From Citrus sinensis (Eukaryota; Streptophyta; Magnoliopsida; Sapindales; Rutaceae), in the NCBI RefSeq assembly GCF_022201045.2, contig NC_068564.1, positions 25,015,001 through 25,079,000 on the forward strand: a stretch of DNA of 64,000 bases, written 5' to 3'. The notes under the pieces were generated by a model, which saw only the letters and a list, made by a program, of their open reading frames with translations, did no database searches and had not been told where the DNA came from. This document shows positions 1 through 64,000 of this stretch, piece by piece. The position numbers were made by a program, and so were the translations under genes. Position 1 is the first letter of the stretch. Each line of letters begins with the position of its first letter.

Positions 1-256
1 ACCCCAGCCATAATTGAGGTTATTAATTACTTTCATTCCAAAACCTTAACCAAGCAAACTCTGGAAAGCACAAATTTAGGCCCCCATCAGTCACCCACCC
101 AACAACAACCAGAGGGGCAAAACAGTAATCTGCACATCTAAATCCACCCCTTTATTAAACACCTTTCCACTTTCCACTCTCCCTCCAGTTCTCCTTAAAC
201 CTCTTCTTTCTTTTTTCTTTCCAAACTCTCTAAAAAGAGAAGAAGAAGAAAAAAAA

Positions 257-1180
257 ATGGAAAAAAGAAAAATGGAAATCTTTATGTTTAGCACCAAAAA
301 TAATAAAATCTTATTGACAAGTTTCTTGATTTTGCTCTTATCACCAATTGCCTTCTCATCTTCAATCCACGATCTTCTCAAGGCAAGAGGGTTACCCGCA
401 GGCCTGTTGCCAAAAGAGGTGAAGTCCTACGCTTTGTATGAGAATGGGACACTCGAGGTTGAGCTCCAAGGGCCGTGCTTCACAAAATACGAGAACAGGG
501 TCTTTTTTGAGAGCGTGTTTAGGGCTAATCTCAGCTACGGCAGCCTCACCGGAGTCGAGGGCTTGTCGCAAGAAGAGCTCTTCATTTGGCTCCCTGTTAA
601 AGACATAATTGTTGACGATCCAACGTCCGGCCTCATTTTGTTTGATATTGTCGTTGCTCACAAAGAACTCTCTTTGTCTCTCTTTGAAGATCCTCCTGAC
701 TGTAAACCCCAAGGTATGTGTCAAGTCTCCACATTTTGATTTTGAATTTTTTTTTTCACATAATTTGCTGAATTTTTTTTTTAAATTTTATATCTGGGGT
801 TTTTTTTTAAAAAAAAAAAAATTGTATGATCAGTTTGTGAAATGGGATTTAATGCAATTTTTTGGTGATGCCTTGTAATATTTTTTGAGTTTCACGGCAA
901 ATTCAAGAAACTGAATACAGACTCAGTTTCCTGGGCTGTTTCTTTGATATGTCTTTTTGTTTGTTTCTCTAACAAACTTACAACCACAAAAATGTTAATT
1001 ATTATTATTATTTTAAAGAAAGAAAGAGATTTTTACCTTTATTTTGGCTTCATTTATTGTATAGTCTGAGTAAATTTATGTTTGTGAACTGATGTTAAAA
1101 GTGAAATATCATGTGCAATTGCAGGAGAGTTGAAGAATCATGTGAGGAAGGAGAAAGGATTTGTTGAGGCAATGAGATAA
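257..1180 (+). CDS. DUF538 family secreted protein (two exons)
   Basis: Exon 1 is 257-713 and exon 2 is 1125-1180. The donor is GTATGT and the acceptor is TTGCAG. The joined frame encodes 170 residues and ends at TAA. Residues 1 to about 33 contain a hydrophobic stretch (LLTSFLILLLSPIAF) typical of a signal peptide. The body carries DUF538 hallmarks: an N-terminal LLKARGLPAGLLP, then YENGTLEVEL, VEGLSQEELFIWLPVK and a terminal DPPDC. DUF538 proteins are plant-specific, about 150-180 residues long, and their biochemical role is unsettled; some are linked to stress responses. The start is the first ATG after a purine-rich leader. A second in-frame ATG ten codons later would still leave the signal region intact. 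Family assignment is firm; function is not claimed. Confidence 0.9.
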
Positions 1181-3891
1181 AAAAAAAAAAAAAAAAAAAA
1201 GATGTCAATTCCTGTGACAACTTTTGTCTTTTCTCTTATGTAACCCACCTTTAGCTTTTACTAATTATAGTTAATAAGTAGGTCTCTGTTTTTTGCATTT
1301 TGCCTTTCTTTTCTTTGTCTCTTCAAATATTTGAAGTTGCTTGGTAGAATTTGTAAAGATGAAAAATTCTGGGAATCATATCCTCTAATCAAATCTGACT
1401 TTCTCCTGCATAATTATCCCTTTTGTTTTTTTTAGCTGGATTTTTGTTCTCTTATATCAATTGGATTAGACGGTAAAGTTTACAAACTAATTGAAATGTT
1501 TGAAACCAAATCAAATTTTGAAACAATTCATTAGTTTTGAGCTGACTTTGCGGACTGTGACCCGGGGAATTTTATAATTAAAAGGCCGAAAAAAGCCTCT
1601 CTTCACGGGCCAATAATGTGCCTCATACAGACAAAAGTTTTCTTCACTTTTTTTTTTTATCAGATTTTTTTTAATCTTTCTTGGTAACATAAAAATATTT
1701 TCATTCATACGTTTACTATTAAATTTACTTTATTTATTTTACGCGGGAATCGTGGGCCAGAGCTGGGCCCTCCGGATTACTGCATGGGTTGCTGAGCGGA
1801 CCCACGCGGTCACAAGGGTCCGGGCTAATCATGTTGTTGTTACATTTTTGTTGCTTTGCTTATTACTTTATTAGTGTGCTTTGGCAATTTCACAAATAAT
1901 ATATTATCCCTCCATTTTGATATATCTTTACACTAATTGGGTTATGGAATCAGGGCAAGTTCAAGAATATAAACAATCTCTGGTAGGTAGGATTGATGCT
2001 TTTCTTATATTTTATTTAGGGTGTTTTTAATTTTTCTTTTCATTAGTGATAACCTTTTTTTGATTCATTTAAAATGTAATTTCGATCCATCTAAGAGTCA
2101 AACGGTTCCATTTAAGTTTTTTTTTTAAATGATTTTGATGGACGGTTCTTTTATGTGTGTACTAGAAATTTGACTCAATAAATTAGTTGACTCTTATTCA
2201 AGATTAGATGAAATTAAATTTAAACTACTTCAATTTAATAGGTGACTCATTTTTTTTTTCTCAAAATAACACCTCTTATGAATTTGTACAAGACAAAATA
2301 AAAGAATACTAATTTGCATTTTAATTTTTCATTTTGAATAGGGAAACTTCTGTCGGACCTCTCGGCAGGCCGCCTTTTTTGTCGTTTCGTCTTTATTGCT
2401 TAGTAAAATGTCGGGTTCCGATGTCAGTTTCAAATAGCTGTGGACAAGTCCAAAGCTCGCACGCGCGCGCACACACCGAAATCTGATTAAGGATTCTGAT
2501 TTTTTATTAGAATTTAAAAAATTATTAAATTATATGATTTAGTATTATAATGATAATAATATTATATTATTAAATTATGTGGTTTAATAATTTTTATTTT
2601 ACACACAGTTTAATAATTTTTAAAAACTTTAACAAATTCAAGATTGTAGATTAGAGAACACACGCAAACGTAGGTGTGTATATAAGAATGAATAAATAAA
2701 TAAACTTTAAAAAAAAAATGCGAAGAAAAAAGGCGTCCTTGTTGTTTGCATTTGACTGGTGCTGTTAAGTTTAGAAGGACCACCTAATTATCTAACATTA
2801 TTGGGTATAAATGTATAATCGGATCGGTTGAATTAATAATTAAATAAAATTTAGATTACTAAAGTCGGGTGACAGAACAGAACAGTTCATCTACCGGGAA
2901 GGTCGTCTCAAGTTTTCAATTCATATTTCTAACTAATATAAAGATTATTATTATTATTATTATTTTTTGGCATTTCAAAACAGAAAAAAAAAAAATTGTT
3001 TAGGTAAACTTTTACATATTTTATTAATGGTATAATTAGTTGGAATCATTGTCCCAGCGGCTGGCAGTGGGCGGTAAAGAGGCTTGCCTACGTCTAATTT
3101 GGGCTCGAGTTTAAACAGTTGAACCCCAAATTTAGGTATGGGCTGTGTTTAGAGTTTTTACGTACTATTTACGAGTACAAAGAACGATGCATTTCGACCT
3201 AAGAATTTATTCTAGCGTACTGATATTTGACCATCAAATTATCTTGCAAGCCCTTTTTTTTAATTTATCTTATTACTTTTCATAATTATTTGTATTGAAC
3301 AATAAAAAAAATTTAGTTTATTTTATTCACGCTCTACCTCCTTCTCTCTCTAATAGTAATTAACAAAGTGAGGGCTAATAAGATAAATTGAAAGAGTAAA
3401 ATATCATTGTTCCATATTTTATTAGATCTCCTTTCAACATGAACGGACATCATTTACTTTCGCTTGATGAGTTATTAAAAATCTCATTGAGTCAGTTGGA
3501 TTAAAATTAGATCTAATCACTCTTCAAATAAAGAGTAAGATAATCATGTTGGCTTGGTCTGATAACAGAATGACATCTAGTGTTATTTATCCTATCAATT
3601 TTGCTTTTGCTTCCCCGCTCCGTCACTATGAAACTATGAATTTTGATTTGTTAGAGAAGCACCGCAAAGATCCAATTTTCACCATTCTATACTAGTTATA
3701 TCAACACTACTAAAGATCCCAAAATTTGAAGTTTAACTTAGTCTTAACTGACATGTCAGTCAACTAGGGTGAGCATCAACCTACTCAACCCATGAAACCG
3801 ACCCAAGCCGCATGATTTTTTGCTGTTTGATTTGGGTTGGTAAAATATATGGGTTGGGCTGAAAATTTTTAACCCAACCTTCACACACGCA
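1181..3891. other. AT-rich intergenic DNA
   Basis: I see no gene here. A 20-base A run follows the DUF538 stop codon. There is a short GC-rich patch at about 1741-1830, an alternating CG/CA run near 2459-2476 and an ATT microsatellite near 2945-2965. A sequence starting near 3766 (TAGGGTGAGCATC followed by many AACCC/GGGTT words) looks like the decayed end of an older hAT-type element, into which the element at 3892 may have inserted. Confidence 0.6.
3167..3298. repeat. Dispersed repeat, copy 1 (partner at 11187-11298)
   Basis: About 110 bases here recur at 11187-11298 in the same orientation. Both contain GATGCATTTCGACC, then TAGCGTACTGATATTTGACC and ATCAAATTATCTTGCA, and both close on CTTTTCATAATTAT. 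The second copy lacks about 18 bases of T-rich sequence. Neither copy codes for anything recognisable. This is probably a fragment of an unidentified repeat family. Confidence 0.7.
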
Positions 3892-4927
3892 TAGGGATGA
3901 TAATTATACCCGTAAACCTGCAAACCCACCCAAACCCGTCCGCTGCGGGTAATTTTACCCGTTGCGAGTGGGTTTAGTATTATAAACTAAAACCCGTACA
4001 TGGATGTAGGTGGGTTTGTTATTAACTTTATATCCGGTGGATACCCACATGGATATCCGCCAGACCCGCAATATTTTTTCTAAATATTTTTATTTAATTT
4101 TAATCTAAAAAATGTATAAAGAAAATAATGTAATTATTCAAATTATCAAATAGCCAAAGGCCTAAAGTTGTGTATGTGTGTACGTGACCCATCTTCCATT
4201 CTAAAGTCATGACCTAAAGAAAACTAAAGGCATTTCCCCTTTGACTTAGCCGCACACCCGTGTGACTATCTCTCATCTCTGTCTTCATTCAATCATTCTT
4301 TTCTTCTTTAGTCGTGAGCTTGTGATAGTGAGCCAGTGCCTTACACCCAACTTAATTCATGGATTATTATATACCTATTATAATTTTGTTTGTACTATTT
4401 TTCTTTAACTTAATACATGAATTATTTTATTATTATAATTTTTTTCTTCGAATTAGTAGTTAAAAATATTATTCTTAATTATTATTGTAGGCATCGTGTT
4501 GGATGGGTGCTTATGATGGTGAATGAAATGAATATCTTCTCTTGGAGCTTGTTTTAAATGATAATATGAAATGTAATTGTTATTTTTAGATAGTAGTTTG
4601 TGTTTTTTAAATGGATTTATGTAATTTATACTTAAAATTGAGAATTTGTGTTGGATTGATGTTGAAATTTTAATTTTTCATTTACATTGTTTAAATATAA
4701 AATTGAGCATGTTATATGAAATTTGAGGTTATTATTATAAATTTATATACTATACATTTGTGATTTTAAATGCAGAAACTTGCAAAAAATATGTCGGGTA
4801 CCATTGCGGGTTTGGTAATTGTCAAAACCCACTGTGGGTTGCGGGTGGGTTTGGTAATTTAAATTTTGTGCGGGTTTGGCTTTGGTAATGACAAAACCGC
4901 TGCGGGCGGTGCCCATTGCCATCCCTA
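3892..4927. mobile_element. Non-autonomous hAT-type element (TAGGGATG ends)
   Basis: The element starts TAGGGATGATAAT and ends ATTGCCATCCCTA, so its termini are inverted. The flanking octamers are CACACGCA and CATACACA, which match at six of eight bases and look like an aged 8-bp target duplication. Both ends carry GGGTTTG/CAAACCC and GCGGGT words, typical of hAT subterminal repeats. There is no transposase. The interior has a CT-rich, leader-like stretch near 4245-4330. The 8-bp duplication and the ends support hAT; other families with 8-bp duplications are less likely. Confidence 0.75.
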
Positions 4928-5647
4928 CATACACACAAAATTGATAATTTATATAAAAATTAAAAAAAAACAAAATATAAATATAGAAGGATAAGAAAGT
5001 CTCTCACAACTGTCGAAACTTTGTCAATTATAGTAACCCTAACGCAAATTCATTTTGAATTGCAGCCCAGCCGCAAAGGTTCTTATTTTTGTTTTGAAAC
5101 AAATTGGTCAACTTTATTGTTAAGAATTGAATTGGATTAAATTATTAGGTGCTCTATAATATTTTTTTATGAAATAAATTGGTAAATTTTTGGTTGTGAA
5201 GGTGTCAAGAACAATTTCACCAAACCGAATCTTCAAATTTCACATTATATTTCATCTCAAATCATTATCAATTCCACGACAGTCATGGGGATTTAAAAAA
5301 GTAGGTGACGTGAAACTGGGTTCTTTCGTGTTGGCCATTTAGATGCATGTTTTCCATGCTTAGATTATTAGTTTTTGACTAGAGGAAGGGATTTCGGGAC
5401 CAATATTCTGCAATTTTCACATAAAATAGGAGGAAAAAGAAATCGTGATTGATATTTCTTTTTCGTCCTATTGAAACAAGTTTTGCTAATATTTATATGA
5501 ATTGAGTTATTTGGTGTGAATTTTTTTTAATGAAAAAACTATGGATAATTTTGGAATTTTTAAGAGTGTGTTGAGTAAATATTTAATTTTTAAATTAAAC
5601 AAACGGGCGTTTCAAGTAAAATGGTGTTCAACACCCGCCCTTTGGGG
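4928..5647. other. Intergenic DNA between two hAT elements
   Basis: This is AT-rich sequence with no open reading frame of note and no recognisable RNA gene. It may include the distal part of the older hAT relic that begins near 3766, but I cannot find its other end. Confidence 0.5.
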
Positions 5648-6267
5648 TAGGGATGGTAAGATAACTCGGATGATCTGGGTCGGGTTTAATATGTACTGCA
5701 TTTAAATAATATGTAGATTCGGTATTGATTTTTTTGAATCCGAATGTATCCAGGTCCAAGTCTAAGTTTAGGTATATCCAGAACTCGGATATATTTATTT
5801 TTAATATAAATATAAAAAATAAAAAATCAATGGAAAAAGAACATCAAAACCCTAGTTTACATATTTTAGGCTTTTAGCTTATATGGCCGCCGCCATTTCC
5901 TTTCTTTTTCATCTCCCAAATTCATCAATTTAAATCATTATCATTATCAAATCGTCATCAATCATCATCAAAAGCTTGAATCTCTCAATAACTCCTAAGC
6001 CCATTCACAGTCACAGTTCACGCATCTATGTTTTAGTTTGCTATCATTTTAGCTGTTGTTTGATGATGATAAGCTGACAATCACAAAATTTAGGTTTTGC
6101 TTTGCACTTTTACTGCACTGTTTTGTTATTATTCGTATTTTTATATTGAAGCAAATCGGTGATGGAAAAAAATTGGTAAAATTGAACATCAATGCCCTAC
6201 CTTCGGTTTTCTACTCGGAAACAAGCCCATAAATGCTGGTGCCCATTCTGGAATTTTGCCATCCCTC
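5648..6267. mobile_element. Short hAT-type MITE (620 bp)
   Basis: The left end is TAGGGATGGTAAG and the right end reads TTTTGCCATCCCTC, an inverted match to the other TAGGGATGG elements in this window. The flanking octamers CTTTGGGG and GTTTGGGG differ at one base, consistent with an 8-bp target duplication. The interior holds AAACCCTAG and a pyrimidine-rich, GCCGCCGCC-containing stretch (5850-5960) that resembles the 5' leader of a housekeeping gene. It may be a captured fragment. There is no coding capacity for transposition. Confidence 0.75.
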
Positions 6268-6528
6268 GTTTGGGGCATATTCCATTAAGACCATTGGGGT
6301 ATATTTACTTTCACCAATCAGATTTTATCTCACCAGCTGATTGTCCAACGTAAAATCAAACTACTACAAGGGTACAATAGTCTTTTCATAGAAATCGACT
6401 CGAGGGTTTAGCTAAAGGATCGCTTATTCCGGAGATTATACTGGGAAAAAGGAATCAATTAATGATAAGACTACAAAAAAAAAAAAAAAACTGCAAGTCA
6501 GATAATGAAGGGTATTATACATTTTAAA

Positions 6529-6586
6529 CGCTTATACACGTCCAGATACATTTTCAACGCTTATACACGTCCAGATACATTCTCAA
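6529..6586. repeat. Two tandem 29-bp units
   Basis: CGCTTATACACGTCCAGATA begins at 6529 and again at 6558, giving two near-identical 29-bp units next to the ubiquitin relic. No function is apparent. Confidence 0.85.
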
Positions 6587-6639
6587 AGGTCAAACCTCAG
6601 GAGAGGCATCCACAAACTACCCCAACCAAACACAAACCA

Positions 6640-6911
6640 AAAGATCTGCCTCTGCTGGTCCGGTGGAGTTCCCTTCTTGTCCTGGATCTTAGCCTTGACA
6701 TTGTCGATTGTGTCAGAGCTTTCGACCTTCAAATTTATGTTTTGCCGGTCAGGGTTTTCACAAATATCTGCATGCCACCCCTGAAAAGGCGGACCGAATG
6801 AAGGGTTGACCCGTGGATGTTGTAGTCTACAAGTGTGCGACCATCCTCGAGTCGTTTGCCAGCAAAGATGAACCTCTGCTGGTCTCGTAGGATCTCTTCC
6901 TTGTCCTCGAT
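6640..6911 (-). pseudogene. Polyubiquitin pseudogene fragment
   Basis: Read on the minus strand, the sequence gives the second half of one ubiquitin unit ([32 protein letters not shown], ending RGG), directly followed by [12 protein letters not shown], the start of the next unit. A one-base deletion after GKT creates a stop codon. The unit continues in another frame as [17 protein letters not shown] and PPDQQR before diverging near 6640. A possible upstream exon (ATG at 7069, donor at about 7038) joins by an intron with acceptor CAACAG at 6912, but its residues do not match ubiquitin. The tandem head-to-tail units show a polyubiquitin origin. The missing N-terminal half, the frameshift and many substitutions show it is dead. 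Confidence 0.88.
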
Positions 6912-7069
6912 CTGTTGGATCAAAGAAACACCATATCAGAATAGATCCATACAAGCAATCAAACCAAACAAACAATATTAACATAACCAACATCTCTAGA
7001 TAGATCAAAAAATAGAAAAAGTAATTATAATCATTATTACCTTGACAGAGAGATTAGGAGGCCTTTCAT

Positions 7070-8740
7070 GGAAGAAAAATCCCACCCACAGATAAAGAGA
7101 GAGAAAAAAAAAGAGAGGCCAACCGACGAGAGAGTCGGTGGGTAGAGAGAAAGGGAGAGGAAATTCCTCCTTTTGTAGCCGGGATTGACAATTTTTTTTT
7201 TTTTTTTTTTTGAAAAGACACGATTGACCATTAAAATGACGAGATTGCCCAAATTCCGTCCAGTACAATGATGCCACGTCTTTAATATTTGGTGTCCCCT
7301 TCCTGACCCACACGCCGACATTAGTTTGGCAAACCGTTGACGAATCGGAAGAGGCGGACATCTTTGAAATTTTAGGATATTGGCACGTACGACTTACGAG
7401 TGTGCCACACCTCACACGCTCGCTCATCATTCTAATTTTCTATTTGTATATTTGTGGATCATTTTTAACGATTTAAAGTTATTTAAAAAATATTAAATAA
7501 GTTATTCTGAAAAGAAAATCTCTAAAAATTTAAAGATTTCTATAACGACATTTCTGATAATAAAGTTCAATTTTTTTTTTCAATGTGTAATTTTAAGTTT
7601 TTGAGCTGGATGAAAGTGAAAATTATGGTAATGTAATTGAATTAATCATAAATAAATATTATTATATTATAAGAATCACTATGGTAATGTAATTGAACTA
7701 ATCATAAATAAAAATAGTGATTCAGGAATAAGAGGGAAATTTTACAATCACAAAAAGAATATAAAATTGAGAATTCTCGATTAGGTTGATAATCCATGTT
7801 GATAATTTATGATAATTTTCAATAAAGTATCATTGAGATTTATTGATAAAGCCAAAAAAATTAGAGTTCAGAATATTTAATCAAGCTACTCACTTCAATA
7901 ATATCATGCTATGTTAGTTCAATAGTATAAGTCATGATTATTTTTTAATATTCTAGTATCTATTTTTTTTTTAACATAAAAAATAAAATGCATTGCAGTA
8001 CTGCAAATTCATAACTCCTACAACACGTAGTCCACACACAATACACTATTCAATCAAATTACCAGTCCATTACAACAAATAATGAGTTAAATTATTTTAT
8101 TATATTGATGTACTAGAGGAAAGATTGTGCAAACAAAGTATCAATAAAGGATATTTTCTACTCTATATACAAACAATAAATTCAATATTTATTCGAGATG
8201 GCTCTTAACTATTTTAATGTACCCTCCACATTAAAGTTGGATTTATTAATTAAATTAATGCAGTGATCGATTTGCAGATAAAAAAAAAAATATTTAAACC
8301 TCATGACCACTTTATATGGGTAGAGCATGGAAACACAAACAAAAAATTGAAAAGGGAAAATAAATTCCATCGCAGAGAAAGAGGAAAGTTGGACTTACGT
8401 TTGCAGCAAGTTTTCCTCAATTGAAGCAACTAAATTATAAGCTTATAATTTAAATACCTTTAATCAAATTCTCATTTCTTGCTTATAATTGAAGCAACTA
8501 GATTATCACTTCCTTCACGTATATATTAGCTGTTATTATATTAACGTATTAGCTGCATATCCGTGGCTTATTGCATGATTTATAAATTACTCTTTCATGA
8601 TTGTTTCGCCAGCACGCGCCCATGCTTCCTAGATGAGCGTGGGTTTGTTTTTCCGTTATTTCCTCCGTTGTTTCTCCCTCAACAGACGGAGTCTACCAAA
8701 CTCATTAGCCGATAATAGTTCTTGCCATCACCCACTTGAC
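7070..8740. other. AT-rich intergenic DNA with short direct repeats
   Basis: No gene is visible. A T run lies at 7190-7211. A 33-base segment (ATGGTAATGTAATTGAA and following) occurs at about 7626 and again at about 7681. Short repeats around AATTGAAGCAACTA occur near 8418 and 8480. Confidence 0.6.
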
Positions 8741-9841
8741 AATTAACTAATGGATCCCCTAAGTTGCAGCTCACTCGCGTAAGTTACAGCTCACTCGCGT
8801 AAGTTACACCTGTCCTGTATAATTTTATGTAGCCCCCTATACTCTATATTATTTATACTTTATTTATACGTATTATAAATTTTTTTGCATTGTAAACTTT
8901 CATTTAGCCCTTACACTCTATTTTATTTCATTAAAACCTTTAGAGTATCAATTCACCACCCCCTATAATTTTAAATTCCCAAAATACCCTCAATTTAATT
9001 AAAAAATATAATTATTGTTAAATGATTTATAATTATAATAATTATTTTATTATAACTATAAATATAATTATAATTTTTAAATAGATTATTATTGTTGTTG
9101 TTGTTGTTATTATTATTATTATTATTAACAAGAATAAAAATTATGATAAAAATTAATTAAAGATTATATAGTAATTTGTTACAATTTAACTCATTTTGAT
9201 TTTGATTCTAAGACAAAGTAAATACATAAATGGTAATACATCTCATTATAATTACGATTTTTGTAGTTCAAGTAAATAAATTATTCTGATTCCAATTCTT
9301 CATTTCGATTATAGCTATTCTGATTTTAACTCATTATATTTCTAACTAATTTCGATTCCTGTTTAGTGAACACACTATAAAATTGTAAACCATTCTATAT
9401 TCAATTAGACCACTCTATATTATTTACAATTTATTCATAAGTATTATGAGTTTTATAGTGCATTCACTAAACATGAATCAAAATTAGCTGGAAACATGAA
9501 TCAAAATTAGAATCGGAATAGCTATAATCAAAATAAGGAATTGGAATTAGAATAATTTATTTACTTAAACTGCATGAATCGTAATTAGAATGAGCTGTAT
9601 TACCATTTATGTGTTTATTTTGTCTTAGAATCAAAATCAGAATGAATTAAATTGTAACAAATTACTATATAATCTTTAATTAGTTTTTATCATAATTATT
9701 ATTTTGTATTTTAATTATTGTTATTATTCAAAAATTAATTATTAATAATAATTATCATTAATTATTATTATTAACAATTTAACGAAAAAATTATTATTAA
9801 TTATTTTTATAAATTAATTAATTATAATACTTTTTATTCTT

Positions 9842-9883
<42 letters not shown>

Positions 9884-10134
9884 TTATTTAATAATTATTA
9901 TATGTTTTAATTAAATGGATCGTATTTTGGGAATTTAAAATTATAGGGGGTGAATTGGTACTTTAAGGGTTTCAATGAAATAAAATAAAGTGCAAGGGAC
10001 AAAACAAAATTTTATAATACAGAACGTTCTATAATACTTATTAAAAAATATTAAATAACATAGGAATTGAATAAAATTTTATAGGACAGTTGTAACTTAC
10101 ATTAGCTGTAACTAAGGCAGACCATTAATTAATT
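8741..10134. mobile_element. 1.4 kb fold-back (long inverted repeat) element
   Basis: The two halves are imperfect reverse complements. Left features in order are AATTAACTAATGG, TAAGTTACACCTGTCC, CCCTATAATTTTAAATTCCC, a run of ATT triplets (about 9090-9125) and GTTTAGTGAA (9361). Their complements appear in mirrored order on the right: TTCACTAAAC (9463), AAT triplets (9845-9885), GGGAATTTAAAATTATAGGG, GGACAGTTGTAACTTAC and CCATTAATTAATT. The loop is about 9384-9449. There is no open reading frame of note. This looks like a non-autonomous fold-back transposon or two inverted MITE copies. I found no convincing target duplication. Confidence 0.8.
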
Positions 10135-10209
10135 ATTTAAATTCATCCTTTATTTTTCCTTATTAAAAAATTAATTTATTATTCGAATTATGATTGGCGG
10201 TATGATTTT

Positions 10210-10437
10210 TTTTTTTTTTGGTTTTGACCACGAGGTATCTTGGGGAGGGCCCCAACTGTGGGAGGCACCTTTAAGCCCGTACCTCAATCCAGACTAGAAC
10301 TCCCCGCTTGAACCGAGAGGCACATGTTCTCCCAACAAAGGCGACTTCCCTGCGACTCGAACTGAGGAGCAAACCCAGTCAACCCACTTAAGGGGACTCC
10401 ATTGCTAGTGAAGCCAACACTTTGTTAGTACTGTCGA
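10210..10437 (-). mobile_element. tRNA-derived SINE (minus strand)
   Basis: On the minus strand the unit starts near 10437, carries an A-box-like block (TGGCTTCACTAGCAATGG, 10399-10416) and a B box (AGTTCGAGTCG, about 10353-10363), and ends in an A-rich tail, seen on the plus strand as the T run at 10207-10219. Matching direct repeats TATGATTTT flank it at 10201-10209 and 10438-10446. Internal Pol III boxes, an A tail and a target duplication together define a SINE of about 230 bp. The family name is not assigned. Confidence 0.85.
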
Positions 10438-10714
10438 TATGATTTTGATCCAATGATTTAAGGGCACGGCTACGATACATGCATGTATGTGATACATGCA
10501 AGCAATAAAAAAATAGAAAAAAACATAGCAATTGTTTAGCTGCCACAAACATTAAAAAATAATAATAACCGGGAACAACCGGTTGCTCTTTAACGTAATT
10601 AAATAATAATAAATATTATTATATTTAAATAAAACAAATGTAATAATAATAAAATAATAACTATTTTAGTATTATTTTAGGTCACATAATAATACAAAAT
10701 TAGTTATAATAACA
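10438..10714. other. Palindromic motifs, possible element terminus
   Basis: ATACATGCATGTAT (10475-10488) is a perfect 14-base palindrome. It is followed at about 10567-10586 by AACCGGGAACAACCGGTTGC, then AT-rich DNA. The order palindrome, AACCGG block, AT-rich tract mirrors the terminus at 21001-21190 in inverted orientation. It may mark the left end of the large MULE-like block. Confidence 0.35.
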
Positions 10715-11185
10715 AAAAATAGTTCCAAATTTAATAATGTTAATTTCAAAATCAATGGTAGCAGTTCCACATTTATTGGTGCAATATTGGTAAGATTTTG
10801 ATGGTTGCAAGTTAATAATCCAATGTTTCATATTTATTAACCTAAGTTTCAAGTTGCGTTGGAATCAACTTTAATGGTCATTGTTTCAAAATTAATGGTA
10901 GGTGTTTGATATTTGTTGTCCACAACATGAAAAGCTCTAAAGGTTGCAAGTTAATGATTACATGTTTCATGTATATTGGCCTAAGTTTCAATTTAATTTG
11001 GTTCCAAATTTAATGATCCTAATTTCAAGAATAATGGTAGTTGTTTCAAATTTATTGGTCCATATTTTACATAACCATCAGGTTTGCACGTTAATAATCC
11101 AATGTTTCATATCTATTGACCAAAGTTTCAAGTTGCTTTGGCTTTAAGTTTAATGGTTCATGTTTTAAAATTAATGGTAGATGTC
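10715..11185. repeat. Tandem array, ~139-bp period, about 3.3 copies
   Basis: The landmark GGTTGCAAGTTAAT (or a close variant) occurs at 10803, 10942 and 11081, and each is followed by CAATGTTTCAT-like and AAGTTTCAA-like words at the same spacing. The units are diverged. The array lies between a palindromic motif and the Ulp1-like gene and may be subterminal repeats of the surrounding element. Confidence 0.75.
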
Positions 11186-11186
11186 G

Positions 11187-11298
11187 ATTTACAAGTACGA
11201 AAAATGATGCATTTCGACCCAAGATTTTATTTTAGCGTACTGATATTTGACCATCAAATTATCTTGCACGCCTTTACTTTTCATAATTATCCGTACTG
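11187..11298. repeat. Dispersed repeat, copy 2 (partner at 3167-3298)
   Basis: See copy 1: it shares the blocks GATGCATTTCGACC, TAGCGTACTGATATTTGACC and CTTTTCATAATTAT. This copy abuts the 139-bp tandem array and lies just upstream of the Ulp1-like gene. Confidence 0.7.
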
Positions 11299-11329
11299 AT
11301 ATTTAAACCCTACAACCTTCAGCATCGTA

Positions 11330-14206
11330 ATGGGGATCAAAGATGGAGGGGAACCAGTATACATCCGAGAAGAAGCGGGTGGTATAATTGAACTGCGTGC
11401 CAAGTATAGAACAGGTGGAAGAGGAATTGAAATAGCCGCAGTTACTGAAAGACTGATAGCTAGTGAGAGTAGTGATGATGACTTTAAGATCATGTTTTCT
11501 TTGTTTGTTTTAGGAACTGTATTGTGTCCCACAAGTGTCAGCTACATTAATCCGATGTATCTGCATGCCCTAAAAGATGTGCAGTTAATTAGGAAAAAAA
11601 ATTGGGCTACATGGTGCTTCAACTTTCTGTGGGAGGGCATAGCGAAGTATAAAGATCATCAAGTGAAGTCAGTTAGTACTTGTGTTTTGTTTTTAGAGGT
11701 ATATTTAAGAAATCTTAGATGCCATAATTAATTTGCCAAATATGAAAAATAAAATGACGTACGTAGTAATTATTTTTTGAATGAACAGTTGTTCTACTTT
11801 AGTGTTGTTTTGTATGATCGATGTTCCATGGACAGAACAGTTTGCCTTGTTAGTGTATAGACCAAGGAAGAGATTCAGCGATTATTGAATTGGCGGAAAA
11901 AGTTTGGGGACATGACAAGTACTGAGCTTTGTTTTATTTTTTGTCTTGTTCACACATGTATTTAATTTTGTTTACGATTAATTGAATATATTTTGATTGT
12001 CATTATGTATGATTGTTATGCATATTTATTTTAGGTTCCAAATGCGTGAATTAAATTTTCTGCAGCTCGAAAGAAATTTCCCTCATTTTGAACAAACCAA
12101 AGATGCTGGGCCGAGCACTGTTAATATGGAGGAAGCTTTTAGGGTGCTAACACAGTGTGTCCAAAGAATTGAACACAAAATGGATTCGTTCAATGTGAGA
12201 ATGGAAATGGTTGAGAAGTCTTTGGAGGAATTGAGATCCAAGTCTCCGGTTGGTGCACCATCAAAACAACCATATGATCCATGCCCGCCATCTCCGAGCT
12301 TGAAAATAGTAGAACCAACATGTCCAGTCAAAAAAACCGAGCCAACCACTGATGGAAAAAACAAAATGGTAATGGATAGCGATGAGGACTCTGTGGATCG
12401 CAGATTGAACCTGAGCCTCGATAAAATAATGGGCTGGATGGGGAAAAGAGAAGGAATCGGTGAATTTCGCAAAGATCCTACCCACTTTGTCCTTATTCCA
12501 CCACCTAATTCCGAGATGAGGTACAGTTTTATAACGTCGTTTTCTAAAAATTATTTTGATGATAACTCACTTATGAAGTAATTTACATATAATTTTTTTT
12601 TATGAAATATATAGACGAACCAGTTCAACTTAAGCAAGAACTTCAAACATTTACTAGTGTCAGTGTCCTGCCAACGCCACCAAGTAGGAATCGTAGGCCA
12701 GGCCGATATCAACTTTCACCATACGATCAAGTGTCGAGGGGAGCAAATCCCAAGTATAAAGCTGGTCCGTTTCAAGTCAATGATCCAGTTACGCTGGAAG
12801 AATTGAAGCTTATTCAATATGCTTTTAACAAAGAGGCTGACGGAAGGTAAAATTCAGAAGACTGAAATTAGTTTTCTGTATATAGTTGTTATGCTATACG
12901 ACTAAAAAATTACCGTGTTTTATCTTTAGTGAAATCATTGTTTCTAGCTATGGCGAAATTCTTAATCGGCATTCTTTATTGACTCTTTTGCCGGGGCTTA
13001 TCTATGTGGAGAGGTATTATGTTTCAACATTTGGTGATGTCACAATATATGTTTGTCCTTTATTATATGTTATTATATATCTCAATCAATATGATCACTT
13101 TTAGGTGATTTCTATGAAAGCGCATCACCTCACCCTCATTCAGTAGGTGGTGGAGAAAGATGTGCCAATGAACTGGTATTTACCAACAAGATATTCTGTG
13201 AGTCTCGCCGGTACTTGTTGCATTGTGTTTTGGTTTCTTTATTGACAACTTCCTTATGCAACGTTGTCTTTATCATGTGTAGCAAGCAGTTCTAATGGTC
13301 GGAGATGAGGTGGATTGTTTTGCAAGGGCAGCTAGATGTGGAAAGAATTTTATGCAACAAGTGCATAGGTGTCAAAAGGTTAGTTTCTTAACCTTTTACT
13401 TATTTCAGTTTATACTAGTGTGCTTGGTGTATGACATTGACAATTGAAATGTTAGATTTATGTGCCAATAAACGATGAATCATCTCATTGGTACCTACTG
13501 ATCGTGAATGTCAGCAATACAAGTGCAGAAATATGGGATCCTCTTCCAGATCCCCGCAATAATAGAAGACGGTGCGTATTGTATCTTAATCATGTTCTTT
13601 GTTTTCATGATCTATTTAACATTATCAGTTATGCATATTGTGTTATATTCATATCCATAATATTGTCTGGTTTTCGACATTGCCGACAGCTACATTCCTT
13701 GGATTGGATTCTGCCGCCCCAATTGCCAAGCAATATGCAACGCGTGAAGTTCCAAGACTTTCCAATCAACCGGGGCATTGGAGTTCCAAAGCAAAGGAAT
13801 GGATATGACTGTGGGGTTTATGTGATAAATTTTATGGACAGCCCAGAATTTATTCCGAAGAAATCGTCAACTTTGGTACGACTATGCCAAACTTGTTTAA
13901 TGGTTGAACTTAAAATTTTGTTAACTTCATAATTATATGAAAGCTACTAATTATATGTAAGTAATATTAGTTTCCTTTCAAATTGACCAGTACACATATG
14001 AGGATACACAGGGTAGGCTAGCCATTCAACTAATTAATTCTGCATTGAATCAAAATCGAGATAAATTGCTGGAACTAAGCAACGCACAGTTTGCAATTCA
14101 TGCTGTAATGGTGAACCCTGTATCCTCTCAAGTGCAAAAGCCATTTCATCAACAAAGCGGCAACATTCGTAAGAAGAAGAAAGTTAACACGAGAACGCAT
14201 GCTTAG
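11330..14206 (+). pseudogene. Transposon-borne Ulp1-like (C48) cysteine protease gene, probably decayed
   Basis: This is a multi-exon gene of the type carried by some plant MULEs. The first exon (11330 to about 11670) has LFVLGTVLCPTS and NWATWCFNFLWEGI, as in plant Ulp1-like transposon proteins. Middle segments (about 12035-12519 and 12614-12848) encode a charged linker with a short coiled-coil-like stretch. The catalytic part lies at 13456-13875, split by an intron near 13573-13686. His is in SSHWYLLIV, Asp in EIWDPLP, Gln in PKQRNGYDCG and the nucleophile Cys in the same DCG motif. The last exon starts at about 13991 and ends at TAG 14204-14206. Ulp1 proteases cleave SUMO or similar tags. 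The exon near 13104-13200 reads into a stop in the expected frame, so the gene is probably inactive or spliced differently from my reading. Confidence 0.72.
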
Positions 14207-14722
14207 ATATCCAACCATACTAGGGAATGATTATGCAAGTGATTGCATACTATTTTTTGTTGTAAGCTTTTTGAAACGTGTTGGGAGGTCATACCGTGAC
14301 TTTTTTTTGTCTTCTTGCTTACGATGGTTGTAAAATCAATTTTAATGGAGAATTATCTTTAAATTTATGACATGGTTATGCATTCTCGGCCGAGACATTA
14401 TTTAACTATAATGAACATATGCATGTTAACAGTGTTCACATCTCATCATTTGATATTGAACTGGTTGTCATGTTGGTACATGATAATAGAATTCAAATGG
14501 TAATACATATTGACTCATTTTAATGGCGCTGTTTAATGAGGCCACCAATAAAAAACATTAGAAAATTGGTTGCTTACATGACCTAACAATGTTAGATTGA
14601 CAGCAGCAAAGGCTCCAGGATTCTGGGTGCTTGATGAATCGAATACGACAAAACAGTTTCTATCGACACTAAAATCAATACCATGAAAGTTATTTGCAAT
14701 GAAATATCCAACAATGCAATAA

Positions 14723-16921
14723 TTAAACACATGATAAAGAACTTTGGACATACCTTAGTTGGGTGCAATCATTCCCTTGAATAGGACAAGTTCGTGCTGT
14801 ATGCCCAACTTGACGATATTTTCCACACTTTCTAGAGCTTTCTGCTACACATTTTGCTTTAGACATAGCGCCCTTGGTCTTTACAACTGCAGGATTACAA
14901 AGTTTTATTCCCATCCGCAATTTTTTATTTGGGAGACCGTCTCGTTCAGATTGTTATTCATAAGTTAATGTTAGCCGATTGATTTCTACCAACGCATTTT
15001 CATAGTCTTCAACGTTTTTTGCTGCATTGTAGCACATTTTATTGCAAGCTGCAGACAATGCACTAAATCTAGCTGCCTCTGAAACATTGGTGTCAACTTC
15101 TGGTTTTGTGGTCTTGCAAGTATTATGCTCCTTGGCTTTTTTTGTCTATCTATGAAGAACCATATTGTCAGGAATCTTTTCAATTTGTTCCACTTTCAAG
15201 ACATGAAACATATGCCTACAAGGAAGCCTAACGGACTCCATCATTTGACAAGAACACTGTATGTGGTTTTCTTGTAGATTATGGATGGCATTCCAACATG
15301 TTGTTGGTGTCCCAAATTCAGTCACTGTGTACAAAGCTGCATCGACAGCTTTGACAGTTTTTACTTCGATGACCGCTCCTTCTCGCAGCATCTCATCTCT
15401 AACCTTCGAAAAAACTCTTAATGAGAACAATTGTGCAGCATGTTTCTCTAGGCTCTGTAAGTGCGTTCTTAAGACAAGAGTACTGTATTTGGTTTTGAAC
15501 TCATCGGATGTTTCTGTGGTACGAATATTGCGGAGAGCATGATCGATTTTTCGCACAAACTCATACAATTTTAGTTTATGTTGGACAAATCGGCTAAGAT
15601 ATGCATTCATACTTTTACATCGTCGAGTGCTTCGCATAGTAACAAAGAATGTTCCTCTAAGATAAGCTTCCGCCTAGTTGCACCGCTTCGAATACATTTT
15701 CTATACCCATGCATGATGTTCAAGTGCGAATTCAGCCACTACAGCTAACCATTGGGTTTCAAATTCAGCTGCTGTCATAGATGTCAACATCAAATCATGA
15801 AATTTTCTCGTAAAGTCTTCGTTCTTAAAATTAGCCTGCGCATTGCGCCCGAGATGCCAACAACAAAGACTATGGATGCACCCGGTAAACACTGTCTTTA
15901 TTGCCTTTGACATTGCCTTGTCACCATCAGTAATTACAGGCACGGACTTTCGGTTACCCATAGTGGATAGGAAAGTTTATAGTAGCCACGTGTATAAGTC
16001 AATTGTCTTATCTGCGAGCAAAGCAAAACCGAAGACCGTTGTTCTGAAGTGATGGTTTGTTCCGACAAGTGTAACGAGGGGTTTATGATATGCATTAGTC
16101 TTATACGTTGCATCGAATGCCAACACATCACCAAAACATTGATAGTCATAACGAGCTACACAATCAGCCCAAAATAAATTTTGTAGTATATTTTCATCAT
16201 CTAGTGTGTACTCAAAGCAAAGCCTAGGGTCATGTTCAGATTTTGCCGCAAAGTATGCTATAGTTATGTCTGAATCAGAATCTCCAACCTCGGCACGAGT
16301 GGAAGCATTTAACGTGTTTTGCATGTCTTTGCGTGTGAACCTTAGGTTTTGAGGCCCCTCTACCTGATCAGCCATGTAATCCATGAATTGACAAGTCTTC
16401 ACACCAACATGCCTTAATGTCTTTGCTTGCCCAAGTTCTGCATCAGTAACCTTTCGATGTGAACGAATGAGATGAACTTCATTATTAGAAGCCAAATGAT
16501 GGTTGTGCTCAGGCCTGAATTCTTTGGCGATGTATTTACCAACTGATTCATCGTAATTCACTCGAAATGATGCCCGACACCCGGTTCGTGTTATAAGTCG
16601 TGGTTCTCGCACCCTACTGCAATTTTGAGATTGTCTTTCATCTCTTACTCCTTCGAAATGACAAACCCAACGTCGAATTGTGATTCGTCCAGATTTTTTT
16701 CCGCGCCGCATATTATCTTTCCTAACACCAAAACCAATCATTCGGGCATAATTATTATACCACAGTTGTGCATCCTCTACTGAGTTAAAATGTCTGTCAA
16801 GTACGTCCGATGCCTGTAAACCAACCTTTGGAGCAATGGATATTCCTAGGTTGCTGGAACTATGTGAGCTACTCATATTTAACCCCTGTTCAGCCAAAAC
16901 TTTGTTAATAACATAATTCAC
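14723..16921 (-). pseudogene. FAR1-type MULE transposase with five in-frame stops
   Basis: A single minus-strand frame runs from the ATG at 16921 to about 14723. In order it holds a FAR1 DNA-binding domain (FNSVEDAQLWYNNYA onward, with Cys and His ligands ending at EHNHHL), a MULE transposase core (DVLAFDATYKTN with the first catalytic Asp, VITDGDKAMSKAI with the second), a SWIM zinc finger (CSCQMMESVRLPCRHM) and a CCHC knuckle (CGKYRQVGHTARTC). Stops interrupt it at 15977-15979, 15701-15703, 15674-15676, 15146-15148 and 14954-14956. I see no frameshift. By comparison with the family, the stops replace Trp or Gln codons. This class is the ancestor type of the domesticated FHY3/FAR1 regulators. 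The gene converges on the Ulp1-like gene, leaving about 500 bp between their ends. Confidence 0.9.
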
Positions 16922-17323
16922 ACCCTTTATCTTAATAATTTAATATAATAATAAATATGAAACTAACTATGGGAGCACAAATGTACTACTTAAATTACAG
17001 CACATACCTTTGTTAGAGAGAAACTTGACTTATGAAAAGTTGAAAACTAGGCACCAGAGATGTTCAACGAGATTTTAGAATATAGCATTTGGGACTATGT
17101 TTTGGAGTGATTGTGTTTTTTGGGAAGAAGTCTTGGACATGAGCCTTAGGATAATCCCTCATTAATGGAGGGAATGTGAGTTTTGTTTTCATTATATTTA
17201 TTGCAAACCTAACCAACCAAACATGGTAATTTTACCTTTATTTTTTTTAACTTTATGCGAGTTGAAGCATGCTCGAACTAATCGGCTTACCAGAATTCAC
17301 AACCGGAAGACCGGATTCGAGTG
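16922..17323. other. Upstream region of the MULE transposase
   Basis: This is non-coding DNA between the transposase start and the 61-bp palindromic array. It should hold the minus-strand transposase promoter and leader, but I can name no convincing TATA box. If the block is two elements, the junction is probably here. Confidence 0.4.
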
Positions 17324-17570
17324 ACATGCTTGCTGTCAACAACCGGATAACCGGTTGTGAAATCCAGTTATCCGGATTCGAGGGACATGCTTGCTGTCAA
17401 CAACCGGATAACTGGTTGTGAAATCCGGTTATCCGGATTCGAGAGACATGCTTGCTGTCAACATCTGGATAACCGATTAAGAAATCCGGTTATTCGGATT
17501 CGAGGGACATGCTTGCTGTGCACAACCGGATAACCGGTTATGAAATCCGGTTATCTGGATTCATCTTACA
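17324..17570. repeat. Tandem array of four 61-bp palindromic units
   Basis: ACATGCTTGCTGT begins at 17324, 17385, 17446 and 17507, an exact 61-bp period. Each unit contains CCGGATAACCGG and, nine bases on, CCGGTTATCCGG (with point changes in some copies), so each unit can fold into a hairpin with a 12-bp stem. More diverged AACCGG/CCGGTT blocks continue to about 17695. The array lies directly upstream of the promoter for the gag-like gene. Confidence 0.9.
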
Positions 17571-17708
17571 TGTAAACCGAATTCAACCGGCTTACTGGAT
17601 GAAACCGGATAGCCGGTTATTCAAATCGAAAATTCAGATTCGTGTGGCTAGGTCATTGCCCACAACTGGTTAGCCGGTTAGGAATTTCCGGATAGCCGAA
17701 TTCGCGAG

Positions 17709-17716
17709 TATATATA
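17709..17716 (+). promoter_or_regulatory. TATA box for the gag-like transposon gene
   Basis: TATATATA is followed by a pyrimidine-rich leader (CTCTCTCGTTTTCTCTCC type sequence, 17765-18060) and the ATG at 18071. The spacing fits a plant Pol II promoter with a leader of about 330 bases. Confidence 0.55.
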
Positions 17717-18070
17717 CTGTTCATCTCCTCCTTTATCTTTCGATAAACTGGTTAGATTTCTTTCTCTAAAACCAATTATTCCTCTCTCGTTTTCTCTCCA
17801 AAATCCATCATTTTCACATGCTTTTTATGCAAATGGATCCATGAAACTTGTTTCCCATCCGTTCTTGTATCCAAAATCATCCTTTAAACCCTTTTTCAAC
17901 CTCAAAATCAATAGATCCGAAATCGATTCTAGGGTTTAAACCGAAACTTCTCTCTCTAGATTTCTCCCTCTGAAGCCGTTTTTGATCGAAATTGCTTCTC
18001 AAAATCTCTTTCCATCCTTATTATCTCCATTCTCATTGATTTATTTCACTTCAAATCAAACAAACTCACC

Positions 18071-19332
18071 ATGTCAAGCTCACGGCTGGTTCAAAGAAAA
18101 GGCAAAGAATCAGTTCAACATACCAACCGGTCACGACAAGTAGGGGGCACCTCCAATCAATCCAACTTTGAGGCCACACACTTTCAGAACCACAAACATC
18201 TAGCCAAACGATTTCACCAACAGTTCATGACTTTTGAGGTACTCCAAACCTTTTATGTTTACCGGATTGGTTGAATAATCTTAGTATTAGCAATAGAACT
18301 TTATTACAATTGTTGGAAGATGTTGGTTGGCTTAATGCAATTGTCTTTGAGGAAAATGTATATCCCGACTTGGTGAAAGTGTTTTACTCGAATATAGATT
18401 GTTCTGCGGAGAAAGAAAATAGAGTAATCACCACAATTGGAGGAGTTTCGATTGAGTTTGATGATTCAGAGTTGAACTCTATCCTAGGAAATTCCGATGA
18501 TGGCCTAGAAATTTTTTCACCTAGGAAACCTCCTGATATTGATGACTATGTTCATATTGATGATGTTAAGAATATATGTCGTCGTATTGACCTTTCAGAT
18601 GATGATTGTACTATCCATTTTCGCACCCAATGTCTTTATCTTCAAACTCGGATATTACTTTGTTTTATTTAGAGTATTGTGCTTCCTAGATCTGGCCATT
18701 TGGATGAGGTTTTTCATATGGATGTTGCCTTAATTGATTGTATTCTTAGACATCGTCCAGTCGACTTAGGATACACAATTGTCCGAAACATGCTTAGTAT
18801 ACCTAAGTTGATTACTCGTTCCCTTTCGTATGGTCATTTCATCACCCGAATCCTCAAATACTTTAGCATCCCTATCAAAGAACCATCATGTAGGCCATCT
18901 AAGAGCATTGGGGATGAGGCTGTTAGTTCTTTAGGTTTTGAGTGTCGTAATGGCACTTTGGTGAAAGTCACTGATAATAAGTTCACATTTCTTACTCCAA
19001 GTGATGATCGGCCACTTAATGCTGTGGTTCCAGCCCATCAGCTACCTGTTTTTTCGCTTTTATTTCGGGGTCAGCATAGACGTCGAGCTCATTCAGTATC
19101 TCCCTCAGCTCCTGCAGCCTCTGCACCTGCTTTACCACATCCTGAGCCTCCTACTTCTGAAGAAGTTACTTTTCAGCAGCTTATGGATGAGGTGAGGACA
19201 CTCTCTGTGTCGCAGACTGAGTTTCACTAGCAGCAACAGCAGCTTATTCATGGACAACGCCTCCTCTTTGAGCACTTCGACATTCCATATCCATATCCAC
19301 CTCCATCACCACCATTCTCACCACCTCAGTAG
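18071..19332 (+). pseudogene. Gag-like 'putative plant transposon protein' ORF, broken
   Basis: The frame begins at the ATG at 18071 and shifts near 18250-18270, after which LNNLSISNRTLLQLLEDVGW continues. It reads through DLVKVFYSNID and IGGVSIEFDDSELNSILG, which resemble the plant family labelled putative plant transposon protein. A TAG at 18670-18672 interrupts it just before LPRSGHLDEVFHMDVALIDC, which belongs to the same domain. A second TAG at 19228-19230 precedes a Gln-rich and Pro-rich tail (QQQQL, then YPYPPPSPPFSPP) ending at 19332. The length without breaks is about 420 residues. The protein has no protease, reverse transcriptase or transposase domain. Its role in mobility is unknown to me; it resembles a nucleic-acid-binding capsid-like protein only loosely. 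Confidence 0.65.
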
Positions 19333-19717
19333 GCTCTTATGCTTGTATTTGGACACACCTACATTTCATTATGATTTTGGATTATGTATTTGTTTTGAAT
19401 AATATGGATTTGTTTTGATTGTTTGATATTTCATGGATAATATGTTATTTCCGTTTGCTTTGGATATTTTTGGACTAATGTGCTGTATTGAGATTCAGAT
19501 TTGGACCTATTTAAAAATATTAAAATGTTTTGGGTCATTCTATAATTTCTCATATTTTGGATCATATCTTAATTTCAGAAAGTTTTGGGTTTAATAAAGT
19601 AATAATTACAAATTCTGAAATTGGACCTATTTGAAAATTTTTATAACGTTTTGGGTTATAACATAGTAAAAATACAGTTTTGAGGTCAAATTGTATTTTT
19701 AAAACATAATTCATTGT

Positions 19718-20815
19718 AACACTTCACGTGGAATATACAACTTATCACGTAAAGTTGGCAACATGGACATCAAATATGAAACGGGTGAGAATATTTGAGA
19801 ATTTTGGCTTTATCCAAAACATGCAACATCGTACGTCAAACATGAAATCCTACCGTAAGACATGCAACAACTGACGTTAAACATGAAACTTGCAACTCTT
19901 CACGTGAAATATACGACTTATCACGTTAAGTTCGCAACATGGACGTCAAACATGAAACGGACGAGAATATTCGAGAATTTTGGCTTCATCCAAAACATGC
20001 AACATCATACATCAAACATGAAATCCTACCGCCAGACATGTAATAACTGACGTTAAACATGAAACTTGCAACACTTCACGTGAAATATATGACTTATCAC
20101 GTCAAGTTTGCAACATGGACGTCAAACATGAAACGATCGAGAATATTCTTTATTTTGGCTTTATTCAAGACATGCAACCTCTAACGTTAAACATGCAACC
20201 GTTACGTCTGACATGCAATCATTACATCTGACATGCAACAACTAACGTTAAACATGAAACTTGCAACACTTCACACGAAATATGCAACTTATCACGTAAA
20301 GTTCGTAACTTCAACCTCAAACATGAAACGGGCGAGAATATTCCAGAATATTCTTTATTTTGGCTTTATTCAACACATGCAACATCTTACGTCAAACATG
20401 ATATCCAATCGTCGAATATGCAACAACTGACTTTAAACATGAAACTTGCAACACTTCATGCGAAATATGCAACTTATCACGTAAAGTTCGCAACTTCGAC
20501 GTGAAATATGAAACAGACGAGAATATTCTGGAATATTCTTTATTTTGGCTTTATTCAACACATGCAACATCTTACGTCAAACATGAAATCCAACCGTCGA
20601 ATATGCAACAACTGACGTTAAACATGAAACTTGCAACATTTCACGCGAACTATGCAACTTATCACGTAAATTTCACAACTTCGACGTCAAATATGAAACA
20701 GACAAGAATATTCTGGAATATTCTTTATTTTGGTTTTATTTAACATATGCAACATCTTATATCAAAGATGCAATCGAGACGTCGGACATGCAACAACTGA
20801 CGTTAGACTTGAAAT
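19718..20815. repeat. Tandem array, ~185-bp period, six copies, ACGT-rich
   Basis: The landmark AAACTTGCAACACTTCAC (with variants) occurs at about 19886, 20061, 20256, 20441 and 20626, with a partial first copy near 19718. Each unit contains CACGTGAAATAT, TTATCACGTAAAGTT, GGACGTCAAACATG, GAGAATATTC and TGACGTTAAACATG. The spacing is 175-195 bp. Every unit is studded with ACGT cores and short ATGAAAC words. The peptides encoded by chance repeat with the array and are not a gene. It lies 3' of the gag-like ORF and 5' of the hairpin cluster, as subterminal repeats of a transposon would. Confidence 0.88.
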
Positions 20816-21004
20816 ACTATTTTTTTCATTTTCAATTTCTGTATTTTTTGCCATTTTATTTAATTATATTATATTGTATTATAGGGTTTCTATTATATTA
20901 TTTAATTTCTTTATCTTTTGCTATTAATTATATTATAAAAAATTATTTTTGACATTTTATTTATTTTTATATTGTATTTTTAATATATTTTTTTTAAAAA
21001 ATAT
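20816..21004. other. T-rich tract before hairpin cluster
   Basis: This is nearly pure A+T with long T runs. It separates the 185-bp array from the GC-rich hairpins. A similar T-rich tract lies at about 30180-30330 in front of the other hairpin terminus. Confidence 0.6.
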
Positions 21005-21190
21005 GGTGCAACCGGTTTATTAACCGGCTGCACCAACAGCCAGGCTCTCCTTTTGAGAGCCCGGCATGGTGCCGGGTACAATGCCAACGGCATTGTAGCC
21101 AAACCCGGCAAAGAATGATGAGCCTGGTGGTCAAAGAGAGGTTGACAAGGAGGGTCGGCTTGTAATACAGCTCTGTATGTCATGCAGCTG
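21005..21190. other. Run of adjacent hairpins (possible transposon terminus)
   Basis: Four palindromes follow one another almost without gaps. At 21005-21034, GGTGCAACCGGTT pairs with AACCGGCTGCACC. At 21043-21061, GGCTCTC pairs with GAGAGCC. At 21060-21076, CCCGGCA pairs with TGCCGGG. At 21077-21097, TACAATGCC pairs perfectly with GGCATTGTA. A further TACAG/CTGTA hairpin lies near 21166. GC-rich consecutive hairpins stand out sharply in this AT-rich setting. There is no open reading frame. Confidence 0.8.
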
Positions 21191-21882
21191 CCTTTATTAT
21201 TTTTTATTATTGCAGATGTAACCGACCATCGATATCAATTATGAAACAGGTAAATATTAAAGGTAATTATCATACAGCTACCCTCATTTCAAATAAATAT
21301 CAAAATAATCAGTTCAAAGTAGAACACTACCAAAGAACCCCTCAATTTAACTTGAAAATACACTACTTTCTTTTTTTTTTTCTCCGAATAACATGAAAAC
21401 ACACGTAAAATATATGAGACTTCTATACTAATTAGAATAATATTTAAATATAAATTAATAAATTGACCAATTAATTTTTAATATTACATTATAAAGTTAA
21501 GAATGTTTTACATAAAAAAAATTATCATAATATTTTATCAATTTTTAGATAATACAATGTAGTATAAATATTTAGACCTATAATATTTCTATATTAGACA
21601 AGTATAAAAAATCTAATGTTTGATATTTTTAAATAATACTAAAAAAAAATCTCTTGTGTAAATTAATTCATAGAAATTAATGTGAAATTAATTACTTTAT
21701 TCATTATATTATGTATTACTTTTATGATTTTATTTATTCACTATTTTTAAGTCACAATAATTTCTACAAATACTTGTAATGGACAATTAAGTACGTGTTG
21801 TTAATTTTTAATCTATTTTTATTAGTGTTATTGTGATTAATGATATCATAATTCATACACTAAGCCTTTTTCCTTTTTTAAT
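21191..21882. other. AT-rich intergenic DNA
   Basis: I see no gene, RNA or clear repeat here. Confidence 0.5.
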
Positions 21883-21895
21883 GTTGTTAATAACT

Positions 21896-22113
21896 CCAAT
21901 GGGCCTTTAGCCTAGCGGTGAATCTCTACCCTCACAGTTAAGCAAGATTGTGAGGGTGGGGGTTTGAGTTCTCATGGACTCAAACTCTCTGAATTAAACA
22001 TTATGCATTATCGTGTGGAGTTATTTGCAAGTCTTTTTCCCTTGCGAAATGTGAGTGGAGCAAAGATATCCCTCGTTTGTGATAATTTGATGTGTAATCA
22101 GTATTAAAAAAAA
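21896..22113 (+). mobile_element. tRNA-derived SINE (plus strand)
   Basis: A perfect 13-base direct repeat GTTGTTAATAACT flanks the unit at 21883-21895 and 22114-22126. Inside are an A box (TAGCCTAGCGGTG, 21908-21920), a B box (GGTTTGAGTTC, 21961-21971) and a 3' A-rich tail ending at 22113. At about 218 bp it has the expected size of a plant SINE. The perfect duplication suggests a fairly young insertion. Confidence 0.93.
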
Positions 22114-22126
22114 GTTGTTAATAACT

Positions 22127-23059
22127 ATCATGGCTAGCACTTGGTCAATATTAATTCGATTAAACTAAATTCAGTTATGACATTATTATTTTTTTAGTAA
22201 TATTGTTAATTTAATATTATTATTTTAGGGGTATGGTTGGGAGAGGACAAATATAACTTTTTAACTCTTACAATCTCTCATGAGTTTTACTCGGTAGCAA
22301 TAAATGAAGAAACCATCCAACCGTCCCCTTGGAGCTGAGTAATATTGTTAATTATAATTACAATTCTTATTCACATTGCATTGTAAATATTAGAAAAAGA
22401 GATAACAACGAGCCCGTGTTTTGTGAAATTGTCTCGAAGACCCTTATTATTTTAAAAAATAATCACATATTCCTCTTTTTAGACAATTATGTCCTTTAGC
22501 TAAAGTGACCCACCGATATTCCATATGAACATAATTATTCAAAACAAGATTTATATAACAGTTTCACTAAATCATGAGGTATCATTATACTTTTTGTCAT
22601 AACCTTGGGTAATTACAATCTAAATACTACTAATATTGAATAATTTAGAAACGTTTTTAAATTAAATCAAATTATTTGAGTAATGTGCAATATTATATTT
22701 CATTATATTATTTGTATACTAAATGTTGTTCAATTCATTTATTAGTGTTACAAAATTATTACAATATTGGTAGATTATAAAATCAAGTATCATTGAAATA
22801 TAAACATATAAAAATAAGTCATCAGATAGAATATAAATTATGTATCCAATTGTATAAGGATAATATTATTAAATTGATTCGTATTAATAATTTTTTGATA
22901 TTTTTATTTGTATTACTATAATAAACATTTAGAATGAAATGTAATAAGGTTTGATTTAGGCGGTAAAACTACCGCCAATATGAAAGAATGATTTATTAAA
23001 TTTTAATTTTTTTGAAATTTTTTCCTATATAAAATTGAAAACCTTATATAGCTTTTCTT
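22127..23059. other. AT-rich intergenic DNA with one small hairpin
   Basis: There is no gene. A perfect 7-bp stem, GGCGGTA/TACCGCC with an AAAC loop, sits at 22959-22976, just upstream of the leader-like region that follows. Confidence 0.5.
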
Positions 23060-26000
23060 TTTACCCCGAAAATATAAACACTTTAGTACTTCATATTGTT
23101 GAAAACCCTAGCCCCTCGCCTCAGCCGTGCTCAAGCATTACAAACCAGCCACCATCCTAGTAGTCGCGCCGTCTTCGTTCCAACGTCACTAGATCGCCGT
23201 CGCCGTTTCCGTCGCCGTCGCCGTCCCCGTCCTGCATATTAGCCACCAGCTCACCAGCCCTCACCGTCTTGTCACTTTCCTCCATGAGCTCTCTCTGAAC
23301 ACAAACCCTAGACTAGCGAGTTGAATTAAAGGGTGAAGGTTGCTCTCTTTCTTTTCTAACAATAAAGAACAAAAATCTCATCAATTTCCTTTTAATAATA
23401 ACTTCTAATTAGTGATTCGGCACTTCTTCTCAATTTACAACTCTCATTTTTTAATTTCGTCTTTAATTCTTGAAGAACGAAGAACATACAGAAGCCTTTC
23501 AGCTTTCATCGACTTTGATTCTCGAAATTTAGGTATTTCCTCTATTACTCACTTAAAGAATTAAAATTCTTCGCTTTGATTTTGACACCACGGTTAGATT
23601 TTGATTTAATGCTTGTTTAATTAGTTTAGAGTTTCATTTAATTTGTTTTGAGTTGTTCACTTTAATTGCATCTTCAAGATGGAGTTTTGGTACTCTAAAT
23701 GATACAAAGTTTTATTCCTATGCAGTATGATTAGAAGAAGTAAATTGATTGTGCACTTGATATTTTGCATCTTAATTTACAAATGATTTAATGCCTAAAT
23801 TCTTATTTTATCAACCACACAGCCAAAAGTGATTTGTTTGGGTTATATAGACTTACCTGTAATTCTGTATTATTTATATCTTCATAAATTCTTGTTTATG
23901 TAGGCTTGATTGTTGAGGCTTCTTTTATCAGTGATGATGTGTTATAGACTTAGTTGTTGAGGTTTGTTTTATCAATGATGATGTGTTATTAAAAACACAC
24001 ACACACATTTTGATTTTTTTTTTAAATATATATAGAATAAGCATGACCATGGATCTTTAGGTGTGTATTAGTAATTTAGTAATTTAGCATCCATTTCTTT
24101 CTAACAAGTGTTTTTAAGTTCAATTATTTTATTTCACTTATTCTTTACTGACCATGGTAATCATTAAGGTCAAGCATAAACGTACAACATACTACAAATT
24201 GATCTAAAGTAGGAAATACTATAGAATTCAGATGAGACTGGTTACTAATTTTTGATATTAAAAAGCTGAGATTTAATTTTAATGTGTATGTAAGAATTCA
24301 TGGGTGGTGAGGGTTGCCATTGTATTTGACTCTTTGTCTTTGGAAATGTTTTATCAAGATTTACTTTTGCTAATATCACTTGGGTAATGCCCTGGACATG
24401 CTTATCAAATGTCATTACTGCCAGGTTTATGCTTGTTGTCCATAGTTCTTAGTCTCTAATTAATTCAAAATATTGGGAATATCTTTTTATGGCACATTGA
24501 TCTTTTCTTTTTGTATATCATTGATCTGTATTTTGATTGATTAAGTATATGTGTTTGAGTCCTTGCTCTGTATTTTTTATGGATTAAGTATGGAGCTTTG
24601 AGTTTACAATTGATCATGGGTATTTTCTAAAATCTTATTACTTTGAAAAAATTGTAGGTTGGAGGAGGAAGTAAGACCTTTTCCAATAAGGACAAAATGT
24701 CGCAAGGCAGAAGGTTTTATCTTCATCTTATTTATTGTCTTAGAATGAAACAATGACAATTTGCTCAAGCTGTGAAAGCTTGGTAAGGCTTCTTAAAAAC
24801 CAGAAAAGTGAGGATGGCTAATGCGTGGTGACTTACATGGTGATGGATAATTTGGAAGTGATGCCAAATTAATTTGCGTCTCCGCATTTCAATTTCTATT
24901 TCAATCTCCACTCTCTAGTGCTTGAACTGGTAGCACTGTCTTTTTTCCTCTAATTTTATGTAACCTCTTGTGTCATTGTTTATGGATTGAGATATGGTTT
25001 CGATTATTTGAATTAGCTGTGATGACTTTGTTTTGTGGCTCCTTAATATTTCTTAAATTGTTTTGCATAAACATTTGTTTGCTTCCTTATATGAATGTTG
25101 TTCCTGTTCAGTTATTTGTTGCAGCCTTTCCCATTTTTCATTCTTTTTCCATTTTTTTCTTGAGTTTCTATCTTTAATTTTTCATGTGGAGGATTTTGAT
25201 ATGCTCATTACAATTTTCTTTAATCATAGGAGTAAATAAAAATATGATATGAAACAATAATTCATAGCATGAATGGAAATGGTAGAAAATTAGAGATTGA
25301 ACTCTTGTTATTTTAATTTGTTATATTTGTGGTATTACAATATCTTAGGAATTGTAAAGTAATCTACTCCTTTTTTGTATATTTTTAACTAATTCTGTAA
25401 TGTCTAAAGTTTCGATTATATTTCAGTGATATTACTAATGGGAACTTCAACTAATGTTTCAGCATTGCGAAGAAGATTCAATTTTAATTGAGTATTTTTG
25501 CCAATGTAATTGATTAGCATTTTTCTTTTAGCTATCGGAGATATTTTAATGATCTAAAACTTGCATAGTCTCTAATGTTTCAGTTGAAATTGTAGTTGTT
25601 TGATTGTTAGATTTAATTTTATTTGCTTTATTGTTTATTGGATTTTGTTGCTTGTCTTAATTCCTTGGATTATAGTTGTAACATGTAATATGATTTGAGT
25701 TGCTATTTTAAAATAAAGAAACATTTACCTGTTATTTTTTATATGATATCTAAATGCCATATTGTTTAATTTTATATCACTTGTTACTAGTTAAAATGAA
25801 TTTGTGGGTAAATGGAATTTTGATCTTGGTAATTCTTGATGTATTGTTATCTTTCTCTTTATTCCAAAGATCACTTGGTTGTTAAATGAAAGGAGACATA
25901 AAAGTTGCATCGAACAATTATGCAAGTCGAGAGTAATTTTTATATATTGAATATTGCTGTTAATAAATCCCTTAAAAAATATATGTTAAATGAAAATATA

Positions 26001-26225
26001 TTTTGTGTTTATTTTAGATTAAAAGTATGAGTTTTTCTGTTGAAAACCAAATTTATTTGATCATACCTAAGAATTTGGATCATGCCTTTGAAATTCTAAA
26101 TATTGTTGTTTACTTTGTGGTTGCATTGTGTTTTCTAATGTCATTTGGTTTTTTTTTTTTTATGTGTAGATACTTGAAATCTAAAATGAGCAGCAGCTGG
26201 AGCCTTAGTTTGTGGAAGCTGTAAA
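23060..26225 (+). other. Leader-like, possibly transcribed locus without a clear ORF
   Basis: Telo-box words AAACCCTAG occur near 23098 and 23305, with a GCCGTCGCCGT repeat at about 23195-23236, typical of the 5' leader of a plant housekeeping gene. Intron-like signals follow: GTATTTCC-type donors near 23533 and a TGTAG acceptor near 24658. A final segment around 26169-26225 contains GCAGCAGCTGGAG and GAAGCTGTAA. I find no conserved protein. It may be a non-coding transcript, or gene leader sequence captured by a transposon whose body is the tandem array to the right. Confidence 0.3.
23195..23236. repeat. CCGTCG-type microsatellite
   Basis: This is a GC-rich imperfect run of CGCCGT/CGTCGC hexamers within the leader-like region. 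Confidence 0.7.
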
Positions 26226-27539
26226 TTGATTAAATTTTTTGAAGCTATTTGGTCACAAGCTTGTGAAAAATTCTAATTGTCTTTTACATCTGTTTAAATG
26301 AATGGAAGTTTTAGTTTACCTAAATTTTTAGTGCATCGCAAACAATTAATAGGGCATTTATTATTTTATTTGCAAAGGAATGGCAACAAATCAAGAGTAC
26401 CTACCATTCCAATCAAGACATGCCAAATTCAACAATTAAAGTGATGTTAAAAAAAAAGTGATATTCTCTTAGTACCAAATTAAGCTGTAAAAAACTTTTA
26501 AAAATGATTTTAGTCAAGTCAGAAAAATTGAAGAACTGATTCTGTAATTGAAAAATTGACTTAATATAATTTATTTTTGAGATAAAAAAGTATACTTTGG
26601 TGTAACATATCGAAACATCAAAAGTAAGTATAAACAAAATTACGTTAAAAAAAAAAGAAATCTAATCAAGTTGAAATGATAGAAAAAAATGATGTTTTAA
26701 TACAAATAAATTAGCATCAATTTTATTAATTTAAAATATTTTGGAAGTTATAACTTACGTTTGCCTTAACTTTTTAAAAGATAAATTTTTTTAGCAATTG
26801 GCTGCATCCTTATATGGTATTATTGTTTAAGTTATAACAAATTAAGGAAATTCTTTTAAAAGTAAAGAGAAAGATGAAAATAAATTTATAAGGTTATTTT
26901 AAACGTAAATAATTAAAATGGAGAAAGTGGTTCAAAAGAATTAGAATTTTCTAATTTTTTATTTAAAATTATCATGATCTAAAACTTGAATTTAGACATT
27001 TTTATTTGAAATAGAATTTTATTTTTCAAATTATAAATTTTTCATAGCAAAATGAGAAATGATAAATGAACAAATGTTTATGTAGAGGTCAAAAGATCAA
27101 GTATGGATAATCAAATTAATGATTAAAATAATCTCTCAAAATAATGAATAACAATTTTTTTTAATCTTTTTTTCTCTTTCAAGTACAAACAAAGCATTTT
27201 TGCCAACCTTTAAAACTTTGATATAACATACTAATTTTCATGGTTCATTGAATAATCGTATAATAAATATATAATTTATTTGATCATAACAATTTGAAAA
27301 ATAAAATGTTTGAGGAGTATAACAATTGCATGCAAAGCTGTTAAAATGAATTTTGGTTGAAGTCAAAGAAATTAATTATTTGAAAAGAAATAGAATGAAA
27401 AAAATTTTAAACGAATGGATAAAAAAATTATTTTCCCAGAAGCTTCTAAAAAATTCTTATAAACAAATGGATGAAAATTTTGATTTGGTTAATTTTTTAG
27501 TGCACTGGATAACTTAATAGGGCATGAATTTATGAAGTA
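26226..27539. other. AT-rich DNA with a diverged direct repeat
   Basis: There is no gene. A segment at about 26250-26361 (ending TTTTTAGTGCA..AATAGGGCAT) recurs in diverged form at about 27438-27530, roughly 1.2 kb away and in the same orientation. The second copy abuts the start of the 159-bp array. Confidence 0.55.
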
Positions 27540-30170
27540 AACTTGGAACATTAGCCAAAATATTGGAATACACTTAAAAGAGTAAGAATATGTAACAAAA
27601 AAATCTTGAAAATAAAGATGAAATTGATTAAAAGAAAGTAGGAATACAAAAAATAAACTTGAAACATTTAATCAAAATATTGGAATTCAATACAAAGAAT
27701 GGGAATATAGAACCAAAAAATGGTGGAAAAATGAGTAGAAGAGCAGAACTTAAAAGTTGGAATAACTTGATAAGAGTTTGATAAATTCCAATGAAAAGTA
27801 GAGATCTGAAAGATAAACTTGAAACATTCACCTAAATGTTGGAATTCAATAAAAAGAGTATGAATATAGTATCATGGAAAAAAGAGTTGAAGAGGTTAAC
27901 ATAATAGTTGGAACAACTTACAAAGAATTTGATGAGTTCCAATGAGAAGTAGAGATCTTAAAAGCGAACTTGAAATATTAACCCAAAATATTGGAATTTA
28001 GTATAAAAAAAGCAGGAATATATAACCAAATTGTGGTGGTAATAATAGTTGAAGAACTTAACCCAAAAGTTCTAAGTATATACCAATAATCTGATAAATT
28101 CCAACAATGAATAGAGATCTGAAAAATAAACTTGAAACATCCACATAAAATATTGAAATTCAATTAAAAGAGTAGGAATATAAAACCAATATATTATACG
28201 AAATGAGTGGAAGTGCTTAACACAGAGATTGAAACAACTTGACAAGAATTTAATAAATTCTAGTGAAAAGTAGAGAACTAAAAAATAAACTTGAAATAAT
28301 TACTCAAATATTGGAATTCAATAAAAAGAGTAGGAATATAGGACCAAAATTTGGTAAGAAAATAAGTTGAAAACGTTGACCCAAAAGTTGGAACAACTTA
28401 CAAAGAATTTGATAAATTTTAATGGAAAACAGAGATCTGAAAACAAAACTTGATATATTTACCCAAATGTTGGAATTCAATAAAAAGAATAGGAACATAG
28501 AACCAATAAATGGTGAAAAAAGAGTGGCAAAGCATAACCCAGAAGTTGGAACGACTTAACAAGAGTTTGATAAATTCCAATGAAAAATAGAGATCTAAAA
28601 AATAAACTTGAAATATTCACCCAGATGTTGGAATTCAATAAAAAGAGTAGAAATATCGAACCAAAATTTGATGGGAATAAAAGTTGAAGAGGTTAACCAA
28701 AGGTTGGAAGAACTGACAAAGAATTTGATAAATTTTAACGAAAAGTAGAGATCTAAAAAATGAACTTGATATATTTACCAAAAATATTGGAATTCAATAA
28801 AAAGAATAGAAATATAATACCAAAAAATGGTGGAAACAATAATTGAAGAGTTTAACCCAAAAGTTATAAGTACTTACCAATAACTTGATAAACTTCAACA
28901 ATAAATAGGATTAAAAAAATGAACTTAAAACATCTATATAAAATATTGGAATTCAATGAAAAGAGTAGGAATATAAAACCAAAAAGTGGTGGGAAAAAGA
29001 GTTGAAGAGTTTAACCTAAAACTCGGAAAGAATTACCAAAAATCTAATAAATCCAACAAGAAGTAGGGATAAAAAAATAAACTCGAAACATTCACAAAAA
29101 ATATTGGAATTAAGTAAAAAGAGTAGAAATATAGAACAAAAAAATGGTGGAAACAAGAGTTGAAGAGCATAACCTAAAAGTTTGAAGAAGTTAACAAGAA
29201 TATGATAAAGTTTAACAAGTTGTCGAGATCTAGAAAATGAACCTGAAATATCCAAGCAAAATGTTAGAATTCAATGAAAATAGTTGGAATATAGAACCAA
29301 AAAATGGTGAAAATAAGAGTGGAGGAAGTTAGCCCAAAAATTGAAATAACTTAACAATAATTTGATAAATTTAAACGTGAAGTAGGGATTTAAAAAGTAA
29401 ATTTGATACATTTACTCAAAATATTGGAATTCAATAAAAATAGTAGGAATATTGAACCAAAAGTAGTGAAAACTAAGTTGGAACAACTTAGCAATAATTA
29501 GATAAAGTCTAATAGAATATTGAGATTAAAAAATAAACTTGAAATATCAACATGAAAACTAGAAATATAATGAAAGAACTGGAAATATAGAACTAATAAC
29601 TAATGGAAAAATGAGTTGAAACAACTTACCAAAAATTTGATAAATTCCAACGAAAAGTAGGAATTTAGAAATTGAACTTGAAATTTCCAAACAAAATTTT
29701 GGAATTCAATAAAAAGAGTAGGAATATAGAACTAAAAAGTGGTAGGAACAAGAGTTGAAAAAATTAACCCAAAAGTTGAAATAATTTACCAAGAATTTAA
29801 TAAATTGAAATGAGAAGTAAGGATCTAAAAACTAAACTTGATATATTTACCCAAAATATTGAAATTTAATAAAAATAGTAGGAATATAGAACCAAAAAGT
29901 GGTAGAAAAATAAATCGGAATAATTTACCAAAAAATAGATAAAGTTTAATACATTACAGAGATATAAAAATAAACTTGAAATATACACCTAAAAAACTAG
30001 ATGTTAATGAAAAGAGTGGATATATGAAACCAAAAACTAGTGAGAAAACGAGTTGAAACAATGTACCAAAATTTAGATAAATAACCACGAAAAATAGGAA
30101 TTTGAAAAGCAAACTTGAAATATATATTATAAATATTGGAATGTAACAAAATAAGTAGGAATGTAATTAT
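27540..30170. repeat. Tandem array, 159-bp unit, about 18 copies
   Basis: The landmark TTGGAATTCAATAAAAAGAG (with variants) recurs at about 27562, 27681, 27840, 27992, 28153, 28312, 28471, 28629, 28788, 28947, 29105, 29265, 29425, 29559, 29700, 29860, 29999 and 30137. Most intervals are 158-160 bp; several late units are about 138 bp. Each unit also holds ATAAACTTGAAAC, AGGAATATAGAACCAAAAA, GTTGGAACAACTT and AAAGTAGAGATCT. The period is close to a nucleosome repeat and to common plant satellites. The array is purine-rich on the plus strand, so the minus strand shows spurious Phe/Leu-rich frames. A hairpin terminus follows at about 30334-30400. Confidence 0.93.
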
Positions 30171-30333
30171 TTTGTGATATGTTAATATTTTTTTATATTT
30201 TTTGTACTATTTTTAAATTTTAAATTATTTCAATCTTTTTCCTCATTTAATTACAATTTTAACCTTTTTTCCAATTTTTTTCATAATTTTTTCACATTAA
30301 AAATAAATAAAAATATAATTTTCATTATATTAT

Positions 30334-30400
30334 CCGGTTAAAAATCGGTTGTACCAGTTGCATGCATGCGCTGTATGAGATACAGCGCTGCATGGCAGGT
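30334..30400. other. Hairpin-bearing terminus after the 159-bp array
   Basis: CCGGTTAAAAATCGGTT is followed by a strong hairpin at 30368-30388: GCGCTGTAT pairs perfectly with ATACAGCGC around a GAG loop, and CATGCA/TGCATG extends the stem outward past one bulged base. The order (T-rich tract, CCGGTT block, hairpin, CTGCATGGCAGG) parallels the cluster at 21005-21190. Confidence 0.7.
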
Positions 30401-30983
30401 TGACTCAATTTTGAGAATGGCTCCATGAACTTTCAACCATCCGATAGCCACATGATCCTTTGAGATCTAAAATATTAAATATCTTCGACACATCATGTCC
30501 CACAAATGGGTCCCATCCGGGAGTTTCTCCCCCCATCTCTTCCAAGAACATTTGAATCTCGTGTGACAGATATCTACAAAACTTCTTGACGTGGCAGCAT
30601 CTCAAAACGTCACGAAAGCACACTCAGCACTCCAAAGCGACGCCTACGGTGCCTTGATCCTCTGAATCACACTGGCAGAAACATGTATCCAGAGAAATTC
30701 GTGGAAGAGCAATGCAGTTCTCCTGCATGACGTGGCGACATGTAATTGGCTACTATTGTTGAAACCATACAATGAGTATGTGTAGAGAATCAAACCCACA
30801 GAATAATTAATTTTAGAATCTATCCGCACGATAATAAAAAAAAAAAGGGGAAAGTGTCCTTAAATGGAACCAACCAGCTCGCGGTGACAAATCTTGATTG
30901 CTAAGATTCGGCCAAGAAAAGTTTCGAGTCACTCGAAACATTTCATTTTTTTTTTTCCCTTAAATTATTTTCTTTCACAAATT
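30401..30983 (+). promoter_or_regulatory. Upstream region of the tail-anchored protein gene, ACGT motifs
   Basis: TGACGTGGC occurs at 30587-30595 and again at 30728-30736, with AACGTCAC at 30606-30613. These match bZIP-type ACGT sites (ABRE/as-1-like). They lie 250-400 bases upstream of the ATG at 30984. Regulation by bZIP factors is inferred from motif identity only. Confidence 0.45.
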
Positions 30984-32884
30984 ATGGGAGGTGGAGCAGC
31001 CATGAGAGCCGCCGGCAAGGTGGCGGGGATTGGCGTTTTTAATGGCGGCTTCCGCGGCGGCCTGTCTTCGGCAACGCCGACCGCGCAGTCGCTGAGAAAC
31101 GTTCAGCGTCCCGTCGCGGCCACCATATCCAGCGGGAAAGTATCCGGTGGCGACGTGGCGGAGGCGCATAAGGCAACGTGGGAGATGGTGGATGACTGGG
31201 AATTTGCCGGAGGAGTGGATGATTTACCGGCTGAGCCGATGCCTAGGGTTGTATTCGGCGGCGCACCGAGCCTTGAGGAGACTAAGGAAGCCACGGCTGA
31301 GCTCAAAGATGCGTTGGATAAGTATGTGACTCAAGATTTTGATCTTTTTTGTTGCGTGTGTAAATTTTCAATCCGTCTAAAACGTGTGATCTTCTTGTTT
31401 GGATTTGATTTGATTATATTTTATTTTTTCAGTTTGTTTTTGGACAACGATCGGTTTGATCGCGACGGAGTGTTTTTGTAATAAGTACTTTTAAACAGAA
31501 GCACTTCCCCTAAAACCAAATCAAACTGCTTTTTTGAAAAGTATTGTTAAGTGTCGACCAATTTTTTAAGAAGAAAGCACTCCAAGTGTTTTTCACTCTG
31601 AGAAATACGTCCCAGTGTTTTGTTTGTCTGGAAGTGCTTTTAATATTATCACAAGAACTTATAAATTCACCTGAATTGCTATTGCATATGCTAGAAATGC
31701 TAAATGGTGCTAGTAATTAATATGGAAATTCAGACCCTTGTTTTTTTAATCTCCCATATTATTATTTTCCAATGTTTTAATTAGAAATTATTTCTTCAGG
31801 GTTTATCTGTCGTCTTCAAACTCCAACACATCTGAACACGGGGATCCATTCGTCGTTGGTGAGGTGTCCAGCATGCCATTACTTGCAAACTCAGAACATA
31901 CGGAGACCAAGAGCTGCATTACTTATGACCTGAAATCAGCATCCGTGCCGAAACCTGCTATTCAAGCTTTTAAATTGCTCAGTGAAAGTCCTGCTGCTCA
32001 GGTTTGATTTGATTCAGCTCCTGCCTCCCTCTCTTAAGCAGTTTTTTAACAGGATTAGATTCTCATTGATGTGTCTGGTTGCAAAAATCTAAGGATATAG
32101 TTCTAACTTCTTCCAAATATGTATGTTCATCATTTTCCCCATCTTTGTAGGTTTATATGAGTACTTATCCTCCTCATTGGTGTATTAACGTTTGAAATTT
32201 TGCATTTTTTATTTTTCATCATTTCATATTTCAATCTTCTGTTAATGTGGCTTTAGATGCATTTTCCTTGTTAAATGTTTTTGTTTCCTTATGTCAATGA
32301 AGATGTAGGTAATTTATTTGATTTGGCGATTTCAAATTTTGGTTTTTGTGTGCAGTCTGTTGTTGCTTCAATTGCATGTGACCCTGCGGTGTGGAATGCT
32401 GTCGTGAAAAATGATGCTCTTGTAGAATTCGTCCAGTCCCAGAAAACCAGTAAGAACCCTATTTTTCCCCCAGTTCGTGCAAGTGGTTAATATTTGTTGG
32501 GTATTCATTTTGTTTCATTGGGCTGGCCTTACTTGGTGTGGATCTCAACTAACAAAATTTGCTACAGATGACATGCTTCAAGATCAGGAATCTCTCAAAA
32601 TTTTTGAAGCAGCATCTGATTCAAGCCAATTTGGTGACACTGAAAACCAAAGTGCTGACTCTGGAAGTTTCCCCATGGATGTTTTAGAGACAATCAAGAA
32701 CAAAGTTGTTGATATGGTGAACAATGTAACCGGTTTTCTTCAGAACATCTTTGGTTTTGCAGCAGCAGATAAGACTTCTTCGGAAGCTGATGCTGGAGGG
32801 TTCACAATTGACAAAACCTTAGGAACTGCATTTACTGGATTGGCTATGATGGTGATTGTGGTGGTTTTGCTAAAGCGAGCTTAG
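30984..32884 (+). CDS. Unrecognised plant protein, C-terminal membrane anchor (four exons)
   Basis: The exons are 30984-31321, 31800-32001, 32356-32449 and 32568-32884, all with GT-AG introns. They total 951 nt and join without a stop to give 316 residues. The start ATG opens MGGGAAMRAAGKVAGIGVFNGG, a Gly/Ala-rich stretch. The middle is acidic (WEMVDDWEFAGGVDDLP) and has conserved-looking blocks (PKPAIQAFKLLSESPAAQ, VVASIACDPAVWNAVVKNDAL). The last 20 residues (GLAMMVIVVVLLKRA at the very end) form one hydrophobic segment with a basic tip, as in tail-anchored membrane proteins. I do not recognise the family and assign no function. A possible AATAAA poly(A) signal is at 32949-32954. A hAT element begins 88 bases after the stop codon. 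Confidence 0.85.
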
Positions 32885-32948
32885 TTTTATCAGCTAGTCG
32901 TAAATTTGTCGATCTTTCAAACTCGGGGAGTGCTTGTTTGGATACTTT

Positions 32949-32954
32949 AATAAA
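32949..32954 (+). terminator. Candidate poly(A) signal AATAAA
   Basis: AATAAA lies 65 bases downstream of the TAG at 32882-32884. It is followed almost at once by the hAT insertion at 32972. Confidence 0.45.
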
Positions 32955-32971
32955 ATTTGATGTCAAAATAT

Positions 32972-33868
32972 TAGGGATGGCAATGGGGAGGGGAGGGGAG
33001 GGGACCAATCTCCCCATACCCATCCCCGATATTTTGCATATGTCCCCGTCCCCTCCCCGTCCCCGTCAGAATTACTTGAGAGAATCCCCATCCCCTCCCC
33101 GAATAATAACAGGGGATCCCCGAGGGTCCCCGGTCCCCGAATAACTAATAGTCTAATACATTATTTTTATTTTCGATTTTAAATTAATCATATTAAAATA
33201 AAAAATTCAGATAAAAATAAAGTTCAAAATATATCTTACATTAATATTGATCCATTACAAAGTCACATTCAAAATATAAATTATTAAAATAATTATAAAA
33301 CAATGAAAATAATATAAGTAAAGTAACTTATAAGTGCAAATATTAATAACTGTATAATATAATCACAATGTAAAATAAACTCATACTGTTATTGTAAGCT
33401 CGTAACCAACTTTGACAGCACATTAAGGCCTCCAATGTGCTTGGATGAAGTTTGTTACGGTGTGGGCTCACAACTCTACCACCGATGCTAAAAGCTGATT
33501 CAGAAGCAACTGTTGTAATTGGAATTGTCAAAATATCTCTAGCAATTCGAGCTAATGTAGGATACCTATTAGCATTTAATAATATAAATATTTTGATATT
33601 TATTATTTTTAACAATATTTATAATTTTGTTATTTATTTATTAGTAATTTTAAAAATAAAAATAAAATTAAAAATTAAAATGGGGAAATGGGTAGGGGAT
33701 GGGGATTCCACCTCATCCCCGTCCCCTCCCCGCATAAAAAATTGGGTAAAAAATTTTCCCTGTCCCCTCCCCGAAAAAAAAATTGGGTATAAAATTATAC
33801 CCGTACCCTCCCCGAATGGGGAAAATCCCCGAGGGTACCCGTCCCCGTGGGGATTTTTGCCATCCCTA
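32972..33868. mobile_element. Deleted hAT element with perfect 8-bp duplication
   Basis: It starts TAGGGATGGCAATGGGG and ends TTTTTGCCATCCCTA. CAAAATAT flanks it perfectly at 32964-32971 and 33869-33876. Both ends are packed with CCCCGTCCCCTCCCC/GGGGAGGGG subterminal words. Inside, on the minus strand, is the remnant of a hAT transposase C terminus. The element is 897 bp, so it is an internal-deletion derivative. It sits in the 3' flank of the tail-anchored protein gene. Confidence 0.95.
33375..33580 (-). pseudogene. hAT transposase C-terminal (dimerisation) remnant
   Basis: Minus-strand translation gives YPTLARIARDILTIPITTVA, then SESAFSIGGRV and HPSTLEALMCCQSWLR, the conserved C-terminal dimerisation region of Ac/Tam3-type transposases. 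Only about 70 residues remain; the BED finger and catalytic core are gone. It was left behind by the internal deletion that made the 897-bp element. Confidence 0.9.
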
Positions 33869-33876
33869 CAAAATAT

Positions 33877-34526
33877 GATATAATGTAATAGTTGGTGCGT
33901 TGGTGCCAAAATATGAGCTTGCATGCAATAAGTTTGCTCATTTGTTTACATCATTTGGTTTACCGATGACTGGCCAAAGTCATAAAAGTGTATGCGTAAC
34001 AAATTACATAAGAGTAGAGGCTGTGGCAAAAATCATCCCGGAAAACTAGCTGAAAAATGAATCCAAAATTTCTAATGATGGTTTATCGCAATTGTGGATA
34101 TTAAAAATGTTGACAAAAGAATTCGTATGGAAACTTCTCATGAAGTTTCCACTAAATGTCCAAAAACAATTACAGCCGGTTGCTATCCATTCACCGAAAG
34201 GTGCCATCCTCGGGTTCACAATTCCCATATCTCATATTCCTTGACCCAAAAATACAAATTAGTACTATGAAGACGCACTTTCTCACTGGCGAGAGTGAAT
34301 ATTGAGTACATTATTATATTAGAAAGATGCACTTTCTCAATAAGGGAAGTGAGTAAATTATTATACAGTATGTATTTGGTGGATCTACAAAACTGAATAG
34401 CAGTGAGAAATCTAAGGGACGAGCCCCATGGCCTACAATTTGGCCGGAAGGGCTCCAGCTTCAGCAACTCTTTATCATCTTGTATTCTTTCCTTGAAATA
34501 TAAGCTGAGACACACTTTGGTGCCCA
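33877..34526. other. Intergenic DNA between convergent genes
   Basis: This is the 3' side of both the tail-anchored gene (+) and the cap methyltransferase (-). I see no extra gene. The part nearest 34526 is presumably the methyltransferase 3' UTR. A short duplicated stretch (GACGCACTTTCTCA / GATGCACTTTCTCA) occurs near 34270 and 34325. Confidence 0.5.
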
Positions 34527-37500
34527 TTATGTGTCACTATGAACATACATGATGTCCTCTTTTGATATATACATCTTTCCTTTATCTCTCTTTCCAGATA
34601 CCCGTGTCCCGTCTGGTTGGCCACGCTGCAAGGATTATGATTAAACCTTAAGTCTCTTCCCTGAATAGTGGGCTATATAACTAAGGCAAACAATAATTGG
34701 ATAAAATCTGGTGCTAACCTTCCTGAGGACAAATGCCAGGTATAAGTATGCTACTTCCCACTCATCTGCTGACAACGTGCCTAGACATTCAAAACGAATC
34801 AGAGAGAAAAATTTACAAATGTGTGAAGCATGGGGACAGCAATACCCCTAAACAAATTAAATATGAAAGTGCCAACAGCGAGCAAAAACAAGAGATAAGT
34901 TGCATGCAGGAAAAAGGAGCATAGGGCATAAACTTACTTTGATCTTGGTTACCATCACCCAAGGCACCAAGCCTACGCATGAGTTCTATGTATTCAGGTT
35001 TTTTCAAGTACTCGTGCACAAATTCATGTGAGTTCTTCACAAAAACTAGCTCCAAATCATACTGCAAAAAGAGAACACTGCTTATTATCAAACTATTTCA
35101 AACTTCCCATTAACTAAATTGTGCTACACATTCTTCAGGTCCGATGCTTTACATAATCATTTCAGCAAGATGATATAAAAGACTAATCAACCAACTATGT
35201 TTCCTAGTCGAGGAGAGCCATTTTATGCAAAGGAAGAAAAAGTAATATTTGGAAACAAAGTTATACCTCTTCAGCCAATGATTTGAAGATATGAAAGGGA
35301 ACAATCCACTCTGGGCAATCAACAGCATCCTGCAAACAGACAAACATTTAATGTTTATTGACAGAGTGTAATCAAAACAAATTAGTCAAAATAAAGATAA
35401 TATTACAATAATGCAGAAATTGTTGTGGAAAAATAAGTTATCATGGCTACTGTGTAAACCAAGAGTAAATTGTAGCCCCAGTGACAAGGCATCTGAAGTG
35501 CCAATCATTGACAGGTGTAGCAAGATTAGCACATCAACGAGGAATTATAAGGTCAACTATCACCTTGCATGTGGAAACATAGGTTAGACATGAACTATAG
35601 ATCCCAACAATATAAAGTAAATATAATTAATAAAGTGATACACAAAGGCCAGCTCTTTATTAACAACAAATTCCTACCAACCAAGTTCCGCCAAAACTAG
35701 AATCAGAAACAAAAGTGACAAAAGAAAATTAAAAATTAAGAAAGAAATGGTACCTCTAGATGAAACTTGTACTGGATACCGAAGGGCCGAGAAGATTTAA
35801 ATTTCTGATCATAAAATAAAGTATTTGTTAGAGCTGAATACAATAACATTCATTAGGATTTCAAATAAAATACATACTTTCCAGTTTTCATAATGGTAGT
35901 GATACAATGAAAACAGAAATTTACCTTATCAGCAAACTCTTCATCCAAACGTATCCAATAGACACTGTTCCCAATGGCCAGTCCTTCAACTGCATATTCA
36001 CAGTGAAAATAGCATCTCCAATCAAGAATGACAAAAGTGCTCTGCCATGCCAACAATGCTAATATTAAAAAACTTAAAATTAACTAAAAACAAATCTTTT
36101 AAAATTTTGTTCTTCCATGTATTTTAATAAGAAAAATATGCATAATACAAGTCCTCTTTCTTCTTCTTATTTCTGGAAAACAGAAAGAAAGAAAGATATA
36201 TCTTCAACAGCACTTTCCTTCTTGGGCTTAAGAAATGTTCTCCTCCAGCAAAATATTAATGATTTTAAAAGTCAACAATCCGTAACAAACCATTTAATTT
36301 TTTAAGATGACCTAGCCAGAAAACCGATACCATTTTTGTAGAAACATCTGTTATGAAAGATCAACTCTGGAACATTAATGTGAACGAAAATTTTCTTAGT
36401 AATGAAACACCAATAAATTCCTTAGTCTCAATTAATTTCAACATATACAGCCAGCAAAAATGTAACAACAAATGAAGGCCATACTGCTGACTTAGGGCTC
36501 AGATTTTCCAATTTTTCACTTTTGTATGGACGAGAAACAACTAAGTGACAAGGCACAAGGAAAAAACCTTCTCGGAGCTTTTTAATTATCACATTTGCAT
36601 CTGGCATTGTTCCAATGAATGTGCCTCCTGGACGAAGTAAAGCAGATACATTGGCCAAGGCTCGGCGTGCACGAGCCTCAGTAGACCAGGAGTAATGCAT
36701 GGCAAACTACAATATCAAACATGTTGATGGTTTAGAGATCAAGGCCTTGAAGAAGCCCAAAGAAATCCATAACTATTATTTGAGAGAAATAAGAGAAACT
36801 ATGTCAACAAGATAGGCAATTTATAAAAATGGCAAATTATTAATAGAGTAATGTTAGGATATAACCTCTTTGTACAATCTATTGTGTGCAAGCTGATGTA
36901 ACATGAAAATATTGATGGGATGGAAACAAAAAGACAATGCATTTAATGGTAATAAATAATATGAGGCCATTAGAACATTATACAAAAGTGTCGCATTATA
37001 CAAAGAATCTATATCCCTAGTATTCATCTTATAAATAAAGGGGACATATGCATTTAAAGTCATCACGATAAACTTTTGAGATTTTCAGCATTAAAGATCA
37101 AGTGCATGTCAATCACCTGGCAACTGCAGATATCAAAAGGAGCATCATCTGCTAAAACTTTGTCCAAGTGAACCTGAAATCATTCAACCAGAGCAGAACT
37201 TACTAAAACTTCCACTGACATCTGGATAAAGTAATCATTCTGCTAATTAAATGGTTAGTTATCGGTCAGCTGTTTAAAAGTAAATTAAATTTCATTGTTC
37301 GATATCTATTGAATATAGCATTGCTCGGTACTTTCCATGTCTGCATTCACTGGCATAGTACTTTTTTAATTTAGTAGTGCAAAGACCATGTCAGCTAGCT
37401 AAAGAAAGGATGAATTTTGAAAGGCTAGCAACTATTATGGTAATTACCTCATAACAATCCCCACATATTAGACGTGCAGGAAAACTGAACTTTTTACGAC

Positions 37501-38925
37501 GCTGATGGTGATCTGCATCACCATTGTAGCGTGTACGGCAATCTTCTATCTGTATGTGAATGACGGACACTTAAGAATTGGCAGATACTGATGTAAATGT
37601 AACAGAATAAAAAGTTGTACAGCAAGGAAGAAACCATAAAATTCTGTGTCTTATTAAAGAATAAAAGATGGATATTATAACATCAAACACTTAACCGATT
37701 AGCAATGAAGAAAAGAATGTGATCTAACACTCAGAAAATATTGGATTGGAAATAATGGTCTTGAGCAGATATCTCATTCATAGGAAAATCATATTTCAGG
37801 GGACTTCATATTATAAGAAGATTATGCCACCACATTGGGGGCCAAACCAACAAGGAAAAAAGATGTAGTCACTTTGTATAGCATTCATAAACATGCCTTC
37901 TAACAAGCCTAGGCAGCAATGGTGATATCAAACTGATTGCAAGTATAATCACTTACTGAGCCTTCAGCTATATCAATGCCAACATAGTATCCAATTTTTG
38001 CTTTGTCCCATTTGATGAGATCACCACCCTAATGCACCCAAAATTAATGGCAATGAGAATAAGAGGGGGAAAAAAAGGTAAAGACTTTTCTATGCAGTAA
38101 GGGGTAGGACCTTGCCACAGGCGAGATCAAGAACAACATCTCCCCGGCGAGCATAAAGCTGAACTAAGACACTTTTAATCTGTTCAAAATTCAGGAGTCA
38201 AATAAATTACTAACGGGTCAGCTACATACTGTGATAATAAGCTTGTAACAAACTCCATGAGATTACGAAGCATACCCAGTTGTTAAGTTTTTTCAAGTGA
38301 ATGATTGGACTCGCTTCTCGTTCTTCCAAAGTTTGATTTGTCCTTCTACTGTAATGGTCAGCCACTTTCCGAGCAAAAACCTTAGTGCTCTCATCCTCCA
38401 AAAAATGTGAATCACCTAATAGTACAACATAAAACACTCAACTTACATTCTCTATTGAAAAAAATACTTTAAATCAGCAGCATATTCAATAAAAGGAAAA
38501 GCTAAAACTTTTAATCTTTAATTCATTCTTCATTAAAAAGGTCCATTGACGAACTCCAATACAACTAAGAACTAAACAGCCAAAACTTCATTCTCTTCAC
38601 TTCCTATTCTTTGAAGATGAACCTTCTAAACTCCGCACTTCAAGAAATCAACAAATTCATCAAGAAAAACACGTTTAAAAATTAAAAAAAAAAAACACCA
38701 TCAAAATATGCAGAATTCAAATTTTATTAGAAACTCATTGGATAAACTAATAAAAGCTACAAAACCCATCTCCACAATACATCAAATTAACCAAAAATAC
38801 AAATACAAGAAGCAATTAGAAAGCAAAAAAGGGCTATAATTAAAATCACCTTCAGGGTTTTGTTTAAACCTTTGTGCAGGTGGGCCTTCGGAGGAAGAAG
38901 GAGAACCGCGGTGCCCTCGTTTCAT
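34527..38925 (-). CDS. mRNA cap guanine-N7 methyltransferase (13 exons)
   Basis: Minus-strand exons in order: 38850-38925, 38276-38415, 38111-38179, 37957-38028, 37448-37549, 37117-37173, 36568-36706, 35925-35989, 35754-35804, 35267-35329, 34938-35061, 34719-34780 and 34527-34625. They join to 1119 nt with no stop, giving 372 residues, a normal length for the plant enzyme. The SAM-binding motif I is VVLDLACGKGGDL (residues 87-99), and RPGGTFIGTMPDANVI and GNSVYWIRLDEEFADK are typical of the family. The enzyme transfers a methyl group from SAM to N7 of the GpppN cap on nascent nuclear mRNA. The start MKRGHRGSPSSSEGPPAQRF matches the usual short basic N-terminus. All introns are GT-AG. It looks intact and is probably a housekeeping gene. 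Confidence 0.96.
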
Positions 38926-39754
38926 AGAAAATTATTAAGAATGAAACGAAAAAGAAAATGTGTTTCACTTTTTTTTCTCCCCCTGTTTTGTGTTCAGAAA
39001 CTCAAGAAAAACAAAAACAAGAAAGTGCTTTTGGGTTTCTGTTTTGTTCAGGTTCTGATTGAGACACAGGTTAAGAGAGCAACAACTGCTTATGGTTATG
39101 AAATTGAATGTGGTCTTTTGTCTTTTGAGTTCTTGTATTTGTAGAAATCTTATGGGGATTGTTAGATGCAGTTTTTAGTGATGTATATAATACTAGTAGT
39201 CATGCAACCAGCAGATCTTAAATTTGGGCCGTACTTGGGCCTTTTTGTTATGGGCCCTTTTCTAAACTACCATCACTCTCAATGGGATAAACGACACGTC
39301 GTTTATGCAAACGGCGCCGTATTTACGTAATTTGAATTTAGACTTTTGTCTGAGCTGGCTACTGAACTTGTTTTGAATGGCTTGCACGTCAATTGCTCCA
39401 TTATATCCATTTTTAATACCTAATCAAAATATTGGGTTTAATGAGTCCATCAATATACTGAATTGGGTTAGTCCTCATTCCTCATCTTTTTTTTTTTTTT
39501 TTGGTTTTTGGTTTTTTGCAGTATCAATTTTCTGCCATGAAATGCTTGATATCCTAATTTCAGTTCTTATGGTAACATGGAGTGATGAACAGAACAGTTG
39601 AAAGAGAAAATTGAAGATCTTGAACAATTAAAATCGCTCTTTATAATGCATATGCGTGTTTGAATTTCTTTCAATATTATCTATACCTATTTCTCTTTCA
39701 ATTGTATATGAATGTTTACAACATGTGTTTGACACAATGTACAAGAAGAAAATG
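38926..39754. other. Spacer upstream of the methyltransferase, downstream of the beta-glucosidase
   Basis: It contains the methyltransferase promoter and the 3' UTR of the beta-glucosidase. Two palindromic GC motifs at 39289-39324 are the notable feature. A T run lies at 39487-39502. Confidence 0.5.
39289..39324. promoter_or_regulatory. Paired palindromic motifs upstream of the cap methyltransferase
   Basis: AAACGACACGTCGTTT (39289-39304, near-palindromic) and AAACGGCGCCGTATTT (39309-39324, core ACGGCGCCGT a perfect palindrome) lie four bases apart, about 365-400 bases upstream of the methyltransferase ATG. Paired palindromes of this form look like a binding site for a dimeric factor; the factor is unknown. 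Confidence 0.4.
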
Positions 39755-42769
<3,015 letters not shown>

Positions 42770-43916
42770 AGAAGAAAGTTCATTACACGAAAATGCTCGA
42801 ATTTTTTCAGGAGTTATAAGACAAGTATCTGGGGGAGACCAAATAAGAAAAACTGAGTGTTGTTAACTTGTAGTTATCTTAGTTGTAAAGATGAAGAATC
42901 AGGTTGAAGGAAAAAAGGGGCGAAAGTGACGGCAGGATTTCTCTTACACCTGTTGTCTCTTGCACGGCAAGCTGTTGTTGGAATAGGCTGAAGTGGCTTG
43001 ACGAGGTTACCTGGGAAACTCTAACTCGGCCCTTTGTGTGCACGTTATTTATTATATAGAGAAATTAGAAAGCAAACAAAAGGAAAACGAAACTGAGGAA
43101 CCCGAATGAAGAATTTCAGAAGAAAGTGCATGGGATCGAGGTATGGGTGAATAAAAAAAAGAAGTTTCAAGTGATGGATAAAAATGAAAACTTAGGTTCC
43201 AAGTCAGCTTGCGAAGTTTTTTGGTTGGTGAGAGAAGGAAACTAATGTTGGAAATATTGGAATGGAGTATTAGTTTACCAAAAGAATCTTATACTTGAAT
43301 TGATAAATATGGATTAATTTTTATATAATTAAATCATTAGGTTAAAGAATGTGATATGATAATACAAGTCATGTAATTGTGTTAATATACTGTATTTTAT
43401 TTTTCTTGTTAACTTTTGATTGCATGCCCAACAGATAGTTTACGTTTATAAATCTATCGAGATTTATCTTGATCAAGCATAACTAGAATAGCCTCCTTAT
43501 GGTTAATTTGACACTTTTCAGCCCGACTTGACATATGCCACGGAAATGTTTAATAATAATAAGAGTAACTTGAATTTTGTATTTGATAAACCCATCTTCA
43601 TGGCTTCATGCATTAAAAATTCATATTCATCAAAAGCTGATTGCTTCTTTATTTATCGAATAATGAATAAAGCTATCATGGAGAATAATCTAATGCACCG
43701 ATTGGTGTATTTCCGTGGCTTAGAATATGTTAAATCGTTATTTAAAAAAAAATGAAAAATGTATTTGCACAATCGAATGCAACATTTTGGGCCACTGGCC
43801 CATTAGGGCTAGCCCAGACAACAAACAAAGAGCAATCTTAATACTATTAGCACCCCCGTCATTATCCTCATAGCACTCCTCATGTGATTGCATTTATGGA
43901 CATATAATTCTAGTTA
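42770..43916. other. Upstream region of the beta-glucosidase and spacer
   Basis: A TATA-like ATTATATAGA (minus strand TCTATATAAT) lies at 43051-43060, about 285 bases before the ATG, a weak promoter candidate. Beyond it I see no gene. The reading frame at about 43528-43755 has no recognisable domain or coding bias. Confidence 0.45.
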
Positions 43917-44039
43917 GGCTAATGCTAAGTTACATACATATATCTTACACCCCTCTCACATGAATAGTGAATGATGTGGGTCCACTCACTATTCATGTGA
44001 GAGGGTTGTAAGGTACATGCATGTAACTTAGAGGGATCC
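43917..44039. mobile_element. 123-bp palindromic MITE with 9-bp target duplication
   Basis: TTCTAGTTA occurs at 43908-43916 and 44040-44048 as a perfect 9-bp direct repeat. Between them almost the whole unit is self-complementary: CTAAGTTACATACA pairs with the TGTAACTTAG side, and CCCTCTCACATGAATAGTGA pairs with TCACTATTCATGTGAGAGGG around a short centre (ATGATGTGGGTCCAC). The 9-bp duplication points to a Mutator-type transposase. Confidence 0.92.
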
Positions 44040-44048
44040 TTCTAGTTA

Positions 44049-44371
44049 AACACATCTTCTCTCTCCCGACTCTTAATAAAACCAACGCATTCTCTATCAT
44101 TTATTTATTCGCATAACTCTTTCAATATATCGACATGTCAGGTTTTTTTTTTTTTTTTACTGCTCATCTATCTAATATATATATTTTTTGAAACGATCTT
44201 TATTTTTTTACTTTTTCTTATATATTCTATTTTTTGAAATTAATTATTCTCCTTCTTAATACTACTTTTAATTTAAAGCTTAAATATGTTTATTTTAAAT
44301 TAGAGTTATCACCCAGTAAAGTTATTTTGTGTAGAGGGTAGAAAACTATATTACAATAGGAATAATACTCA
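44049..44371. other. AT-rich spacer
   Basis: There is no gene. A T run occurs at 44143-44157, and AT-rich DNA continues up to the duplication at 44372-44379. Confidence 0.5.
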
Positions 44372-44483
44372 ATTTTATTTAGGGATGACAATGGGGAAGA
44401 GAGGGGAGGAGACTGACCTCCCCATACCCATCCTTGATATTTTGTTTATGTTCACGTCCCGGCTAAAGATGGTCAATGGGCTG

Positions 44484-44716
44484 GGCGGCACGTGGTACGG
44501 CACGGGCACGGCACGGCACGAGCACGTTTCGGTGAGGCACGAGGCACGGCACGGCACGCAGGTGGGCTGTGCCGGGCCTAGAATTTTAGGCACGCGGGCC
44601 TTAAAGCACGGCACGATTAGAGATGGGTCAAAGCACGGCACGCGAAAAAGCACGTAATAAGCACGGTTCATTAGTGGGCTAGCACGCGGCCCTTGACCCA
44701 TTAATAGCACGTGAGC
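44484..44716. repeat. Left subterminal GGCACG array of the inner hAT
   Basis: More than fifteen GCACG words occur in about 230 bp (GGCACGGCACG, GAGGCACGAGGCACGG, AAGCACGGCACG and similar). The right end carries the same words. In Ac-like elements, clustered hexamers like these bind the transposase. Confidence 0.85.
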
Positions 44717-45481
44717 CAAAATATATCTAAGTAAATTTTTTTAACAAAAAGTAAATATAAAATGTTATGAAATTAAAGTACAATATCTTGAAATTAAATG
44801 TTTTAATATATTTTTTAGCATATACTTTTAAAAATTAATTTAAATCATTAAATCTTAGTTTAAATAAATATTCTAATCTTTTATGTTTATAATTTATTAA
44901 ATGAATAAGTAAATATCATGATTTTAATAAATAAAATTATAAATATCATAATTTTATTTATGATATTTATTAAATGAATAATGTTATTTATGATATTTAT
45001 TTAATTATTTATTTATGTTTATAATTTATTAAATGAATAAGTAAATAACTAAATATAATGATTTTAATAAATAAGATTATAAATATCATAAATTTATAAA
45101 TTATAAATAAAAAATAATTTTTTTTTCAAAATTAATAATAAAATATTTTTCATATTAATATTAAATCATAACTTAGTTAATATTTAATAGAGATGCATTT
45201 AATTTGTGAATGAAATATTTTCCATTTTATACACAAGAAAAATGATGATAAATTAAAAATTACATTTTCATTAAATGAAGTTAAAGTACAATTATAATAT
45301 TAGTAATTCAAATAAAATTAGGTGTAATTTGCATCACTACAATTAACAGTACATCCCGACTAGGTTGGCACCTACTGAACCATCTATCATTTGCAAATTT
45401 ACAACCTTCTCACTAATAAAAATTGTTTCAAAAAGTTACAAGAAAAAAAAAATCTCTAGTCTTTGGAAGTGGCTTCAATGT
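44717..45481. other. AT-rich interior of the inner hAT
   Basis: There is no gene. Short internal repeats (ATTTATGATATTTATTAAATG and variants, 44900-45060) and AT-rich DNA lie between the subterminal array and the transposase 3' end. Confidence 0.5.
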
Positions 45482-47629
45482 TCAGTACTCTGCATAATCT
45501 GGATCCACTTCATCTTGATCAACATTCAAACTCTCAATTTGTTTAATTAAAGCATTTTGCCAATCTTGTTGCACTTGGCGTTCAGCATCTTCCCAATCTT
45601 TCAAACACAACAAAGAGTCTAATGTCTCTTATGACAATCTTGACCGATGTTCATCTAGAACTCTGCCACCTGTACTAAAAGCTGATTCTGATGCTACAGT
45701 TGAAGCTGGAGGGGTTAGTAGATCACGGGCCATAATGGATAATATAGGGAAAAAAGATGTCTTACCCATCCAAAAATCTAAAATATCAAAATTTTGCAAT
45801 TGTGAAGGAGTTGCTAAATCTTCAAGATTGGCAGAACAATATCTTTGCAATTCATTACGATTAGTATCAATACTAGAGGCAACACCCTTACCTTTGAGTA
45901 ACAAAAGGTGAGCTAGATTTTTATAAGAAGTCGATGCTTGTTGAACATTAGAATATGTATTGCTTTATCCGAATTTATTTTGATAAAAATTAAAAAGTTC
46001 ATGCATAGAGGACATAATTGTATCAAAATTTGTATCAAGTTCGGTTTGTAAATTTTCACTAATACCCTCAACTAAAAGTTTTGCACCAATTTCCTTGATT
46101 GTAGGATCCAACACTGCTGCAAAAATAAATAGGTGGGGAATATCTTTCCAATATTTTTGGAATTTTTCCTCCATGGTATCACAAATATTTTTAAACATAA
46201 TATTCTCTCTAAAAGTCTTAAAAGTATAACTTATATTGTACAAATGCATTAACACTCTACATGAAGTAGGCTCATAAACAGTAGAACATGCAAGAGTAGC
46301 ATCATAAAATACCTTTAAAAAATCCATAAATTTAAATGCAACATTCCAATCATAATCAGTGATATGATAATCTTCATCATTCATTCTCTCATTGTAAAAA
46401 CTAGAAATTGCTTCAGAATAGTTTTGACAAGAAAGCAACATTAAATACGTAGAATTCCAACGAACTTTCATGTCAAGGTTGAATTTTCTCCTTTTCAATC
46501 CAAAAATTTTCAATGTGTCCAAAAATTGTTGACGTCTTGAAGGTTCTCTAATATATAAAATTGATGCTCTAATTTTTTCTAAATAATGATTTATATGAGT
46601 CATACCAGCTTGAACAATTAAATTAATAATATGACACACACATCTCACATGAAAAAATTTTGAACCACGTGCAGGCATGAGAGTAGAAATATTCCGCAAA
46701 AACATATCAATTGCCGCTGTATTGGCAGATGCATTATCAAATGATATGCTAAACAATTTATCAGTAATTTCATATTCTCTTAAAACAGACATTATAGCTG
46801 CATAAATTACTGAACCAGTGTGAGGATATTCTAATTCACGAAATGCAAGCAATTTTTTTTCCAACCTCCATTTACCATTAATCTCATGTATAGAGTGCGA
46901 AGTCACACAAAAATAACCAACCATATTAATACCAGTCCAACAATCAGAAGAAATTGAAATAACACCATTAAAATTGATAAAAGTATTAATTAAAAGTTTT
47001 TTCATGTCATGAAAATTTTTAGTTAAATCACGTTTTAATGTATTTCTAGGCACTTTCTTAAGTTGAGGTTGAACATACCTTTGCAAAAAATTTATTAGAC
47101 GTTCATTTTCTGAAAATGTTAAAGGTTGTTCTGCTGCAGCAATATACCGAGCCAATCCTTCTTGCATGTTCTGTTGTGAATATCTGAATGATGTTATACC
47201 GGAAGGTCCAGAACCATATTGTGAGAGTTGGGTTTGTGTTGGGTCTTGTGGCGCGTGTTTTGTCTGACAAGTTTCCAAATGTCGTCTAAGATGTCCAGTT
47301 CCACCATTGCTTTTGGCACTTAAAGCAGATTGACAATATTTGCACACTGCTTGATCCACCATTTCACCTTTTTTGTTTTGACGTTTTTCCAAAGTAAAAC
47401 ATGACCAAACAATCGATGTTCTTTGTCGTTTGGAGGTAGTAGTAGGACCAGCAGTTGAAGAAGTAGAACCACTTTGACTTGCTTGAGAAGTAGGAGGCGA
47501 TCGTTCAGGTGGGACAATAAATATATTACTTGGATCAAATTCTGGTGCAGCAATTTCTTCATTTGCAACTTCCTCCCCCTCTTCAACAAAATTAAAATTC
47601 TCATCTAACTCGAAATGAGAGTGAGACAT
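45482..47629 (-). pseudogene. Ac/Tam3-type hAT transposase with two in-frame stops
   Basis: The frame runs from the ATG at 47629 to a final stop at 45482-45484, about 715 codons, the normal size for a plant hAT transposase. It has an acidic N-terminus and a BED zinc finger (CKYCQSALSAKSNGGTGHLR, then RHLETC). The catalytic core contains ISSDCWTGINMVGYFCVTSH with the DxW-type region, FSISFDNASANTAAI and VRCVCHIINLIVQAG. The C-terminal dimerisation domain holds PPASTVASESAFSTGGRVLD. A TAA at 45965-45967 cuts off the dimerisation domain, and a second TAA at 45629-45631 follows RSRLS; both lie in the same frame, with no indel. As it stands the protein would lack its essential C-terminus. It is otherwise remarkably whole. 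Confidence 0.93.
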
Positions 47630-47984
47630 TTTATATAATTAGTGTTTTGGTAAATAAAGGCGCTGGAATTGTAGCAAAGAAGATTGGGCAAGCAGAGACT
47701 AGAGATGAGATGACTGATGAGATAAGAGAGATAACGAGGAGATAGAAAATTAGAAATTGAGAAGTGAGAATGTGAGAATGTGAGAATGTGAGATGAATTC
47801 GAAAAGAATTTAATCGTTTAAATAGAATAAAAAAGTAAACATATTAACGGCTAGAAACGGACAAATAAAAAAGTAAACATTTTAACGGTAAAAAACGGGC
47901 AAACACTCTACAAACCTACAAATCTACAACTGTAAAACTTCCTGCAACTCTGCAAGGCTGCAGCAAATTTTATCATTCATTTGT

Positions 47985-48613
47985 CCGTTGGAAACTTGGA
48001 ATTGTAAGGTGAGTAATTGATTTAATTTAAAATTTTTTATCATTAAAAATTAATTGTTGAGGGATCTGTATGACTCTATGGTACCGATTCTGCAAGACTG
48101 TAACAAACATCTCCTGTCATCCCATTCCCACCATTCGATTGTCTATTGTTTAACTTCTCACTCCACATCCAACGGCTGATGTTGCAGTCTGTAGCTTACA
48201 AATTCTGTAAGCCAGTCAAGTCTAATTGTTGAGTCATGAATGCCCATGCTGTGAAAGTGAAATTGACTAGTCAAGTCCATCAACTTTATTGCTTTTTTTT
48301 TTTGGAAAGGTATATCAACTTTATTGTTAATTCAATTAATGCAGAATTTTTTTAATTCAATTAATTCAGTTTTTTTTTGTCCGTTGGGTGAGTAATGAAA
48401 ATATGAAATTAATTTAAAATTTTTGTCATTAAAAATCAAAAAACATTAATTGATAATCAGAGCCTGACTGCTTATACTGTAAAATTGAGTAGTCATATCA
48501 ATTTTACTGTTAATTCAAAAAAAAAATTTGTCCGTTGGGTGAGTAATTTAATTAATTCAGAATTTTTTTAAATTCAATTAATTCAAAAAATTTTTATCCG
48601 TTGGGTGAGTAAT
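47985..48613. repeat. Four dispersed copies of a TCCGTTGGGTGAGTAAT motif
   Basis: The motif appears near 47985 (interrupted), 48380, 48531 and 48597, each followed by AT-rich sequence resembling TTAATTTAAAATTTTT. They lie between the two promoters of the inner hAT and could be regulatory or replication-slippage remnants. Confidence 0.7.
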
Positions 48614-49092
48614 AAAATTCATTTACAATTTTTTATTATTTAATAATTAGAAAAAATTATTTTTTAAGTGCACCGTTGTTATTTATTTTTTAAAATAATT
48701 TTTGTAATTAATTTTTTTTCAAAACAACATATTAAATTAAAAAAAAATTATGGTTCATTGTTATAAGAGAATATTATAATAGTAAACTAGTAGTACGGGT
48801 CCACGGGAGGAGCCTGCATTCATTATGTAGAGTACTTAATTTTTTTGAATTTAAATTCTCAACTCAAATTTTTAACACGGTAGTTGACATTTGTCAACTT
48901 GTCATATAGTGCACATGGAGACGTTCAGATTGCAGATTTTTAAATAATTTAAGATTTTTTTCCCACATGCCAAGCAAGCACTTGCCTTACGGCTATATTT
49001 ATATTTCACTAAATATTTTTTTACTTACTCTTTTTACTCCCACCAACAAAGTAAATAAAATTAATTTTTGTCTTTTTATTACTATCTAATAT

Positions 49093-49100
49093 TATATATA
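49093..49100 (+). promoter_or_regulatory. TATA box of the BED accessory gene
   Basis: TATATATA lies about 107 bases upstream of the ATG at 49207 and is followed by a CTTCTTCTTC-rich leader, as in ordinary plant promoters. Confidence 0.6.
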
Positions 49101-49206
49101 CACGCCATTATGCTATGATGCTTCACAATTCTTCTTCTTCTTCTTTTTCCTCAAACTTTCCAATATTCTAAAAGCCAAAATCATTAAGAATCCGCAGCAA
49201 CATAAT

Positions 49207-49494
49207 ATGAATGCAGAAGAACCTCAACACCCTCAAGAATACGATGTTGATGTAGTTGGACCTCAACAAAACGCTAGACTAAATCAGCCCAGAGGTCGTT
49301 TTCTAAATGAGCTTTTTCAAAATTTTACTACAATAAGGGAGGAAATAATAGATAATGGTTTGCATCGTCCTTATAAGCGGATGATCTTGAGGTGCAACTA
49401 TTGTCATCGAGAAGTTATTTATTCAAACAGCCATGGCACCTTGGGTTTACGTCGGCACGTGTCAAATTGTTTAGCTCGCCACCAGCCGAGATAG
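49207..49494 (+). CDS. Stand-alone BED-like zinc-finger protein in the inner hAT
   Basis: The uninterrupted frame encodes 95 residues. Residues about 58-85 contain RCNYCHREVIYSNSHGTLGL, then RRHVSNC: a C-x2-C-x17-H-x3-C arrangement with exactly the spacing of the BED finger in the transposase of the same element (CKYC..RRHLETC). The N-terminal half is acidic and Gln-rich, then GRFLNELFQNFTTIREEIID, possibly helical. There is no catalytic domain. It has a TATA box, a pyrimidine-rich leader and an intact frame, while the neighbouring transposase is broken. It most likely binds the element's GC-rich subterminal repeats, as a helper or as a repressor competing with the transposase. It could instead be a random remnant, but the conserved finger spacing argues against that. 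Confidence 0.72.
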   Translation: MNAEEPQHPQEYDVDVVGPQQNARLNQPRGRFLNELFQNFTTIREEIIDNGLHRPYKRMILRCNYCHREVIYSNSHGTLGLRRHVSNCLARHQPR

Positions 49495-49862
49495 AATTAA
49501 CCTTGCTCGTTTCCCGTATCCATAGTTGTGAATTGTGATTAATAAATGTTTTTTTCGTGCTTGTTATTCGTCAATTGATCGTAGTTCGTGTTTTGTAGTT
49601 GTAACTTGTAAGTTATGACCTATGATTTGTTATATTAATATTTCGTAGTTATGACTTATTGTAATGATTATTCGAGGATTGTATTTTTAATTTTAATTAA
49701 TTATTATTATGATCTATGGAATTAAATTAAATTAAATTTATGTATTGTTGTGTTATGAATTATGATTGATTATTGTGAAATAAAATATATAGTTGTGAAA
49801 TTGTGATAAACTAATAATAAAATGTTAATTACTCTTTTAATAAAAATTAATATGATTGTGAA

Positions 49863-49925
<63 letters not shown>

Positions 49926-49928
49926 GTT
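49495..49928. other. 3' flank of the BED gene with ATT microsatellite
   Basis: This is AT-rich DNA ending in about twenty ATT repeats at 49864-49925. I see no other gene. Confidence 0.7.
49864..49925. repeat. (ATT)n microsatellite, about 20 units
   Basis: An uninterrupted run of ATT triplets, likely polymorphic in length. Confidence 0.95.
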
Positions 49929-50180
49929 GGTGGGCTTAAAAAAGCACGTCAGGCACGTGGGCTTGAATAAAGCACGTTAGGCACGTGGGCTTGAAGAAAG
50001 CACGTTAGGCACGTGGGATTTTTTAAGCACGCTAAAAAAAAAAAAGTTGGTGGGCTTTTTTTGGGCACGGCCCACGGCACAGCACGAGCACGGCACGAGC
50101 CGTGCTGGTCTCAACTGAAAAAAATGTAGGCACGGCACGGCACGGCCCACGAGCCCTTATGGGCCGACAGTTGGTGCCGG
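49929..50180. repeat. Right subterminal GCACG/GGCACG array of the inner hAT
   Basis: Three near-identical units of about 31 bp (AAGCACGTTAGGCACGTGGG type) are followed by dense GGCACGGC words. They mirror the left array at 44484-44716. Confidence 0.85.
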
Positions 50181-50704
50181 CACGGCCCATTGGCCATAGT
50201 TAGTCCCGGCTAAAATTACTTTAGGGAAGCCCCGTCCCCTCCCCGAATAATAATAGAGGATTCTCAAGGGTTCTCAATCCTTGAACAATTAATACGTTTT
50301 TAGTTTTTATTTTAATTTAATCATATTAAAATAAAAAATAAAAATAAAAAATAAAATTTGACGATATATCTTATATTAACATTAATCCATTACAAAAGTC
50401 ACATTACAAAATACAAATCACCATAATAATTATCTTCGTCAATCTTCATAATCAAACAATTAAAAAAAAGAAATTACTTTTATATCAACAATAAGATAAA
50501 TGAAATGAATATAGATACTTAATCAATATTTCTAATAAAAATATTTACCTCTTACGCCTCTTGCTCCTCTTGTTATTCGTTGAGGAATGTGGCAAATTGA
50601 GAGATAGCTTTAGGTTTCAAATTTAAAACAATAAAAATAATATAAGTAATGTAGCTTCTAAGTGAAAATATTAATAATTATATAATATAATTACAATGTA
50701 AAAT

Positions 50705-50880
50705 AAACTCATACCGCCATTGTACGCTTGTAGCCAACTTTGACAGCACATTAAAGCCTCCAATGTGCTTGTTGCAATACTCTACCATTGGTGCTAAAAG
50801 TTGATTCGGAAGCAACATTTATAATTGGAATTGCCAAAATATCTCTATCAATTCGTGCGGATATAAGATATGTATGGGTA
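50705..50880 (-). pseudogene. hAT transposase C-terminal remnant in the outer element
   Basis: On the minus strand this matches the remnant at 33375-33580 almost word for word (for example the bases encoding LEALMCCQSWL and the IDRDILAIPI-like stretch), with small deletions that break the frame. It confirms that the outer element and the 897-bp element derive from the same parent. Confidence 0.85.
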
Positions 50881-52342
50881 TTTGTTTCTACCAACTAAAA
50901 ATATTAAAATCTTCCATCTATATCATAACTTTGTCATCCAAATATTAATCTAGTCAATTAGGCCCAAAAGTTTAATAATATAATTATTTTGATATTTTTT
51001 TATTTATACTAATATTCAATATTTTATTTACATTTTATAATTTATTTACTAATAATTAAAAAATTAAAATTAAAATTAAAATTAAATGGGGAAACAGGGA
51101 GGGGAGGGGGATTCCTCCTCATCCTGGTCCATTCCCCAAATAAGAAATTAGGAAAAAAATTATCCCCGTACCCTCCCCGAGTTGAGAAAATCCCTGAGAG
51201 TCTCCGTCTTCATGATAGTTTTTTCCATCCCTAATTTTATTTTAGGAAGGAGAAAACATGAAAAAAAAAGAGTGTATATGTGGTTTACGAAGAAAAGGGT
51301 ATTTTTAGTATTAAAATAAGTATAACTTTTTTGAATTAAAAAATAAATATAGTTGAACATGGGTTTCATAAGCATTTTAAAGTGGTGTCAAAAGCTCCAC
51401 TCTATGTAAAATTAATTATTTGACTAGTTAAAAGAGTTTAAATGACTTGGCCATTGGCAAGGGACTCTTAAATTTTGCTCCCCTAATTAAAAATTGAGTA
51501 AAGGTTGGTTTCCCCTCTACTAGTCTGTAGATGATACAAATATCCCTACAATATATAATATGAGGATAAAAATATCGATTATACCATAATAGACTTGATG
51601 CAAATGATCCTCATAGACTTCTGATTATATAATACATAAGTAATTCAAAAAAGAATTAAAGAGAAACAATTTCGGATTATGTTATTGGGCTTGTAACCTA
51701 GTAGTACTCATTGTGTGAGATAATGTTTGTCATACTTTTAAAATATACAAGTGATCTATCTTGAATGCTAATAGATTTCATGTGTGTGTGTTTTTTATAT
51801 TGGAATAATTAAAAAAAAGATTTAAATGATTCATTTTTTCACAACTTCCTACCATTTTGTTTCAGAAAAAGTAAATTAATTTTTATTTAAAATTTTTAAA
51901 GATAGGTATAACATGTTTATAAATAAAAAAATTGTTGTAAGAAAATATTTCTATTGAAAAAATAAATTGATATTTTTTGTTCAATTTTTTTAAAGATAGG
52001 TATAATTTATCTATAAAAAATTGTTTTAAGAAATATTTCTATTGAAAAATTATGGAAAATGCTACTGAAGGGGTTAGACTTTCAATTTCACATGTATATG
52101 TAACTTGTGAAGAATTTATCGCGATTAATTTGTCTTGAATTTGGTAGAGTGAGTACCCAAAAAAGCTACTCCGATACTCAAGTTAATGTTTATTTAAGGT
52201 TGAAAAAAAAAGAAGAAAATCGTTTTCTTCTTCTAATTAAGGGTGAATAATGTTTTCAAAGGCCAAAGATTCATTCTCTTAGAGATGATGGGTGACATGG
52301 GATTAGGGTTTTGTGTTGAGCCTTATTCCAAGAATAGTTGTC

Positions 52343-52444
52343 AGCTGTCGCTACTATACACGTAGACATAAATTTGGTTATGAGAAAACATACAGCTGTC
52401 GCTACTACACACGTAGACATAAATTTGATTATGGGAAAACATAC
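52343..52444. repeat. Tandem duplication, 51-bp unit
   Basis: The two copies share AGCTGTCGCTACTA(T/C)ACACG and GTAGACATAAATTTG with only a few differences. Confidence 0.9.
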
Positions 52445-53451
52445 ATATTTATTCTATATGTTCATGTTTTCTTATTCTTATGACTTTGAGCATAATTTTT
52501 AAGGAATCTATTTTGGGTATTATTTTTTCCGGAATGGTTTCTTCTTGTCTAAAATGGTGGACATGTAGTGCAATATAGTACCTTTGAAATATGGAACCTA
52601 CTGCTACCTTGACAAAACTTATGGAAAAAAGGCAATTTTGACAAAAAATTGAGAAACAAATTTTTGGCAAAAAATATGAAGAGACTAAAATATTTTGATA
52701 AAAAATTAGTTGTTTATAACTATTATGATATTTTAGTCTTTTATGCCTTTTTTAATTTCAATGTTCTTGTTATTTTCAATTAATATTGAACATTTTTCAT
52801 AATTTTAATTTTCATAATACAAAATCTGTAAAACAAACTATTCTCCTTCTATGAAATTATTTAACAAAAAACCTTTCGAAAAAGGGTATCGAAGGAGGCC
52901 TAAACTACTTGAGCCCATTTAAATTGACATTTTGGTTTCGGCTACCTTCCATGTTTTTTATTCACAAGGCGGCTTAACGTCAACATTACTATGCTTTAAT
53001 TTGTATTGTTTGATAGGATATTAGCCCCTCCATTATTGACGTTTAAGAGCTTTATTTACCTACAAATTTGAAAGCATTTAAGAAAGGCAACGCATGCTAC
53101 AAAGTGATTTTATTGTTGAACCGTTTGACAGATCTTAAAAGAATTAGGGTTGTTGGAGTTGTGAGATATACACTCCAGTACTTGTACTCTCCCTTATAAT
53201 ATATCAGTTTGTGCTTTATGTCGTTATTTTTATTTTTTCTTTAAATATCATCTTCTTTAATATTTATTGTATAATTTGATCAGTCACAGCAAAAATCTTG
53301 GATTAAAAAAAAAAAAAAAGATGTTATGAGTCTTCTTTCTTCAAAAGAAACTATAAAAAATTGATATGAACGGTTGATCTTTGAATTATCACCCTAGTAT
53401 TTGAGGTGATCATTTCATTAATTTGTCATCAAATGACATCACATATCATGT

Positions 53452-53492
53452 CACACACACACACACACACACACACAATATATATATATATA
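53452..53492. repeat. (CA)n(TA)n compound microsatellite
   Basis: About thirteen CA units are followed by about seven TA units, upstream of the terpene synthase relic. Confidence 0.9.
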
Positions 53493-53718
53493 AGGGATGA
53501 TGTCAGTCAGATATAAAAAACACAAGACTGTATTTTTTTGTGTTAGTGTATTAAAATATATATTTTTTTATTACACACCGCACGTACACACAAATGCACA
53601 CACACACGGGTGATCATTTTACACCCATTTTATATATAGATAATATAATCTAACTATGGGGCTAGCCAATTTTGTTAATTTTATTGACGTGATAATTTTG
53701 TTACTTTAATTGATGCAG

Positions 53719-54437
53719 AACCCCAATCCGAAATTGAAAAGCGGAATGAAACTGTAAAATCAGAGTTGAAAAGTGGCTGATGAGCAATAATGCAGCATAC
53801 AAAACAATTGATGAAATTGTGACTCTTGTTGATCAGCTTCAACGCCTTGGTATGGCCTAGCACTTTGAATATAAGATCAACGAGGCCTTACAATCAATCT
53901 ATAATAGCCAAGTCAATAGCAATTATGATGTTAATTACGATCGTAACAATAATCTCTACATAGTTGCTCTTCGATTTCGGCTTCTAAGCAACATGGTTAC
54001 AAGGTGTCAGCAAGTATATATAAGTAAAAGTTTCAACCAGTCTTTTTTTAACATATATTTGGTGGTAATTAATTTTAACACTTGAATTACAATAATGAAA
54101 CATATATTTTAGAAGAATTCGAAGATGAAAAAGGTGAATTCAAGGCCATGGTAACACATGATGCGAGAGGCTTGCTGTGTTTATACGAGGCATCATATTT
54201 AAGAGTACAAGTAGAGGATCTATTGGAAGAAGCATGTGAATTCTCTAGCTGACAAAGTTAAGCACTCCCTAGAGATACCTTCGCACAGAGAGATGCCAAG
54301 ATTGGAGGTAAGGCAGGACATTTCCATATATGAAGCAGACAATTCAGCACGAAATGAGCCATTATTCGAAGGTTGCAAAGCTAGATTATAATCTTTTGCA
54401 GGCATCGCATCGGAGAGAGCTAAGTGGGATCTCAAGG
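53719..54437 (+). pseudogene. Terpene synthase pseudogene (N-terminal exons)
   Basis: Translation in shifting frames gives EIEKRNETVKSEL, then IDEIVTLVDQLQRLGMA, HFEYKINEALQSIYN, LYIVALRFRLLSNM, DEKGEFKAMVTHDARGLLCL, YEASYLRVQVEDLLEEACEF, REMPRLEVRQDISIYE and AKLDYNLLQASHRREL. These are consecutive blocks of the alpha-helical N-terminal domain of plant terpene synthases, spread over about three exons separated by intron-like gaps (53998-54117). Stops and frameshifts break it repeatedly. The metal-binding DDxxD half is absent from the window, so this is a truncated, dead copy. Terpene synthase genes often lie in tandem clusters, so a working paralogue may be nearby. Subfamily is not resolved. 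Confidence 0.9.
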
Positions 54438-54737
54438 TGATCAAATGTCAAAACCCCATTGTTTGTTAACATTTATCATTTGTCCTGTAATGTTTTAAAA
54501 CCAATAAAAAATCAATCTATCGTTAAAAGGTTCCGTTACTGTTCGATTTTTATTGTATCTTCCACTATTTTACTAATACTGGTCAAATTATGCACTAAAC
54601 TTAACTTTTAATATTTAAGTAAAACACATACACAAATACAAGGCAATTACAAAAGCTCACCACTCAAGAGAATTATAATAGGATACAAATAATATACCAT
54701 CCAATGATGTCCTACGAGAGATACAATGCTCTCTAAC
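54438..54737. other. Spacer between the terpene synthase relic and the Ty3 element
   Basis: There is no gene. The five bases before the LTR (CTAAC, 54733-54737) should be the target duplication, but the matching copy is outside the window. Confidence 0.6.
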
Positions 54738-55126
54738 TGATGCAGCGGAAGTTTAATGTTTAAAATATTCTGTTGATTCTAGAGAATATCGGAACAAAAG
54801 AACAACTAAATTTACGTTGATTCAAAAGAATACCGCGAATTTAAGGGTTAAGACTCGTTGATTCCATAGAATAATGAGAATTAACTGTTTAAATACTCAT
54901 AAAGAGATTTGAAAATTGAAATATTATTAAACTCAAAATTCTACCTTCAAAGGTTACAAGAGGGAGCTATTTATAGTAGTAGTAATTATCCTAATTAATG
55001 AAGTAAAAACAAAATCCTAAATTGAAAGGGAAACAAAATTCTAAATTAGAAAGGAATTAAAAAGTCTTAAACTTTAGTTAATAAGGAAACTAATCCTAGT
55101 ATAATATGGATTCTTACTCTTCATCA
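54738..55126 (-). repeat. 3' LTR of the Ty3 element (389 bp)
   Basis: On the plus strand it starts TGATGCAGCGGAAG and ends CTTCATCA, giving TGATG/CATCA inverted ends. Its first 275 bases match 63726-64000 at about 95 percent by eye. Confidence 0.9.
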
Positions 55127-55132
55127 TTCCCC
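55127..55132 (-). other. Polypurine tract, split by the CACTA insertion
   Basis: Plus-strand TTCCCC abuts the LTR; on the element's strand this is GGGGAA. The rest (CCCCCAGGG, from 58703) lies on the other side of the inserted CACTA element. Confidence 0.75.
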
Positions 55133-58100
55133 CACTACTAGAAAAATGGGCTTTACTGATACTAAATTAGTGTCAGTAATTACTTTTCCTGACACTTGTT
55201 AATTGTGTCAATAATGCTCCAGCCAGAACACACTGACACTGAAAATTAGTGTCAGTGATTTTTGTGTCAATAATTTTTGTCACAATAGTATCACTAAAAT
55301 AATGACACGATGGTATCAGTGTTTGATGATATTATTTACATGTCAATGATTAATGTGACTACAGTATCAGGAGCACATTGATTCATTAACGTAAAATATT
55401 ATTAATGTCATTTTAAAATATTTAGTGTTAGTATTTATTGATGTTATGCTGCTTTTGTTAATAGTATATTTTTATTTTAATTATATTTTTTTTCTACAAT
55501 CAAAAGAAAACTCAAAATATATTAAATATACCAAATCTCACAACACAATTCACATAACAAACATTCCAAATACATAATTTAAATTAATGTAATTCAACTA
55601 CACCACTGTTTGGAAAAGAAAAACATAAGTATCAAATTAAGCTTTCGACAAGTTCTAGACAATAAAGTACTAAATTAAGTTTCAACAAACATTAACGGAC
55701 AAAAAGAAGCACAAGAGTGTCAATAAATATCCATATGTGGCTTCATTTTTTTCCCACCTACAAGTACATAAAATCAATTAGTACACAACAAATAATAAAT
55801 CTTGGATATTTGGAAGAAAAAATCATCATAAATTACTCATATATTACCTTGTGATTTTGGGCTATAATTAACTTGGCAACATATGTAGCCCATTGATTAT
55901 GAAGTCGCAAGAGCTCTTTCATGACATACAAGCAACAATATTGTAACATATCCCCACTAATAACAACCTCGCAATTAATCCATATAATTGTTTTGTACAT
56001 CTCATGGTTATTCACATAATCTCTCCAACAATACGCAGTGTGCCAATCATTAAATGTTCATCAGTTAATTAATATAGAGAGAGACAAAATTTTTTAAAAA
56101 GAATCTAGCTACCACTTTTTTGATCGCTGTCATTAACCTCTCTTAAATCGTAAGTGAGTGATGTGCAGTAAGATGGGCCTTAGTGGCTTTTAATAAGTCG
56201 AGCTAATTCATAAGTGAAGTAACTAATAAAAATTAAGACTTAAAATAAAAAAATGTCTTCATATTCTTTAATGGCCTTATAAGTTTTTTTGTTTTTCATG
56301 TTTGGTCAATGAAGAGAGTGGGATTCTGGTGGTTGTGTGAGCCGCTAGATTTGCCATGCTGGCGATCATGGAGTTCTAATTTTTGGCTATTAGGTTAAAG
56401 CAAAAAAATATTTAGGCTTAAGTACAGTGACAATTTGACACAACTATCAACGAAGTTTTGCATGCAAAACGCAACTTTTAAAATGAAGAAATGAGAATAA
56501 TGTCAAATAAAAAAAGAATAATTGAATAATTCTATTTAAGTATTTAACCATTCAACTTTTTATATGAACACAAGTTTAGCACTCACGCACTAATAAATTT
56601 TGGCTGTGAAAACTATTTAGTTGGAGTAGAGATACAAACATGCAAAATTTGTAAGCTCATGTTTATTTGACATATATTTCTCAAATAAAGAATGATGCAG
56701 AAGCAAATCATTTAATAATTGTAAAGGCATATCATTTAAACAAACAAGAAAACTGCATACCATGATGCACCCCTTTTAAAGTGTAAGCTGGTCAGCGCAA
56801 ACCACTTTCAAAGTGTAAGATAGTCAGCACAAACCACTGAGTGCCCAAATTCGTAGAAGAACCAGGTCTACAAGTTGACAAAACCAGCAACCTCAGTCAA
56901 AATTATGATACCAATGCACGCAGTTAGAGGTATGATCATAGTTATCAAAAATAAAGATATGCTCTTCCGGCTACATAGGGGAAAAGAAAAGCATTAAGTG
57001 TATTATACTTCTTCCAGCCACTTAAACATGAGGTTTGATTTCTGAAGGTAATCAATGATTACTATTAAACTAATCGCATAGTTAATTATTTCTTTGCTAC
57101 CCAAAAGGTTGTTTCCCTAATACTCCTAGCAGTATCCTGGCTGAAGATTTCATTTCTCAAATAATTTTATATGCAGTAGAGTTGGCTTAACCAACTTCTC
57201 ATCTAGTGAGGAGAAAAAAAGAAGAAAAAAGCAGTCTAATTTTACTGCTATCCATAGCACTCCACTTAACTTTATGAGAATCTCATTCTAGTTAATTGAA
57301 TTATGAAAAAGAGTAATTATATTACAGCGAATGGTAAGGGCACTGCCCTGCTTAGTTTCCAGTGTAATGTACAGATTCCAGAAACATCTCTTTCTCTGAG
57401 CTATTTTCTCAGCAACCAAACAACATCTCTGTTTTCTTTCATATGCAAAGAGATAAAATGGATCAATTTAAATGAAGAAAGAACAAAAAGTCTTAACATA
57501 CCACCCAGATAAGCAATTTATTCGGGGCCAAAGGATTCAATGTATGGTATCTGACAAAGGTTGTTTGCCTTGTATTGTCAACTCTCTTGCAATTTCTATT
57601 CCAGAAAAAAAAATCAGCTGCTCATTTATGATAAAAACAAAATTTAAAATAAAATCAATAGATCTAAAATCAATTGTGGCTTTAAGGAACCTAAAGCCAC
57701 AATGTTAATTGATCTTAAAAGTTTGTTATAAAATCATATGTAGAAGCAGTTAGTTTCAGTAAGAAGTACATGACATTTAGTAGAGCAATTTTAAAGAATT
57801 CTCTATACAAAACAAAAAAGGCATGGATACCCGTTGATTTCTCTTACTCGTCACAGGACACTTAGGTCCATTATCTCTTTTCTTCATGCTCTATTTATCC
57901 ATTTAAGGTTACCTTGAATAGAGATTGTGGTGGTATAGCAGCGACGACGGAGATTGAGGCAGTGCGACAGTGATAGAGCGGCTGACAGAGGCTGAGAAGT
58001 TATTACCGGTGACGAACGGCTAAGTATTGATGATAACTGGAAGTAGTTACGGCCTATTGGTGATGATCGCAGTGGATTAGTTACCGGTGACGGTCAAAAA

Positions 58101-58702
58101 TCATAAGTTACGACAGTGGGTTTCCAACTTTGGTGCACGAGATATGATAGGAGATGACGACAACAAAAGAGACAAAAATATAGAGAACAGACTTTGGTGC
58201 ATCGGAGATGACGGCAGTGGCTAGTCGAAAGTAGTGACGGCAGTGGCTAGTCGAGAGTGGTGACGAAAGTGGCGAAAGAGATTTTGGGTATGTCGGCGGC
58301 GTGGTAGTGATTTGTTTTGTTTTCGATTGACAATATGATGAAATGAGGGAAAGAGATTAGGGATTTTACTTTTGCTATTATATTTTTGTTTTTAATTTTT
58401 TTAAAAAATACTTGTATCTTGAATCTGTAGGTCATGTGGTCTTTGGTTCAAATGTAAAAACTTTAAATTTTAAAAGTCTTTGGTTCGAGTCGGAAGATTT
58501 ACAAATCATAGTAATTTTTTTTTTAACCTCTGATACTTCAGTGCCAGTGGTTTTTGATACTTAATTTACTGACACACTGATATCAGTAATTTGTGATACT
58601 TATTTGTTAAAAGCGGAAAATGGTGCATATGCATACAATTACTGATACTTTTTACAAAATGTTAGAAACTAAGTGTCAGTAAAGGTCATTTTTGTAGTAG
58701 TG
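55133..58702. mobile_element. Non-autonomous CACTA (En/Spm) element, 3.6 kb
   Basis: The left end reads CACTACTAGAAAAATGGGCT and the right end, on the minus strand, CACTACTACAAAAATGACCT. Both then run into TTTACTGA and GTGTCAGTAA-type subterminal repeats. The 3-bp duplication is CCC (55130-55132 and 58703-58705). It has no recognisable TnpA or TnpD protein. The interior has a 31-bp tandem duplication (AAAGTGTAAGCTGGTCAGCG and AAAGTGTAAGATAGTCAGCA, 56777-56840) and a G-rich block at 57930-58270 that looks like the reverse of a gene leader. It landed in the polypurine tract of the Ty3 element, so it is younger. Confidence 0.93.
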
Positions 58703-61700
58703 CCCCCAGGGTGGAGAGAATTCGCCCTCGAATTCGGAGTGTCAACAACAACATCTTCATCATGATCACCTCTGTAAGGAATAAGATGCTTGACATTAAA
58801 TACATCTGCGGTGCGGATATGACTAGGAAGCTTTAATCTGTAGGCATTATGATTTATCTTCTCTATAATCTTCAAAGGGCCGATATTCCTGGTAGAAAGC
58901 TTGTTGTACTCACCAACTGAGAATCTATCTTTAGTTAGGACAACCCAAACAAGATCTCCCACTTGAAATTCCAAAGCTCGACGTTTTTTGTCTGCCACAA
59001 TTTTATAACCTTCGGTTGTCTGCTTCAAAGACTCTTGCATAGTTTCATGAATTTTCTTAAGTTGCTTAATAAAGTCTTCTGCTTTACTACTTTTGCGAAC
59101 TAAATCTGGAATTAGAGCCAAGTCGATGGGAGCTCGTGGATTATATCCGTAATTCACCTGAAAATGGCTTAAACTAGTACTGTGCTTAACTGCACGGTTA
59201 TAAGCAAACTCGACTTGATATAACTTTTGATCCCACATCTTCAGGTTATCGCCAACTAGACTATGTAGATGGTTTCCTAAAGAGCGATTGACAACTTCGG
59301 TTTGACCATCTGTTTGTGGGTGGTAAGCACTACTGAAATTCAGGCGAGTGTTAGTCAACTTCCATAATGTCTTCCAAAAATGGCTAAGAAATCTTGTATC
59401 CCGATCAGATACTATAGAACTCGGTAAACCATGCAATCTATAGACTTCCTTGAAGAATAGACGAGCAACAGTCAAAGCGTCTGTGGTCTTTTTGCAAGCA
59501 ATGAAGTAAGCCATTTTCGAGAATCGATCAACAACAATAAATATTGAATCCATACCCCTCTGAGTGCGGGGTAATCCCAAAACAAAATCCATGCTAATGT
59601 TAGCCCAAGGTTGTGTTGGAATCGGTAGAGACATATATAACCCAGTATTAGTTGTTGCGCCCTTGGAAACTTGACAAATGCGACAAGTCTCGACATAGTG
59701 ATAGACTTCACACCTCATAGTAGACTAAATATAAGTGTTGGCTATTAGAGCCAAAGTTTTGTCACGACCCATGTGCCATTCGTTATGTAACTCTGCAATG
59801 ATTTTCAATCTCAAACTTAAGTCAGGAACACACAACTGATTACTCTTGAAAAGGAATTTGTCATGTAAATGATAATCTGAGCGAAACCCTACACCAATGT
59901 CTTCTAATATAGGAGCAAAGTAAGGATCAGAAGCATATAACTCTTGAAATGTGTTAAATCCGAGAACTTGATTATGCATCTGTGCCAATAAAGAAGTTCG
60001 TCGACTAAGTGCATCTGCTGCCCGGTTGGATTCACCAGAGGTATGCTTCACCACAAAAGTAACTTGTTGAAGGAATGTTGTCCACGTGGCATGTCTGTGA
60101 GAGAGCTTGTCTTGACTATTGAGGTATTTTAACGCGGCATGGTCAGTGTATAAAATAAAGTCTTTATGAATTAGATAATGTCGCCAATGTTTTAATGCTT
60201 GGACTACTACGTCAAAATTCCACGTCATAACTGTTGTAGTGTGCCTTTGCTCCATTCAACTTCTCACTAAAATAAGCTATAGGCTTATCTGTTGGCTAAG
60301 AACAGTTCCAATGCCGACCTTAGAAACATCACAATGTACCTCAAAAGTGAGCAAAAAATCTGGTAGAGCAAGTACTGGGGTAGTAGTCAACTTTTCTTTG
60401 ATAATCTTGAATGCCTTAGTAGCTGCCTCTGTCCAAGAGAATTGTCCTCCTTTCATGCAATCTGTAATTGGTGCCATAATAGTACTGAAATGAGGAATGA
60501 ATCGTCTGTAAAAGGAGGCCAATCCATGGAAACTTTTAGTGGCGGATAAAGTAGTTGGTGGAGGCCAATCTCGAATAGCATCCACTTTTGATTGGTCAAC
60601 AAATATACCATCCTTCGACACCACATATCTAAAAAATAATACTTTCTCTGTCAAGAAAATACACTTGTTTACTTCTATGTATAAACTTGCTGCTCTTAAC
60701 GCTGAAAGCACTTCTCTCAAATGTTGTAGATGTAACTCGTGATTGGTGCTATATATAAGTATATCATCGAAGTAAACAACCACAAACTTTCCAATGAAAG
60801 GGCGAAGAACTTGATTCATGACTCGCATAAAAGTACTTAGAGCATTGGATAAGCCAAACGGCATTACCAACCACTCGTATAACCCTTCACGAATTTTAAA
60901 AGCCGTTTTCCATTCATCTTCAGGCCGTATTCGAATTTAATGGCAACCACTTTTCAAATTAAGTTTGGTAAAAATTGTTGCTCCATTGAGTTGATCTAAA
61001 AAGTCATTTAATCGATGGATTGGAAAATGATATCGAATTGTAATTTTATTGATAGCTCGACTGTTCGCGCACATCCTCCAAGAACCATCTTTCTTTAGAG
61101 TCAATAAAGCAAGGACTGCACAGGGACTGAGACTTTCATGGATAAATCCCTTTTCTAGTAACTCTTCCATTTGGCGCCTTAATTCCTCATGTTCTGTAGG
61201 ACTCATACGATAATGAGGTCGATTTGGTAATGTAGAACCTGATACCAAATCAATTTGGTGTTGTATATCCCGAAGAGGTGGTAAACCCTGTGGTAGCTCA
61301 TTGGGGAACAAATCTTAAAATTCCACCAGAATAGGTGTCACAGCTTCAGGAAATTTCGAATCACTGTTACTTTTTTTTCCCAATAAAATGTAGACTCTCT
61401 TTGTCTCTACTACAACATCTATAAATTGCTTCTTGCCTAACAAATAATTACCCAAGTTTTGCTGGAGAGTAAACTCCTTGTTAGGTAGGAGAACGATCTT
61501 GGTGTTATTAAACATAAAGCTGTAGGTATTTCTCTTCCCATCACGCACTACGTTTGGATCATATTGCCAAGGTCTACCCAGTAATAGATGACAAGTATCC
61601 ATAGCCACAATATCGCACCAAATTTTGTCTTTATAAATTGAACCAATAGATAAGGAAACTAAGCAACGTTTCGATACTGTCACTTGATTTCCCTTCTTCA

Positions 61701-63063
61701 GCCATGTGAGCTTGTATGGAGTTTGATGAGGTTCTGTCTTTAAATTTAACTTTGTTATGGCTTCTTTCGAAATGACATTCTCACAATTGCCGGAGTCTAT
61801 GACCATACGACATCCTTTATCCCCAATTGTGCAAGTAGTCTGAAAGATATTTTGTCGTAGCCACTTGTCTTTGTCTTGACCTTTAGGAGTGAAAAATGCA
61901 CGATTCACGATCAACATTGGTCCGCTATCACCATGTTCTTCAACGGATTGAGCACTACCACTACTATCAAAAGTTGGCTCTACAGCAAACTCTTCAGTTT
62001 CTTCCTCCTCAGTTTCTTCCTCCTGATAGTCTTTGCTTTCCTCTGTGCCTACGAATAAGCCTTTATCATATTTTCCTCCCTTTTTACATTCTGTCATTCG
62101 GTGCCTATTTTTTTCGCAATTAAAACAGCGTAATCCCGATCCTGAGGATTGGGTTTTGCTGCTTTGACCGATTTCACTAGGCTTACTAGTTTTATTTGGA
62201 GGATTTGGAGTGAAATTACGAAATTGGGAAGTTGGGTTTGAATTATCACGAACAACACTTCGAGCACCCCGAAAACTTGAGTCATTAGTACGTCGACTAA
62301 ATTGCTTCTCCAACTGTAAGACTTGTTGGTGTGCCTCTGAAATAGAGTATGGGTCAAGTAAATTTAATTGGTCTTGAAATTGAGATTGTAGGCCTCCAAT
62401 GTAGAGGGAAACCTATTGTTCTTCTATCTCTGTCAAGTCATTACGTGCCACCAACCAATGGAATTCTATAGTGTAATCATCCACTGATCGATTACCTTGC
62501 CTTAAATTCTGTAGCTGTTGGTATAACAGTTTGGCGTAATTATGAGGCAAGAATGCTCCATGCAAGTGCTTCTTGAACTTTTCCCAAGAATCAATCTTCT
62601 TTTTGCCTTGCCTAATCCTTGTGAGCTTAGTTTGTTGCCATCAAGCTGCTGCTCTTCCACGAAATCGAGTTGCAGCAAGCGAAACTAGTTTATTTTCAGG
62701 AACTTCTTTGTATTCGAAAAGTTCCTCAATGGCGTTAATCCAATCCAATAGTTCTTTAGGTCGACCACTTCCTTGAAATTCGAGAATGTCAATTCTCAAC
62801 CCAGATTCCCATCTTCTGTCATCAGTAGACTCAATTCTAGGTCGACGCCCAGAGAATGGGTTAGCAAAGCTTCCACTTGATTTGTCTTTACGTTTTGGAG
62901 TATGATGGCGTTCGTCAAGTAACTCTGCCATTCGTGCCATTCGTGTTATTTGTGCAGCTAACATATTAATTCTGGCTGTCATACTAGCCAGGGCTTCATC
63001 TTTAGAAACATCTTCTTGATTGTAAGTTACAGTATGAGCATCACGAGTTTTTCTTGGAGGCAT
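58703..63063 (-). pseudogene. Ty3/gypsy Gag-Pol polyprotein, broken by stops
   Basis: One minus-strand frame from the ATG at 63063 covers gag (ELLDWINAIEELFEYKEVPE), a CCHC knuckle (CFNCEKNRHRMTEC), protease (MVIDSG), reverse transcriptase ([40 protein letters not shown]), RNase H (LYTDHAALKYLNSQ) and integrase. The integrase has a Cys pair in CRICQ and D-D-E residues in SMDFVLGLPR, IVSDRDTRF and TDGQTEVVNRS. In-frame stops are at 62641-62643, 62413-62415, 61315-61317, 60937-60939 and 59725-59727. Two offsetting frameshifts lie near 60285 and 60210. Several stops replace expected Trp or Gln codons. The frame appears to read through the polypurine tract into the 3' LTR. No complete chromodomain is visible. 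The element cannot encode its own movement. Confidence 0.93.
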
Positions 63064-63713
63064 TTTTTCAAATTCAGGTTTAAAAAGGTAGTGGGGCTAA
63101 ACTGAAAGTAAATAAAAATTTTAGGCTGAAACTGTAATTAAGCAAAAGTTTTAGATTTCCAATGATGGTGGTCGGAAATCGAGTAAGGATGGGTGGATCT
63201 AAAAGATTTTGGGTTGGTAAGTATGATGGTGGTGGTGGTTTGTCCGAAAAAGTGGTGTTTTGGCCGGAAATTGTAGATAAAGCCGTCGGTTTTGGAGGGC
63301 TTCGGTTTTCGGTGGTTTGAACGTTGATCGGCGGTGAGGAATGGTGGGAAAGGTTCATTTGATGGAGAGGAATAGACTGATGGTGGTGCTTCTGGCCAAA
63401 TCGCACCGGAAAGTGGTGAACGAAGGTGGCGGCGATCGCGGCTGTTTTAGCTTTGTCTTCCGGCGATCTGTGGCTAACAGACGGTGGAAGATGCTTGGGG
63501 TTTGATGGCCGGTGATTTATGATCCGTTTAGTGGTGGTTGCGTCCGGATCGGTGACGGAAAACGAGAGTCGGCAACCTTGGACGGTGGCCGGGGGCTGAA
63601 GGTTTTGTTTCTGTTCTATTTCAGTTTTTTTTAACTAAACGGAAAAAATCAAAGACGGAAAAAATGAAAGGTTTGGTGATAGATGGAGTTAGATTGGTGA
63701 TACCAGTTTTTAT
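63064..63713 (-). other. Untranslated leader of the Ty3 element
   Basis: This is non-coding sequence between the primer-binding site and gag. It is GC-richer than its surroundings and full of GGTGG/CCGG words (63220-63600), with no domain-bearing frame. Confidence 0.6.
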
Positions 63714-63724
63714 CTCTGATACCA
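63714..63724 (-). other. Primer-binding site for initiator Met-tRNA
   Basis: Minus-strand TGGTATCAGAG, one base inside the 5' LTR end, matches the 3' end complement of plant initiator methionine tRNA, the usual primer of Ty3/gypsy elements. Confidence 0.9.
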
Positions 63725-63725
63725 C

Positions 63726-64000
63726 TGATGAAGCGGAAGTTTAATGTTCAAAATATTCCGTTGATTCTAGAGAATATCGGAACAAAAGAACAACTAAATT
63801 CACGTTGATTCAAAAGAATACCGCGAATTTAGGGGTTAAGACTCGTTGATTCCACAGAATACCGAGAATTAACTGTTCAAATACTCACAAAGAGATTTGA
63901 AAATTGAAATATTATTAAACTCAAAATTCTACCTTCAAAGGCTACAAGAGGGAGATATTTATAGTAGTAGTAATTATCTTAATTAATGAAGTAAAAACAA
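63726..64000 (-). repeat. 5' LTR of the Ty3 element (partial, leaves the window)
   Basis: It begins TGATGAAGCGGAAG on the plus strand and matches 54738-55012 with about 13 differences. By the length of the other LTR it should extend about 114 bases beyond the window. Confidence 0.92.

Follow-up and report, generated by a model that had tools for sequence, protein, structure and literature searches.

The question raised by this stretch of Citrus sinensis DNA (64,000 nucleotides, hereafter the window) is whether a Ulp1-like gene, a FAR1-type transposase and a retroelement-type ORF lying side by side in it belong to one mobile element. A first-pass annotation had bounded a single Mutator-like unit at 10455..21190, with two neighbouring elements as the other option. 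With a probability of roughly 0.86, we conclude that the block is a rearranged and decayed member of a large Mutator family with a Sirevirus linker fragment aboard, and that this composite has multiplied as a unit. The mobile element in the window spans 11302-21107, and its left end is not native to it (Table 1).

Table 1. Features of the block, in window coordinates
Feature	Position	Strand	Remarks
Foreign MULE terminus, array side	10461..10721	-	GGGCACGGCTAC...; orientation opposite to that of the main element
139-bp tandem array of the foreign terminus	10722..11184	.	GTTTCA-rich; TRF
Junction filler	11185..11301	+	11187-11291 copies window 3167-3269 at 87%
Ulp1 (C48) gene	11302..14206	+	Multi-exon, 5'-truncated by rearrangement; end and exon limits read from the sequence
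FAR1/MULE/SWIM transposase	14725..16939	-	Decayed in the window; PF03101, PF10551, PF04434; left limit projected from C2p
CCGG-core palindrome cluster (61-bp units), then TATA-like TATATATA	17295..17722	+	Sirevirus-type RM cluster; candidate promoter of the captured ORF; TATA-like box at 17706
Captured envelope-like ORF (PF20167)	18071..19333	+	Three frames in the window; end projected from C2p
Fragment of retroelement 3' LTR	19484..19724	+	Matches L043 5246-5446 and the L044 equivalent
Right tandem array, 176-185 bp	19714..20814	.	AAACATG/TGAAAC motifs; TRF
Genuine right terminus	21001..21107	.	CCGG-core palindromes; ends ...GGCATTGTAGCCAAACCC; complete in 8 of 10 copies

A genome search detected the transposase at ten other loci with 91-95% identity. 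All ten carry the Ulp1 gene, nine the PF20167 ORF and eight the complete right end, which is partial in C8a and C8c. The order of Ulp1 gene, transposase and retroelement-type ORF recurs at nine of these loci, and full copies are flanked by 9-bp duplications, as expected of one MULE; the arrangement is not due to chance, since the parts recur elsewhere in matching order. Young copies measure 13.7-14.5 kb and are mutually 98.7-98.8% identical across 8.4 kb. Among seven copies tested for target site duplications (TSDs), C1p, C2p, C5a and C5b have exact 9-bp TSDs, C1m has a partly readable one (7 of 7 readable bases), and C9b and C8c have near-exact ones (8/9 each). The four exact copies count as three insertions because C5a and C5b share flanks. 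By reading, native left and right ends pair on one strand in at least 6 long copies and at least 12 shorter spans of 3.5-8.8 kb, and the two ends share GCTACAATGCCG within their first 19 bases. The family has fixed ends, apparently short and degenerate, and its young copies reach about 14 kb.

The gene content of the first half was annotated correctly: the Ulp1 catalytic domain (PF02902, 58.3 bits) lies on the forward strand, and the FAR1, MULE and SWIM domains of the convergent transposase lie on the reverse strand (PF10551, 42.4 bits; cutoff, 27.6). The Ulp1 gene contains DESSHWYL, AEIWDPL and QRNGYDCG, which we take to be the His, Asp and Gln-Cys motifs of Ulp1 proteases. Its stop-to-stop frame extends about 420 bases further upstream in C2p than in the window, and projection of the window transposase on C2p revealed five in-frame stops. 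A transposase frame of 738 codons is open in three young copies, and the transposase is clearly under purifying selection.

The left end of the window block has a different origin. The segment 10461..10721 has at least 45 matches in the genome, its own locus among them (40 of 51 candidates were scored, and the best match elsewhere is 81%), and its sole match among the ten family copies is a 130-base AT-rich stretch of C1p (72%). An intact 7.3-kb element of the foreign MULE family to which it belongs was found at C9:10668503-10675840, with the TSD TATTTTGAT. TRF placed the 139-bp array at 10803-11184, inside a longer array starting at 10722, in which GTTTCA reaches 17 per kb versus about 1 elsewhere; when seven loci of the foreign family are aligned to the window, their leading alignments stop at 11134-11184. 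This foreign end (10461-11184) is inverted and joined to the main element via a local 0.1-kb filler, for which (11187-11291) the genome search returned no match besides window 3167-3269. Homology of the family copies to the window halts at 11302 in nine of ten. Therefore, the unit bounded at 10455..21190 is a rearranged copy, its 10455-10720 end belonging to a different MULE family with no duplication spanning the whole, and 11302-21107 is the part that belongs to the mobile element. The right limit needed correction as well: the actual boundary lies near 21107, and a separate repeat starts near 21151. A deletion or end-joining event swapped the 5' 2.14 kb of the window copy for local filler and the array-side end, in inverted orientation, of a related MULE. 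This swap removed the native left terminus and the Ulp1 5' end, so that the window copy is very probably immobile. Because this copy is incomplete, we infer autonomy of the family from the other copies.

The captured cassette follows the transposase. Its 61-bp array (17311-17562, 4.1 copies by TRF) contains five CCGG-core palindromes with arms of at least 6, and AATCCGGTTATCCGGATT near 17421 compares with the RM consensus AATCCGGCTWRCCGGATT of the Citrus Sirevirus in the available text of PMC2829016. The ORF is a single open frame in C2p, C5a and C5b (456 codons stop-to-stop, 419 from ATG). PF20167 scores 28.9 and 23 bits in the broken frames of the window, under the Pfam cutoff of 45, and 77.6 bits, over that cutoff, in an open copy. 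Over the ORF, the window is 85.6-86.7% identical to the equivalent segment in two Ty1-copia loci. In L044, a copia RT (RVT_2, 128 bits) and SH3_retrovirus are followed by PF20167 (Pfam, one locus). Polypurine boxes number five in L043 and four in L044; both loci have a poly-C stretch (two of 30 scored solo loci) and, in the 3' parts examined, about 1.1 kb of LTR-like sequence at the end. A palindrome scan of L043 found two. The boxes at L043 4877-5040 fall in the part missing from the MULE. In its order the cassette matches a Sirevirus linker: palindromes come first and the envelope-like ORF second, the polypurine cluster has been lost, and a piece of the LTR comes last. The annotated label of a 'gag-like' ORF has to be replaced, and gag identity was rejected by the place of the ORF: it comes after the copia polymerase and ahead of the polypurine tracts and LTR, which is the slot of the ENV-like gene of Sirevirus, and is therefore envelope-like by position. 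An AlphaFold model of the 456-aa ORF built with 15 sequences had a mean pLDDT of 41.6, too poor for a fold search.

Of the nine other carriers, eight have identical internal edges of the retroelement piece, whereas C9b and the window have lost more sequence at this place; hence, judged from these sequences, capture likely happened once. C8c retains the 3' end of the retroelement LTR, absent in its sisters, which implies at least two deletion stages. A tree of the envelope-like ORF leaves the place of two retroelement copies without support (node, 0.289). The Sirevirus fragment would have entered via nested insertion plus deletion, or via repair-template switching. A relative at 71% has an array within about 0.6 kb after the transposase, and the cassette is absent from it.

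Two other accounts of the block were weighed. That a Ulp1/transposase MULE merely stands beside an independent retroelement remnant is very improbable. The retroelement ORF is dispersed on its own, and 30 of the best 40 of 195 candidate places scored, all at 84% or more, lie away from MULE copies; however, both halves stand in matching order at nine other loci, eight of them with the identical internal edges, and segmental duplication of these loci is opposed by the upstream flanks compared, which are alike beyond the element only for C5a/C5b. The first-pass annotation had named two findings that would speak for separate elements. Copies ending near 17.0-17.3 kb are not what we observed. The retroelement half is indeed found alone at many loci, and the two examined are retroelement pieces without MULE-type edges.

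It is also improbable, if slightly less so, that 10461-21107 is itself a legitimate mobile unit with two array-side ends, which arose when MULE families swapped ends and which later transposed. The annotated arrays were all recovered (139 bp on the left, 185 bp on the right within the 176-185 bp array, and the 61-bp array), and both window ends combine arrays and AT-rich DNA with terminal motifs of the GGG..GGCTAC type. The right end of C1p aligns with one end of the foreign family (L003) at score 31, above the maximum of 24 in 500 shuffles. The likeness between the two ends that had been proposed is nevertheless partial, since CCGG-core palindromes with arms of at least 6 number two at the right and none at the left, which carries AACCGGTT. 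Direct homology of the window's two ends was rejected: their alignment scores 20, against a 95th percentile of 19 and a maximum of 29 for shuffles. Their likeness comes from both being the array-side ends of MULEs, set in inverted orientation. Moreover, the 9-bp duplications exact in four family copies have no counterpart around 10461-21107, where the best 9-mer match (6/9) equals the commonest value among 2000 random pairs, and the junction 11186-11330 was found at no other locus in the genome search. A rearranged family copy thus remains our reading of the block.

Whether the MULE uses the captured ORF is a further matter. Purifying selection on it is suggestive: the contrast of shared versus private changes gave p=0.009 overall and faded to 0.27 without CpG transitions, 0.07 at tree-consistent sites and 1.0 for transversions, hence this grading. 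Many of the shared sites do not fit a tree, and the stem of the young clade has one synonymous and three nonsynonymous changes. We lean slightly towards the cassette being a passenger, captured once and carried along unused, whose open frames mirror youth only. This is consistent with the fading tests, the two to five in-frame stops in each of the six older copies, the loss of the ORF from C8c, the absence of any shorter derivative from the 40 scored ORF matches, and a shared-change ratio that in two of five control frames (0.41 and 0.45) is little above the 0.36 of the true frame. On the other hand, three of four young copies keep the ORF open, and none of the five control frames reached 0.05 in the contrast that gave p=0.009 in the true frame. 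We propose only tentatively that the envelope-like gene became a working DNA-transposon part, retained by selection in the mobile lineage together with a palindromic promoter of its own. In our main reading, the TATA box and the palindromes before it would drive the captured ORF.

According to the available text of PMC7264820, what envelope-like genes do for plant retroelements is still open, and the cell wall casts doubt on a genuine envelope role. A MULE that acquired such a gene together with the adjoining palindromes, and then multiplied, is a natural experiment on the gene's role, and the composite gives a handle on the function of a puzzling retroelement gene. Expression and constraint of the gene in a MULE would rule out a role in virion entry. 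Were it a working part, plant 'envelope-like' proteins would act in the cell or nucleus (e.g. in silencing or transcription), because a cut-and-paste element has no particle. In addition, transposase-coding MULEs of a crop capture a retroelement gene, not host genes alone.

Among known systems, CitMule of Citrus clementina has FAR1, SWIM and MULE domains, 9-bp duplications, degenerate TIR and a length of 6.8-6.9 kb (available text of PMC4334395, in whose main text the term Ulp1 is absent). Domains and duplications are the same here, but the young orange copies measure 13.7-14.5 kb versus about 6.9 kb, which sets the two apart by description. The Citrus Sirevirus linker comprises a palindromic RM cluster, an ENV-like ORF, five polypurine tracts, a 1.16-kb LTR and a poly-C signal, as given in the part available (Bousios 2010, PMC2829016). 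The MULE cassette differs in lacking gag-pol, the polypurine tracts and the greater part of the LTR. Pack-MULEs are MULEs with captured foreign sequence, namely host-gene fragments. In this comparison, drawn partly from general knowledge, the orange capture differs: it consists of a retroelement gene plus the palindrome cluster belonging to that gene, and transposase-coding copies carry it. A literature search, within the text accessible to it, found no MULE with a retroelement or env-like gene. VANDAL anti-silencing elements (VANC) have short motifs in tandem non-coding arrays, as described in the accessible part of PMC5735166. The likeness lies in motif-bearing tandem arrays, judged by array sequence alone, the orange motif being GTTTCA-like; the GTTTCA-rich arrays may be targets of a putative anti-silencing protein from the Ulp1 gene, as in Arabidopsis VANDAL/Kaonashi. 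The closest architecture is that of the Kaonashi (KIU) non-TIR MULEs of Arabidopsis and the Ulp1 MULEs of melon, rice and grapevine, which pair a transposase with an opposed Ulp1 gene (PMC13317346 and PMC2528002, in the parts available). The orange family shares the opposed Ulp1 gene and apparently degenerate ends, although the PMD/DUF1985 match of the first ORF of its Ulp1 gene is below the cutoff, and differs by the Sirevirus fragment; it is a Kaonashi-type Ulp1 MULE in a new form, with a piece of Sirevirus added.

DNA searches were run with separate pieces of the block, and the transposase was detected at 91-95% at ten further loci, all ten of which contain the Ulp1 region, nine the PF20167 region and eight the full right end (partial only in copies C8a and C8c). 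The order and orientation of the Ulp1, transposase, PF20167 and right-end pieces are constant across these loci. The first-pass annotation, which had proposed a single element, is supported in this respect, since Ulp1, transposase and the PF20167 ORF recur together elsewhere in the same arrangement. The composite DNA transposon family is real and represents a new variant of Ulp1-bearing MULEs; within the portion of the literature covered by our search, no published description of a Ulp1 MULE with a captured retroelement gene was found.

Homology to the window begins at 11302 in nine of the ten copies and at 11917 in the tenth (C9a). Upstream of the homology start, nine copies contain parts of a common 5' region. 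Five of these copies have it at a length of 2.14 kb, four of the five being 99.3% alike, and its first bases are GGCTGATGCTACAATGCC; the family's right end is GGCATTGTAGCCAAACC(C). A search with this own left end gave at least 58 matches (best 40 of 70 candidates scored), and the right end gave at least 40 among 72 candidates. In our reading of the matches listed, left-end and right-end matches are paired on the same strand in six long copies; a further 12 such pairs, 3.5-8.8 kb apart, presumably represent shorter derivatives, and the remaining left-end matches have no right-end partner among the matches listed.

Seven copies were tested for target-site duplications. Main-family copies showed GTAGAAACA, TTAATGGAT and AAATTTTAT, the last found twice, in two copies with common flanks; a further copy showed CATAAAA (seven bases readable), and C9b and C8c matched at 8/9 positions, with the C8c site allowed to lie 13 bases off the end motif. 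The 9-bp duplications suggested as a check are thus present around family members. Two MULE copies 66 kb apart on C5 (L024/L023 at 25.88 Mb and L026/L025 at 25.81 Mb) have ~2.5 kb of left flank and the target-site duplication in common; they stem from a segmental duplication rather than from two insertions.

The window lies on C9 of the 299.7-Mb genome searched. Repeat and domain searches of the window recovered the tandem arrays and protein domains as previously described. Its PF20167 ORF is split over three frames, and projecting its transposase on an open copy reveals five in-frame stops. The stretch 10461-21107 is not flanked by a 9-bp duplication: the best match was 6/9, the commonest best among 2000 random pairs.

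The stretch 10455-10720 is not the element's own left end, contrary to the first-pass proposal. A genome search with this stretch listed at least 45 matches, one of them itself and the best of the rest at 81%, and in the ten main-family copies nothing matched except a 130-base AT-rich stretch of C1p at 72%. In seven fetched loci of the foreign family, the leading alignment stops at window 11134-11184, the array end. One of them, 7.3 kb long, is a complete element flanked by the duplication TATTTTGAT, and its other end has an inverted CCGTTGGATTC palindrome in common with the main-family left end (alignment score 66). The array-side end of foreign locus L003 aligned to the C1p right end with a score of 31, higher than any of 500 shuffles; the block's own two ends scored only 20 against each other. 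Judged by these alignments, the left end of the block corresponds in sequence to a related MULE family's array side, in inverted orientation. No comparable long ORF was seen in two longer foreign-family loci. The 117 bases that separate the foreign array from 11302 include a copy of window 3167-3269 at 87% and had no other match in the genome search. The arrangement is most simply read as a deletion or an end-joining event with filler of local origin, which would have taken away the left terminus together with ~420 bases of the first frame of the Ulp1 gene, as it stands in C2p. The window copy is a decayed, end-swapped member of the family.

Coordinates of features in the window and at related loci
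Feature	Position	Observation
Imperfect inverted repeat	window 8782-10113	Immediately left of block; 1.3 kb, AT-rich, 72% to own reverse complement
Convergence of Ulp1 gene (+) and transposase (-)	window, near 14.2-14.7 kb	Our reading of the sequence
Different repeat family, start	window 21151-21250	Directly right of element; many copies at 83-94%
Tandem array	window 27648-30162	2.5 kb; nested periods ~159, 317 and 437 bases
Hairpin array of a foreign-family locus	L041 645-997	Own 125-bp array (CAGCTAGCC...); palindrome cluster beside MULE array
LTR-type pieces of the cassette's retroelement	L033/L034 (C8:17.76 Mb); L037/L038 (C9:16.11 Mb)	Near 5' part of MULE copy; in C9b, at interruption of Ulp1-gene homology

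For the source of the cassette, two (L043 and L044) of 30 scored solo retroelement matches were fetched. L044 encodes SH3_retrovirus and RVT_2 (copia) followed later by the PF20167 ORF, with an intervening segment that, in our reading, resembles copia RNase H (no Pfam match). Polypurine boxes lie 3' of the ORF (five in L043, four in L044), followed by an LTR-like stretch starting TGTTAGCC, with a poly-C run near its end, ~1.1 kb on. Among 43 proteins examined, 19, all Citrus gene models, also carry PF07727, PF14223 or PF25597, which are copia-type domains. The window palindrome array holds AATCCGGTTATCCGGATT, to be compared with the RM consensus AATCCGGCTWRCCGGATT of the Citrus Sirevirus, for which Bousios et al. 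2010 give eight RM palindromes before ENV, five polypurine tracts after it and a 1.16-kb LTR (PMC2829016). PF20167 is also reported from a sunflower Athila element, in its 3' extra ORF (PMC11728184).

In the MULE copies, the retroelement match halts immediately ahead of the polypurine cluster, at L043 4868 or its L044 equivalent, restarts inside the LTR at L043 5119-5132 and stops at 5426 or 5446. These internal edges are common to eight of nine other carriers; additional deletions affect this part of the window copy and of C9b. C8c lacks the ORF but retains the leader and the final 170 bases of the LTR; L045, a 71% relative, has no cassette, and its transposase is followed within ~0.6 kb by an array that shares the AAACATGAAAC motif. 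The edges, C8c and L045 are consistent with a single capture and subsequent deletions. An env tree built from ten MULE and two retroelement copies is star-like and does not fix the placement of the retroelement pair.

C2p, C5a and C5b retain a 738-codon open transposase frame and a PF20167 frame of 456 codons stop to stop; C1p has a break in each, and in every one of the six older copies the PF20167 ORF is interrupted by 2-5 stops. Selection was assessed by comparing changes common to at least two of ten copies with those private to old copies. For the transposase, synonymous/nonsynonymous counts were 33/37 shared versus 64/195 private (p=0.0006), 19/17 at tree-consistent sites (p=0.0012), and 38/56 versus 86/232 with C8c added (p=0.015). 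For the PF20167 ORF they were 21/25 versus 32/100 (p=0.009), 7/8 at tree-consistent sites (p=0.07), 12/21 versus 27/78 without CpG transitions (p=0.27), 2/6 versus 9/29 for transversions (p=1.0), and 1/3 on the young-clade stem. Five control frames per gene showed no shared/private difference at 0.05. In two of the five for the ORF, the shared-change ratio comes close to the low value of the true frame. Many of the ORF's shared sites do not fit a tree, which means that sites mutate repeatedly or that copies exchange sequence. Because of these control-frame ratios, the tree conflicts and the p-values under stricter filters, constraint on the captured ORF is suggestive only. The cassette may act as a second expression unit.

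The motif GTTTCA/TGAAAC has a density of 8.5-24 per kb in six arrays, which belong to three families, and of only 0.5-1.1 per kb in genes, the cassette, flank, a retroelement locus and the main family's own 5' part. In Arabidopsis, VANC proteins recognise short motifs within tandem non-coding arrays, to which they bind, and remove methylation (PMC5735166), and VANC genes bearing Ulp1 are termed KIU (PMC13317346). By analogy, the Ulp1 gene and the arrays would have a putative anti-silencing role. The VANDAL/VANC system and the main family have in common a short motif repeated in tandem arrays (PMC5735166).
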